Below are positions 1 through 64,000 of a stretch of 64,000 nt of DNA, in pieces. Where the stretch lies: positions 32,562,501-32,626,500 of the forward strand of contig NC_073340.2 in assembly GCF_027580225.2 (NCBI RefSeq). Reading direction: 5' to 3'. Source of the DNA: Misgurnus anguillicaudatus. Taxonomy: Eukaryota > Chordata > Actinopteri > Cypriniformes > Cobitidae. The notes below the pieces were generated by a model. That model saw nothing but the letters and a program-made list of their open reading frames with translations, was not told where the DNA came from and did not search any database. The first letter of the stretch is position 1. Each line of letters begins with the position of its first letter. The position numbers were made by a program, and so were the translations under genes.

Positions 1-116
1 TATTTTCTTGGGTTGTTTTGCTTATCAAGGAAAAGCAACTTAATTTAAGAATTTTTAGAAATTTTTACTGACAACAAGACTAAGAAATCTTTTCTTGAAA
101 ATCATTTTTTGCAGTG
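1..116. repeat. Right end of a CACTGCAAAAAA-type foldback MITE
   Basis: The window opens inside a repeat that ends in TTTTTTGCAGTG. The same end closes the complete copies at 9065-9664 and 10710-11151, so this is a truncated third copy. It has no coding content. Confidence 0.7.
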
Positions 117-415
117 TACCATACATTTTTGTAGCTCCAGATTTCACTCTCTTCCTGAAACACGGATTTAAAAATCTCTGTGTCCCTGATTGGCCAGCTA
201 ATCTGTACATTGTGATTGGCCTGAATACCTCTGACATCAGCAGGAAATGTTCCGCCCCTTATCATGTTTGAAAGATTCGCTCACAATGCAATGCCAACAG
301 GAGTTAACTTACAGGCTGCGAGTCTGAAGTGGGAGGAGTTATGATAATGTCGGTCTTTGCTACATCACCCATCCCAGGAAGTAAACTGTTACCTACAATC
401 CGTGTGTTTTTTATA

Positions 416-790
416 CCCAGTCTCATACGTTTTTTTTTTTTCGTGATACTATCACAAATTTTCTTGTTTTGTGTGATTGTATAACGAATTCCTGTTTCGG
501 TGTGATTATCACGTATTTGTTACTCAACTGCTTTTTCCTATTTTTAAACCATTGTCGCCTGGCATTAGGGTTAGAGTTGGGTTTGGGATCACATTTTATG
601 TAAATCTAACCCTAAACCGAAGGGACAATGGTAAGAAAATAGGACAAAACAGTTGAGTAACCAATACATGATAATCACACGAAAACAGGAATTCGTTATA
701 CGATCACGAAGAAACGTGGAAATTCGTGATAATATCACAAAAAAATTATTTAAAAAATTATGTAACTATACAACGAAATTTCTGGGCTGG
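416..790. mobile_element. Foldback MITE, CCCAGTCTCA family
   Basis: Two inverted arms of about 145 bp face each other around a short AT-rich centre; the arms share the TTACTCAACTG and CATTGTCGC blocks. The left end CCCAGTCTCA matches the ends of the better preserved copy at 35848-36762. The flanks TTTTTTATA (407-415) and TTTGTTGTA (791-799) agree at 7 of 9 positions, which could be a decayed 9-bp target duplication of the Mutator-like kind. It encodes nothing. Confidence 0.65.
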
Positions 791-799
791 TTTGTTGTA

Positions 800-2190
800 G
801 TCCAAGAAAACAGATTTACGTTGGAGACGATAACTCACGTCATCATTACTTTGGGGTTCGTACCTTTTCCATATCGTTAACAGGTACTAATACACACTTA
901 CACACCAAAGGAAATTTAAAATCGTGAATCAGACAATAGAGGCTCTTTAAACCATGACTGTATAACAATCAAAATACAGACGTATAATGGAAGGTCATAG
1001 AAGTAATGGAAGGTCATGAAATGTTTAAAAAGGAAAGCACGTTCCAGTCTTACTTTCTGTCGAATGTCATGTAACGTAATGTTTTGCATTTGGTATTCTG
1101 CAGGCATGTTTTCTGCTCTCAACCCTGTTTTCAAGACACCTGGAGTCTTGCTGTGCAGAAATTAGGTTTAGATCTGTTGATCTTAAAAGGGCACGATCTT
1201 CGAAACACACTGATGCCTTTTAAGTTTGTTTTGGTATTAAACTGGGAAAGTTATGTTTTGTAGGAACACAGACCCACACGCGTGAAAAACAAGTATGCAT
1301 CAATTGTACTGCATGGGAGGAACGTTTAGGGCTGATTCTGGATCCTGAGGACTAAGTAAACACATACATCGTTCTAATTCTGTCGCACATACTTGTATTC
1401 ACTGAACAAAGGGATTTAACAGTTTATTATCACATTTGTGAATATTACAGCCGTAGATCCGGAGGGGTATAGACAAAAGAAGAAATTTATTTGAAAGAAG
1501 GCGTTGGCACGAATGTATTATTTAACACCTAATAAATATTGTATTGTGTTTGAAGTATTTCTTTTAACAGAGTGATTTGTTGGAGAAAATTGACACTTTC
1601 TTAAAGGAAGCAATTTACAAAGTGATAATGTAGAGCGATGCATCTCTGTGTTTGCTGCGTACCGGATTTGCATAATGCCAATAGTGTGTCTGCTCCAATA
1701 TACACTGATACAAACACACACACACTTGTCTTTCAGAGTTCACACGTCACCGCAAAGCAATGCAACTCATTTTGTTTCATACACGGCATTATAAACCAAC
1801 ACATCAGATGGCTTACGTTCTGAACGCTGTCCAGCGATCTGCATATTAAAATCTATGAACGAACACAGTCCCTATAGTTTCTTCTGCGGTCCATGAATTT
1901 TTTATCGAGCGGTGTACGTTTCCCTCCTCATATTTGTTCAAAGGGCCAGGATTATAATTTGAATAATTCAGCGTGGAAAAATATCTCAAAACGAACGCTC
2001 CGAGCCAATGACATTCCTATGCAAAGGACACATTTGATTAATGGAGCTTGTGAATAGACGGATGCATTAATGCTAATGGAGGAAATGATCAAGAGGTTTA
2101 ATAATGGTACCTGCATGCCATGGTGCATTGTAGGTTGGTGTTTATTTTTCTGTTAAATTGTATTGTGATGAAATTTAATAGTGTTTTTTT
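800..2190. other. Gene-free stretch; 1815-2105 resembles a conserved non-coding element
   Basis: No coding exon or repeat is recognised. Between about 1815 and 2105 the composition is more balanced than around it and holds clustered homeodomain-like cores (several TAAT motifs, including a GATTAAT and a CATTAATGCTAAT block) with no sign of transposon ends. It could be a regulatory element, but only cross-species alignment can say. Confidence 0.25.
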
Positions 2191-2197
2191 ACACTGT

Positions 2198-2790
2198 ACA
2201 CTGTTAGAAAAAAAATACAAAACTGTACATTTTCTGTCACTGGGGTGGTACCCTCACGTTCCTTTATATGTACACAACAAATTGAAATGCACCTTTTTGG
2301 GTACAATATTATACAGAAGGGATTAGGGGTACGAAATAGGGATGCATAACGGTTAATCGCAATCAAGCTATAGCAGAATAAAAGTTTTTGTTTATATGTG
2401 TGTGAACTATATAGATAAATGCACACACATGCATTTATATATTTAAGAAATGTTTACGTGTGTATATACATTTGTATATTTATGTATAATTTATATATAA
2501 ATATAAATACTTAATATATAAATATATATGCTTTCTTTAAATTATAAATGCATGTGTGCATATTTATATTATTCACAGTTCACACACATATATGATGTAA
2601 ACAACATATATGATGCAAAAAACTTTTATTCTGCTATACATTAATCGCAATTAATCATTATGCATCCATAGAAACATTTTGCTTTAAAAGTAAACATAGA
2701 AAGGTACAACATTGTATTATATATTTTTTATATTGGTAAAGGTACAAAATGGGACCCTAGCGACAGAAAAGGTACATTTTTGTACCTATT
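2198..2790. mobile_element. GGTACC-rich MITE interrupted by a second MITE
   Basis: The left part (from TACACTGTTAGAAAA) and the right part (GGTACAAAATGGGACC to TTTTGTACC) are the two halves of one inverted-repeat element with GGTACC motifs. They are separated by the insertion at 2340-2667. Edges are approximate. Confidence 0.55.
2340..2667. mobile_element. Nested foldback MITE, GGATGCATAA family
   Basis: The ends GGATGCATAACGGTTAATCG and, on the other strand, GGATGCATAATGATTAATTG are inverted copies, followed inward by a shared block TATAGCAGAATAAAAGTTTTT. The middle is TA/CA-rich. ATAG flanks both sides (2336-2339 and 2668-2671), a likely 4-bp target duplication. It sits inside the 2198-2790 element. 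Confidence 0.65.
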
Positions 2791-2791
2791 T

Positions 2792-2917
2792 TACACTCTC
2801 AGAAATAAAGGTGCCAACTGGGGCAGTACCTTTTAAAAATATGCACTTTTTAGGTACAAAGGTGTACAAAGGTACCACCCCAGGGACAGCATTTGTACCT
2901 TTATTTTTATGAGTGTA
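2792..2917. mobile_element. Short complete GGTACC-type MITE
   Basis: TACACTC at the left and GAGTGTA at the right are perfect inverted ends, with internal inverted GGTACC/AGGTACAAAGG blocks. It belongs to the same family as the neighbouring element and is 126 bp long. Confidence 0.65.
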
Positions 2918-3051
2918 CCATTATGAAGCTATTGTACATTTATAAATTCCCATTTTGAAAAGAGATGACACAATACAGTAATATAGGAACTGGATCAACT
3001 ATGTTATAAACTTGTTGTGATAACGTTTTACCCTACAGCAAGATACTTTAA

Positions 3052-4199
3052 CCCTTGTGCATTGTTCAAATTTACTATACCTTTCGTGTTGTTAGTGGCC
3101 AAAAAAAGGCTACTAAATTAAACGGCTGTAAAAATGTATCAGATGAATATGTTTTTCAACATTTTTCACATAAATCCGTTAATCAACCTCAGTACTTTTC
3201 AAAACTACCAAATGTTTACAAAACTTCCATGATTTTAACTCTTTAGTTTCCAAGTTTATAAGTGATTTGGGGGGGAAAACACAAAACAAAAAAATAATTG
3301 TGGACTGGATTTTTTTCCACCTTTTTCACAGTTTTGGGCATGTCAAAGATCATTAAAAACATTGGCTTTGGTGCATTTTTAGTTTTTGTGCAGCATCAGA
3401 TTTTATTTTTTGGCCATTTTTGCCCATTGACTTCCGTTATAACTATGTTTTTTGATTGCAGAGCCATGACACCTTATTATCATGCATTCTTGATTGTTGG
3501 TGGTTTTTCCTTTTGCAAAGAAGTAAAATTTGTCATTTTTGATTTTCTGTTGATCACCATGTGGCACCATTAACCCTTTTTGGGGTTTTGCAATCAAACA
3601 ATGTCGTTATAATGAAAGCCAATGGAGCAAAAATGGCCACAAACAATAAATGAGGGAGAAAAAAAATCTGATGCTGCACAAAAACTAAAAATGCATCAAA
3701 GCCAATGTTTTTACTAATCTTTGACATGCCCAAGAAAAAAATCCAGTCCACACAATCACTTTTTATATTAAAATATGTCATTTTGTGTTTGTTTTTCCCA
3801 AAATCAATGACACCACTTATGAACTTGGCAATTAAAGAGTTAAAATCATGGAATTTTTGTAAACATTTGGTAGTTTTGTTCAGTACTGAGGTTGATTAAT
3901 ATATTTATGCAAAATAATTTGAAAAATATTAATCTAATACATTTTTACAGCAGTTTAATTTAGTGGCCTTTTTTTGGCCACTAACAACACGAAAGGGTAG
4001 TCAATTTGCCCACGATATATTGTTGAGTTTTTGAACAATTTCTAAGCATTTTCTTGAAATATGTGTAAATATAAGATTTGTCACCAAAAATCATTCCATT
4101 TGCTGAAACACAGAGAAAGTTGTGGCCAAATTAAGACTTAATAATGGCCAAAAATGGCAGTATATTTGTAATGTTTTAGATTACTGCATCCTATGAGGG
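3052..4199. mobile_element. Large foldback element with CCCT ends next to TTAA
   Basis: Two arms of roughly 370-400 bp are inverted copies of each other. Shared blocks include TTTCGTGTTGTTAGTGGCC, GGCATGTCAAAGAT and ACTAAAAATGCA. The left end CCCTTGTGCATTG follows TTAA (3048-3051). The right end reads CCCTCATAGGATG on the minus strand and is followed by TTAT, one change from TTAA. CCCT ends at TTAA sites suggest a piggyBac-type non-autonomous element; the class is inferred. No transposase remains. Confidence 0.55.
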
Positions 4200-4202
4200 T
4201 TA

Positions 4203-5520
4203 TATAAAGCTAATGCTATTTTTTATTCGCTGCCCACAAATGTTATTTGTTTACCAGTATTTGAATAAAGTGGATGTGAAAGGTGTGAAATTGCAGCATG
4301 CAGTGTATACATACTGTGTTTCTTAACTTATTCACCATTTTTAAATTATAACATATTAAATAATGTTTTATTTCATCTGTTTTACTTGTTTTTTTCTTAG
4401 GTGCTGCTTCTAGAATCATTTTTCAAATTGCACCACAACCAAAAAATATTTTGAATATTTTGTTCTCATTGAAGGCAAGGCACGTTTCATCTGACACATG
4501 AACTGACAGCCTAAATTAGCAGGGTAGGGCAGACACGCATGATACCGCGGTATTAAAGCTCATGTCAGGTAAAAGAATCAATGTCTGTCTGACAGCACCT
4601 ACAGACTGTTTTATCAGTAAATAGATTGAGAGCAGCCAGTGAGTGTACGCAGAAGAGCTTAAATCACATTTCACTATGTCATATCAAGATCAATGTGGAT
4701 TTTCTTACAATAAGAGCACGAGAGGAGTGTCATATTCCTCTTTATCGGATGTCAACTTTTTCAGGAAAACCGCTAGGTACCCAAATCTAGAGCCTGTGTA
4801 CTTTGTACTACGAGTCACTTTTCAACATAAAACAAATCGTTAGGGACTGATTCCCCGCGACATTCAAGCACCTCCAAATGTCACCGTCCGTATATCATCT
4901 CTTCATCTTTCTACATCTCCCAGGGCCCTTCATCATCCTTCTGTTTAAATGGCAGACCAAGACGAATCGAACTCGGATGGCGACAGGATCCCTGATGGGG
5001 CATTCGTTTTGCTGATAGCAGGTCCATTGTGGGGTTTTTCTGCTTGTTGGTATTTTGGATCATTCTACAGATGTGCATTATGGATTCTTTGGTCAACTGG
5101 ATGGTCAGAGGTAGAAAACACAAAAAAATGCACATGTATCTTCTATTTATCGAAATGCAAAAGAGAAAAGATTAAGAAATGCACTGTAATAGCTGATGTT
5201 ATATATTAACAACACTCATTGTAACACAACATGTTAAGGTACTGGTTAATCGTTGAAACTGTGCTATTAGAAAAAATGTACTGTAATGGAGAGGTTGTTT
5301 GGATACATTTTGCAGTATTTGCTTACATAGCAGACATCTTTATTTTGAAAAAAAATTGCTTTGTATCCTTTTGAAGTTGGGTTCAAGGTGTTGGTCTCAC
5401 TTTTTATTAACAAAAGAGGCTGGAAATACTAATCAAAGATAACACAACATGCGGTTTTTATTATAAAGTGAAACCAGTGTAACATGGCCCGAGGTAAAAA
5501 TAGGCTTGACCCCTAAACAT
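4203..5520. other. Gene-free stretch
   Basis: Only short chance ORFs. No splice-bounded exon, RNA gene or transposon end was recognised. Confidence 0.4.
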
Positions 5521-5521
5521 A

Positions 5522-5826
5522 ATGGTCCCTATCATACACCCAGCTCAATGCATGACGCAAGTGTCTTTTGCTAGTTTGAACCCGGCGCAATTATTATTTT
5601 CACGTTTAGCGCCACATTGTTTTAATAGCAAATGCATTTGCACCCAATTTTGCGCCCATGGGCATTCTGGTCTGAAAACAAGGTTTGTTCAGGCGCATTG
5701 TTGGCGCGTTGCTACATGTATTTTGAGGGAACTAAAATAGACTACGCCATTGACCAACTTAAACCTGCTATAAAGTCAATGACGCAATATTGTTTTTGTT
5801 ATTTAATGAGCTCGTTAGTAATGTGC
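5522..5826. mobile_element. Truncated MITE, GGTCCCTATCATACACC family
   Basis: The left end GGTCCCTATCATACACCC and the following GCGC-containing sequence have the look of a common fish non-autonomous DNA transposon. I do not find the matching right end, so it is probably cut by the next element. Assignment is by recognition only. Confidence 0.4.
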
Positions 5827-6505
5827 GATGTTAATAAAAACATCATCAAAGTAGTCCTTGTAACATCAGTGGGTTAGTTAGAATGTGTTGAAGCATTGAA
5901 AATAAATGTTGGTCCAAAGATAACAAAAATTACGACTTTATTCAGCATTGTCTTCTCTTCCGGTTCTGTTGTGAACTGCGTGCACGTGACTGAAGTCACG
6001 TTTCTGCAGTGAACCGGCTGACATATTTTCCTCAGACATGTTTGCGAAGATTTTTTTTTTCAGACTTACAGCGTGCGTCTCCCTCAGACTGTAAACAAAG
6101 CTCGGGCGCACACACAAAAAAAGCTGGGGTGTACCAGATAACATGTCAGCCGCAACGTATGTCAGCCGCATCACTACAGTCACGTGCACGCAGTTCACAA
6201 CAGAACCGGAAGAGAAGACAATGCTGAATGTTATTTCTGGACCAAAATGTATTTTTGATGTTTCAACACATTCTGACTGACCCACTGATGTCACATGGAC
6301 TACTTTGATGATGTTTTTATTACCTTTCTGGACATGGACAGTATACCGTACATAGATGTTTAATGAAAGGTCAACAAGCTCTCTGACTAAATCTAAAACA
6401 TCTTAAACTCTGTTCCAAAGATGAACGGAAGTCTTATGAGTATGGAATGACATTAAAGTGAGTCATTAGACATTATTATCATTTTTGGGTGAACTATCTC
6501 TTTAA
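5827..6505. mobile_element. Palindromic (foldback) transposon, TTCACCCAAAAATG family
   Basis: The arm at about 5830-6030 is repeated inverted at about 6150-6325. Shared blocks include ACTACTTTGATGATG, AACCGGAAGAGAAGACAATGC and GTGCACGCAGTTCAC. The right end, on the minus strand, begins TTAAAGAGATAGTTCACCC, like the family end at 8930. The long open frame in this stretch simply reads through the palindrome and is not a gene. Confidence 0.6.
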
Positions 6506-7558
6506 GGTCATGTCACAGCATTTTATAGGATTGAGGTCAGGCCACTCCAAAGTCTTCATTTTGTTTCTCTTCAGCCATTCAGAAGTGGACTTGCTGATGT
6601 GTCTTGGATTATTATCCTGCTGCAGAACCCAAGTTCGCTTCAGCTTGAGGTCACGAACAGAAGGCCGGACATTGTTCTTCAGGATTTTTTGGTAGACAGC
6701 TGAATTCATGTTTCCATTTATTGCAGCAAGTCTTCAGTATCTAAAGCAGCATCACACTACCACCACCACCACCATATTTTACTGTTGGTTTGATGTTCTT
6801 TTTCTGAAATGTGGCGCTACTTTTACGCTAGACATTATGGGACACACACCTTCCAAAAACTTTTTCTCGTCAGTCCACAGAGTATTTTCCTAAAAGTCTT
6901 GGGGATCATCAAGATGTTTTCTGCGAAACTGATACGAGCCTTTATGTTTTTTTGCTCAGCAGCGGTTTTCGTCTTGGAACTCTGCCATGCAGGCCATTTT
7001 TGCCCAGTCTCTTTTTATTGGACTGGAGGAGTCATGAACATTGACCTTAACTGAGGCAAGTGAGGCCTGCAGTTCTTTGGATCTTGTTATGTGGTTTTTT
7101 TGTGACCTCTTGAAAGAGTCCTGGAAAGGTTCACCACTGTTCCATGTTTTTGCCATTTGTGGATAATGGCTCTCTCTCACTGTGGTTTGGAGTCCCAAAG
7201 CTTTAGAAATGGCTTTATAACTATTTCAGACTGATAGATCTCAATTGCTCTCTTTCTTATTTGTTCCTGAATGTCTTTGGATCTCAACATAATGTGTAGC
7301 TTTAGAGGATATTTTGGTCTACTTCTACTTCTAGAGAAACTGAACTCAGGTGTAATAAACAACAGTTATGTTTTAACGGGGGGCAAGCACTTTTTCACAC
7401 AGGGTCATGTGGGTTTGCATTTTGTTTTCATAACATAATAAAAACCTTTATTTAAAAACTGCGTGTTGTGTTTACTTGTGATATATTTTAAGATATATTT
7501 AATAAGTTTGATGATCTAAGTGTGACAAACATGCAATAAAAAAATCAGGAAGGGTGCC
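6502..7558 (-). pseudogene. Tc1-like (Tc1/mariner) transposase pseudogene with flanking element sequence
   Basis: Read on the minus strand this is a damaged Tc1-family transposase, the DDE enzyme that cuts and pastes Tc1 elements. The N-terminal helix-turn-helix part lies near 7360-7180 (LRSKDIQEQIRKRAIEIYQS). The middle lies near 7200-6960, with KELQASLASVKVNVHDSS. The C-terminal part lies near 6709-6502, with the WVLQQDNNPRHISKSTSEWL block that holds the second catalytic Asp region, and WPDLNPI. These pieces are in different frames with stops between them. The non-coding end at about 7380-7558 matches the usual Tc1 tail (GTGTGACAAACATGCAA) but stops before the terminal repeat. Tc1 elements are usually about 1.6 kb; about 1.06 kb remains. 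It cannot make active enzyme. Confidence 0.85.
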
Positions 7559-7559
7559 A

Positions 7560-8929
7560 TAGACATAGATTTTGCTAGATTGGCATATTAACAAAAATGA
7601 TGTAGTTCTCTGAGTAAACAGAAACCTGAAGTAAGAAAAGTTTAACCTCCTAAACTATGAAGAAAGTTAAGACTATTAATTGTGTTGACACACTCAATAT
7701 GCTGTTTTAAAAGACCCTATAAATGTTACACGCTGTAAAGTCTACAGTATAAACCCCAAAGAGCAAAAATCAATTTCCCCTGGCTTGTTTGCTGCACGTT
7801 ATGAATGAAAATTAAATTCCTCCACAGACGTTCACTAAACTAGCGATATTTCAGAAGTAAATATATCATTTCCCTCAGTTGTCTCATATCCTGTGGGAAA
7901 GCACAGCGAAACCGATTATTTAGCCAAGGATATGCAAGTCAATTTGTCCTACATTTTATTTCCAAGAACAAAAATCCCTGAGCTAATCCTCTCTGTGGTT
8001 GACAGAATGAAGACCTGAGGGCAGAAGTCGTAGAAGTTTCAATGCGTTTACATTAGTGTGCGGTAAGCAGACATCAGCTTTTTCATGCTTGCATAATTTC
8101 TGCTCTTCAGAAGGAGAAATTCCTCCTGTGAAGGAAGCAATAAATCCGGCAACGGAACCTCACAGGAAACCTTATTTAATACCAAGTCTTCCCCAAAACT
8201 GAAAAAATTAAATGTAGCCGTAAGGCTTTTTATTATCTTTTGCGCCGTATTCCTGTTGCAGACTCGGTGCTTATTGCAAACACCAAAAAACTTGTTTAGA
8301 TCTTGTCAATTTAAATTCTGCTACAAAGTCAAGTAAAAAAACACACAAGACACAAACTTGTTGCTGTGTTGTGGACCACAAACAAGTCAGATGTTTACTT
8401 TTTATTTTATTTTTATTGGATGCTTTTTAGTTAAAATGTGTTTTATTGTATGGCATGACCTTTCATTGATGTTTTGCCTAATTGGTCCATGGTGTCTTGG
8501 TACAGTGTAGGGCACTTTCTTTTTCACACTTTTACATGGGGAATTTTGTTATGGACTCCCTACAAGCAACCTTTGCTTTTCTGTTACAATGTTGCTGAAA
8601 TGCAAATAAAGTAGGTGCCATACATTGTATATTAATCAAATTCTTCCATGTGTTTTCTATACCTTAAAGGCAATTCAAATCCAATCTGGGTACAAACCAG
8701 CAACACGGTGCAGATCATAAATTTGCTTAGTAAGCAGCAATGATTGATGTTTCAAGGCAATGATTTCTTTATTTATTTTGCCCTCTAAGTGAACAGAGAA
8801 ACAAGAACAGCTGGCACAGTGCACATTGAATAGTTAAGTGGGTCATATATGTGTCTCTATTATAAAGAGTAAACTGCAGTATGATAGACAAAATCAACCC
8901 TAACTCAGTATTGCTGGGTCATTAGTTCA
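7560..8929. other. Gene-free stretch
   Basis: Mostly unique-looking sequence. The part at 7850-8300 is less AT-rich and carries no transposon end; it may be old unique host DNA. No exon was recognised. Confidence 0.35.
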
Positions 8930-9775
8930 AAGGATAGTTCACCCAAAAATGAAAATTCTGTTATCAATATGCTCATCCTTATGTTGTTCTAAACCTGAAA
9001 AATAAATTTCTTTTTTTTTGATGAACATGAAATAAGATATTTTGATAAATGATGGTAAGCATGACACTGCAAAAAATGATTTTCAGGAAAAAAAAATTCT
9101 TAGTATTTTTGTCTTGTTTTCAGTAAAATATCTAAAAATTGTTTAATAAAAATGCTTTTTCTTGATGAGCCAAACGACCACAAGAAAAAATATCTAGTTT
9201 TTAGACCCAAAATATCAAATTTGAGTGATTTTGTGCATAAAACAAGCAAAAAAATCTGCCAATGGGGTAAGCAAATTGTTCTTGAATTGTTCTTGAATTT
9301 AGTGTTTAAGAAAAAAACTTCAAGATTTTTTTGCGTACCCCACTGGCAGTTAAATTTAAGAATTACACAAAAATATACAATTTAAGTGATTTTGTGCATA
9401 AAACAAGCAAAAAATTCTGCCAATAGGGTAAGCAAATTTTTCTAGATTTTTCAAGATTTTTTGCTTACCCCAATTAGCAGATTTGTTTGCTTGTTTTATG
9501 CACAAAATCACTTAAATTTGGTCTAAAAACTAGACTTATTTTCTTGGGTCGTTTTACTCATCAAGAAAAAGCATCTTAATTTTAGAATTTTTTGATATTT
9601 TTTACTGAAAACAAGACAAAAATACTAATAAATATTTTTTTCTTGAAAATCATTTTTTGCAGTGTATTGAGCATGATGATTTTTGTTTATGTTTAAAAGA
9701 GGAAAAGAAACACCTACTGGTTTATCAGGGAGAGTAAATGATGACAGAATTTTGTTTTTACGTGACCTATCCCTT
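8930..9775. mobile_element. AAGGATAGTTCACCC-type transposon split by another MITE
   Basis: The left end AAGGATAGTTCACCC (8930) and the right end, AAGGGATAGGTCACG on the minus strand, are inverted copies, and both are followed inward by an AAAATTCTGTYATC block. The sequence between is interrupted by the 600-bp element at 9065-9664. This is a very common fish repeat type. Confidence 0.65.
9065..9664. mobile_element. Nested foldback MITE, CACTGCAAAAAATG family
   Basis: CACTGCAAAAAATGATTTTC opens the element and its inverse closes it. The interior repeats the block TTTTGTGCATAAAACAAGCAAAAAA in both directions. The nearby AAGCATGA (left) and GAGCATGA (right) suggest a decayed 8-bp target duplication but do not abut both ends cleanly. 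Confidence 0.7.
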
Positions 9776-9849
9776 GAAGAAGAAAAGTGTAGCTTGTAAG
9801 TCAATAATTTTAGACGATTTAAGCCCAGAAACCAAAGCTTCATAAGTAC

Positions 9850-10075
9850 TAGTGCTGTGTTCAAAATATCGATATGACGATACATCGTCATGGACGCCTG
9901 ACGATGCGCGCATCGATACAGCATCTTCCGTATCGATTCGGATGCACTTTTTAAAGTAACATGACCAATCGCTGCTGATGCGTGATCTATATGGAAAGGA
10001 CGCATGTGTCCCGCGGAGTACGTTAAAGGTAGCGGGGTATACGTGTCTGCCTCGCTGGTGCACGTGCCTGCGAGC

Positions 10076-10136
<61 letters not shown>

Positions 10137-10702
10137 ACTCTCTCACGCGTATTTAAAATCAATGAGTTCAGTATGAAAGCGAAGATATCTTAGCCTATAC
10201 TTATTAGTCGCTCTCTTATAAAACAGTACTAACGCATTAGAGAAGAAACACGACAAAGATTTGCATGTGAAAAGTTTACATCTAGAGAAGAGATACAGAG
10301 CTTCTTCAAACTATAGCTGTCACCTTAATAATCTGATTTCTGAAGTCTGACTGCATGTTTACACATATATAAATAGATATAGAATAATGAAATGAGAGAC
10401 AAATATAATGCATAGAGTAAGACACTTTTTCTTTGTAAAACTGTTTAAAAAAACAAAAGTATTAAGTATTAACTCTGAGATTTTAAGAATTTCTATGAGT
10501 CACACCAAAACCTAATAAATGAATGGCAAAAAGACAACTGTTACAACACTGCTTATTCAATGTACATTAAACAATAATAGTAATAATGTTACTTAATTCT
10601 GAACAAAAATTTAATAGTCTTGTATCGTGATGCGCATCGTATCGGGGCCCTTGTATCGGGAGACGTATCGAATCGGGAAACTGTTGGCGATACACAGCCC
10701 CA
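9850..10702. mobile_element. Non-autonomous hAT element with 8-bp TSD
   Basis: The ends TAGTGCTGTGT and, inverted, TGGGGCTGTGT are flanked by a perfect 8-bp duplication ATAAGTAC (9842-9849 and 10703-10710), the hallmark of hAT transposons. Inside are clustered cGATacgat motifs near both ends and a pure CT tract. No transposase remains. Length 853 bp. Confidence 0.85.
10078..10134. repeat. (CT)n microsatellite inside an hAT element
   Basis: An uninterrupted CT run of about 57 bp. It creates long artificial Arg-Glu open frames on the minus strand. Confidence 0.95.
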
Positions 10703-10709
10703 ATAAGTA

Positions 10710-11151
10710 CACTGCAAAAAAATGATTTTCAAGAAAATATTTTCTTAGTATTTTTGTCTTGTTTTCAGTAAAAATATCAAAAATTCTTAAATTAAGATGC
10801 GTTTTCTTGATGAGCAAAACCACCCAAGAAATAAGGCTAGTTTTTATACCAAAAATATCAAATTTAAGTGATTTTGTGCAAAAAAGGAGTAAGCAAAAAA
10901 AACTTGAACATTTTTCTTAAACGCTTAATTCAAGAAAAATTCAAGAAAATTTGTTTACCCCATTGGCAGATTTTTTTGCTTGTTTTATGCACAAAATCTT
11001 TTTGATCTAAAAACTAGACTTATTTTCTTAGGTCATTTTACTCATCAAGAAAAACATCTTAATTTAAGATTTTTTTTATATTTTTACTGAAAACAAGACT
11101 TACTAAATAAATACTAAGAACATTTTTTCTTGAAAATTATTTTTTGCAGTG
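10710..11151. mobile_element. Foldback MITE, CACTGCAAAAAATG family (second full copy)
   Basis: CACTGCAAAAAAATGATTTTC at the left and its inverse ending GCAGTG at the right bound a 442-bp copy of the family at 9065-9664. It abuts the right-hand TSD of the preceding hAT. Confidence 0.7.
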
Positions 11152-11728
11152 TGTAGTACACTAAGCTTTTGCATGAATGTCATATAAAGTGCTTCTCCAG
11201 TGGTTATATGCTACACAGGTTTCATTTTCCATCTAGAAACACTGCAGCATCCATAAAGGCATTTGAGCTTCAGTAGAGATTGGTGGCGCAGCGCCGAACC
11301 CTTCAGCTTATAGCATTATATACGGTGAATGTTCTAAATTATAAATGTGTCGAGTGCCGCCATCTCAAAGACACGTCTGGTTATCCCGGTTATTAGAAAT
11401 CTGCATAAAGCCGTGTTTTATAAAGGAACATTTAAAGAGCTGTGAAATGTTTGCCTTGGGTAATAAGCTGAAAGTCTTTGAGGTGTAAGGTGGGGTCTCT
11501 GTTATAACCGCTGGTGTTGGATGAGAGAAGATGTCCGGCTGAGAACATCCCTCCGGCTGCACATTTATGAAAATTATAATATTAGTACCATCATGATGAG
11601 ACATGGAGAAGATTTATATTTCACTCACGTGGTCAGGCTATTGTGAGTGCGTGCTTAAGGCAGAATAAATGAACAAAACCATTACCTGACTGCTGGAAAA
11701 ATAGCTTAAAGCTGTCTAGCTCATATCC
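11152..11728. other. Gene-free stretch
   Basis: No exon or transposon end recognised. 11240-11640 has mixed composition and looks like unique host sequence. Confidence 0.3.
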
Positions 11729-13905
11729 CAGCCCTTGTAGCAATTCATCATGAAAAAACTGCACATAATGTAATAAGTATTATATTATTATTGTAATTAA
11801 ATTTTCATCATAATGATTTCAATTATTTTTCAATATAATTAAACAAATGTTACATCACAACCAAGCTGTTGGATTCATGCCATTCAAGCATAAGTCACTT
11901 TGTGTTCTGTTTTGCTGGTTGGTCACAAATTTCTACAAACTTAATAATCCTTATAGTTTCTTTTCCCAAATCATCACAGTCTCACACTTTAATTCTACAG
12001 GTTTATTTTTTTAATCCCTGTTTTCACATTTGTAACTGTGGGAAATAAAATATTTAGTTTTTGGCTTTTTTATATACAAAAAGTAATGGACCATTTTCTA
12101 AAAAAAAAAAGTGAAGTGGTGATTGTTGGGCTAACACCAACATGAGATAAAACAGCATACACACATGTTCTGATTCAGAGATATAGGTCCTGCTAAATGG
12201 TTGTTAGGGTATTCTGTTTGGTTGCTAGGCTGCTGCTATGTGGTTGCTAGTGTGTTACTATGCAGTTGCTAGGGTACCTGGGATGGTTGCAATTCAGTTG
12301 CTAGGGTGTTGCTATGCGCTTGCTAGGGTACCCGAGGTGATTGCTAGGCTGTTGCTATGCAGTTGCTAGGTGCTTGCTATGCGGTTGCTAGGATACCTGG
12401 GTTGGTTGCTAGGATGTTGCTATGCGGTTGCTAGGGTGTTGTTAGGAGTTTGCTAGGGTCCCCGGGGTGGTTGCTAGGAAGTGAATTGGCATCCACTATG
12501 ATTACAGTCCAAGGCTTCTGATGCAAAGATATAGGTCTGGCTAAATGGTTGCTCTGTTTGGTTGCTAGGGTACTCTGTTTGGTTTCCAGGTGGGGTAGCT
12601 ATAGTACCTGGGGTGGTTGCTAGGCTGCTGCTACATGGTTGCTAGGGTGTTCCTATTCAGTTGCTAGGGTACCTGGGATGTTGCCATGCAGATGCTATGG
12701 TGTTGCTATGTGCTTGCTAGGGTACCTGGGTTGGTTGCTAGGTTGTATCTATGCGGTTGCTAGGATACCTGGGTTGGTTGCTAGGATGTTGCTATGCGGT
12801 TGCTAGGGTGTTGTTAGGAGTTTGCTAGGGTTCCCGGGGTGGTTGCTAGGAAGTGAATTGGCATCCACTATGATTACAGTCCAAGGCTTCTGATGCAAAG
12901 ATATAGGTCTCGCTAAATGGTTGCTAGGGTACTCTGTTTGGTTGCTAGGGTACTCTGTTTGGTTTCTAGGTGGGGTAGCTATAGTACCTGGGGTGGTTGC
13001 TAGGCTGCTGCTACATGGTTGCTAGGGTGTTCCTATTCAGTTGCTAGGGTACCTGGGATGGTTGCCATGCAGTTGCTATGGTGTTGCTATGTGCTTGCTA
13101 GGGTACCTGGGTTGGTTGCTAGGTTGTATCTGTGCGGTTGCTAGGTTGTTGCTATGCAGTTGCTAGGGTATCCGGGGTTGTTGCTAGGGAGTGAATTGGC
13201 ATCCATTATGATTACAGTCCAAGGCTTCTGATGCAAAGATATAGGTCTCGCTAAATGGTTGCTCTGTTTGGTTGCTAGGGTACTCTGTTTGGTTGCTAGG
13301 TGGGGTAGCTATAGTACCTGGGGTGGTTGCTAGGCTGCTGCTACATGGTTGCTAGGGTGTTCCTATTCAGTTGCTAGGGTACCTGGGATGGTTGCCATGC
13401 AGTTGCTATGGTGTTGCTATGTGCATGCTAGGGTACCTGGGTTGGTTGCTAGGTTGTATCTATGCGGTTGCTAGTTTGTTGCTATGCGGTTGCTAGGGTA
13501 TCCGGGGTTGTTGCTAGGGAGTGAATGGCATCCACCAATGATTACAGTCCAAGCCACCAAAGAAATGAGACTGCACACATATCTCTACTGATACAAAGAT
13601 ATAGATCTCGCTAAATGGTTGCAAGGGTACTCTGTTTGGTTGCTAAGGAAAGAATTGGCTTCCACCAATGGTTATGCTTAGTGAAACAAGCCTATCCCCA
13701 TGTTTTTACGATATAATAAATGCAAACACCACTAATAATATGTTTGCAGTGTTTAAAATTGTTACAGGTATGACAATATTTTTGGTTTGCGAACCAAATG
13801 ATTATACTATGAACATTTCATTAGAATAATAATGTAATACTTATTACATTTTGTGCAGTTTTTACATGATGTGCAGTTATTACATTACGAGTTGCAACGA
13901 GCCTG
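11729..13905. mobile_element. Inverted-repeat element carrying a minisatellite
   Basis: The ends CAGCCCTTGTAGCAA (11729) and, on the minus strand, CAGGCTCGTTGCAAC (13905) are similar. Further inward both arms carry AAAAACTGCACAWAATGTAAT followed by AAGTATTAYATTATTA. The space between is filled by the GGTTGCTAGG tandem array. No target duplication is visible, so the outer edges are approximate. No coding content. Confidence 0.6.
12190..13650. repeat. GGTTGCTAGG minisatellite with higher-order repeat
   Basis: The array is built from imperfect units around GGTTGCTAGGGT / TTGCTATGC. These units are organised in larger blocks that each contain the spacer GTGAATTGGCATCCACTATG...AAAGATATAGGTCT. The spacer occurs at 12481, 12852, 13191 and 13524, giving block lengths of 371, 339 and 333 bp. 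Blocks differ by small substitutions and lost subunits, as expected from unequal exchange. Confidence 0.9.
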
Positions 13906-14895
13906 TTGTTTAAGCTATAGACCAAAACCCGTCCAAAACCAGCAAGCAAGCTTAGATGCACTGCTCAGAGCTTTCCTTACTTGTTTACATGTTTATTATT
14001 GAACATCGCAGCACAGTTGTGTTGTAATGTTAAAAAAGTTTCTCATGCATACCCACACCTAATGGCTTTTTTAAGTGTGGTTTGAAATGATCGTTTGCAC
14101 TTAACTGGATTAACTGGATTTTTTGAGGATTTTTTACAGCATGCCTGCTAATAAACTCCACAGGTAAGATATTCAAAGTTCTTATTAATCAAAGTATATT
14201 GCACAAGCAATGTTGTGTTATTTGCTTACAAAGTTTTTATTAAATCAATAGCGACCTTCCGAATCAATGGCGACTTGCATCTGAGCTCAATTACAATCAC
14301 AATAAACACTTCTGTTGTCAAGTAATATAATTCATTGACATAACTGTGAACAAATTATCATTTTAATGATGACTTGATGCAGCAATTTGTTTACTGGCTA
14401 TTGCACAGCAACTTTAAACGTGGTTTATCTACCCCACACTCAATAAACATAAACAGCACATAAATACAGCATCAGCATGCCTGTCTGCGCCACACTGGAG
14501 GTTTAACCGAGCGTGTGTCTCGCATTACCCTGCTGGCCCTGACATCAGCACAGGTCACATGCACGCCAGCGTTATTTATACGGCAGGACAAAGGTTCAGC
14601 CCAGTCATTAACAGTGCGGAGGGAGCTACCGATGTCCGGCACGGGCCGGAGAATATTGAGCTGATGCCACAGATTGTATTTATGGAATGCCAGAAAGGAG
14701 GATGTGAATATCCGCTACACACACAGAAATGCTAACAAATATAAAGCATGTAAATGCACAGTCAGTCACAGACAATAGAGCAGCACGGTGAGCAAGTCGA
14801 TCTGTTCTCATTGATGAACCACTAATTCAGTAGAGTGCACAAGATTTGCCTTGTTTTACTACCTCTCCATAGGAGAGAAAAATTACAATTGGGAT
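13906..14895. other. Gene-free stretch
   Basis: The segment 14460-14760 is GC-richer than its surroundings and free of transposon ends, so it may be unique host sequence. No exon with convincing splice sites was found. Confidence 0.3.
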
Positions 14896-14901
14896 GTCTA
14901 T
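14896..14901. repeat. Left 6-bp target-site duplication GTCTAT
   Basis: GTCTAT directly precedes the outer end GGTCAGGGG and is repeated exactly at 21912-21917 after the opposite end. Confidence 0.8.
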
Positions 14902-15170
14902 GGTCAGGGGATCTCTGGATAATCCGTAATTCGTTTGTAATTAAAAATCGAAAATACCGCTTTTCTGTTTTTTGTTTCAAAACGAAAAACCAAATAACCG
15001 TTTTTGGTGTCAGAATAAAAAAACGAAAAACCAATTAAAAACGTCCCGTTTTTCGTTTTTTGGCGATAATTTTATCGTTATTCCTTTTTGAACAAAAAAT
15101 GAAGAGTGTCTTTGAACTTCAGTCAATTCGTTTTTCGTTTATTGCAAGTGGTGCCCGCTGCATAGCCAAA

Positions 15171-15260
15171 TGGGCGGAGCTGGAGCTCTAGCGAGGCGTG
15201 GCACCCTCGCTGGATCTAGTGGGCGTGGCAGCATCAAGTGCGCAGGCGCAGATAGAGTTT
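15171..15260 (+). promoter_or_regulatory. TATA-less promoter-like patch in the left arm
   Basis: Within 90 bp lie GGGCGGAGC (15172-15180), GGGCGTGGC (15221-15229; both Sp/KLF-like) and TGCGCAGGCGCA (15239-15250), a close match to the NRF1 palindrome. It is the most GC-rich part of the arm and lies about 290 bp upstream of the first putative coding exon. Promoter function is inferred from motifs only. Confidence 0.45.
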
Positions 15261-16028
15261 GTTTAAACTTCCTGTACAGCCTGTATCAAGTACTCCGGAG
15301 TATTGCACGGGAAGAAAACGGTAATTTAAAGATAAACTGAGCTTTAATATGTATATTAAATCTTAATCTTACAATTATCGCTGTCTCGACGTGATTTTCG
15401 GGAGTGTGTTGAGTTTCGCGTTAAACACTAGATAGCTAATGTGCTAACATTCTCCCGTCCACCACAAGTGGTACGTAGTGTTTTTATTGTAGTTTTTATT
15501 TTTTGTATTCAAATATTTGTTAAACCTGCACAGGTGCACCAGACAATACTTATGCGAGGACAGGATCTTCTGCTGTCTATATCACGGTGCCTACTGTAAA
15601 TAAACATTTACACGAGCTCTGAAATCATGCAGTTCAACAAAAAGGTATGTGTGTGAATTAAATATTTTAATTATACTGTGTGTGATAAACATCATGTTTG
15701 TTGAACCTTTCTGTTTGTGCATGTCATAGTAATTTCTTTCTTGCATTTAAAACTAAAAACATACTGTTCATTTAATATTTTCTTGTGTTGTGAAACCTTT
15801 GGGATGTCTGAATTTAAACTACTTTATTTCAGTTGTTATAATAGTTTTTCTACGTAGCATTACTTATGACTAGTTAAAAACATGTATATAAATACTCTTT
15901 ATGTTGTGCTCTTGAGCAAGGTGATTCATCACGAAAGCTGTTTATATGCAATGCACTGTACAAAACATGTAAACAAGACAATGATGCTAATTTATTCTTT
16001 CTATGTTTTTGATTTTATCATCATCAAG

Positions 16029-16217
16029 CGTGTTCTCAAGTCCAGACGATCCCACACTTTCACTGCTGTTACCGTACATCAACATTTTTAAATGTGTAAA
16101 AATCCAGCCTCTGGACAACCTTCCATTGGCTGCAGCACCCAGCATCAGCATCCCCAGCATCAGCATCCCCACCTTTACTTCCCCTCGACATTGGAACATG
16201 TCTGTACTGATTTTGAG
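16029..16217 (+). CDS. Exon-like segment with the catalytic His-Trp motif of a C48 protease
   Basis: The open frame through this segment includes the stretch PYINIFKCVKIQPLDNLP, a Ser-Ile-Pro repeat (SISIPSISIP), and TSPRHWNMSVLILR just before a GTACAG donor. His-Trp followed by a hydrophobic strand is how the catalytic histidine is presented in Ulp1/SENP enzymes. The acceptor at 16028 (ATCATCAAG) is weak, and the start of the exon is uncertain. The first codon is completed from an upstream exon whose phase I could not reconcile. Confidence 0.5.
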
Positions 16218-16467
16218 GTACAGCTTTTTAACTTCTTGCTGCTTGTAAACTTGTTTAAATATCTTTAGTGGAGTATTAAGACAGAACAAAGTACACAGTT
16301 GTCACAAATAACCCACTGAGGGTCAGTTAAGTAAACCAAGTACACAATTTTAACAAAACTGTAAACAAACAGAAAGACTTAACTTAAAAAAAAAACAATC
16401 CCTAGATGTGACAGCTATATACTGTATTAATTGTATATAGTCTAATTGTATTGTCTATAATTAACAG

Positions 16468-16518
16468 GGTGCCCCTCTACAGCTAGGAGGAATTGATTGT
16501 GGGGTATTTATGTTGATG
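16468..16518 (+). CDS. Exon with the catalytic Cys motif (GGIDCGVF) of a C48 protease
   Basis: A 51-nt, 17-codon exon sits between TTAACAG and GTAAGT, both near-consensus splice sites. Its product GAPLQLGGIDCGVFMLM fits the Ulp1/SENP signature in which a Gln precedes Asp-Cys-Gly and the Cys is the nucleophile. A spaced Gln is present at residue 5. The next possible exon starts YADNI (16788), also expected after this helix, but that reading stops after seven codons. Confidence 0.7.
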
Positions 16519-18064
16519 GTAAGTGGTCTTTTATTTGCTGTACACCTGTCTCTGTGTACTAAACACAGCATTTGTTAATATTGTTTTGTTTTTTGTATGC
16601 ACTCTATGTTATGACTGTGAGTAAACATAAAAAAGAACGATTAAGATTTTCGATTGCTATCTTTTGCCAGTCTGACACACCAATAATCATGAAGTGGCGG
16701 TGCTCAGTTAATTTAGACATTTCCTCTGACAAAGTATGATATTAATAACTATACTTATGATAAAACCTCCATTCTGTGCATTTCCAGTATGCAGACAATA
16801 TATATAAATAAAGCAATGCATGCCTAAAAACATTCTAATGTTTGTCTCTTCGTACAGTCAAGTCCCACAACTACTCACCCAGAAAGTAACATATGCAGAT
16901 AACATGAAATTCACTCCACCTGAGTCAGATGTCATGGAGATCATCCAGACACCAGAGGAAGATGTATGTAGCAGGAATGTTTATGTACTGATTGACTTGT
17001 TTAACTTGTTAATGTGTGTATCAACCTTTCCTCTTTTATGAATTTGTTTATGAGCAGTACATCATTTTTAATTATATTATTATTGGAATTCTTATATAGC
17101 ACACAGGACTCAGCGGTGATGAGAAACATTCAGCTGACCTGTGAGTGGCTAAAGGAGACCACTTGCTGGGAAGATGAGCTGCAAAAGATCTAAAGGATGA
17201 TGCCCTGTTGGCTATAACAATGTTGGACTTGTTTATAAACACCATGTTTTATGAGGGTGAAAGGAATGAAGAAAAAATGTCGACTCCCTTCCCTTTTATA
17301 TTTTAGAGAAGAGCAGGAAATATATGAGACAAGAGTTATTCGTGGGTTTTGTTTACACAAAAAACCCTGTCTTGTGAATCTACTAGTGGGGATAGACTAA
17401 TGTAAATATTGTTTTTTTTGATTGGTTTTGTAAAATACCATTTAACGTTTGTGTGAACTGTAAAGTGTTGTGTTCTTAAAATAAATTTATAATATTTATT
17501 ATCGTATCTTATGATACCATTAAAGTCTTGTGTTCTTGAAATATTCATGATATTATTTTATATCTTCTTATTATAACATTTTATATAGATTTCTTTTATG
17601 TTAGATGCATATTTTGCTAAATTTGGGTTAATAGAAACCAATAAATACACTTGTAGGACAGTGGAGTACAACACTTGTACACCTGAGTATGTGACTATTA
17701 AATTACATTTAGCTTCTACAAAAATGTAGTTGAAGCGAATGCTTCACTAATGTCAAAGCCCATTGTATATCCTCTACTGTGGTAAGTCACATGGTTGGTT
17801 TTAGACTACTTGTCTGCTTATTCATTAAAAATAGCATAATGCATAGTCTATCACATAAAGGTTGAATCTATCCAAAGTTACAGTCAATATTTCATTTAAA
17901 TTTGCTATATCATTTTTACAGCATATGCTTTCACATTTACATACAATAAGGGCAGATTAGGTAACCTAGACTTATTTATTAATATTATATGTATTTATTT
18001 ATTGAATTAATCAGATGATTTCGTAATACAACAAGGTCGTATTAAACATTAGTAAATGCATTAA

Positions 18065-18747
18065 TGGCCTTGTTGTCACTTTCAGATATTTACATCATGG
18101 TTTATGGTAAGCCACAGGAACTTGTATAAAAGTATAATATGACCTTAACATTATAACATTTACAGAAGGTTTTAGTCTTCACTCATCCACTATGCTTGTA
18201 AATCATAAGGGCATATATGCAAGTGAAAGAGTTGCAATGCAAAGCCCTGCTTCACTGTACTGTTGTACATTTGTATTTAAAGACATAATTTGACATCATC
18301 CAATTCCACAAAGTAGTAACACAATTAAAAAATGTGGCTTACCATAAACCATGATGTAAATATCTGAAAGTGACAGCAAGGCCCTTTTATGGAGGAAGGA
18401 GTGGTGTGCTGCTTTGCCAGTGAAAGCTTACTATCTGTGCACCCGTCTTTATTTGTGTCCACCGCAAAGTGTGGGTTGTGAACTAATCTAAATGATCGAT
18501 AACACTTTACAACAAGGTTGTATTTGTTTAGATTAGTTAATGCATTAGCTAACATGAACTATCAAATAACAATACTTCTACGGCATTTATGAATCTTAGT
18601 TCATGTTAATTTCAGCAGTTACTAATAAATTTATAAAATCAAGTGTTGTAACTGTTAACATTAGTTAATGCATGAACGAAATAATTGTATTGACATTAAC
18701 TAACATTAACAAAAATTAAAACTTGCTGAAAAGCTTTATTTTTAATG
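18065..18747. other. Unpaired centre of the 7-kb element
   Basis: The 683-bp centre holds a 50-bp inverted repeat (18066-18115 and 18334-18383, one mismatch) enclosing 218 bp, a short unique part, and most of a separate foldback repeat (18499-18784) that overlaps the right arm by 37 bp. No transposase or other coding exon is seen. Confidence 0.7.
18066..18383. repeat. 50-bp inverted repeat in the element centre
   Basis: GGCCTTGTTGTCACTTTCAG onward at 18066-18115 returns inverted at 18334-18383 with a single T/C mismatch. The loop is 218 bp and AT-rich. Confidence 0.85.
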
Positions 18748-18784
18748 TTAATGCATTTACTAATGTTTAATACGACCTTGTTGT
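18499..18784. mobile_element. Foldback repeat of the TTAGTTAATGCATTA family
   Basis: It begins ATAACACTTTACAACAAGG and ends with the inverse CCTTGTTGT. The interior alternates TTAGTTAATGCATTAGCTAAC-like and inverse blocks, a common fish foldback type. Its last 37 bp form the inner end of the right arm, and the same 37 bp appear at the inner end of the left arm (18028-18064). Confidence 0.6.
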
Positions 18785-19618
18785 ATTACGAAATCATCTG
18801 ATTAATTCAATAAATAAATACATATAATATTAATAAATAAGTCTAGGTTACCTAATCTGCCCTTATTGTATGTAAATGTGAAAGCATATGCTGTAAAAAT
18901 GATATAGCAAATTTAAATGAAATATTGACTGTAACTTTGGATAGATTCAACCTTTATGTGATAGACTATGCATTATGCTATTTTTAATGAATAAGCAGAC
19001 AAGTAGTCTAAAACCAACCATGTGACTTACCACAGTAGAGGATATACAATGGGCTTTGACATTAGTGAAGCATTCGCTTCAACTACATTTTTGTAGAAGC
19101 TAAATGTAATTTAATAGTCACATACTCAGGTGTACAAGTGTTGTACTCCACTGTCCTACAAGTGTATTTATTGGTTTCTATTAACCCAAATTTAGCAAAA
19201 TATGCATCTAACATAAAAGAAATCTATATAAAATGTTATAATAAGAAGATATAAAATAATATCATGAATATTTCAAGAACACAAGACTTTAATGGTATAA
19301 TAAGATACGATAATAAATATTATAAATTTATTTTAAGAACACAACACTTTACAGTTCACACAAACGTTAAATGGTATTTTACAAAACCAATCAAAAAAAA
19401 CAATATTTACATTAGTCTATCCCCACTAGTAGATTCACAAGACAGGGTTTTTTGTGTAAACAAAACCCACGAATAACTCTTGTCTCATATATTTCCTGCT
19501 CTTCTCTAAAATATAAAAGGGAAGGGAGTCGACATTTTTTCTTCATTCCTTTCACCCTCATAAAACATGGTGTTTATAAACAAGTCCAACATTGTTATAG
19601 CCAACAGGGCATCATCCT

Positions 19619-21279
19619 TTAGATCTTTTGCAGCTCATCTTCCCAGCAAGTGGTCTCCTTTAGCCACTCACAGGTCAGCTGAATGTTTCTCATCATCGCT
19701 GAGTCCTGTGTGCTATATAAGAATTCCAATAATAATATAATTAAAAATGATGTACTGCTCATAAACAAATTCATAAAAGAGGAAAGGTTGATACACACAT
19801 TAACAAGTTAAACAAGTCAATCAGTACATAAACATTCCTGCTACATACATCTTCCTCTGGTGTCTGGATGATCTCCATGACATCTGACTCAGGTGGAGTG
19901 AATTTCATGTTATCTGCATATGTTACTTTCTGGGTGAGTAGTTGTGGGACTTGACTGTACGAAGAGACAAACATTAGAATGTTTTTAGGCATGCATTGCT
20001 TTATTTATATATATTGTCTGCATACTGGAAATGCACAGAATGGAGGTTTTATCATAAGTATAGTTATTAATATCATACTTTGTCAGAGGAAATGTCTAAA
20101 TTAACTGAGCACCACCACTTCATGATTATTGGTGTGTCAGACTGGCAAAAGATAGCAATCGAAAATCTTAATCGTTCTTTTTTTATGTTTACTCACAGTC
20201 ATAACATAGAGTGCATACAAAAAACAAAACAATATTAACAAATGCTGTGTTTAGTACACAGACACAGGTGTACAGCAAATAAAAGACCACTTACCATCAA
20301 CATAAATACCCCACAATCAATTCCTCCTAGCTGTAGAGGGGCACCCTGTTAATTATAGACAATACAATTAGACTATATACAATTAATACAGTATATAGCT
20401 GTCACATCTAGGGATTGTTTTTTTTTTAAGTTAAGTCTTTCTGTTTGTTTACAGTTTTGTTAAAATTGTGTACTTGGTTTACTTAACTGACCCTCAGTGG
20501 GTTATTTGTGACAACTGTGTACTTTGTTCTGTCTTAATACTCCACTAAAGATATTTAAACAAGTTTACAAGCAGCAAGAAGTTAAAAAGCTGTACCTCAA
20601 AATCAGTACAGACATGTTCCAATGTCGAGGGGAAGTAAAGGTGGGGATGCTGATGCTGGGGATGCTGATGCTGGGTGCTGCAGCCAATGGAAGGTTGTCC
20701 AGAGGCTGGATTTTTACACATTTAAAAATGTTGATGTACGGTAACAGCAGTGAAAGTGTGGGATCGTCTGGAGTTGAGAACACGCTTGATGATGATAAAA
20801 TCAAAAACATAGAAAGAATAAATTAGCATCATTGTCTTGTTTACATGTTTTGTACAGTGCATTGCATATAAACAGCTTTCGTGATGAATCACCTTGCTCA
20901 AGAGCACAACATAAAGAGTATTTATATACATGTTTTTAACTAGTCATAAGTAATGCTACGTAGAAAAACTATTATAACAACTGAAATAAAGTAGTTTAAA
21001 TTCAGACATCCCAAAGGTTTCACAACACAAGAAAATATTAAATGAACAGTATGTTTTTAGTTTAAAATGCAAGAAAGAAATTACTATGACATGCACAAAC
21101 AGAAAGGTTCAACAAACATGATGTTTATCACACACAGTATAATTAAAATATTTAAATCACACACATCCCTTTTTGTTGAACTGCATGATTTCAGAGCTCG
21201 TGTAAATGTTTATTTACAGTAGGCACCGTGATATAGACAGCAGAAGATCCTGTCCTCGCATAAGTATTGTCTGGTGCAC
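19619..21279 (-). pseudogene. Split Ulp1/SENP-like protease gene relic, right arm
   Basis: This is the mirror copy of the left-arm gene. The matching pieces are first exon 21169-21279, His-Trp exon about 20596-20784, Cys exon 20295-20345, YADNM exon about 19849-19929, and last exon 19619-19705 with its stop at 19619-19621. One difference matters: the first donor reads GGATGT instead of GTATGT (base 21167), so this copy has lost that splice site. The His-Trp exon has a Ser-to-Thr type change upstream (AGTCCAGAC to ACTCCAGAC). The same Asp-containing exon is missing as in the left copy. The two copies are convergent, with 3' ends about 2.4 kb apart. Not expected to make active protease. Confidence 0.6.
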
Positions 21280-21552
21280 CTGTGCAGGTTTAACAAATAT
21301 TTGAATACAAAAAATAAAAACTACAATAAAAACACTACGTACCACTTGTGGTGGACGGGAGAATGTTAGCACATTAGCTATCTAGTGTTTAACGCGAAAC
21401 TCAACATACTCCCGAAAATCACGTCGATACAGCGATAATTGTAAGATTAAGATTTAATATACATATTAAAGCTCAGTTTATCTTTAAATTACCGTTTTCT
21501 TCCCGTGCAATACTCCGGAATACTTGATACAGGCTGTACAGGAAGTTTAAAC

Positions 21553-21643
21553 AAACTCTATCTGCGCCTGCGCACTTGATGCTGCCACGCCCACTAGATC
21601 CAGCGAGGGTGCCACGCCTCGCTAGAGCTCCAGCTCCGCCCAT
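21553..21643 (-). promoter_or_regulatory. TATA-less promoter-like patch in the right arm
   Basis: Mirror of the left-arm patch. The NRF1-like palindrome is at 21563-21574 and both Sp/KLF-like boxes are unchanged. Confidence 0.45.
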
Positions 21644-21911
21644 TTGGCTATGCAGCGGGCACCACTTGCAATAAACGAAAAACGAATTGACTGAAGTTCA
21701 AAGACACTCTTCATTTTTTGTTCAAAAAGGAATAACGATAAAATTATCGCCAAAAAACGAAAAACGGGACGTTTTTAATTGGTTTTTCGTTTTTTTATTC
21801 TGACACCAAAAACGGTTATTTGGTTTTTCGTTTTGAAACAAAAAACAGAAAAGCGGTATTTTCGATTTTTAATTACAAACGAATTACGGATTATCCAGAG
21901 ATCCCCTGACC

Positions 21912-21917
21912 GTCTAT
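21912..21917. repeat. Right 6-bp target-site duplication GTCTAT
   Basis: Exact match to 14896-14901, immediately outside the right end CCCCTGACC. Confidence 0.8.
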
Positions 21918-22157
21918 AATCAATTATTGATTACCTCGGTTATTTCTTCTAGACAGCAGAATGATTAAATAAGCCATACTTTCACCTGGTCTTAAGATTT
22001 GTGGTGATCTGATGTGATACATTCTTAAAAATGACTGTAGTTTTACTGTAACAAATCATCAGATTCCCAGCTAGGTGGAGTTGGGGTTGGAGGAGGGAGT
22101 TTAGATTAGCATGCAGCGATGCGATTAAAGAGCCAGTACTGCAAAAATATATAAAGA

Positions 22158-23101
22158 GTTTGGTTCCAAAACGCGATAACCTTTTTTTTTTTTAAATAGT
22201 TACCGCCAAAATCAGTATTGTATCAGGTCAGTATTAAAAAGTAAAGTTTTAATTTTACGCAAAATCCGACATCCACCAGGTTATTCTGTCATCTTTTCTC
22301 CCCTTTTTTCCAAACCGCGACAAACGCCAGTCCTCCTTCTCTGCAGAATGCAATAAATCCGCTCAACAAATCACAGCGCACCATTCCATGCATTGTAAAC
22401 AATAATGACTTTGATGTGAATACACACAGAATCCTAGTTTTCCTCATCTACTTTGTACTTCATGATCAGCAAACAAACAAAAACAAAATAGTAATTTTGA
22501 TGTCATTGATAAATCTGTGGTGGTTTTCTGTGACGGGGAAGAAACGTAAGCCACCAAAATCGAATAATTTACGTGAGAGGCACTTGTTTGTTCTCATCAA
22601 GCTTCTGTCATGCTAACACATTGACCCCAGAGGATCTTATCAAAAACATTCCTTTATTTTACTCAAAGAAAATCAAGCAGGACCAAAATATTTTACAACT
22701 GATCGCTGCCAAAAAAGTTCAGGGACGACGTTCCAAGTATAACAGCAGCAATGACAGTGTTATTAATATGACAAAGTAAGTGTTTTGATTAATGCCATTA
22801 ATGTTTTTTTTTTTAATCAGTGTATACCACTAGTCAACTAAATTAATATAACATGGCAAAGATAAATGCACATTTATATATTGATTCAATAGATTTATAG
22901 CATTTTGAAAAAAAATGCATTTTGCAGAAAAATAATCAATCTTTTTATAATAAATCTTTGAAAATCAAATTATGGATTGTTAATGTTATTATACCATAAA
23001 AATGCTATGTGAAAGTTTGTAAAAGAAAATTGTGGTTTTCACTTTCTTTTCACTTCTTACCAAATTAGTCTAAATGGATTTATTGCGTTTTGGAACCAAA
23101 C
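22158..23101. mobile_element. GTTTGGTTCCAAAACGC inverted-repeat element
   Basis: GTTTGGTTCCAAAACGCGATAA at the left returns inverted at the right with one substitution (22-bp TIR). The interior contains an exon-like open frame at 22631-22775. No clear target duplication, so the outer edge may be a few bases off. Confidence 0.65.
22631..22775 (+). CDS. Exon-like open frame inside a transposon, function unknown
   Basis: A candidate internal exon of 145 nt lies between GACCCCAG (with a CTAAC branch-like motif 20 bp upstream) and GTAAGT. The frame encodes a basic, polar peptide containing LIKNIPLFYSKKIKQDQ and VQGRRSKYNSS. I do not recognise the family. It could be part of the host transposon's own gene or a captured exon; the open frame also continues upstream to an ATG at 22573, so chance is not excluded. 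Confidence 0.3.
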
Positions 23102-23337
23102 ATTTTCAAATATAATTTTGAATATATTTAAAAATATACAGAAAATGACCAAAAATATATGTACCGAAATATATTAACAAAAATAAATATATTTTTAAGC
23201 ATTAATATTAACATTGCATTGGAAGAAAAACTTTGTTACAAACCTGTAAACATAACATGTTTGAAAATATTAAAATTAAATATATTTTAAACTGCAAAAA
23301 TATACTTTATACACATATATATTTTATATGTATAATA

Positions 23338-23544
23338 TAATAAAAAAAGTCTTTGCCACCTTAAATTTTTTTATTAGGCTATCTTGACTAGAGATAAGTT
23401 GTTATAACTAAAATATAGTTAAAATAAGTCGACTTCATTTTTTAAGTTGTAGCAACTTATCTTTTGTCAAGATATATAATAGTAAAATGACTTGTAAATC
23501 CGAGTTGATTAAAAAAGTAAGGCAGCAAAGATTTTTTTACAGTG
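23338..23544. mobile_element. Small inverted-repeat MITE, CACTGTAAAAAAATCTTTG family
   Basis: The right end reads CACTGTAAAAAAATCTTTGC on the minus strand and the left end AAAAAAAGTCTTTGCCACC resembles it. Internal blocks around AACTTATC are also inverted. A related fragment lies near 59780. Confidence 0.5.
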
Positions 23545-24960
23545 TACTTATATATCTTATACTTATACTACATTTTATAGGCTACAAACCTTTATATTTT
23601 GGCCAGAAAAAAACACATTTCTTTGCCTCTGAAATACATTTTGAAATATATGTTAATATATGAAGGTTTAAAACTAAATCTATTTTCACATTCAAAAATA
23701 GATTTAATTAATCTTTGCTTTCTCCGTATGGGAGAGGCTGAATAAATGAAAATTTAAATGAACCATTGTTATAGGTATCAAAACTGGATTGGTATGCATT
23801 ATGAAAAGCTTGACAGATCTTTTGGCCTGCCTAAGCTAACACGATGATTGATTAATAATAATATTTTTCCCAAAAATCTTTATTCTCTCTACCGCAAAGG
23901 TATTAAAATAATCATGGATTGAATCGTTTAGGAAAAAAAAACGGTGAAATAAAATTCCCCATCCAGACTGTAAAATGTTCATCCACTCTGACTTACAACA
24001 AATCTCCAGCCACAGTCTGGAATTTTTAAAGAGAAGTTTCATCAGCTGTCCGTGGTGAATTTCTCAGTTGATCCAAATCCTCTCTTCACTTCGACTCATA
24101 CTTTCAGTGGTTCTGATTTCTTTTTATACATTTCTTCTATGAACAACACCCCACTTTCCAAACATTTTTCTTTATTTCTCACTCCTCTATGTGTTCATGG
24201 TGCTATACAATAACTCTGGATCAGATTGTTTGACAGGGGATTGAGAGTTTCTTCTGGTTTTGCTTTAGTTTGCTATAATACAGTAGATAATATAGAAATA
24301 TAATTATTTAAAAAAATATGAGGTTATTTTGCTTTTTTAATTAAATTTATCTTAATTAAATAATGTTTGCACATTTGTACTGTAAACCAAGACAACAACA
24401 TTAAGCAAGGTATTTATATTTCGCAGCGCAGATGAACATATGCTCAGGTTATGTTTATTTATTTTCACTGAAACAAAACCTCATAAGCGTACAGCTGAAC
24501 CAGATGTGTTTATTTAGCCATGCACAGAATGTCATTGAAAACCGTCCCCTCCACTGCAATTGAGCCCGGCATCTGTCGCATATAAAGAGAGTCACACAGC
24601 AGTTCATTATCACCTGAGCCAGCAGCTTTCCAATGTCTAAATGAAGCTCAGAAACACCCACATTGTGCCAACCTACAGCTAGCAAGTGCTACTAAACCTG
24701 TCAAAAGCTGATATCATTGCATTCATTCTCATCAGAGACAGTGAAAGAAAGATAGTTACAGCAAAAGATGTCTGTTTTCTACCTGTCTCCCTTCTATAAA
24801 CTGCTCTACAGCACAGGTGTAATGGACCTTTGGGTCTACAATTAGGGGCGGGGTTACCGAGGTTTTAATAATTTCAGAAACCCACCCAAATGTTTTTTTC
24901 ACTAATACGTAACACCAGTTCAGATATTTGCATAGCAAAGATTGCACTTCTCAAAGATTG
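23545..24960. other. Gene-free AT-rich stretch
   Basis: Nothing beyond AT-rich low-complexity sequence and a short unique part (24440-24720) without splice-bounded exons. Confidence 0.35.
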
Positions 24961-25333
24961 TCAAACAAAGATTGTCTGTAGACAAGATCGAATCACTATC
25001 TAAGACTAAACGCATTGAGTGACATGTATTGTCAGTCAATAAGATTAGAATTTATGGTTAAAATCTATCTTAAATACTTTAAAACAGATATTTTCTTATT
25101 TCACTGAAAACATTGAAACAAAATTGGGAAACTCCCTTTAAAGCTTACACATCAAGTTCTGATCTTCTAAGTAAATATGGCATAGGAAGGATCACTTCAG
25201 CTCAGATTTAAAAAATAAATACATTTACTATTATTAATAATAATATAAAATTGTATACATATAAAGAGGATCACAATGTGCTACAAAATAGCTACAAATG
25301 GATCAAAACAAAGGAAGAATAAAAATGTTTTTA

Positions 25334-25539
25334 AGGCTGTCAAAATATTACAAAATAAAAGTTCGTTTTTGCATATTATATGTGTGTGCACTGTGTTTAA
25401 TTATTTTGTAGAAAAACACACATGCATACATGTATTTAAGAAACTTTTACATACATACATATACATGCACACACATACAGTAGGCTATATTATGCAAAAA
25501 GCTAACTTTATTTTGGATGCGTTAATATTTTGACAGACC
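25334..25539. mobile_element. Foldback MITE, GGCTGTCAAAATATTA family
   Basis: GGCTGTCAAAATATTA at the left and GGTCTGTCAAAATATTAACG on the minus strand at the right are inverted copies. The middle is a CACACATACATG-rich stretch typical of this repeat. Confidence 0.6.
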
Positions 25540-25924
25540 AAATTTTTTATATTGTAATATTTTACAACAAATCAATAAAAAAATACTTTCAAAATTCGTT
25601 TTGCTTTTTTATTTGTAAGATTTACATATTTTCAAATAATATGCTGTTAGATTTGTTATTTGCCCATTTTGTTTATGCCATAGATAACCAATAAGGTGAT
25701 CAACAAGTCCACACAGTTACCTTTATAATATAAAAAATGTATCCTTACCAGATAACTGCATTTTTTATTGTATGAGATTGAATATCAAGTATTCCACATC
25801 AACCCCAAACGACTGACCAAATATACATTGCTTAAATAAATGTTTTATGGATTCTACTTTCAATCAGCAAAAAAATACAAGTAAACCTTCATGTCTCAAA
25901 AAAATCCGATTGAAATCAACTCGG

Positions 25925-26022
25925 TCTACTCTCTACGTGGAGAAGAACCGCCCACTAAAACTAATAGTATTGACTGACATGTGAACTGGCAAATTGGTGA
26001 TCCGAAGTTCCGTACGTACCAG
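25925..26022 (+). repeat. Diverged direct repeat, copy 1
   Basis: The segment from TCTACTCTC to CGTACCAG recurs at 26162-26257 with shared GAAGAACCGCCCACT and ATTGACTGACATGT blocks. A more diverged third copy, sharing GACATGTATTG and AGATTAGAATTTATG, lies near 24990-25080. Confidence 0.65.
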
Positions 26023-26161
26023 CCAATGCGATTAGAATTTATGTATTTGTTTATCTTAAACGCTTCAGACCAGAATGTTTTTATACCATCAGTGCTCGTC
26101 GATGCAGAGCAAAATAAAACCTTTTGAAATCGCTGTTTTAATCTCTAAATATCAAACGAGA

Positions 26162-26257
26162 TCTACTCTCAAATTACAGAAGAACCGCCCACTGAGACTA
26201 GAAGTATTGACTGACATGTAAACTGGCCAATCGGCGATCAAAAGTTACACGTACCAG
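26162..26257 (+). repeat. Diverged direct repeat, copy 2
   Basis: See 25925-26022; spacing between copies is 237 bp and identity is roughly four in five bases by eye. Confidence 0.65.
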
Positions 26258-27035
26258 CATATCAGTCAGTAAGGTTACGTTAAAATGTTTGGATTGAGTT
26301 AGATTGATTACCTCAAACATGTCGTATGTGCGTGTACTTTGAGAAGATCGATTTATTTGAATATGACAAAAAAGTCAGTGTGCTTCATCACTTCTTCATC
26401 TGCTTCAGGTATGTGTCTGTATCACATTCATAACTAGTCTTGCGAATGTGCTTGTCTGACTAGCCAGTCATCAGTGCGCAGGCACAGACAGTTTTCCCAG
26501 AACACAAACACAAGCATGAACGCGATGTCCTCCCTATACTTTTTAGTGTTTGTAAGGTGAAATAGAGACACAAACAGAACAGAAAAGAGAAATGATCTGA
26601 TTTCTTTTTAATCTTTGACTGTATTGTGCATATTATCAACTTTACTTGTGCTCATATTTTTGTTTGTGAATCTAACATCTCAAAATCGCTATGGCCATGT
26701 ATTTTTGCTGTTAAGGAGTATATGTATGACAATCTGTGCATGTTCTGCAGATAATGTGTACAGTATAGTGTTACTGTAGGACAGAATAAGAAAGCAGTAT
26801 GTGTGAAAAGGATCTAATTCAATTCATTTTATAAAATTGCAAAGCAATGTGAAACTATCCCCACATGACTTTGCATACTTCTAAGTATGCAAAAAGCACT
26901 GCAGTACATCACATGAGGATGTAAGAATATGCTGTGTTTGTGAAACTGTAGGTGAATAATACCCAGGTGACCAACTGTATCCGCTGATGTCTGAAGTGTG
27001 CACCTTTCAATCCCATAAGGCAACAGGGGCTGAAG

Positions 27036-28475
27036 TAGCCTGGTTCTACCAGACTCTCGTACATTTCATTTGTACAGAGAGTCTGGCCTCTCTCCATTGA
27101 GAAACGTTTACTTGCTTGTAGGCGGGTTCTCTGTTAAAGTTCAACACTATTGGATCTGCCCAGAGTCACTCAGGATCTGCCATAGGCAATCGCTAACGTT
27201 AGGGTTACAACATAAACAAGCGGCTGTCGCGGTCCGCACGTAACTTCCGGTAAACTCCGCTAAGAATAAATAACAACAAAGTTCTTTAAACGTAGTTTAT
27301 TTATTTAACAAGCAAAAAACAACAAAACATAGATTACCTAGGAAACCAAAACATTTGTTATTTTCGACGAGGCATTTGTTCAGAAGATCAGTTTAGCAAC
27401 TACTCAGACCATTAAAAAACAATGAAACCGGAAGTAAAGTTCGGATCCAGATGTGTATCGCGTCAGCGCACGTGTGTCCGATGAAACCGTTTATCTCATG
27501 CGCCAAAACCATCCGGAAACAACAAGTCCGAATGGTCAGACCAACAAAACATAGCAAATATGTTCTTGCTCCGGCTTTAAATTCTGTATAGATGGATTTC
27601 AGTCATGTGATCTTTAACCTCATGCTGCCATCTTGAGGACCTACCGAGTACCAGTAGGCTATTGACAAGCATTGGCTACCTTGCTACGATTTACGGATTT
27701 CTTATCTTTTACTATCTATGATTCTTACGGATACAGAAAAGGCCTACGAAACACAACATGTCGCATCTTGACTGTAATGAAAAGAAACGCTACTTTAAAA
27801 AAATATATCTCGGTTAGGGTGTGATGCCTACTTGATCCCTGATGCGTTCTTCCAGCCACTGTCCGCTGCTACCGAACTACCACTATTTAACAACATAAGA
27901 AGGCGCGACACAACATGAAACCCTGCTCGAAGTACCACATGGATCCCTACACATGAACGCGAGCACCGAGAACACTGTTTGTGCACAGAGAGTCCACCAA
28001 AAAGAAAGGCCCTGTACAACTGACCCTGGCTGTTATGATGTCCGGTCGTCATCGCTGCCAGACGTAAATATTCGATTTCCGAATATCATGTTGTGTTGAG
28101 CCTTCTTAGTGTTGTTAAAATAGCGATTTTGATGCTCACAGCATATTGAAGGCATAGCTTCTAGTTCTTTTGCGACCACGTCAGGTCCTCAAAATGGCGG
28201 AAGACAAGTGAGTGACGTCAGCTGATATTCATGTATATTTGTCAGTTTTGCAACAATGAACCGAATAGCTTTTCTCACGTCTTTCTCCGCTGCCATTACT
28301 GAACTACAACTCAAACTGACGCACAACGTCATTGTTTATAGCCACTCCCTCGGTTCGCTGATTGGTCCTACAAAAATGTTATTTCTCGAAACGCTAGAAT
28401 AGACCGAAATCTCAGACGTAGTACTGAAGGAAAATGAAATTGAGCAGAAGTGCGTAGGAGGGCGCAGCCAGGCTA
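27036..28475. mobile_element. TAGCCTGG-type DNA transposon with 9-bp TSD
   Basis: TAGCCTGG at the left and its inverse CCAGGCTA (with one extra AG offset) at the right are flanked by a perfect 9-bp duplication GGGCTGAAG (27027-27035 and 28476-28484). The interior is GC-richer and has no recognisable transposase. A 9-bp duplication points to a Mutator-like insertion, or to hAT with one chance base. Length 1,440 bp. Confidence 0.75.
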
Positions 28476-28494
28476 GGGCTGAAGAGCCAGCAAA

Positions 28495-29655
28495 GGTGGA
28501 AATTAAGATAATCAAGATATTTATGTCTTTCTTTGTTCAGTCAAAAATTAATTTGAAGTTTTTTGAGAAAAACATTCCAAGATTTTTGTCCATATAGTGG
28601 ACCTCAGTGGTTTGCAGTTTCAATGCAGTTTAAAAGAGCTCTAAACGATCCCAAACAAGGCATAAGGGTCTTATCTAGCAAAACGATTGTCATTTTCACC
28701 ACATGTACTTTTAAACCACAACTTCTTGTCTTACACTAGTCGTGTGACGTGCCATGACCTTACGTATTATGTAATCACGTCAAAAAGTCACACGTTACAT
28801 ATATGAAACACACATACAACAACATCAGAGCGGTCCCTTTCTCCGCACTGGAGAGGTTCGCATACGTCAAGCGTGACCTTTCGATGTGATTACGTAATAC
28901 GTAAGGTCATGCTGGTGCATCACAATTCTAGTGCAAGACGAGAAGTTGTGGTTAGAAAGTACCTTTTTTGGCAAAAATTATGATCGTTTTGCTAGTTAAG
29001 ACCTTTATGCCTTGGTTGGGGTCGTTTAGAGCCGTTTGAAGCTGCATTGAAACCGCAGTTTTAAACTCCATTGAAACTAAAGATGTTCTGATACGATTTT
29101 CTCTTCCCGATTCCAATACCTGGGCTCAGGGTATCGGCTGATACCGAGTACTTATACGATACCTGGGTGTGGACCTGTATGGTGAACGTGATTTCACCAA
29201 GTAAGATGTGATCCTGGATCAATACCAGATGTGGTCCTGGATCAACATTTTCATTAACCAATCAGATTGCAGGATTAAGATTAGTGTGCATGTATATCGG
29301 TATACAGCTGTATGTACTACTAGCCCTGAATGAACTTATATAATTATTTTATGGTGTGCTTCAGACTTATTCATTAATAAAACACAAACAAATAATTATA
29401 CCAGTGAACTTGAGTATTTTATTATGTAAAATACATTTGACATTAATATTATTTATTTTTCTTAGGTGAATAATCAGAACAAGCCTAATTGAAACGCTGA
29501 GGTCCATTAAAGTCCACCATATGGAGAAAAATCCTGGACGTTTTTTCTCAAAAAACTTGATTTCTTATCAACTGAACAAAGACATCAACATCTTGGATGA
29601 CATAGGGGTGAGTAAAATATCAGATTTTTTTATAAAAGTGGAGTAAGCCTTTAAC
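28495..29655. mobile_element. Foldback transposon interrupted by an hAT
   Basis: Left-arm blocks such as CTTTCTTTGTTCAGT, AAACGATCCCAAACAAGGCAT and CTTGTCTTACACTAG return inverted in the right arm. The right arm is split by the hAT at 29078-29487. A fragment of the same family lies at 49300-49470. Edges are approximate. Confidence 0.6.
29078..29487. mobile_element. Non-autonomous hAT with 8-bp TSD, nested
   Basis: The ends TAAAGATGTTCTG and, inverted, TAGGCTTGTTCTG are flanked by a perfect duplication ATTGAAAC (29070-29077 and 29488-29495). Removing the 410-bp insert restores the arm of the surrounding foldback element. Near the left end it has the GATACC-rich sequence common in such hATs. 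Confidence 0.85.
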
Positions 29656-31528
29656 AACTGTTGGTACCTATAGAAAGCACCTTGCGTTAAAATTGTTCCT
29701 AATGTCACAAAAATCATTTCTGTAGTTGTTAGTAGGTTAAATGTGTGGCTTATGTTTTTTTTTCAAATGACCAACCTTCAGGAATAAACAAACAACAAAC
29801 ACTACTTTTATCAGATGGCATCATGTAAAGAAAAAACAACTAAGACAACACAAGTGCACTTGAATTCTCTGGTGTGCTGATAACAAGAACAAATATTTTC
29901 TCTGTTATTTTCAGTCTCTTTATTCCTGCTGAATAGCAGGCAGAGTTGTGTCCCTCCATTGATATGGTCTAAATTCTGGTTTGTTCACTGTTGGATTCTT
30001 ATTTTCCTTTAGGGGCCGTTTACACCACAACGCTCAACAAAAAACTGGGAACGTATGTGTTTTGACTTTGACAGCATTTAGGAGTCCTGAAAACTCAAAT
30101 ATATGAAAACATGTTTTAGCCAATGGCGTTATCGTTTCCTTGTAGATGCTAAAAACGCAAACATCAAGCGCATTTATATTACATGTTCAGTCTACAGGCA
30201 TGCGCGAGTGCTTGACAACCATAATGTGAATTTATTAATGCTTATTCAACAAAATTTACAAGTCCAGGGTCACTTAATAATCTCTTATTTTCCATCCAAA
30301 CGAAATTGCTAGATGCATTTTGCCATCTTGATTGTTTACACCTGGATCACAAGGACAAAGTTGTGGTGCATGTGTACACACAATCTTTCAAAAACGCAAA
30401 GGGGTAATTTCTTGTCAACTTAACCAGATGTTAAGTGGCTCATAAAATCACGTCACACTTCAAGCTGGAAGAATATAGGTTATGCGTACATGATAGCTTA
30501 AAGACACATAAAAAATTGTAATCAGGCATGATTCCAGAATACAGACACAAAATTTTAATGCAATTATTTCAATGAAATCTTGACTCGCACCAAACAACTA
30601 TCCTATAGGACACATCTAATGTCCTCACATCCTATCAAGCCTCTGGTCCACAGCATCCTGATGGCTGACATACTTCACACAATGGTAAAGCAAGTAAAAG
30701 AGCAGTCGTACATTGATGAATCTTCTCATTTACATGCACAGGCAGGTTTGAAAGGCCTATCAGTGCACATTGCTTTATCTGGAGTGAACGCGACCCAGAC
30801 GATTGGTCGCGTTTTGTAAATAAGCCATTATCCTTCCAAAAGCGTAATCGCATCGCTAATGCCTGTCGTGGACGAGGTTCTGACCGCGGTGAGACACAGA
30901 GCAGTGCTTTAATTGATGAAGTTGTCACGGTCGAGCGTCCGTGCGTTGTAAACGACGGCAATGCTGGAGGTGGCAAACTAGCAGTCAGAATGACTTTCAC
31001 AGTCAATGTAATTAATGCATCTCATATTATAAACTAAAGGACTGTTGAAATGAGAAAATATGCCAAATGTTGACAGTGAAAAAAGTGCTTCATCTTGCTA
31101 GAGCTAAATTGAATTTGTCCTGGTATTGCTTGCAGCTGTGTCCAGTATATGCAACAATAGAACTACTGTGCTGAAAATCAGCTTAAACTAGTCTCAAGTG
31201 GTTAGATGGTCTTTTAGAGAAGCTGGATCAGTTTAGAGAGTTTAGACAGTGGTCAGTTAAACCAGCGAATAACCCTAAAGTGATTTGTGCTCTTTAGTTT
31301 ATTAAATTATATTTTTATGCATGACTATCCCTTTAACTTCATGCCTATACAATGCTGCCGCACTACTGCCTAAAAGGAATGAAAGTGAATTATGCAATTT
31401 GGGTTTACTCAGGAGAAAATCACAATGTTTACTTACTGTACACAGGTAAAAAGAAAGGAACAAAAATCCATGAAGAACCTAAACTGTTCGGTTACCTACA
31501 AGGTTTATTTGCTTCAAAAAAAAAGTTC
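29656..31528. other. Gene-free stretch
   Basis: The part 30003-30990 starts GGGGCCGTTTACACCAC and may be an old DNA transposon without a recognisable right end. The 123-codon open frame on the minus strand at 30635-31006 has no recognisable domain. Nothing else is supported. Confidence 0.3.
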
Positions 31529-31977
31529 TAACTATTTCCTCACCAGTGTTTTTTTTTAAAGGTTGCCAGCCAGGGCCATCATTTTTTATGATTTTAACAA
31601 ACGTTTAATGCCTTACAGAAAATGTTATTTTTTAAATATATAAACATTCAATATATCAAATGAAAGAACAGACCCTCTGCTTTCAAACAAAACCTGCTTC
31701 ATCCTTTTATTTGTTCTCTTTTTATCCCCTCTCAAATATGGGTAAGTTTCTTCAAAAAATACAAAATTTTGAGCAATAAGCTGAGATAATTGCATTTTTG
31801 TAAAGGACTTTTGTATAAAACATACACAGAGTTTTAACTCTATTTTGCCTTATTTAATGCTTCCGTGTTTTATAAGTTGGGTAAATGTGTGGTGGATAAT
31901 AGCGGAAATATGGATTGCTGTAAAAACTCGTCATTGGCAGGGAAGGGTTTTTCTGTCAATGGTGGGGAAAGACTTAA
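31529..31977. mobile_element. AACTCTTTCCCC-type MITE (copy 1)
   Basis: About 450 bp sharing a long co-linear match with 39121-39592, including ATATATCAAATGAAAG and CTCTCAAATATGGGTA. The ends are degraded forms of AACTCTTTCCCCACC. Confidence 0.65.
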
Positions 31978-32034
31978 TCAAGGTATATATTTATCAGTAA
32001 GTGTGTTCCCTGGGATCCGAACCTATGACATTTT

Positions 32035-33206
32035 CAGGGCTCGAAATTGCGACCATTTTGGTCGCATATGCGACCGAAATGTAATCTGTGCGACCTTAAA
32101 ATATATTTGGGAGCATTTGTGCGACTGCCCATTTTGTTGTGATGCGAGTTGATTGTGATCCTGCGTGCTGGCGCTGTCCCAGGTTCAGTGTTCTCTCCAA
32201 CGATACATAACCAATCAAATTTCACCATTAAGTTCTTGCGTTTAATGAAGACCGCAGATTGGCTAATATGAGCGTCAGTCATTCCTTGTTGCCGTGAAGC
32301 GCGGAAATGTGAAAAGATGAACGCGTCGCGAGCATGACGAGAGCGAGCCGATTACAGCCAAGGTTATTACTGTATTTTTTGATGACGATCTGGATTCAAA
32401 TGTAACTCCACCACCGGAAAATACGAGTTGACGTTAAACCTTTAGAGAGAGTGGCTTAAAGATTTCGAGTGTCTCCGCTATGAAAATGTAACTTACTGTG
32501 TTTACTGTAAATCCTGTAAAACGCCGTTAATGGCGGAATCAAAACATTTTAAGCGCCAGACGTACCTTGCTTAAACGTGGCGAAAGTGCCAAAAACACAA
32601 GACGTGTCATGACAAATGTGTTTATTATTGATGGAGACACCGACCTGTCTGTCAAAGTGTGTTTGATGGTGTATGTGCGCATGCGCTGGTGAATGGACAT
32701 TCGACAAACATCCTTGTGGTCCATGTTGCTGTGGAATACGACAATGCTGATGGTATGTTTTTGTTGTATTTTTTAAAACATTGCCTATTTAGTAGTAAAA
32801 GCATCCTGGTAATGCAGCTATCAATACCAATATATATTAGCCTTCTATATTAGGGTCACTTTTGTAATGTCACAATTAATCAGTGTTTTACGTGTTTGCT
32901 AGATTTTCTATGTAATCTTAATCTTGCTGCTATACTGTTTCAACAGCATTTGGGTATTAATTTAGGAATGTATGCAGCAAAAAATAAAATAAAATAGAAG
33001 ACCAACTTTTAAATGCTGGCCATAGGATGTGTAAAGCCCGGTGGTGGTGTTTTATTTTTAATAAAATAAATCTATTAACATTTACATTGTAGTTGTGGTG
33101 CTTTTTAATTTTTGGATGGATGCGCCTAAATTTTTGCTGGTGCTCCTAACTCTTTAAAGTTGGGAGCACCAGTGCTACCAAATAAAAAAGTTAATTTTGA
33201 GCCCTG
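32035..33206 (+). mobile_element. hAT transposon relic, CAGGGCTCGAAATT ends
   Basis: CAGGGCTCGAAATT at the left and CAGGGCTCAAAATT on the minus strand at the right are inverted ends of hAT type. CATTTT is repeated exactly at both outer edges (32029-32034 and 33207-33212); hAT normally makes 8 bp, so the duplication is either worn or short. It contains a transposase zinc-finger remnant at 32446-32572. Confidence 0.75.
32446..32572 (+). pseudogene. hAT transposase N-terminal zinc-finger remnant
   Basis: The frame reads REWLKDFECLRYENVTYCVYCKSC, then continues to KHFKRQTYLA and a stop. The pattern W-L-x-x-F followed by C-x-x-C and an aromatic-basic segment is typical of the TTF/BED-like finger at the start of ZNF862-type hAT transposases. 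Only about 40 codons survive, with a stop directly upstream, so it is a fragment. Confidence 0.6.
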
Positions 33207-33349
33207 CATTTTTGCTGCTACTGTGTTAGTTAATCATTAAAAGTTGATCAGTAAGTTAAGACAATGGTGTGTGTGTCTAAAACTTTGTTAATAATTTTGA
33301 CATATTAGTACACTAATCAAAGTATGCAGATAAAGTGGGGTAATATGTG

Positions 33350-33720
33350 GAACTTAAAGTCGTGCGTAGGTTCTACGCCATACAGTAATTATGCCATAGG
33401 CCAGGCTTCCCAAAATCTTACCCTGGAGGGCCGGAACACTGCAAAGTTTAGCTCCAACAACATCAAACACACCTGAGCAAGCTAATCAAGGTCTTCATGA
33501 TCACTAGAAAATCACAGGTGGGTAAGTTTGATTAGGGTTGGAGCTAAAGGGTAAGATTTAGGGAACCCTACCATAGGCTATGCGTAGGCTCTCCGTTTTA
33601 CTGCGTAGGCGGACGCGCACCATGCCAAAAATTTAACAACGCGGACTGTAAGCGCTGTCATTGGTCCACTAGAACCCTCCTGTCAGGTCAAAAAAATACT
33701 TTTTTATTTTTTAGTTTCTG
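33350..33720. mobile_element. Fragment of a Harbinger-type element, split by a MITE
   Basis: GTCGTGCGTAGGTTCTACGCC (33359) and the later AAAAATTTAACAACGCGGAC and GCTGTCATTGGTCCA blocks match the left half of the complete element at 50425-50966. The right half is missing. Confidence 0.6.
33402..33570. mobile_element. 169-bp hAT-type MITE with 8-bp TSD
   Basis: The ends CAGGCTTCCCAAAATCTTAC and, inverted, TAGGGTTCCCTAAATCTTAC are flanked by a perfect duplication CCATAGGC (33394-33401 and 33571-33578). The interior includes GGAGGGCCGG and AGCTCCAAC, like a very common fish MITE. It sits inside the Harbinger-type fragment. Confidence 0.85.
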
Positions 33721-34600
33721 CTTGGTACTGAAGACCCAGTACTTTTGACAACCTTAGCTGATACGCTATGTCATTTCCATCTCCAATTATTTGCATTTAA
33801 TCTTTTTCGCATAAGTCAAAAACCACATCAAGCGAGTATAAAAACTTAAGGGATTTTTATTCGAAATTTGGCTTTTCCATGACTCATTTCTTTTGCGATA
33901 CTTCAAAATGCACATAAAGTGAGTGTGATAAAAATCCAGCTCATGACTGAGGATATGGCTTAAAAACTTTTTAAGTCTAATATGTGGAATTATAAAGAAA
34001 TTATTTAACCTAGCAACTCAACAAGTTCATGTCTTTTTTGTATATATGACCATAAATCTATATTGTAGTAGCTGGATTACGGTACAGTAGTGAGTTATTT
34101 GTCATACGTACTTGAACACATTTTAATGTAAAATTGATGTCTCTTGGGTTTTCCTATGATATAAATACTTACAAAGCCCAAACAAAAGATTGAAGACAAT
34201 AAACACACTCCGTTATAGGATACCCATTAAAAATGAGCCTGCAGCCCAATGGAAACAATAAGCGATGACGTTGTTTCATGATTTTCATGATTTCTAAAAT
34301 GAGGGGGAAGAGCAAATGACTCTCCTAGCTTTTGTTTGCTTAAAACCTAATCTTCTCGTCAACATTTTGTGCCCAGCACATGCCAACAAGAATGAATGAT
34401 GGCTCTGCCAGTTCTCTGCCATAGCGATCACAGGTTTAAGCCAGATTTGAAGAGTGAATATTTCTCTGACCAGGAAGTGTGGGCATGAATTAAATCCCCT
34501 CCCTTTATTGTTGGTGTAGTCTGTGCTTTATGATTTTGAAGGGAATGACAACTACATTGTAGATGTATGCAATTTGGACATTGCATTATACTACGCTTGA
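33720..34600. other. Gene-free stretch
   Basis: AT-rich sequence without recognisable exons or element ends. Confidence 0.3.
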
Positions 34601-34617
34601 AACTACGCTTGAGAAAT

Positions 34618-34715
34618 TGTTTTGGCTGAATTGGTAGTTTTGCTGTAGCAGCACAAAGTTCACGGGTTCGATTTCTGATAAAAAGTGTACACTTTAAATG
34701 CACTGTGTGTACATC
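34618..34715 (+). mobile_element. tRNA-derived SINE relic
   Basis: A box-like TGGCTGAATTGGTAG and a good B box GGGTTCGATTT (34664-34674) are spaced as in tRNA-derived SINE heads. They are followed by GATAAAAAGTGTACACTTTAA, similar to the body of cyprinid SINEs. Degraded and short. Confidence 0.5.
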
Positions 34716-35837
34716 ACAACAGCTTTGCTGCTAGACCTCGACTTTCTTTAGAAGAATATTGAGTTATAAGATAAATGCAGCTATAACAAAACGTGTAGAT
34801 AAGGAAGCTTGCGCTGTTGTCGATGTTCCTGGAAGATTTACTCATTCAACAACTTTACTGAAGGTCGTGCTGTTTTAAAAACGACTCACTTTAGCTTGTG
34901 TCTCAATGGTGTGGTTTGCATGGGATGATTACGCCCCTGTTGGTAGATTCTGTAACTACATGATATGAGCAAAAAATCTTTCACCTTCGATTAGTCACAT
35001 AACGTTTAAATTTTACATGGAAGTTTGTGGTTTTTGATTGGATATCATGACTTTGCATTTACATTTCATGCATTCGTCAAATGCTGTGATCTAGCTACAT
35101 TAGCGACTTAACCTGCACATAACATAGATATAAGGTATGTATTTGATCAGTTTGTGGATTCCTTGAAAATCTAACCCATGTCCTTAGTGTGCTACACCAG
35201 ATGATCCACACAGGAACCCATTTGGACTTCAACATCAAATCAGAGGAAAATGGGCCAAAAAGTCCAAATTCATTTTCCTCATAGTTATCTCAGCCAAATA
35301 ACATAATTTCTCTGTATGCTCTTCAAATTAAAACGTGAATGAGTTAAGGCTGAACTGAGATCAACGTTAAGGTGTGTAATTGCTGGGTTGTGCAAAGTAA
35401 ATTACCCCCAGGAAGCTAATCTGACATACAATTTAACTGTTGGGTCTTTGGAGGTAAATTAGCCTGCAGGAACATCATTTCAGGAACGCCGTAAGCGAGC
35501 CCTTATTTTAAAGGTTCATCATAAAATAATAATGATGACTCACTCTCTGGTTTAGACCCAAACCCTGAGTTCACATTTCAAATTTAATTTGATGCTGAAT
35601 ATAGATATCATTAAATGTTTCTTCCCTCATTATCTAAGGCGACTAGACCATCAGTAAATGTAGGAAATAGAACAGAATGGAACAGAATTAACTGCTGACA
35701 TACAGTATGTGTGTCACGACGGGTATATTTAGCTTTTTGTTGGCAAATTGTGCGTCATATGAATGAATGCGTGCATTTAAAAGTCTGGTGACAAAATAAA
35801 ATAAGGGAAACAACACTAGCTGCGTTTGCGAAATGAC
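34716..35837. other. Gene-free stretch
   Basis: Unique-looking sequence; 35180-35660 has no transposon hallmarks and could be old host DNA. No exon recognised. Confidence 0.3.
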
Positions 35838-35847
35838 AGCGTTTCCA

Positions 35848-36762
35848 CAGCCCAGTCTCACAAAATTCCGTTATATAGTCACGTAATTTTTTTTCTTTTT
35901 TCATGATATTATCATGAAGTTCTACGTTTTTCGTGATCGTATAACTAATTAAAAAATTAATCAGAAAAAAAAGTATAAACCAATATATAAAGTGACATTC
36001 TAATGCAAGCACCAAATCTAACCCTACACCGAAGCGACAATGGTTTAACCTGATAAGGAACACTGTGCCGTACAGTGTACACCCCCTCCTTTGCACGTGA
36101 GGCTGCATTACGTCATTGTAACTTTGAAGCAAATCTTCAAAATATACGGTCATGCTGCACATCGTTGTAAAGCTTAGACTTTCGGGATTCCATTAAGCGC
36201 ACACACAAAGCATCATATTATTTTTAGCAGTCATAAAACTGTAATCTAGTTGTTAGTTACCTGAACCGGGCGGCGCCGATTTAGGATATTTACTTACCCT
36301 CAAAATCTTCCCTTTATCCGCTTCGGTGAAATTGTCCAAAATAAATTGTTCATAAATCCCCAAAGTCCAAGGAAATGGAAAATCCAAGCCTTTTAATCCA
36401 AAACAATTTGTTCATCTCACAATCTTGACGTTGCTGACCGAATTACAATATAAATAGTGTATACAATTAGTTCACTAACGGAAATTCGTTCGAATCTCAC
36501 TTTTCATTCACAATTTATAATGAATATATTCGGATGTCACGTTTATTGTGCAACGTCTGAGGAACAAATACGCCCCCTTGTGGAATTTCAGCCGTTCCAT
36601 AAGAGGCTAAAAATAGGAAAAAGTAGTTGAGTAACCAATACGTGATAATCACACAAAAACAGGAATTTGTTATACGATCCCGAAAAAACTTGGAAATTCG
36701 TGATAACGAAAAAAGAATAAAAAAATGGCGCAACTATATCACGAAACCTCGTGAGACTGGGT
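35848..36762. mobile_element. Foldback element, CCCAGTCTCAC ends, 10-bp TSD (MULE-like)
   Basis: CCCAGTCTCAC at the left and ACCCAGTCTCAC on the minus strand at the right bound a 915-bp element with inverted CGTGAT-rich arms. A perfect 10-bp duplication AGCGTTTCCA flanks it (35838-35847 and 36763-36772). Duplications of 9-10 bp are characteristic of Mutator-like transposons. The interior shows no transposase. Relatives are at 416-790 and 63264-63480. Confidence 0.8.
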
Positions 36763-37166
36763 AGCGTTTCCATTAACCAATGTTATGCGACAATGTCATT
36801 TTGTCTTGCGATAAGTCATTCCGAAAACCATGACGACAGGTGTGTTTAACTTCATACGCCATTGTGCAGACGGATATGCAGATGAAATTAAAATACAGTG
36901 AGAGCGACTCGAAAGCAGTCGACTTCCGAATCGCTTTTGCAGTATTATGATCTCATTGGCTTGTGGGTTTTTGTGACGGCACATGAAGTCGAACACCGCT
37001 CTTTCGTCTTGTCATTTTTTAAAAGAAAGATCACGTGACTGTAACGCATGTCAGGTGACCTGTAAATGCAAAAAATGCAGTTTTGCGATATAATACATTT
37101 TTTTGATTGCTTGATAAACCACTTCACCGGAGCGTAAAAACTTTTTTTGCGATATATGGGAGTTAA

Positions 37167-37382
37167 AGGCGGAGTCCATGATGTTTGAAAGCCACTGTTG
37201 ATATTTGAAATCACCTAAACAAACACGCCCCTACCCCAATAGAATCTGGACCTTCTGTTGATAGACCCGCCCCACACATACGCAACCCGGCATTTGATTT
37301 GATTTGATTGGCTATAAGTGTGTTTTGGTAGTCGGCCCGTCTCCTTCTCCAAACCGTTTTTCAAACATCGTGGACTCCGCCT
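37167..37382. mobile_element. 216-bp MITE with TTAA duplication
   Basis: AGGCGGAGTCCATGATGTTTG and, inverted, AGGCGGAGTCCACGATGTTTG are nearly perfect TIRs. TTAA flanks both ends (37163-37166 and 37383-37386), as made by piggyBac or Kolobok transposases. Confidence 0.85.
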
Positions 37383-37386
37383 TTAA

Positions 37387-38393
37387 TGCAGTTTATCCTT
37401 TATATGGGCACAAAAAAATACTCTAGAAATACTTATGTACCAAAAAAAATCTAATCTGCCATATTCTCTTTTCTTGTTTTGGTTACATATTTGCAAGATC
37501 TAAGATCTAAAGTCTTTTGAAATACTGTGCATATATTTATGATCCATGAGGGGTTTATAACATAAACATGTGGACTGCTTTGTCATTTGATTTACAAAAA
37601 CATAATCCCAGCTTTAAAATGTGATCTTCTGGGTCGCATTCAAAGCCTCTATTAGTTGCAGTGTTACTTGGCAACCATACTGTAAATGGCCTACAATAAC
37701 AGTAAGATATAATCAACTACATTACTGGGCAGAATAATAGTTTATTTCATTAATAAATCTACATATTACTTTTGCAACTAAAGCAATTAGTCACTCATGG
37801 CCAAACTTTCATGATTTTACTCAACTTTGTCTTTTGAGAACACAGCTTATTTATGGAAAAAAACACTGTAATGCTTCTCATGCAGTGTTGCATACACAGA
37901 TTTCTACTGAATTATCTTTACAGTGCTCACATGAGCTACTGGAGCCTTCAGTTTAAATGCCAGTCTGTGATGTCTTGAGCTTAAACTCAATGTCCAGAAC
38001 ACTTAAAGCATGACAAGATGGTTAAATGTCCCCATGAGCAAATCATTTAATAGCTGAAAATCTAATTCTCACAGTCTTGCCGTCGCTTACATCATTTCCA
38101 TCATATGCACACATGCAGTTCAAGTTTGTGTTTTATAAATAAACCCAATAGAAAATAAAATACATCAAAATAAAACTGCATAATCACTATATTGACTGCT
38201 GTTATAAGTATGTTTTGGTAACATTTCTATTTAGGGAAACCAACAGGATGCCACTTACAGTAAATGCAACGTAATGAGGTCATGTTATAACAGTGTAGCA
38301 TACTGTTTATTTTGAATAGCAAGCAATTAATAGCAATACTATTAATTTATTGTGAAATTATGCTAACTGTATATTATTAAAAAATCAAACACA
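37387..38393. other. Gene-free stretch
   Basis: No exon or element end was recognised. Confidence 0.3.
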
Positions 38394-38862
38394 GTACACT
38401 ATCAGCAAAAAAAGGTTCCTAGTTTTCACTGTCAAAGTACCCTTTAAAAAATCCTAATATGTACCATTATATACTAATATGCACTCTTTAGGTAAGTATG
38501 TACCTCTGAGGTGCTAATATATGAACTCTTTATCGCTCTAGATAGGGTTATTTTTAACCTATACTGGGTAAATATTGGACAGAACACACTGCTGGGTTAA
38601 AATTGACCTAATGCTGGGTTGTTTTAACTCAACTGCTGGGTTATTGTAACCCATGGTTGCAAAACAACAACCCAACATTGGGTAATTTTTAACCAAAAAA
38701 GGGATCTTTCTTATTAACCCATTATGGGTTCAAAATAACCCAGCCATTTTTAGAGCGCTAAAGAGATCATATTAGCACCTCAGAGGTATGCATTACTCAC
38801 CAAAGAGTGCATATTGGGTTAAAAATAACCAAAGGTTCAAAGGTGTAATTTTTTCAACGGGT
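38394..38862. mobile_element. Foldback MITE with a second MITE in its loop
   Basis: The outer arms carry ACCTCTGAGGTGCTAATAT (38502) and its inverse (38770), plus inverted GCACTCTTT blocks. The loop is occupied by the element at 38533-38758. Confidence 0.6.
38533..38758. mobile_element. Nested AACCCAGC-rich MITE
   Basis: Ends ATCGCTCTAGA and TTTAGAGCGCT are inverted. The interior is a chain of TGGGTTA/TAACCCA motifs, including CAACCCAACATTGGGTAA, typical of a common fish MITE. Confidence 0.65.
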
Positions 38863-39120
38863 ATTGTTTTGCAAAACTAGTAACTAGTAATTGCCCCCCT
38901 ATGACAAATACCTTTATTGTCGTTTTGGATCAAAGCGTCTGCTAAAGGCCTAATTCTAAATTGAGATGTTTTGAAACTGTACTGCCACACTTACAGCTAG
39001 GGACCATTTTTTCCGAACGGTATTAGGAATGGGCATTTTTCAGGAATATAATATTCAATATATTAGAATATTCTATATATTATATTATATAGAATATTGG
39101 TTTATTTAAATTATGTTAAT

Positions 39121-39592
39121 TAACTCTTTCCCACCAGTGTTTTTAAAAAAGTTGCCGGTCAGCGCCAACATTTTTCATGATTTTCACCAAAATAAAAAAA
39201 TCACAAAAGTTAAATATATATACATACAATATATCAAATAAAAGAGCAGACCCTCTGCTTAAAAAAAAAAAAAAAACATCGTACCATGATTAGTTCTCTT
39301 TAAATCACCTCTCAAATATGGGTAGGTTTCTTCAAAAACACCAAATTTTGAGCAAAAAGCTAAGATAATTCCATTTTTGTTAAGGACTTTTGATAGAGAT
39401 CATGTGCAGAGCGATCCTCAAAACATACACAGAGTTCTTACTCTTTCACATGAGGCGTTGCTTCTGGGTTGTATAAGTTGCGCCACCTGTTGGATAATAG
39501 TGGATTTGCGGATTGCCGGAAATACTTGTCATTGACAGGGAAACGTTTTCTCTTAATTGCCGAGTTAACTCATCAGTGGCGGGGAAAGAGTT
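39121..39592. mobile_element. AACTCTTTCCC-type MITE (copy 2)
   Basis: AACTCTTTCCCACCAGTG at the left and AACTCTTTCCCCGCCACTG on the minus strand at the right are good TIRs. Long co-linear similarity to 31529-31977. Confidence 0.75.
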
Positions 39593-39717
39593 CAGACGTT
39601 TTTAAAGTTTAAAGTTTGAAGACTTGAGGTAAGCTATCAAAAAAGACTCAACACACCAAATGAGACCCTTGAGCAAATGAAAAACATGGGCTACATAACA
39701 GACTGCACAGTCGACAT

Positions 39718-40788
39718 TAGGGCTGTCACTTTTGTGAAAAAATCATTTTCGATTTTTAATATATAAGTGTTCATTGAATCGATTGTAAAATCGATTTTCC
39801 ATGTCTAAAAAAGACGTTTCCATTTAACGCCAAATAACAGACAAATGTAAAGAGAGCGCCTGAAACGCACAAGTCAGCAATATTTCTTATTCATTGTCAT
39901 TAAGTTTCGTGCAGAATAAAAAACAGCAACAGTAGTGCAACATTCTCTAAAAGAGTGGACTGCTGCCATAAATGAAAAACATTACTGCAGGTTCAACCGG
40001 CTGCTTTTATGATTTAGGCAATTCAAAATTTATTTTAAATAATGATTCGATCCATTTCAAACAACTGTTAAAAAATGAAACTTTAAATAGACTTACTTGA
40101 AGTTGAGAACATGCTGTGTATTTTTTTTATTAAACTTAACCGACACTTAGGCGGCACTAGGCAGGCATAATGAAATGCGCAAAAAGACTAGGGCCATTAC
40201 AAATTATTAGTCAGAAAAAAACAAGTCGATCAACATTTTAGGGGTCAAGAGCAGAGCGCTTTTTTATTCACTATGTCCATCTGTTGAGAAGACGCACTCC
40301 GACCGCACTGATGTCCCAGGGAAACTCGGGTACTTCGTTGCCAGCTGCGTATTTCGTACTGTCAATCTTCCATCTCAAAAGCGGGTCGCTGTCAGCTCGC
40401 AAGGGTGGCTCCTTGTCATAACTCATCATCTCCTGTAAGGTCACAATTTCGACGCTGTCTCGTGTTGCACAGGTTTATTGACGTTGTCCTCCATTTTCTT
40501 TGCAAAACACTAGATGCAGCGATTGAAAGCGTGAAACTATAGGTGCGTAAAATTGCTGGGTATTTTCTGTCTAGCTTTCGCACACCTACTGCACTTTCGG
40601 AATTCTTTATTTTCTTTTTCTGCTTGTTTGTGAGTTTTGTTACATCTATATTTTTAACTGTTTAATTCTTTTAAATTAATAGTGTACATATTTGGTTAAA
40701 ATCGATTGCCTATTTTCGTTTTTGAAACGTTTATTGGTTGGTCCGATCGATTGTGCAATCAATTTTCGAACGAAAAGTGACAGCCCTA
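39718..40788. mobile_element. Non-autonomous hAT with 8-bp TSD
   Basis: TAGGGCTGTCACTTTTGTG and, inverted, TAGGGCTGTCACTTTTCGT are the ends. A perfect duplication GTCGACAT flanks them (39710-39717 and 40789-40796). AATCGATT-type motifs cluster inside both ends. No transposase was recognised in the 1,071 bp. Confidence 0.9.
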
Positions 40789-41471
40789 GTCGACATATAA
40801 ATATCTTCTTTATTTAGTTTGAGAGAAACCTGCTCCGTGGTTATCCGGTAAGAACAGCAGATGGATCAAACAAGAATATCTGAATTTAACATTATTTTAC
40901 AAATGACGTAAGCTGACTTGATACCTTATTGCTGACTGTGCAAAGTTACGAGCTTTATTAGACAACACTTCACAAAGATAGAGCTATTGCTAATGTTTGC
41001 TGTTAAACAGCCATGTGCAGTTATCCGGTTCATTTTCCACAGAGCACCGCTTATAATAAATGTTCTCCGTTTTCGTTTTGTTCTCAGTATCTGTCTCATT
41101 TAGCTCGTATTAACAAAAAAAGTAGGCTATATAAGATATATAAGTCTCTTACGATGCGCTTATGCGGAGAAGCACGTCTAAAAACACGTGAGCTGGTGGA
41201 CAAAAAAGACAACCTGGCGTTAAAACTAGGAATAAATACTAGTCTGCGATCTGAATTGCCAAAACAATCAGAAATGCATACAAATTAATTATCTTGTATA
41301 TTTTACATTAAAGTCTGTAAAAGACAGTACATTTGAAGTAAATAAGGATTAAATGAGCAGTAGCTTTAACCGTGCGGGGGCGCATTAAAACAAACAGACA
41401 TTCAAATAGCATTTTTTTCTATTCGAATTATTATTGCAGATCGAATATTTGACCATTCCTGCACATCCCTA

Positions 41472-42386
41472 ACATAGCTGGTATTCCATTCCAGTTTATC
41501 GTAGCATACTGCATATATCATATTTTTTAAATAATAGTGTACTTTGTATACTACATACCGCACATTAAATAGACTCTCTAGTCATGAGAATATGTCATAA
41601 AACAGCCTATTAAAAATCTAATTTCAGGGTGTTGAAATGACTGTCACCTTCATCTGCATTACTCATTCACCCTACTCATTCTATCCCACCTAATTGCTGT
41701 CATTACATCTGTCATACTTGTTTTAAAGGCAAATCATTTAATAACCTATTGTCATGTGGCTGCCCTTTAAGGCTATTTGATGAAGCAAGATGTAATTTTT
41801 ATATTACTTTTACAATTGTTAACTGCTGAACTGTTGGCAGTACAACCTTTCAGACATCACAGGACAGCTAAAAATATTGCTTGAATCCTGTTGGTCACAC
41901 AAGGAGAGACTTGACATCTTCTGAAAAAGAGAAAGGAAAACATCTGTCTTTAATAAAGCCTCAAGATCACATGATTAAGAGAAATGCATATGGTGAAAAT
42001 TGTTTCGTATACAGATTATAAGTGGTGATTTGGTTGTGAGCAACTTTTAAATGTGTCTTAAATGGGAACATTTTGTTCTCATTCACAATGCACTGGTTTG
42101 TTATTCCCTCCTTCATAAAGCATTGTCCTTAAACACTATAGCATGACCAAATAAGAGATTGAGCAAATCGCCTTATAGGGTGAGCTGTGAAGGACATTAT
42201 AATTGATCGGTGGACCTTCCTGAACAAATGGAGGGAGTGGAAACGGTTTAATAGGAAAGTGTAATAGGTATTTTAAATTTATGAATGAGTATAAATGACC
42301 GATGAGCATGCACAATTAAAACGACACATTCATTGTGAGTAGCCCATTAGAAATGCAGTGCTTTGTCAGTCAGTCTAACACACCAA
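41472..42386. other. Gene-free stretch
   Basis: Nothing supported beyond chance ORFs. Confidence 0.3.
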
Positions 42387-42839
42387 GGGCCAGATTTACT
42401 AAACAAGGCAAATTGGCGTGAGAGTGCAATTTTAAAAAAAGCGCTGATGGAAGTGGAAATGTCTGTGGGTGATTTACTGACAAGGCGCAGGTGCAAAAAT
42501 ATCACTTCCATAATGACCAATGCAATCTACCATAAGAAGTGCAAAGTTAGCATATAAGACATGTGTCTTTAGGCGTTAAATAATTGCGCAAATACCATTA
42601 AATTGACGAGCACGAACCTTAGTAAATCATATTGCGTTAATAATTTAAATACTCTTCTCCCATAAATTTAGCACCTGAAAGGGAAACTCCTAGAAATACA
42701 TGCAATAAGGTCAATCGCAACGCAACTGTGTCCATAACGTTTCTGTGCTAATTTTTCACTGCTTGTCTTTAGTAAATCCTGACAATAATTTTTCAATACC
42801 AAAAGAGGTGTTTGTGCAAAGTATTCATAAATCTGGCCT
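42387..42839. mobile_element. GGCCAGATTTACTAA-type MITE
   Basis: GGGCCAGATTTACTAA at the left and AGGCCAGATTTATGAAT on the minus strand at the right are inverted ends; AGTAAAT and GCGCA motifs recur inside. The ends resemble a Harbinger-type MITE common in fish, but no clear 3-bp duplication remains. Confidence 0.6.
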
Positions 42840-42998
42840 AATTAGTTTTCCTGGCATTGTCTCCCTGTAGCCAAGAGTTTTTATAATTTAAAATGCATCT
42901 TTGTGCATCATAATAGCATATATAAAAGTTTTACCTGTTAACAGTAATTTCTTCATGCTTTGAAACTGCTTGAATGTAACTTCCCTTGCCTCATTTAT

Positions 42999-45114
42999 AC
43001 TGCTGTGACAGATCGAAGTTGATCCGTGATCCGTATGAATCACGACCCAGGGTTCGGCTCGCATGCAATTCGCGGGTCAATACAAAAATTTAAATCGGGA
43101 AGGTTTATCAGTTGCACGTGTTTCTAAGGCTTGCAAATGTTAACATTCAAGTTAATTTAAACAATATAACTGCAAAAGGCACTAAAGTGAGCAGTTTTCT
43201 GTACACACAGACGCACATGCGGTTGAATGTGTCCGGTCCAGCTCCAGTTAGACGTGATCATCCCTATGCCCTTCAAAGATCAGAACTTTTGATGTGTAAA
43301 CTTATACTGTGTCTCATACTATAGTCGATTAACATACATTTGGCGAATAAAGCACTGAAAAACAATGTAACGTTTTTATGTGAAGTGAATGTGGCCGTTT
43401 GGAATTCGCCCTCCATCTGTGTGTGCGCGCATGTTTTGGTGCACTCAATGAATACACGGAGAGACGCATTTCAAAAAGCTAGTGAACATAAAATCTTTCT
43501 GTTCTTGACAGGGCACATACAAACAAAATGATCTCCACAGTATTCTTTTTCTAATAAAAACATTTATGTCTTTAGTGAATGTATAGATTAGAGTCAGTCA
43601 GAAACCAGTCTGTGCTTATTTGGTCTTAAAGAGACAGTAACCTCAATTAACTTACTTAAATCTGTGTCACATTAAAGACAGTGTTATTATTAATTTGATT
43701 TGATTTCTGTACCTAATGCTAATTTTAGACCTTATAATGTGCAAATGTGTTCTTTTTTTATAAATGTTAGTCATTTATTTATTTATAATTAGTTTTTTCC
43801 ACCCTTTTTTTAGAGATCGACCGATATATCTGTTTTCCGATATTTTCCCCGATATTTGAGCATTTTCCGATGATCGGATATCGGGTTTGTGATATCGGAT
43901 TGACCGATAAACGAGAGAATTGAGAATTGCGCGCTGGACGCATCTGAGGAGAGGAGCTCACAGTAGCAGCAGCAGCGTGCACAGCAAATATGACGGCGGA
44001 GTGACGCGACTTCATTACAAGGACTTTGAGCATACTTACTTTGCATCTGAGGCATTTATAATCTTATTTGTGCATTAATGTATGTTATGTAAAATAAGTT
44101 GATATATTAAAAGCAATGTATGCAGTTTGTCCAAGAATAGAGACGAACTCACAAAATCACGTGCTGTTCACTTACCGGGGTTGAAGGCTGAAGCTTTTAA
44201 CAAGATTTACCCTAAGTTATATTAAAATTTACCAGATAAACATTATTTTGCTAAAATATCTATATAAATGTCTGTGGATATGAATTAATTATTTATTACC
44301 TCCGCAAGCGGTCACAGTTTGATACAGTTAATGCGTGAGTAAATGCATAGATAACAGCGCTGTCAACAGCCATTTCATTAGCTATAACAACAAAATATTA
44401 ATTATTCTGACATCAAATAACATTACCAGTTAAGAAATTCAGTGATGTATAAGCCGTTTTGTTTGTTACTTTCCTGAATGAAGTATTCCAGTCAGTGATA
44501 TTATTTGTAAAACCTCTTTGCTAACTACTTGTTTTACTGCTGAAGGCTACATGTTGCTGGTCAAAACAACCATATTATTCCAAAAAAAGCACTTAATCCA
44601 CCTGTTTTACTCTATAAACTATGTATAACAAGCAGCCAACTCCGCTATACTTTTCTCTCTCTCCCGCTGCCAACCGCAGCGCGACCTTTGGATAAGTCCA
44701 TTTCTGACGAAATGATAGGGGTGTTTGGAATGGTCCATGTATTGGGAATATAGTTTCTACATTATTCATTAAATTAATATTATTCTTCACTCTTTCAGAC
44801 CCCTCTATTTATTACTTTGTATGCAAAGAGGGAGTGATTGTGATGATGATTATTATTATAAGGGTTTGTTCAGTTCAGTAGTGTTGTAGTAATTATTATG
44901 TCAAAAACAGAAGTATAACAGTAAATAAAAATCGGTTCAGCATATCGGTTATCGGGCACATAAGCATCCAAATATTTGTTATTGGCATCGGTTTAAAAAA
45001 ATGAGTATCGGTCGATCTCTACCTTTTTTTTGCTGATCCAAAAAATGATCCGATCCATGCCTTAAAAATCCTAATGTGATCCGAACCATGACTTTTGTGA
45101 TGCGTCACACCCTA
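42999..45114. mobile_element. Old hAT split by a younger hAT
   Basis: The right end on the minus strand reads TAGGGTGTGACGCATCAC. The left end TACTGCTGTGACAGATC is a degraded match, followed by GATCCG repeats present near both ends. The younger hAT at 43811-45021 interrupts it close to the right end. Outer TSD not visible. Confidence 0.55.
43811..45021. mobile_element. Non-autonomous hAT with 8-bp TSD, nested
   Basis: TAGAGATCGACCGATATATC and, inverted, TAGAGATCGACCGATACTC are the ends, flanked by CCTTTTTT on both sides (43803-43810 and 45022-45029). ATCGG motifs cluster in the terminal 100 bp on both sides. Length 1,211 bp; no transposase was recognised. Confidence 0.9.
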
Positions 45115-45116
45115 AT

Positions 45117-45395
45117 GGGGCGGCAGTGGTTGAGTGGTTCATGTAGGTTGGCTACAAATCGGAAGGTTGGTGGTTCAATCCCCGGCTCCACCTGACCAAG
45201 TGTCGAGGTGTCCTTGAGCAAGACACCTAACCCCAGCTGCTCCCGACGAGCTGGATGGCGCCTTGCATGGCTGACACCGCCGTCGGTGTATGAATGTGTG
45301 AGTGAATGGGTGAATGTGAGGCAATATGTAAAGCGCTTTGGATGGCCATTGGTCTATGAAAGCGCTATATAAATGCAGTCCATTTACCATTTAAT
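45117..45395 (+). mobile_element. tRNA-derived SINE
   Basis: The head GGGGCGGCAGTGGTTGAGTGG holds an A-box-like sequence, and GGTTCAATCCC (45172-45182) is a B box. The body contains GTGTCCTTGAGCAAGACACC, a recognisable teleost SINE block, and the tail GTAAAGCGCTTTGG...GCGCTATATAAATGCAG. It sits directly against the right end of an hAT. Confidence 0.85.
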
Positions 45396-46676
45396 GAATA
45401 TGCAAATTAGTCCTTGTCTCTACTTAATCGCACAGCTTGGACCATAGATATGAATATATGAATTAGTCCCTGCCTCCACCTGTTCACACCACCTCAGACT
45501 ATAGATATATATGTAAATAGATGCTACATTTGGCAGTTTCAGACACATAACTGCTAAGTTTGGTTTCACACAATGCATGCGTGAACTGTGCGTTTGCGGC
45601 ACTAATCTTTTAGCGCTGATGTTAACTCACCCTGCATGTCTGAGCTGTATAGAAGCAGAGCTGAAGCAGCAGTGCTGTGATCATTTCAGCGCCGGGTCTA
45701 TGAGGCACCCAAACATAATATCTATAACTTGAACTACTGATCCATGCATCCAACTGTGTGGATATGATTGGTTACATGTTTGTGACGATGGAAACCAAGG
45801 CAATATTAAACCGTGCGAGACTGTCTCCAGTTTTATGGAGAAAATACTCAGCAATGGGGTTGAATGATGAATTTGCCCATGGCTTTTCTAAAAACATATT
45901 AAAAACACCACATAGACATATAAACAACAATAAAAACCAGCTTTTCCACATAGTGGGACTTTAAAGGAAATAATTTACTCACCCTCATGTTGTTCCAAAC
46001 CTGTATACATTTCTTTGTATGCTGAACACAAATAGAGATATTTTGAACAAAACATGTTTTTTGTTTTTTCCTACTATGGAAGTCAATGTTGCTCCTGCTT
46101 GATAACAAATATCTTCCTTATCTAAACTTATATATTCCATAACTATACTTAAATAGAGACCCCCACTTAAATTAATATTCATAACCTTACATACCACACT
46201 TTAATCATAAATGTTCATGATCTTTAAATTATTTTGGAGAAATGAGAATTGATACAAAGTGTGACAGACATTTTAAAAATAATGCCATAACGGTTTTGAC
46301 TTCTTAACAATATATTGACCGCTTTTGGTTCTTAAGTGGGAATGATTATCTCTAGCTTTAATAAGCCTGCGATCGATAGCATGTGTTGTGGTTTGGCGCG
46401 GGGGCAGGTTTTTCTGTGCTGGGCCGTACCGAACCCAAGCTCTAATTATAATGATTTGCCGCAGTGCTGTAGTTTTATTGAGCAGTATTAGCAAACCGAG
46501 GCAGTTTTGTTGTTCCCACTGTACAACAATATGAATTATCTCAAAATAAAATGCCAATAAAGTTTAAGATCTTGCATATCACTTCCAACAATGCTTTAGT
46601 ATAATGCCAATGAAACAGTACAGGGATAATTTCTTTGTGGAATATTAATATGATATATTTCTGTATTTCTAATGAC
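45396..46676. other. Mostly gene-free; includes a repeat fragment at 45961-46100
   Basis: The part at 45961-46100 (ACTCACCCTCATGTTGTTCC ... TACTATGGAAGTCAATG) is a fragment of the same common TTCACCC-type fish transposon seen at 53750-54020. A diverged tandem pair of about 57 bp lies at 45392-45505. No gene is supported. Confidence 0.4.
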
Positions 46677-46680
46677 TTAA

Positions 46681-47082
46681 AAGGGCAATAAGTAGGATTT
46701 ACCCCCATCTAGTGGTGAAATTGTATTTTGCATTTAAACGAACAGTGCTCTCTAGCGCCTCGCCTTTCCAAATGCGAGTTGCAACTACGGTAGCTGTTAT
46801 GTAATCACTGATCTCCATGTCCGTTGCAGCTGGTTAATGTGTTCTGAATGAAAACGCGTTGTGAAAACGCGTTGGTTGGATAGTGCTTTTTGTCCTATTT
46901 CTGCTAGTTTATCAATACGGTGGAACGATATGGATGCCTCCTTGGACTTACCCGTTCAATGTAAGCTTACAAAGAAAAGTCAGATCACTGGCAGAGGTCA
47001 TTTGACACCAACGAGGACATATTTATGAATAAAAACATTGATTTTGATTAATAAAACACTTAAAATCCTACTTACAGTCCCT
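46681..47082. mobile_element. 402-bp MITE with TTAA duplication
   Basis: AAGGGCAATAAGTAGGATTT and, inverted, AGGGACTGTAAGTAGGATTT are the ends. TTAA flanks both (46677-46680 and 47083-47086). Interior block GTGCTCTCTAGCGCCTCGCC matches a common fish repeat type. Confidence 0.8.
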
Positions 47083-47086
47083 TTAA

Positions 47087-49230
47087 GCTATTTTGGGGTG
47101 CCGTTTTATTCACTCCTGCTCTGTATATTTCATACTGCACGCAGCAGTGCTGACCATCACACTTATTCATTTTAAAGATTGAAAACCGTCAACCTTCAAA
47201 CCCTTGCATTCACCAAGAGCTCTTCTCAGACAGATCCGTCTGTGCCGTGACCCCAATGATAGACTTTTATACGTGCCGATGCCGTCAACAGCCGTCTGCC
47301 CATCAAGATTATCACTGATGCAGTCATGTGGCATGAAAAGGTGTAACACAGTCCAGTAAAGACAGTTCATGTGGTTCAACAGCTATTTATGTCAATGAAA
47401 CATGCCAAGACTTCCATATCACCCTCAAGTAATGCGTATATACAACCTGATCCAATGGGAATTTGTGCATATTTTACAAATTGGCTATAAATTCTATACT
47501 TTTTTATTTAGAAAAAAAACCCAATATTGATTTCCCATTCCTAACTGCTCCCCTAAACCCTACGTCACGGGGTGAGAGCAAAATTTATAAAAAATATGGG
47601 ATTGGTTGTACGAATTCATGCAAATTAGCCACCCTGTAACATACGTACGAATTGCTATGCAATTGTGTTGGGATATTCTGGTTTTGAATTTAGTTTTGGA
47701 CATTTCATAAAAACAGCGCTAAATACAGGTGTAAGCAGGTTCCAAAACATAGACCCTCCAGTCTTTAATATTCTAGCCAGATGGCTTAAACTTACCGCTA
47801 AGCTTACCAACAAGATGTTTATGGCCAGAAAGTAGAGAAAATCGATTCAAACCCAATTTGAATTCAGTCAAGCAACTATTTCTCAACGTCTAAACAAGGT
47901 CATGGATAAACACCTGTATATATTTTTGCCCCAGCCCTTCAGAACGAATGCAGACACTAAATATGGGCAATGCAAAGCTGATGCAATGTCATCAGAGGAT
48001 ATGCGGCTAAACTTTGATGACAAAGCTGATGGAAATGAAGATGGACTGAAAATTGTGATAAACTATCCTAATACTTTTAGTGATTAAGAATGACGCACTG
48101 GTTGTTTGTCCAAAAATAATCAAAAGAAATAGCCACAGGTGGCAGCTTGAACTTTTACATGCGTCATTACAAATCTAGAGTAAACAAGGTCAGAGCAAAA
48201 ACAATTACAGCAGGCAGTAAACTCCCAATGCTTGCAGACGTGGTGGTATTTTCTTGAAATCTCACCGGATGCTGTAAAATACATTATTCGCAGGATCCAA
48301 AGGGGGGGTCACAAAAGAAGGAATAAAAAACCCAAAAACAGAGTTCAGCAGTACTCATCTGGGATTGTTTTATGATTTGGTCAGTAATCATCAAGAGGAA
48401 CATATCGGTAAATATAGAAATAAACCATGCATGTTGGCAATTTACCTCAAAAATTCTCCAGACAGAAACAATATTCCCCCGACACCCCGTCAGCACAGCT
48501 AGTTTTAGCGTGCAGCAAATAAAGAAGAAATGTCTTGTTTTCTCGTTTGTGGGCAGACCTTGGGCTTATTGGTCACTTGAGGATCCATTATGAATGGATT
48601 TGTTGGCCTGAAGATGTCTGATACTGCAAGTTCAATATATGCAATCCACAGATATTGCGACTTCTGTACGTAACAGCTCAGGTGCTTTTTTCCAATATAC
48701 TTGATCTATGTTGTTTCATTTGATGTCGCGACGAAGAGAAAAGGTCGCGTGTAATTTTCGGTTCTTTTCTACTGGGATATGCATTAGATAATAACGTTCA
48801 TAATATAGCCGAGGGTCTGAGTGTGAATGGAGGAGTGAGTACCCTGTTATCTGGGGATTTATTTATTTATTTCGCTGGGACGATGAAAGTGTTGAATGAT
48901 AACCGGCATATGTATGTGAGCTCGGGGTTGTTCAGATATTCCTTTGTACCAGGTAAAAAAGCCGTTCTGGAAATGGAGCTCTGAGTTAAAACCTTTAGTG
49001 ATTCCCAGATATTGTTTCAAATATATTGTTCTGTGGTACCAAGATTTAGAGCTTTGTTGTATATAATACAAAACATGACACAAAAAGCCCAAACGTGGTC
49101 TGAATTTTAAAAGGATGACCATGTCTTATATACCGAGCCCCGTAGGTAACATAGGCAAGAAATGTTCGAATGTGCTTTACGAAATTCTGGGCAGGAATTT
49201 ATAAAACTGTATGAGGGGGTTTCCCGGACA
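47087..49230. other. Largely gene-free
   Basis: A repeat fragment with GGTTGTACGAATTCATGC near 47500-47690 is related to 49530-49690. The remainder shows no convincing exon. Confidence 0.3.
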
Positions 49231-49299
49231 GGGATTTGCTTTAAGGAATAGTCAATTTTCTTAAAAGAAAAATCCAGATAATGTACTTACCACCATGTC

Positions 49300-49480
49300 A
49301 TCCAAAATGTTGATGTCTTTCTTTGTTCAGTCCAGAAGAAATTATGTTTTTCTTATTTTAATGGACACCAACACTTAACTCAACACAGAACAGGTTTTTT
49401 TTTTCAACGAAGTATCAAAGGACTATAAACGATCCCAAATGAGGCATAAGGGTCTTACTAACTATTAAAGTTTACTTTAA
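49300..49480. mobile_element. Fragment of the 28495-29655 foldback family
   Basis: Contains GATGTCTTTCTTTGTTCAGTC and AAACGATCCCAAATGAGGCAT in the same order as the left arm at 28495. Truncated. Confidence 0.6.
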
Positions 49481-49563
49481 CCACAAAGCCAAAAATCATT
49501 CACTTATGGCAGGGTTTCCAGAATTTATACATATTTTACTGGTTACGTACGGTTTGCAAAAAA

Positions 49564-49617
49564 CACCACTACCCCAACGTTAAAGGGGTTTCACCACTAC
49601 CCCAACGTTAAAGGGGT
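49564..49617 (+). repeat. 28-bp tandem duplication
   Basis: Two head-to-tail copies of a unit containing CACTACCCCAACGTTAAAGG, 28 bp apart, identical except at the end. Confidence 0.85.
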
Positions 49618-49689
49618 CAAGGCAAATCGTAACAAAATGTATGAATGTGGTCGTACCAATTAATATGAATGAACCACCTCGTAAAATAT

Positions 49690-50420
49690 GTACGAACTGC
49701 CACGAGATAGCGTTTTCCAAAACTGGGGTTTGTGTACCCCTGGTGGTTCCCAGAGGAATTGCAGGGGGTTCTTTAATTGATGAAAAAAGTCTCTTTTAAA
49801 ATCAAATCATAAAATGTAAAGAAACTTTTTCTTTCTTAAAATAAATTGTCCCAGGGACAGCAGATTGTAGCTAATTCTGGGGTAGTATTATAACTGTCCA
49901 TTGTCCCTGTCAAATAAAGAACTAAATAAAATAAAAAAATTGTAATAATTTTTTATAATTTAAATTAAACACTTACTAGCAAATATATATTTTATTTGTT
50001 TCATCTGCATGCTAAGTGACCATTACAAAAAACTATAATTTATATAATATTAAACTATAATGAACTCATCCAAAATGAACAGATATGTTTTATAAATGAA
50101 AATACCAAGGACAAATAACAGGTAATAATTACAATAACTATGTAAAACAGTACTGATAAAACATTTAAAAAATAATGTTTTTGAAGTTAAACATGCCAAG
50201 TGCTATTCAATTATTGAAATATTTACTGAAAATCAAAAAAAAAAAAAACTGGTCAAGGGGTTCGGCTAACAAAAGAGTTTGAGAACCCCTGCCCTATGGC
50301 ATTTACAGCATCTTTATTTTTAAGAGTGTGCCTGTCACCTCTAAAACGTAAATACATTTTTTTTTATTTTAATTGCAATTCACTTTTATAGCATGGGGTC
50401 AGTTCAACTAAATGTAAATT
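49690..50420. other. Gene-free stretch
   Basis: AT-rich; the piece near 49720 (CCAAAACTGGGGTTTGTGTAC) and 50260-50290 may be ends of an old element. Nothing firmer. Confidence 0.25.
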
Positions 50421-50424
50421 CTAA

Positions 50425-50966
50425 AGGGCGATTTATAGTCGTGCGTAGGTTCTACGCCGTAGCTACAGCGTAGGCTATCCGTAGCCTGTGCGTAGCTCTA
50501 CGTAGCCTGACACGCACCTCACAAAAAATTTAACAGCGCGTCAGATCTACGCGGACCGCAGGCGCTGTGATTGGTCCACCAGAACCCCTCCCATCAGGTA
50601 AAAAAACTGCGTCATAGGTATTTCCGTTTGTGACGGTGAAAACAAAGATGAGCCAAGTTGAGGAGTGATTTAACTCAAACTGCATCGCAAGTCGCTGTTT
50701 ATTTACTTCCATCATTGCTGGTCTTCTCAAATTATACTCAACAAGTTGCGGTTTCTTCTTCGTTTGTGGGTTAACTTGATAAGCTTCTTCTTCTTTCACG
50801 TTTGTGCTGCTACTGTGCTTACACGCATGGATACTGCCTACCAGCGGTCGCACGTGTGTTTGCACGTCGACGCGGACGACGACGCAAAAGTATAAATGAA
50901 AACCGACGCGGAACCTACGCCGCCGCTGCTACGGCGTAAGACCTACGCACGACTATAAGGAGCCCT
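50425..50966. mobile_element. Harbinger-type MITE with TAA duplication
   Basis: AGGGCGATTTATAGTCGTGC and, inverted, AGGGCTCCTTATAGTCGTGC are the ends, followed inward by GTAGGTTCTACGCCGTAGC and its inverse. TAA flanks both sides (50422-50424 and 50967-50969), the 3-bp duplication of PIF/Harbinger elements. CpG-rich ends. No transposase. Confidence 0.8.
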
Positions 50967-50969
50967 TAA

Positions 50970-52310
50970 CACGTTAATGAAATGGAAGCCATTTTAAGCT
51001 TAAGTTTTCCCCAATGGACGTTTGTGTGGTCCAGGTGTGTGAATGAAGGATGGGTAATATTGTAAATCCAAAAGGTTTTATGCTTACAACTGCATGCCGG
51101 AGTTCATGCTATTGATTTGAAATAAATCAAAAGTAGCATGTCTTTGTTGTTTGCTGACAAGCAAAACATGTCTGCAAATTTGCCTTTTAAAGCAAACGGC
51201 ACAGCAAGGCATATCAAAGCCTACAGTATGATCCCATTGGGCTAACAATGAAAACCCCTTAAATCTGTTTCATACATGGTGTCTATAGCTTTCATCTGTT
51301 TCTGAGCTCAGATGTTCAGTGTAGAAACTTGGCTGGGTTTGAGACCCGTATTCAACCTCTATTTCTCAGAGCAGCGTTCCCCAAGAGATAACAGCCTGGC
51401 TTAGCTAACAGCTCTCTGAAGTCACCTTTAGTGTAAAATTGCATAGTTATTTTTTTTTATCTTGAACCATCCTCTAAAACTGAGTCCCCAGCTATCTGCA
51501 TTCCCCAGAAATGGGCAAAGAATGAAAAAGGCGCAATGAGAGAGAGAGAGAGAGATAAAAGGAGTGAATGAACTCTGAGGGCGAGCTGGAGAAAGAGACT
51601 GTGTGTGTGAAAGGATGGAAGGATGCAATTGGTCTTTCACACTCATTTGCTTTTGAATGGCGTTTTGGTGAAGCTCTACATGGCTGTAATGCAAGTAACA
51701 TATTTTATGGTCTCCCACTGTGCTTGCTAAGAAAATAAACCTGACCTGGTTAGAGTGTAAATTTACCTGGTAGGATCTGTGAGTAAACATTTCTGACACC
51801 CATGCCGGTTTTACTTTAATATACTTCTTTTCTATAAAGAGAAACTGCCTTATCTATGATATATAATAAATAAATGATAGATAAATAAAGAGCTCTGTAC
51901 ATTGTATTCTAGCACTATTCCTCCTTAAGTAAACCTTGTTCATGCAAAAGACAGCTTAAAAACAGGCCAATCTCAGCATAACACCAACGGTGACATTACA
52001 GTCGAGATGTACGCCCCCAACATTAAATTACACATTAAATTAATTACAATGTTGTTAAAATGCTAAAAACAAAGTTGTGGCTGCTGAGTTACCGCTATAT
52101 GCTAGTTAATGCTATATGCTAGCGTTTAGGCTACTACTATTGACGTCACATTTTGCAGGTCCATACCAATTGAGTATTCCTCAAAATCTTCGTCTGATAC
52201 AGGCTGAAACATAAGGTCTGTTTGCACACACACAGAGCTACTGAAATGACCCGCTCTGAGAAACAGACAATCAGAGCAGAGCTCAACATTTTTATTTATG
52301 ACCCTTTAAG
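50970..52310. other. Gene-free stretch
   Basis: Unique-looking sequence with a short GA run at 51540. No exon recognised. Confidence 0.3.
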
Positions 52311-52311
52311 G

Positions 52312-52598
52312 TACACTCTAAAAACAAACAGTGCTATATAGCACCAAAAGTGGTTCTTTGCTCGTAATCATAGAAGAAACGTTTTTAGTGCCATATAGCA
52401 CCGGTGAAGCACCTGTCTAGAACCATATAGTGCTATGTAGAACCAAATGTGGTGCTATAGTGGTGCTATATGGCCCCTATATGGTTCTACACAGGTGCTT
52501 CACCGGTGCTATATGGCACTAAAAACGGTTCTTCTATGGTTACGATTCAAATCAACAGTTTTGGTGCTATATAGCACCGTTTGTTTTTTTAGAGTGTA
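52312..52598. mobile_element. TACACTCTAAAAA MITE with GCTATATAGCACC arms
   Basis: TACACTCTAAAAA and its inverse TAGAGTGTA bound a 287-bp palindromic element. GTGCTATATAGCACC appears in both arms, and CCGGTGAAGCACCTGT is mirrored. If the outer TA is the duplication, this is a Tc1/mariner-type MITE. Confidence 0.75.
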
Positions 52599-52976
52599 CA
52601 GTAATAATAGACCATTTTATTCTAGGGGTAAATCCTAGGGTTATAAATGGACATGTAAAACCGTCTCTGGAACATTTTTGCACTTAATAAAGTCGCATAC
52701 CTTCTATGTAGATACAATGTAAAAAAATATTTTGAGGCTTAGTAAATGTAACTAAATAAAATGAGTAAATTCTAATAAAAAAATAGTCCTTGCTATTTAA
52801 TCAAAATTTTGTAAAATTACACAAAAAAGTGAGTAATTCTAAAAGAACATAGTATTTAGTAAATTCAACTAAATTTTATCATGAAAAATTTGTAAGAAGG
52901 AAATTAAATTAATATTTTTTGGTTGAAATTAATTGAATTATTTTAGTAAATATAACTAACTAGGCAGTGGACTAAA

Positions 52977-53174
52977 CACTGAAAAAAATGATTCATTGAA
53001 TTAAATCAATTTTTTTAAGGTAAGTGGTTGCAATCAATTTATTTAAGCTACATTTAAACAAAAAAGATTAGTAACATAAAATAAAACTTTTGTTTAAATG
53101 TAGCTTAAATAAATTGATTGCAACCACTTACCTTAAAAAAATTGATTAAATTCAATGAATCGTTTTTTTCAGTG
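52977..53174. mobile_element. Near-perfect hairpin MITE
   Basis: CACTGAAAAAAATGATTCAT opens it and the inverse ending TTTTTTCAGTG closes it. Arms of about 88 bp pair with very few mismatches around a 20-nt loop (near 53067-53087). Confidence 0.8.
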
Positions 53175-53396
53175 AAGGCTGTATTTACTTAAAAACTTAA
53201 ATGTTTGCATGCACTTTTTAAAGCAAATTTTACCTGGATTTTTAAGCAACTGCTTAAATGTAAAACTTGCAATTGTTTAAAATTCCATGTAAAACTTACT
53301 TAAAAAATTGCAATTGCTTAAATTGCTTAAAATTCCATGTAAAATGTACTTAAAAAAGTGGATGTAAAAATTATGCACTGTATTTTTTTTTCTTTC

Positions 53397-53517
53397 ACCG
53401 CAGTAGGTCAAGATATTGTGGCCATTTGATATAAAATTTTCAAGTAAATGTATTAAATATTCCCTTTTGTTTGTTTCTCAGAATTTTTGTATGCCACAGT
53501 CCCTTTAAATTAAGTTT
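53397..53517 (+). repeat. Local duplicate of 54659-54925 with an internal deletion
   Basis: CACCGCAGTAGGTCAAGATA through GTTTCTCAGAATTTT matches 54659-54753. It then jumps to ATGCCACAGTCCCTTTAAATTA, which matches 54899 onward, so about 140 bp is missing here. Confidence 0.8.
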
Positions 53518-53740
53518 TAAGCAACTGCTTAAATGTAAAAATTACTTAAAAATTGCAATTGCTTAAATTGCTTAAAATTCCATATAAAATGTATTTAAAA
53601 AAGTGGATGCAAAAACTATGCACTGTATTTTTTTGTAAATCCAGTGTTTTGTTTTTTCAGTGTATCAAAAAACAGTGTAACTGTAACATATTGTATCAAT
53701 GCATTCTTTGGCACCTTTAATTCCAGTTCAACTCACACAT
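53518..53740. repeat. Diverged direct repeats of a GCTTAAAATTCCAT unit
   Basis: The block GCAACTGCTTAAATGTAAAA ... AAAGTGGATG...TATGCACTGTATTTTT at 53244-53390 recurs at 53520-53635. Part of AT-rich low-complexity sequence. Confidence 0.6.
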
Positions 53741-53749
53741 GCCGCCCTT

Positions 53750-54020
53750 TAAAGGGATAGTCTTCAATTTCTCATCTTCATGTTTTTCTAAACTTGTTTG
53801 AGTTTCTTCTATGTGATGAACACAAAAGAAGATATTTTGATAAATGATGGTAATCACACAGCTGACTGTAACCATTGACTTCCATAGTAGGAAAACAAAT
53901 ATTATTCAAGTATTGTGATAAATGATGAAGACATTTTGATAAATTATGGTATGTACACAGTTGACGGTACCCGATAAATTCCAGTGTATTTGTTTTTTCC
54001 TACTATGGAAGTCAATGTTA
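53750..54020. mobile_element. Fragment of the TTCACCC-type fish transposon
   Basis: GAACACAAAAGAAGATATTTTGA, CCATTGACTTCCATAGTAGG and the inverse CCTACTATGGAAGTCAATG mark the two arms of this common palindromic element. Ends are eroded. Confidence 0.55.
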
Positions 54021-55090
54021 AATATTTTGGAAAAAAATTAAATCCACCTTTGTGACAACTTGCCTCAATAGGAGTCCTTTAGTGGGGTAAGTTGTCACAG
54101 TATATTTTGGATCTTTAACATTTCTTAATCATTATATAACAACAACATCATTGTTACCAAATAATAAGCCTCAACTTCACTTGTCACAATAATTTCTGTA
54201 ATTTCTCTTGATTGTATGGCTTTTTAGTATCTCCATTCAATGTTAGTTATTCACCTCAAGTCGTAAGGTTAGCGGCACTTTAATTAACTTAAAGAAACAA
54301 TTAAAACCAAAATGGCACAATTATATGCATTGTACAGATCTAACGACTTTTTCTTCATCTCATTATTTTCACCCAAAGTAAACAAACAAAAGCAACCTTT
54401 AATGCTGCATAGTTATTTTGGCCAACAGATCAGCATGCATTTTTAATGAAACGTTTCCCTGCAGACTTACCTGAAGAGGTTTGTGGTCAGGTCACAGAAA
54501 AAGCTGATAATTATGTGTTGCTCAATGTTGGCATGTTGCTGAAGTGATTCATGTTAGGGAATTAAAGGAACCTAAGGGATCCTGTCCCAAAGGAGCAACA
54601 ATTCATGACTAGATTACCAGGCTTGACATTTCTATTTATCTCTACCCCTCAGCATCACGCACCGCAGTAGGTCAAGATATTGTGGCCATTTGATATCAAT
54701 TCCCAAGTAAATGTATTAAATATTCCCTTTTGTTTGTTTCTCAGAATTTTGTAAAACTATATTTGCTTGGAAAGTTTTCATGTTTCATTTTCTCACATTT
54801 CCAGCTATTCGACAAGACAAGCACTAAATCAGATTGTAAACTCTCTGCATGAAATATAAAACCTTAAAATGAAAATACAGTTAAATGTGATTTTAGGATG
54901 CCACAGTCCCTTTAAATTACATTAAAGTTTGAATACATAACCTACAAAACCAGATCAGCGTATTATAAAATGCTTAATGTTTTTGACCTTCAGCACGAAG
55001 ATCCATGGTGCACATTGGAGTCTTGATATAGTGATCTGATCAGGTGATCGGATGTACAGTTACGCATCGATATCGCACCTTCCCAGCTGT
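54021..55090. other. Gene-free stretch (source copy of the local duplication at 54659-54925)
   Basis: Apart from the duplicated segment, nothing is recognised. Confidence 0.3.
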
Positions 55091-55096
55091 CCTCAC

Positions 55097-55201
55097 CATT
55101 TGGGGGTTGATAAAGATCTCGCCGAAACCGAGAGCAGTCATCCTGACTGACAGCTGGGAAAGAGCTTCATTAGTTTGCTGGTTAATGTCACACAGATCTA
55201 T
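55097..55201 (-). CDS. Possible internal exon of an unidentified host gene
   Basis: On the minus strand a 105-nt phase-0 segment runs from a CAGCAG acceptor, preceded by a pyrimidine-rich tract, to a GTGAGG donor. It encodes 35 residues including QQTNEALSQLSVRMTALGFG and EIFINPQM. Third codon positions are GC-rich (GGT TTC GGC GAG ATC), unlike the AT-rich surroundings, and an in-frame TGA lies just upstream, as expected for an exon edge. I do not recognise the protein. No partner exon is visible nearby, so it is either a lone exon in a large intron-rich gene or a coincidence. Confidence 0.35.
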
Positions 55202-55749
55202 CTGCTGTCACAGCGACTCTGACAGGGATACAACAGCAATCTGCCATCAAAAGTGAGTTATCATGGCACCAATAGATTAATTGGAGCGATTTCATTGTAA
55301 TCTGACAGTTAGGATGAGAAATGAGAAGGAAACAGGCAGAAACAAGGTGACCTATGTTGAAATGATGGTAGATCACTGATCGGATGACTGTACATCACAT
55401 GTACAGTATGTGTACCTCACTCTCGCTGTTTGTTATGATATCATAATATCATTTTAGCTGGATTGGGTTGCATGCATTTTAAAAGCCTTGAAGAGCCCAA
55501 GCTACTAAGAAATGAAAATAGTTGTTAATGCACTGTAGAAGGTAAAAGGGGGTCATATCACAAGGAATCAGATATTCCTTAATCTTTTTGAGATAAAAGA
55601 CCATGAAAATCTGCTGTGATTTTTTTGAAGTTTTTGTTTCAGTCTGAATGGTTATAGTTTCAGCATTGGCTGGTTTTTAATCCTCTCACTTCTTTTTACA
55701 TGCACAGTACTACTTTCTTAAAAATAAAGAGGATGCTTTTTAGCGAGGC
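55202..55749. other. Gene-free stretch
   Basis: No feature recognised; would be intronic if the exon at 55097-55201 is real. Confidence 0.3.
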
Positions 55750-55982
55750 ATTAACCCAGCAAGCAATAGTTGTCATTTCACCATCTAGATTACTGTAACT
55801 ATAAACCCAATATAGTTCGACTATGAGTAGCCAAAATAAACTTGAATTTGTTTACATGACGTTTTTGCCCAAATAACTTGCGAGATATATGATATTCCAT
55901 TATGTAAGCAATGTCAGCTGTGATTACAAGATGATTGGTTTAATTTATTTCTTTTTGGGCTATGGTTAGACGTCTATTAGGG
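55750..55982. mobile_element. Fragment of an AACCCAGCAAGCAATAG-type repeat
   Basis: AACCCAGCAAGCAATAGTTG through TTAGACGTCTATTA matches the split copy at 58009-58690 (which also ends in GCAAAATTGCTTGCTGG). Confidence 0.55.
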
Positions 55983-56210
55983 CTGCACAATTAATCAGAA
56001 AACTAATCGGGATTACACAGCCAAATATGGAACTTCAGAATAACTCTATAAGGGGGCGTGCACACCAAATTTTCACAACATTTTCACCATGACGTATACG
56101 CCCCGCCCCTTTGATTGCCCCGCCCCCAGTTAATCGAGTACTTGTTCTTCAGACCTATGGATTAATCGAAATGAAAAAATTAGATAAATGCCCATCCCTA
56201 GCTGTGATAA
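55980..56210. mobile_element. hAT fragments (TAGGGCTGCACAATTAATC / TAGGGATGGGCATTTATC)
   Basis: The left edge TAGGGCTGCACAATTAATC and the right edge, TAGGGATGGGCATTTATC on the minus strand, look like ends of two different hAT families. This is therefore a patchwork and not one element. Confidence 0.45.
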
Positions 56211-56698
56211 TTCAGCTATGAGCTGGTTGGTTGCTGTGGTAATGTCCCGCCCTCCTCCACTGTGATTGGCTGTGTGAGAACTGACATTGACGAGCGGAGC
56301 TTTTGACCCAAAGTTGAATCTCTTTCAATTCTCAACGCTCAGCGCTGAACGCGTCTCGCCCCTCCTCCACTGTGATTAGACGACCGTGTGGGAGTTGACA
56401 TTGATTAGCTGAGCTTTTCACCCTAATTTTTTGTTTTTGGTGCTCAGCGCGGAAAAACTGCAGAGCGTGGGCATTCAGCGCGGAAAATACTAATCCGAAC
56501 CGTACACCCCTAGTAATATTATCACCAATGTTTTTAGTAAATTATTTATTAGAGAATAAATCATATCATGCTTGGTCCACCAGAATCACCTACATATTTC
56601 GAAGTTTCCAGTGCTGTAAAATCTGAATTTAACTTTATTGTCTAATGTAGAATCACAAGAATGCTGTACTGACCACTCAGCACTGAAAATATACCTTA

Positions 56699-57475
56699 TG
56701 GCGCTTTTCCATTGCATAGTACCCAACAGTTTGGTTTAGTTTGGGTCGAGTCAGCTTACTTTTGGGAGCTTTTCCACTGGGTGCAGTACGTAGTACCAGA
56801 TACTTTTTTTCGTACCTCGGTTGGGCTTCCAAGCGACCCGAGCTAATACCAAACGTGACTCGAAAACAATGTAGATCACTGATTGGTCTGAGAGAATCGT
56901 CACTACCAGCATCATCGCTATATGTAAAAGATTAGCTTTACCTTAGTGCTAGCTTGCGCTGTCTTGAGCAAACAAGTTGTCATCTGTGCTCTGCTATAAG
57001 TTCCCAAACTCCCTTTAGCGATGAAAAACATCCACAGGTTGAGAATCAGGGACACCATAACAGTTTTTTTCAGACTTGCAGTTTGTGGCGGAACATTCGC
57101 GACGAACACGCCAGCATTATATATGCTAAAATGCAACTTCAATGAGGCTCAGCGGAGCGCCGTCGACTGACGCCACGGGTGTTTGAACAGAAACGCATGT
57201 CATGTGAGACAGAGGTAGTTAAACGAGATGTGAAAACATCTATTTTGTGGCGGACTGAGAAATAAATAAATGTATGGGAATGTACAATGACACTCTCACT
57301 TGTATGATATCACAGCAGTAGGCAGGGCCAATATAACGACACGCCTACAGTATAATCACTCCCACTTTAAAGTGATACTAAATTCGATGGAAAAGCTAAC
57401 CACGCCAAAGTGAGGTGAGCTGACCTGACCCAAACTGAACTAAACTGTAGGGTACTATGCAATGGAAAAGCTCCA
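56699..57475. mobile_element. Harbinger-type element with TTA duplication
   Basis: TGGCGCTTTTCCATTGCATAG and, inverted, TGGAGCTTTTCCATTGCATAG are the ends. TTA flanks both (56696-56698 and 57476-57478). GGGTAC- and GGTCGAGTCAGCT-like blocks are mirrored inside. 777 bp, no transposase recognised. Confidence 0.8.
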
Positions 57476-57478
57476 TTA

Positions 57479-58008
57479 ATAATTTATTATAAAGCCCTGT
57501 AGCACCTTTCCTAAATCTCTATTTCTGGTTGACGCACCCAACAAAAAGTCGTGTTCCCCGCGTGTCTTTAGCCCACACGCTCCATGTAGTTACCGCGCCT
57601 CGTTCTCCGTTCTAACCGCACTCAACGTGTCAGGTCAAACTCCATTAAATGTCTACATACCATCATCCCGTTTGCAAACCAGCGTACAGCTGCTCAATTT
57701 ACCCTGTTTCTATTTTCAACCGTGCTCAATTTCAGAGTGCCACAAGTGTTGGGGAAGAGATAATGAGCAAGAACGCAGCTCTACCAGACACGCACACACC
57801 ACCTCGCTCAGTCTAGCTGTTGGTACCCAACAGGCTTGTGTTAATTGCGTATGACTTATCGTCTAACACATGTGGCCCAGCTGTGGGGAGGAGGCGGTGA
57901 GATGATACACAATACCATGAAATCTGTCTTTGCTTGTGTTTATTGCACAGACTTAGACATCAAGGCCGATTCTGGGGTGAAGATTAGCATCTATTTGCAT
58001 TCTGTTTT
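57479..58008. other. Gene-free stretch
   Basis: Moderately GC-rich at 57520-57900 but without splice-bounded exons. Confidence 0.3.
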
Positions 58009-58690
58009 AACCCAGCAAATAATAGCCATCATTTCACCATGTAGGTTGGCTATAGACATGATATAAGCCAGCTAGGAGTAACCCATCAACAGTGATTACA
58101 AGGTGTTTGGTTTCATTAATTATTTTATTTAAATTATTTTTGGGATATAGATGTCTATTAAAGGGGACATTTCACAAGACTTTTTTAAGATGTCAAACAA
58201 ATCATTGGTGTCCCCAGAGTACATATGTAAAGTTTTAGCTCAAAACACCAAATAGATAATTTATTATTATATAATATGAGCAAATATTTGCCATTTTTGG
58301 GTGTGTCCTTTTAAATGCAAATGAGCTGATCTCTGCACTAAATGGCAGTGCTGTGGTTGAATAGTGCAGATTAAGGGGCGGTATTATCCCCTTCTGACAT
58401 CACAAGGGGAGCAAATTTCAATGGCCTATTTTTTCACATGCTTGCAGAGAATGGTTTACCAAAACTAAGTTACTGTGTTCGGGTTGATCTTTTTTTGACA
58501 TTTTCTAGGTTGATAGAAGCACTGGGGACCCAATTATAGCACTTAAACATGAAAAAATGTTAACTTTTCACCATATTTCCCCATTACATTTTTATTGACA
58601 GCTCGAATTTTGATGTCTGGGCTGTGTTTGGACAAGTATTAGACGTCTTTTAAACGCAAAATTGCTTGCTGGAAAGCATTACATTTGTGT
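58009..58690. mobile_element. AACCCAGCAAATAATAG-type repeat split by a MITE
   Basis: The left half (to GATGTCTATTA) and right half (from CATTTTTATTGACAGC to AAATTGCTTGCTGG) are parts of the family seen at 55750-55982. Between them sits the element 58161-58582. Confidence 0.55.
58161..58582. mobile_element. Nested AAGGGGACAT-type MITE
   Basis: AAGGGGACATTTCAC and, inverted, GGGGAAATATGGTG are degraded TIRs. ATTA flanks both (58157-58160 and 58583-58586). The interior, including CTTCTGACATCACAAGGGG, matches a very common cyprinid repeat by recognition. Confidence 0.65.
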
Positions 58691-58798
58691 GCAAATATCT
58701 AAAAAGACCAAAAATGAGCTAAAGCTAAATGTCATTATACTCAACAAAAATGTATTGTAGATAAATAAACTCCAAAAAAATACAATTAATACACACAC

Positions 58799-59602
58799 CA
58801 GGGTTCCCCGCAGCATATTTCAGTTAAGGCGGCCCGCCTAAGCTTGGAAACCCTACCGCCTTAACTAGCTCGTCCAAAAAAAAAATTGCCGTCAAGTACA
58901 TCTCGGAGAATAGCGCATACGCTCTTCACACCGCGAGCGGGCAGGCATGCTACACGGCCGAAATGAGATAAGACATGGTCTGTCATGTCTGGAGGATAGC
59001 CGGTTGATAAAACACGTGTCCGTGAGAACTGTAAGTGGACTTATGTTTTGGGGTTATTTAATTCTGTTATTGTATTAGTCTATAGTTCTTGCGATTTTAA
59101 AGTAAGTTAGCTGGTGATTTTGTTGTTTGAGAAACCTGCTAGCTAGGTTTCACGTGCATGTTGATTAGATATAATTGTTGAGCGCTCTTGCTTACTTTAT
59201 TTATGTACATTATTTACATGCTACAGTTACACTCCTTTAAGATTATGTAATTAATAGTGGGAAATAATCAGTTTTTACAATTTGTGCGCTATCATTGTTC
59301 GCCAGACGTTCTACAACATCTGCTTTAGTTTGTGTTTATTAACCCTTTAGTTTCACTTCATCGTGCAGCTATTCCTGTTAGAGGTAAAAACATTTAATTC
59401 ATTCATAATATAGTATGTGTTCATTTTTTTCATTAAAATTAAGTTTTATTTAAGTGTTTTAAAAATAAATATTTTATTTATTTATTATATTAAAATATTT
59501 AAATTTTCATCATGATGCATACCCCCGCCCCTTTGATTGCCATGCCTTCGGCCCCGCCAAACCATACCACCTTAACTAACAAAATTTCTGCGGGAAACCC
59601 TG
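58799..59602. mobile_element. hAT-type element, CAGGGTTCCCCGCAG ends
   Basis: CAGGGTTCCCCGCAGCATATT and, inverted, CAGGGTTTCCCGCAGAAATTT are the ends, both followed by a GTTAAGGYGG block. The flanks are CA-repeat-like, so a TSD cannot be judged. 804 bp. Confidence 0.75.
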
Positions 59603-61017
59603 CACACTGTTAATGACAGATTTTTATTTTTCAAAAAAAATTTGGAAAAAGTCGGAAATATTGAAGAATATTAAAAATAGCTATTTAGAGTTATGTAAAA
59701 GTCCAGGCCATGAAATACTAAATTGACTACATATTACACACTAAATCTAAGTTGATTTACCAAAAAATTCAAGGCAGCAGAGATTTTTTGTGTACTAGTT
59801 GAGCTACAGGAACCCTCATACTTGCAACCAGCAGTCAAACCACAGCATCTGCCACATGGTAGTGAAATCACTTATAATTTCCCTCTCATAGTGATATGAT
59901 CATCTTGGTGAATTAACCCCTATTAAATTTTAATTCTGTTATAGACTTCAATGGAAATACTACCACGACCTTTACACCTGCACAGCTTTTCCTGTGGCGT
60001 CTAAGACAAAGATAGCTCCTTACAACAATTTTCACACTTATGAAGTGAAAGAGTTCAGGGGAGAAAGACAGAGGACAGGCCGGCAACTGTTAATATTTAA
60101 TATCAGCTGTAAATGGAGCATTAATTAAAATGGTCTCATTGGAGATCTCTGCAAATGAAGCTGGATATCATGCAGTGAAAGAAGTTGAACTGTCCTGACT
60201 TAAAGTGTATGTTGCAGGTTAACCACCACTGTCGATTAATGGGTACATAAATCACTCAAGATATGTGTATAATTTTTAAAATGTCTCAAAAATGGTCTTA
60301 AATACCACTTTTTTTACGTTTTTGGTATTAACGGTTTTTTTAACGCAATTCTGCGATGACGTCACGTTGGGGAGAAGTTGAGAAAGACTCAGCCAGAGCC
60401 ATAGAGATAGATGAGACATTTATTGCTGTTTAATACTAACGTATATAATTTGGAAATCATATATACATTGTAGGAAATATATAATGTGTTATACTGCAAA
60501 GTTACCATGATAATTATTATTTATGATATATGTGGAGATAAATAAAACTTCGCAAATCTGCTGATTTGATCCATTCATGTCCTGACCACCAGGCTAGAGA
60601 TTTTTAAACATCCTTAATCCACACTTACTAGTCTATCAAATAATATCTCAAATATATTGTTTTGTGAAATAAAAGGATGCTTTGTTATATTGTTTATGCG
60701 ATTATAACGAATCACACGATCATTTTATATGCAGCAGCAGTTAGCAGCTGCAGCATACTCGGATCCGACCGCATACATACTGTAATAAACAGGCGTTCGG
60801 CGGCTTTTTACATCACGACAGGCTAAGCCATTTGAGGAGGAACCGCTCATTGATCACCGTATTTTTATAAATCCTGTACATGTTTGGACCTGCCGAACAG
60901 GTTGAGCACTTTTATATACTTTATTGACCAGAGAGGCTGCCTGCACAGTTTGACCAGCGGGCTGCGGGAACCGGGGCACATCACGCCGCCAGACGGTGTT
61001 GCTAATATAACTCGAAA
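59603..61017. other. Gene-free stretch
   Basis: Includes a fragment with AAGGCAGCAGAGATTTTTTG near 59775 (relative of 23338-23544). The GC-richer piece 60700-61000 shows no exon or element ends. Confidence 0.3.
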
Positions 61018-61025
61018 TGTATAAC

Positions 61026-62172
<1,147 letters not shown>

Positions 62173-62463
62173 TGTATAACTATTATCAGATCGGCCCGTG
62201 AAAGTCCCGACTCTCTCGATTGCCATTCCGTTACTGGCTGTAAGAAAGTGAGTGCGTTTGGGTCGCTGGTTCCCGCGAACAGACGTGACGTGCTTCACTC
62301 ACCTTCCAGGATTAGAGACATGCTGCCAAAACCGTTTGTGCTGAAGATCGCATAAAGTTACACCCATTTCAGGCAGGATCATGGACCCCCTCAAGCCAGC
62401 ATGCACGAGTATGTTAATTGTTTGTTTACTTTCTACACGAAGATATGCTAACCTTATGCTATC

Positions 62464-62640
62464 TGGCTGTCTGCCTATCTCTCTATACTAGCCTATCCAT
62501 CTGTCTGTCTGTCTATCTATCTGTCTATCTATCTTATCTATCTATCTATCTATATATGTATCTATCTATGTATGTATGTATGTATGTATGTATGTATGTA
62601 TGTATGTATGTATGTATGTATGTATGTATGTATGTATTTA
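62464..62640. repeat. Compound tetranucleotide microsatellite (CTAT/CTGT)n-(GTAT)n
   Basis: A CTAT/CTGT run passes into about 18 pure GTAT units. Open frames here are Tyr-Val-Cys-Met repeats and not genes. Confidence 0.95.
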
Positions 62641-63263
62641 TCTATTATCTGCGCTATCAGAACTGTACTTTACTCGTCTTTCTATAGTCATTCTCAATGC
62701 TCTCAAGGCGGCTTTGGTCAATTCTCTCCCCAGCGTGACGTCATACAGTGCGTTGTGAGGGAAAGGAGAATCATTGCAAATTGCTGTACTTTTTCATACT
62801 TTTTCGGGTTTTGTGATACCCAACAACATAAAATACAATGGATAACAGTTTAAATGTTTATTATCAACAAGCAAATTGCACAAATTCGTTGAAAAATTTT
62901 ACCTGCAAAACGCCCTTTAAATGCTATCATTTCCCCTATGCACTGTCTGAATAAAAATACAAAGCTGTACCTTTGGGGTGGAACCATAAGGTTCCAATGT
63001 TCTGACAGTGTGAGGCACTGTTAATACAGCTTTTTCATTGTAGCTCAAGAGACCCTACAATTTTCCCAATAATCTGCTGGACAATAAGAAATAGGGTTGC
63101 ACACTGTGCCTGTGCTACGGTAGCATCACAATGCCAAAGCTTATTAAAACTGGCACCCTCATGGTATTGAGTGTTTCTGAGTCTTATTAAACACCTTTGG
63201 ACATTGCTTTTGCAGTATGTACAAAGAATGTTCAGCTAGTATAGTAAAAATATGTTTATGGAA
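62641..63263. other. Gene-free stretch
   Basis: A short MITE-like piece with GTACCTTTGGGGTGGAACC lies near 62960-63015. Nothing else recognised. Confidence 0.3.
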
Positions 63264-63480
63264 CCTAGTCTCACGGAGTTGCGTATAAATAGAACAATGT
63301 TTTAAAATCGTGCAATACATATGTGGTACGCCAGTCCTTCACATTCACTTAAACGGCACATCTTTTTTTTGTCGATTTATTTATTGGTTTCTCTTTTTTT
63401 CTCGCTTTTTTACCATTGACCTAACCTAAACCCCAATTCTAACCAAACCCCAAGCGACCATGGCTTAAAAATAGACAATA
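63264..63480. mobile_element. Truncated CCCAGTCTCAC-family element
   Basis: CCTAGTCTCACGG matches the family end, and ACCATTGACCTAACCTAAACC corresponds to the family's internal CCATTGTCGC/CTAACCCTAA region. The other arm is missing. Confidence 0.5.
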
Positions 63481-63780
63481 ACATGGAGAAACCTGTATAT
63501 TAAAGGCACATCATGGAACTTTTTGGCCTGTAGGGGGTGCTTGACATGTATTTTTCACGTCTAATGCCCCTGTAGGCCACAAGAGCCGCAGCGCTGTCGC
63601 AAAGTAAAAAAGACAACTCTTTAGGTCACAAAGTGTGCCTTCCAGCATGTCATGTGTCATATAATATAATTTCATTTTTCATCAACTTTTATTTTTTTTT
63701 CAAACCCCAAAAGATCGCGACACGTAGCTCACGTTTACAAGCCAGTTGTAACGGTGGTCGCTTGGTTAAAGTTTATATTT

Positions 63781-63851
63781 AAAAAAATAATGCCTTAAAG
63801 GGGAATCGAACCCGGATCGCCCGTGTCGTAGGTCCATGACGGCGCCACAAT
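63781..63851 (-). ncRNA. tRNA-like pol III head (SINE or tRNA relic)
   Basis: On the minus strand an A-box-like TGGCGCCGTCATGG (63834-63847) precedes a perfect B box GGTTCGATTCC (63802-63812), and a T-run terminator follows at 63781-63787. The A-B spacing of 36 nt is shorter than in a normal tRNA and no full cloverleaf forms by eye, so a tRNA-derived SINE head is likelier than a working tRNA. Confidence 0.45.
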
Positions 63852-64000
63852 GTCACGTGATATAAGTCTCTCTCTAAACTCTCCAAGTAGCCTCCAGTAA
63901 AATTCACGTAAAAAAAAATAGTGTTCGAGCGCCACACAGGACTTATATATGCAAGCAATATAACTAGTACAAAAGCATAAGGGTCAGCATCGGTCAGAAA

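Follow-up and report, generated by a model that had tools for sequence, protein, structure and literature searches.

A foldback-like family of palindromic transposons in Misgurnus anguillicaudatus, with arms made alike again in its younger copies

The window, a stretch of 64,000 nucleotides from Misgurnus anguillicaudatus, contains a 7010-bp transposon copy built largely of two inverted arms. The left or A arm (14902..18064, + strand, 3163 bp) and the right or B arm (18748..21911, - strand, 3164 bp) enclose a 683-bp spacer (18065..18747) and make up 6327 bp of the total (90%), in line with an earlier note on this DNA, which took nine tenths of the element to be terminal inverted repeat. BLASTN of the left arm against the reverse complement of the right arm gave one alignment of 3164 columns with 99.62% identity; the arms differ by 11 substitutions and one 1-bp indel, close to the "about a dozen" differences and the more than 99% likeness given in that note. 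GTCTAT stands directly outside both ends, GGTCAGGGGATC and GATCCCCTGACC, at 14896..14901 on the left and at 21912..21917 on the right, thus the 6-bp target-site duplication is, as claimed, intact. The outer 240 bp (14902..15141, + strand) are AT-rich and carry repeated AAAACGAAAAAC-like motifs; positions 1-130 of this stretch are also present in other, lone-end elements (L034, L035). Each arm has a single tandem array, 2.3 copies of a 34-bp unit, and the internally repetitive arms that are a foldback trait were not found. The Rfam scan and the tRNA scan of the whole window yielded no match.

Each arm also carries the gene relic reported earlier, and TBLASTN with fish proteins (P0001-P0004) shows it to be the remains of a multi-exon Ulp1/C48-type protease gene, located at 16180..17303 (+ strand) in the left arm and mirrored at 19509..20633 (- strand) in the right arm. 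The left-arm pieces lie at 16180-16209 (HWNMSVL), 16465-16518 (GAPLQLGGIDCGVFMLM), 16593-16703, 16856-16951, 17107-17199, which ends in a stop, and 17193-17303, all on the + strand. The relic matched P0001 with an E value of 1.2e-16. In a scan of seven relatives for PF02902 (Peptidase_C48), P0004 and P0006 were above the cut-off, P0007 was below it, and P0001, P0002, P0003 and P0005 were unmatched; the relic pieces themselves had no Pfam match to PF02902, and a PDB search using them gave no lead. Among the arm matches listed, every one has a stop in the protease frame. The protease gene would already have been defective in the founder from which the sampled copies descend, and then carried along.

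A stretch of the left arm (15142..17310, + strand) contains pieces homologous to two non-palindromic loci, on contigs C5 and C6, in which this protease gene is represented by an open frame of its last exon; nucleotide identity is 65-72%, and intron DNA is included. These loci bear on the idea that the protease is a captured host gene, as in Pack-type elements, rather than the element's own. The idea gains from the position at which homology to C5 starts, around arm position 241 and so inside the element end, with intron DNA included, and from arm positions 1-240, which have no significant match in C5 or C6. It loses from the weakness of the outermost homologous piece (arm 241-301, 65.6%, E 8e-4), which was found in C5 only, and from the repetitive nature of the C5 and C6 loci themselves: they share 95.7% identity across 1651 columns but not their left flanks, and may be mobile too. 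We regard capture as quite possible, but not as the probable origin of the gene.

Besides the window copy, the same genome contains at least 16 two-ended copies, and the foldback-like plan, in which two very long inverted arms flank a short middle part, is seen in the window copy and in the other copies. Exact 6-bp target duplications flank 12 of the 17 two-ended copies (window copy included), the 6-mers being mutually different and without an apparent target motif. The five copies with no exact duplication are L012, L015+L016, L017, L022 and L023; in L023 the outermost 6 bp on the left are replaced. Among the loci examined, the joined flanks matched an uninterrupted site for three of the 12 copies tested (L018, 98.5%; L019, 99.3%; L021, 99.3%), with the 6-mer occurring once in each. 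The earlier note had proposed to look for further copies sharing the ends and the 6-bp duplications, and for empty sites. Both were found, the empty sites, with the 6-mer once, for these three copies and not for the window copy. L010 lacks the spacer and part of one arm.

The difference between the arms of one copy ranges from 0.2 to 6%, reaching 4-6% in the oldest copies. The palindromic family is thus older than the insertion in the window, and the epithet "young" given to the element holds for this insertion, not for the family. Palindromes are a hazard in genome assembly, and an assembler might have duplicated one arm in inverted orientation. We consider this extremely improbable, because the same architecture recurs at 16 other loci with other insertion points and with arms that differ to the extent given above; 12 copies have their own duplications, and in 16 of the 17 the arms have a spacer between them. 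A chance origin of the palindrome was likewise rejected in view of the 17 loci and their differing insertion points.

The terminal 25 bp of the left end (14902..14926, + strand) recur identically at the right end (21887..21911, - strand; BLASTN and genome matches), and are the presumed recognition end of the transposase. A genome search with this 25-bp pattern, allowing up to three mismatches, gave 47 matches, 43 of them exact and 44 beginning with GGTCAG, whereas the reversed-pattern control gave none. Over 34 aligned arms mismatches amounted to 2.4% at positions 26-50 and 2.7% at positions 51-130 vs. none in the terminal 25 bp, a zero to be read with the fact that local alignment clips ends. 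An exact 23-bp end pattern had no match in either the viral contig collection or the genome contig collection.

No transposase frame was recognised in the 17 copies, the frames being judged mostly by eye. The 18.7-kb L015+L016 copy on contig C9, a candidate for an autonomous partner, proved to be the same palindrome with foreign stretches of 8.9 kb and 2.8 kb. The 12 lone ends (L026-L037) could mark a complete partner, but the sequence examined does not support this: in the portions covered (interiors in part, mostly by eye) no transposase was recognised. Named by eye, their contents include a Gypsy-like frame (L027), a 5S-like piece (L034) and an RT-like frame (L035), and L037 looks by eye like a chance match. 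The autonomous partner with a transposase between the same ends, which the earlier note had envisaged, was not seen in the sequence examined. The family is non-autonomous, as that note had it, because the protease frames of all listed arm matches contain stops and the copies yielded no recognisable transposase frame. Since no transposase was seen between matching ends, we infer mobilisation in trans.

Ulp1-type proteases accompany KDZ transposases in fish, and the window element might be read as the relic of a KDZ (Zisupton-like) transposon. The relic is of the Ulp1/C48 type, one of its relatives is named 'HMG domain-containing 3', and the genome has at least 62 matches to the KDZ transposase (PF18758), all above the cut-off (150 of 179 candidates scored). 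However, the closest among the 62 matches listed lies at a distance of 84 kb from the nearest of the 47 end matches, and the duplications are, in the available part of the source, 8 bp long for Zisupton and 7 bp for Kyakuja (PMC12730594) vs. 6 bp in the window family. This derivation therefore appears to us very doubtful.

The spacer is found in 16 of the 17 copies (not in L010), in either orientation, and the sharing of the same spacer implies one origin. It contains two MITE-like sequences. The first (18063..18386), with 54-bp inverted repeats, begins at the inner edge of the left arm and has a partner of about 83% identity in L033. The second (18508..18785) has inverted repeats of about 100 bp (18508-18611 and 18698-18785), of which the right one extends over the inner edge of the right arm; the left arm terminates, at its inner end, in an inverted copy of the outer part of this right repeat. 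The palindrome would have arisen once, in an ancestor common to the sampled copies: while an ordinary element was being repaired or replicated, the process probably folded back inside the small inverted repeat at 18508-18785, and may then have copied the right side again, by which the left side was replaced, as the arm end positions at this one junction suggest. In the tree, the B arms of L017, L019, L023, L024 and L025 split from all other arms with a support of 1.0; the palindrome is ancestral to the family, and these five old copies retain a separate B-arm lineage.

In the younger copies the arms have become alike again, as changes in either arm were copied to its partner. Of 176 variants shared by two arms, 66 occupy both arms of one copy, compared with 5.3 expected. 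The tree pairs the two arms of the same copy over the whole arm in seven of the 17 copies, with support values of 1.0 for the window copy and L013, 0.999 for L015+L016, 0.994 for L011 and L014, 0.941 for L010 and 0.825 for L012 (12 copies were tested by name, the other five were read off the tree); in the remaining ten such pairing does not extend over the whole arm, and pairing varies by segment. Not all sharing is within copies: the commonest two-arm class joins L018_A and L019_B (13 variants), followed by L019_B with L024_B (10) and L018_B with L024_B (9), a pattern suggestive of exchange between copies or of alignment problems in the arms concerned.

The clear arm-to-arm transfer could be ordinary gene conversion in place, of the kind known from sex-chromosome palindromes and unconnected with transposition; inverted repeats separated by 0.7 kb could plausibly serve as its substrates. 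L009, in which private changes are few, shares hardly any of them between its arms (one both-arm vs. 17 single-arm), which would suit this account. Steady conversion in place predicts, however, that both-arm private variants increase with the number of private changes, and the opposite trend was found: copies with more single-arm private variants tend to have fewer in both arms (Spearman -0.64, P 0.005, n=17). L018 has 0 both-arm vs. 51 single-arm private variants and L024 4 vs. 74, three of the four in L024 being adjacent and possibly an alignment error, whereas the counts are 8 vs. 8 in the window copy and 6 vs. 4 in L011. Grouping the copies into young and old gave 42:55 against 25:372 (Fisher P 2e-17), a grouping that was picked after the data had been seen; private-variant counts, moreover, depend on the sampled relatives. 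Transfer is scarce in the copies with the most private changes, and therefore most likely belongs to the mobile lineage; the tie between homogenisation and mobility is indirect, and we think conversion in place rather unlikely.

Our explanation as a whole, which we consider likely, is a non-autonomous foldback-like family moved in trans, whose palindrome had a single origin and whose arms were later re-equalised. A transposase encoded elsewhere would recognise the 25-bp ends, and the whole 7-kb palindrome would move and insert at unrelated targets, the insertions and their duplications fitting a 6-bp staggered cut. From the founder on the arms diverged, and in some of the copies they were re-equalised by transfer of changes from one arm to the other, probably through pairing of the two as a hairpin or cruciform while excision and repair or replication took place. 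After insertion the arms would mostly drift apart. A bolder version, in which GGTCAGGGGATC ends and 6-bp duplications define an undescribed vertebrate superfamily, the near-complete palindrome is the mobile form, and mismatch repair of a hairpin rewrites the arms to match at each jump, seems to us decidedly unlikely.

One genome offers 17 palindromic copies of different age together with uninterrupted sites, and in 16 copies the arms can be told apart by the asymmetric spacer, so that it becomes testable whether the arms of long palindromes are equalised in place or during transposition. In the available part of the source, high identity between the arms of one copy is reported from a few Galileo copies (PMC2775673); here it can be compared with copies whose arms have drifted. 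The ends and the duplication length point to a transposase source elsewhere. Breakage and inversion are likely to concentrate in long palindromes such as these, as proposed for Galileo in the part of that paper at hand (PMC2775673).

Polintons have the termini AG..CT, the window family GG..CC. CAGGGG, which resembles hAT ends, occurs within the element end. As the duplication is found outside GGTCAGGGG, CAGGGG is not where the element begins. hAT6 is, in the accessible part of PMC12730594, another group with 6-bp duplications, a length shared by the window family; the list of 6-bp groups in the earlier note did not include it. That the autonomous relatives are hAT6 elements and the family a hAT6 derivative is thus suggested by the duplication length and by CAGGGG, but opposed by where the element starts, and we judge it unlikely. 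Dada elements, known from fish, make 6- or 7-bp duplications (PMC3706591, PMC8869645, as far as available), but they have no terminal inverted repeats, in contrast to the 3.16-kb ones seen here, and enter small RNA genes, whereas the scans of the window gave no tRNA and no Rfam match. IS3EU or GingerRoot elements usually have 6-bp duplications, according to the portion of PMC10045372 at hand; complete IS3EU families end in TA..TA, the window family in GG..CC. For each of Dada, IS3EU, Polinton and KDZ, a tested feature is thus at odds with the family. Among the matches listed from open-licence PMC text there was no matching description of a foldback, palindromic or fish transposon with 6-bp duplications. 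The earlier placement in an unassigned group stands, with no transposase between the ends in the sequence examined and each named 6-bp group failing a feature.

Among the nearest likenesses are those to foldback elements. Tm1 (Mutator/Foldback) of root-knot nematodes shares with the window family foldback-like inverted arms, of variable length in Tm1, and non-autonomous groups, there derived from a larger element, but differs in that its duplications are 9 bp long and its arms are composite, with short tandem motifs (PMC3169594, available part). The window family works like a Foldback member, but is not filed as one because its arms are not internally repetitive. In the accessible parts of PMC2775673, PMC4168063 and PMC3573991, Galileo (P superfamily, Drosophila) has long inverted arms and mostly non-coding copies, arms that are more than 99% alike within some copies but differ by about 7% between copies, ends that are better conserved than the remainder, and internal DNA recruited into the arms. 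These features have their likeness here. Galileo makes 7- or 8-bp duplications at a preferred target, whereas the window family has 6 bp in 12 of 17 copies with no apparent motif, and the internally repetitive Galileo arms reach 1.2 kb, compared with 3.16-kb arms without such an array. In its way of working, the window family is like the Drosophila Galileo elements.

The palindromic transposon at 14902-21911 (7010 bp) consists of two inverted arms, 14902-18064 and 18748-21911, which make up 90% of its length, and a 683-bp spacer between them. The arms are 99.62% identical, differing by 11 substitutions and one 1-bp indel, and GTCTAT directly adjoins both outer ends, so that the two claims of the earlier note, arms more than 99% identical and a 6-bp target site duplication, are borne out. 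At a few 1e-9 substitutions per site and year, the 11 differences over 3163 bp suggest that the last match between the arms dates back some hundred thousand years. Other repeats in the window are a tandem array with higher-order periods of ~65 and ~330 bp and a GGTTGCTAGGGT-rich unit (12168-13645), and short self-inverted palindromes of ~290-460 bp and 75-85% identity (28613-29057, 38476-38815 and 52311-52599), which are probably older MITE-like elements.

The palindromic element is a mobile family. A search with its outer 404 bp against the window's own assembly (1.12 Gb, 61 contigs) yielded at least 42 scored matches, and the positions of the 42 listed ones resolved into 17 inverted pairs, the window copy included, and eight other matches; the 16 pairs outside the window were fetched together with their flanks. 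An exact 6-bp duplication was found in 12 of the 17 two-ended copies (GTCTAT, GCGTAC, CATTTC, CTCAGG, GTGCTT, CGGAGT, TTTAAC, GTGTAC, AGTTTA, TTACAT, CGTAAC, CTTCTC), the copies without one being L012, L015+L016, L017, L022 and L023. Judged by eye, the 12 duplications have no apparent common target motif. When the joined flanks of these 12 copies were compared with the already fetched loci only, an uninterrupted site holding the 6-mer once was found for three, the window copy not among them: L018 has its empty site in the lone-end locus L028 (98.5% over 134 bp), and L019 and L021 each have theirs in the other (99.3% each), their insertion points lying ~150 bp apart in two copies, paralogous or allelic, of one sequence. 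The joined flanks of L025 gave gapped matches only (72-79%) and were left out of this count. Two of the checks suggested by the earlier note, for further copies with matching ends and 6-bp duplications and for empty sites, thus gave positive results.

The ends of the element are constrained. A 25-bp end pattern, allowing up to three mismatches, matched the genome at 47 places, of which 43 were exact, two had one mismatch and two had three; the reversed control pattern matched nowhere. The alignment of 34 arms carries the same message, with mismatch frequencies of 0 over the first 25 bp, 2.4% over the next 25 (positions 26-50) and 2.7% over positions 51-130; the zero is slightly flattering, because local alignment clips mismatches at the ends and the outer 6 bp of the left end of L023 are replaced. 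At C24:33475156, 33475377 and 33476249, adjoining L022, two exact ends and one end with three mismatches share one orientation over a span of 1.1 kb, which suggests rearrangement or nested insertion. The lone-end locus L032 (C2:49774532) has only the outermost 27 bp of an end (L032:133-159), after which comes unrelated DNA holding a frame that looks B30.2-like by eye; this fragment could be a scar of excision or truncation.

The family itself is palindromic: the arms are common to all 17 copies and the spacer to 16, in either orientation because the exterior of the element is symmetrical. The spacer itself is asymmetric, therefore the arms could be labelled A and B (left and right in the window copy) in these 16 copies; in L010, from which the spacer and a portion of one arm are gone, the labels are arbitrary. 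Arm identity within copies ranges from 94.0% (L024) to 99.8% (L011); measured in this way, the window copy reaches 99.65%. A tree of all 34 arms separates the B arms of the old copies L017, L019, L023, L024 and L025 from every other arm (support 1.0), and we infer that the arms had already diverged in an ancestor of these five copies.

In part of the copies the arms were made alike again. A copy's own arms are closest relatives in seven of the 17 (support 1.0 for the window copy and L013, 0.999 for L015+L016, 0.994 for L011 and L014, 0.941 for L010, 0.825 for L012) and not in the other ten; 12 pairs were tested by name, and L017, L019, L021, L022 and L023 were read off the tree. There are 176 variants shared by two arms and no others; 66 of them are confined to a single copy, present in both its arms, whereas random arm pairing would give 5.3. 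The largest single two-arm class crosses copies (L018_A and L019_B, 13 variants), suggesting either inter-copy exchange or alignment trouble there. Private changes in both arms and in one arm numbered 8 and 8 in the window copy, 6 and 4 in L011, 11 and 13 in L014, 12 and 16 in L015+L016, 5 and 14 in L013, 0 and 51 in L018, and 4 and 74 in L024, counts that depend on sampling and on an alignment in window-arm coordinates, from which insertions are missing. Steady copying after insertion would predict most shared changes where there are most private ones; over the 17 copies the trend is the reverse (Spearman -0.64, P 0.005), therefore the equalising of the arms is most likely a property of the mobile lineage, taking place before an element inserts or while it does so. 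L009, with one both-arm and 17 one-arm changes, fits this reading poorly.

As to how the palindrome arose, the spacer region has two inverted-repeat sequences, one at 18063-18386, with a partner copy in the lone-end locus L033, and one at 18508-18785, whose right repeat extends over the inner boundary of the right arm. The repeats of the latter align with each other at a score of 74, against at most 50 in 300 shuffles. At its inner end the left arm repeats, in inverted form, the outer portion of that right repeat, and this stretch can be aligned with the left repeat across 40 columns (score 48, outside the shuffle control). On the simplest reading of this one junction, copying ran inwards over the right side of the element and the new strand folded back within 18508-18785; the right side would then have been copied again, replacing the former left side, perhaps including the transposase. 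In Galileo, too, internal DNA is described as having been recruited into the arms (PMC3573991, PMC4168063).

Six-frame pieces of the arms matched fish proteins from Triplophysa rosa (E 1.2e-16), Clarias gariepinus (two, 1.2e-9 and 1.4e-5) and Labeo rohita (named 'HMG domain-containing 3', E 1.7e-3). These protein relatives suggest that the host is a cyprinid or a fish related to cyprinids. Mapped back, the proteins delineate, at left-arm coordinates 16180-17303 and mirrored in the right arm, the relic of a multi-exon, Ulp1/C48-related protease gene, in agreement with the gene relic noticed earlier in each arm. Of seven relatives scanned for Pfam Peptidase_C48 (Ulp1 family), the Labeo and Xyrauchen proteins exceed the cut-off, the Phoxinus protein falls below it and four have no match; the relic pieces alone gave no Peptidase_C48 match. 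Every arm match among the matches listed has a stop in the protease frame, so that inactivation of the gene predates the spread of the sampled copies. Contigs C6 and C5 each have a locus with a 117-aa open frame of the last protease exon. The two loci, whose left flanks differ, share 95.7% of 1651 aligned columns, and pieces of their DNA match the arm at 66-72% over arm positions 612-2409 (C6 from 725), introns included, with a weaker C5 piece at 241-301 (65.6%, E 8e-4). The outer 240 bp of the arm had no significant match to either locus. The gene may have been captured by the element or may have belonged to its ancestor. A second inverted arrangement of such a protease gene is seen in L044 (C7:8345239-8346770), a distantly related gene whose last exon is duplicated tail to tail, 89% identical and with both frames open. 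A further inverted pair of relics, ~3 kb apart at C14:2581096 (+) and C14:2584206 (-) and with no match to the 25-bp end nearby, is probably an additional palindrome with lost ends.

Neither the 17 copies nor the fetched parts of 12 lone-end loci contained a recognisable transposase. The Zisupton-like KDZ transposase (PF18758) has at least 62 matches in the genome, all listed ones above cut-off and many with open frames, and none in 14 control genomes; the nearest among the matches listed is 84 kb from any end. The lone ends L034 (C10:18596189) and L035 (C25:939457) have arm positions 1-130 in common with the family, followed to ~240-266 by their own sequence, which is common to both and to the repeat hosting L019 and L021. 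They may represent a candidate second subfamily, a lineage with a transposase-bearing partner.

We regard the element as representing a new, palindromic family of DNA transposons, with no superfamily assigned, which works like foldback elements. It is set apart from Polinton by the ends of the latter, AG..CT, and from Galileo, IS3EU, Dada and Zisupton/Kyakuja by published descriptions; with hAT6 it has the 6-bp duplication length in common. IS3EU has TA..TA termini (PMC10045372), Zisupton and Kyakuja make duplications of 8 and 7 bp (PMC12730594), unlike the 6 bp here, and Dada, which enters small RNA genes, is without inverted repeats (PMC3706591), whereas 90% of our element consists of its arms. 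Nearest in behaviour is Galileo, in which the two arms of some copies are more than 99% alike and arms of different copies differ by ~7% (PMC2775673). However, Galileo has 7- or 8-bp duplications and internally repetitive arms, therefore the family, with its 6-bp duplications, is neither Galileo nor, strictly, a member of Foldback.
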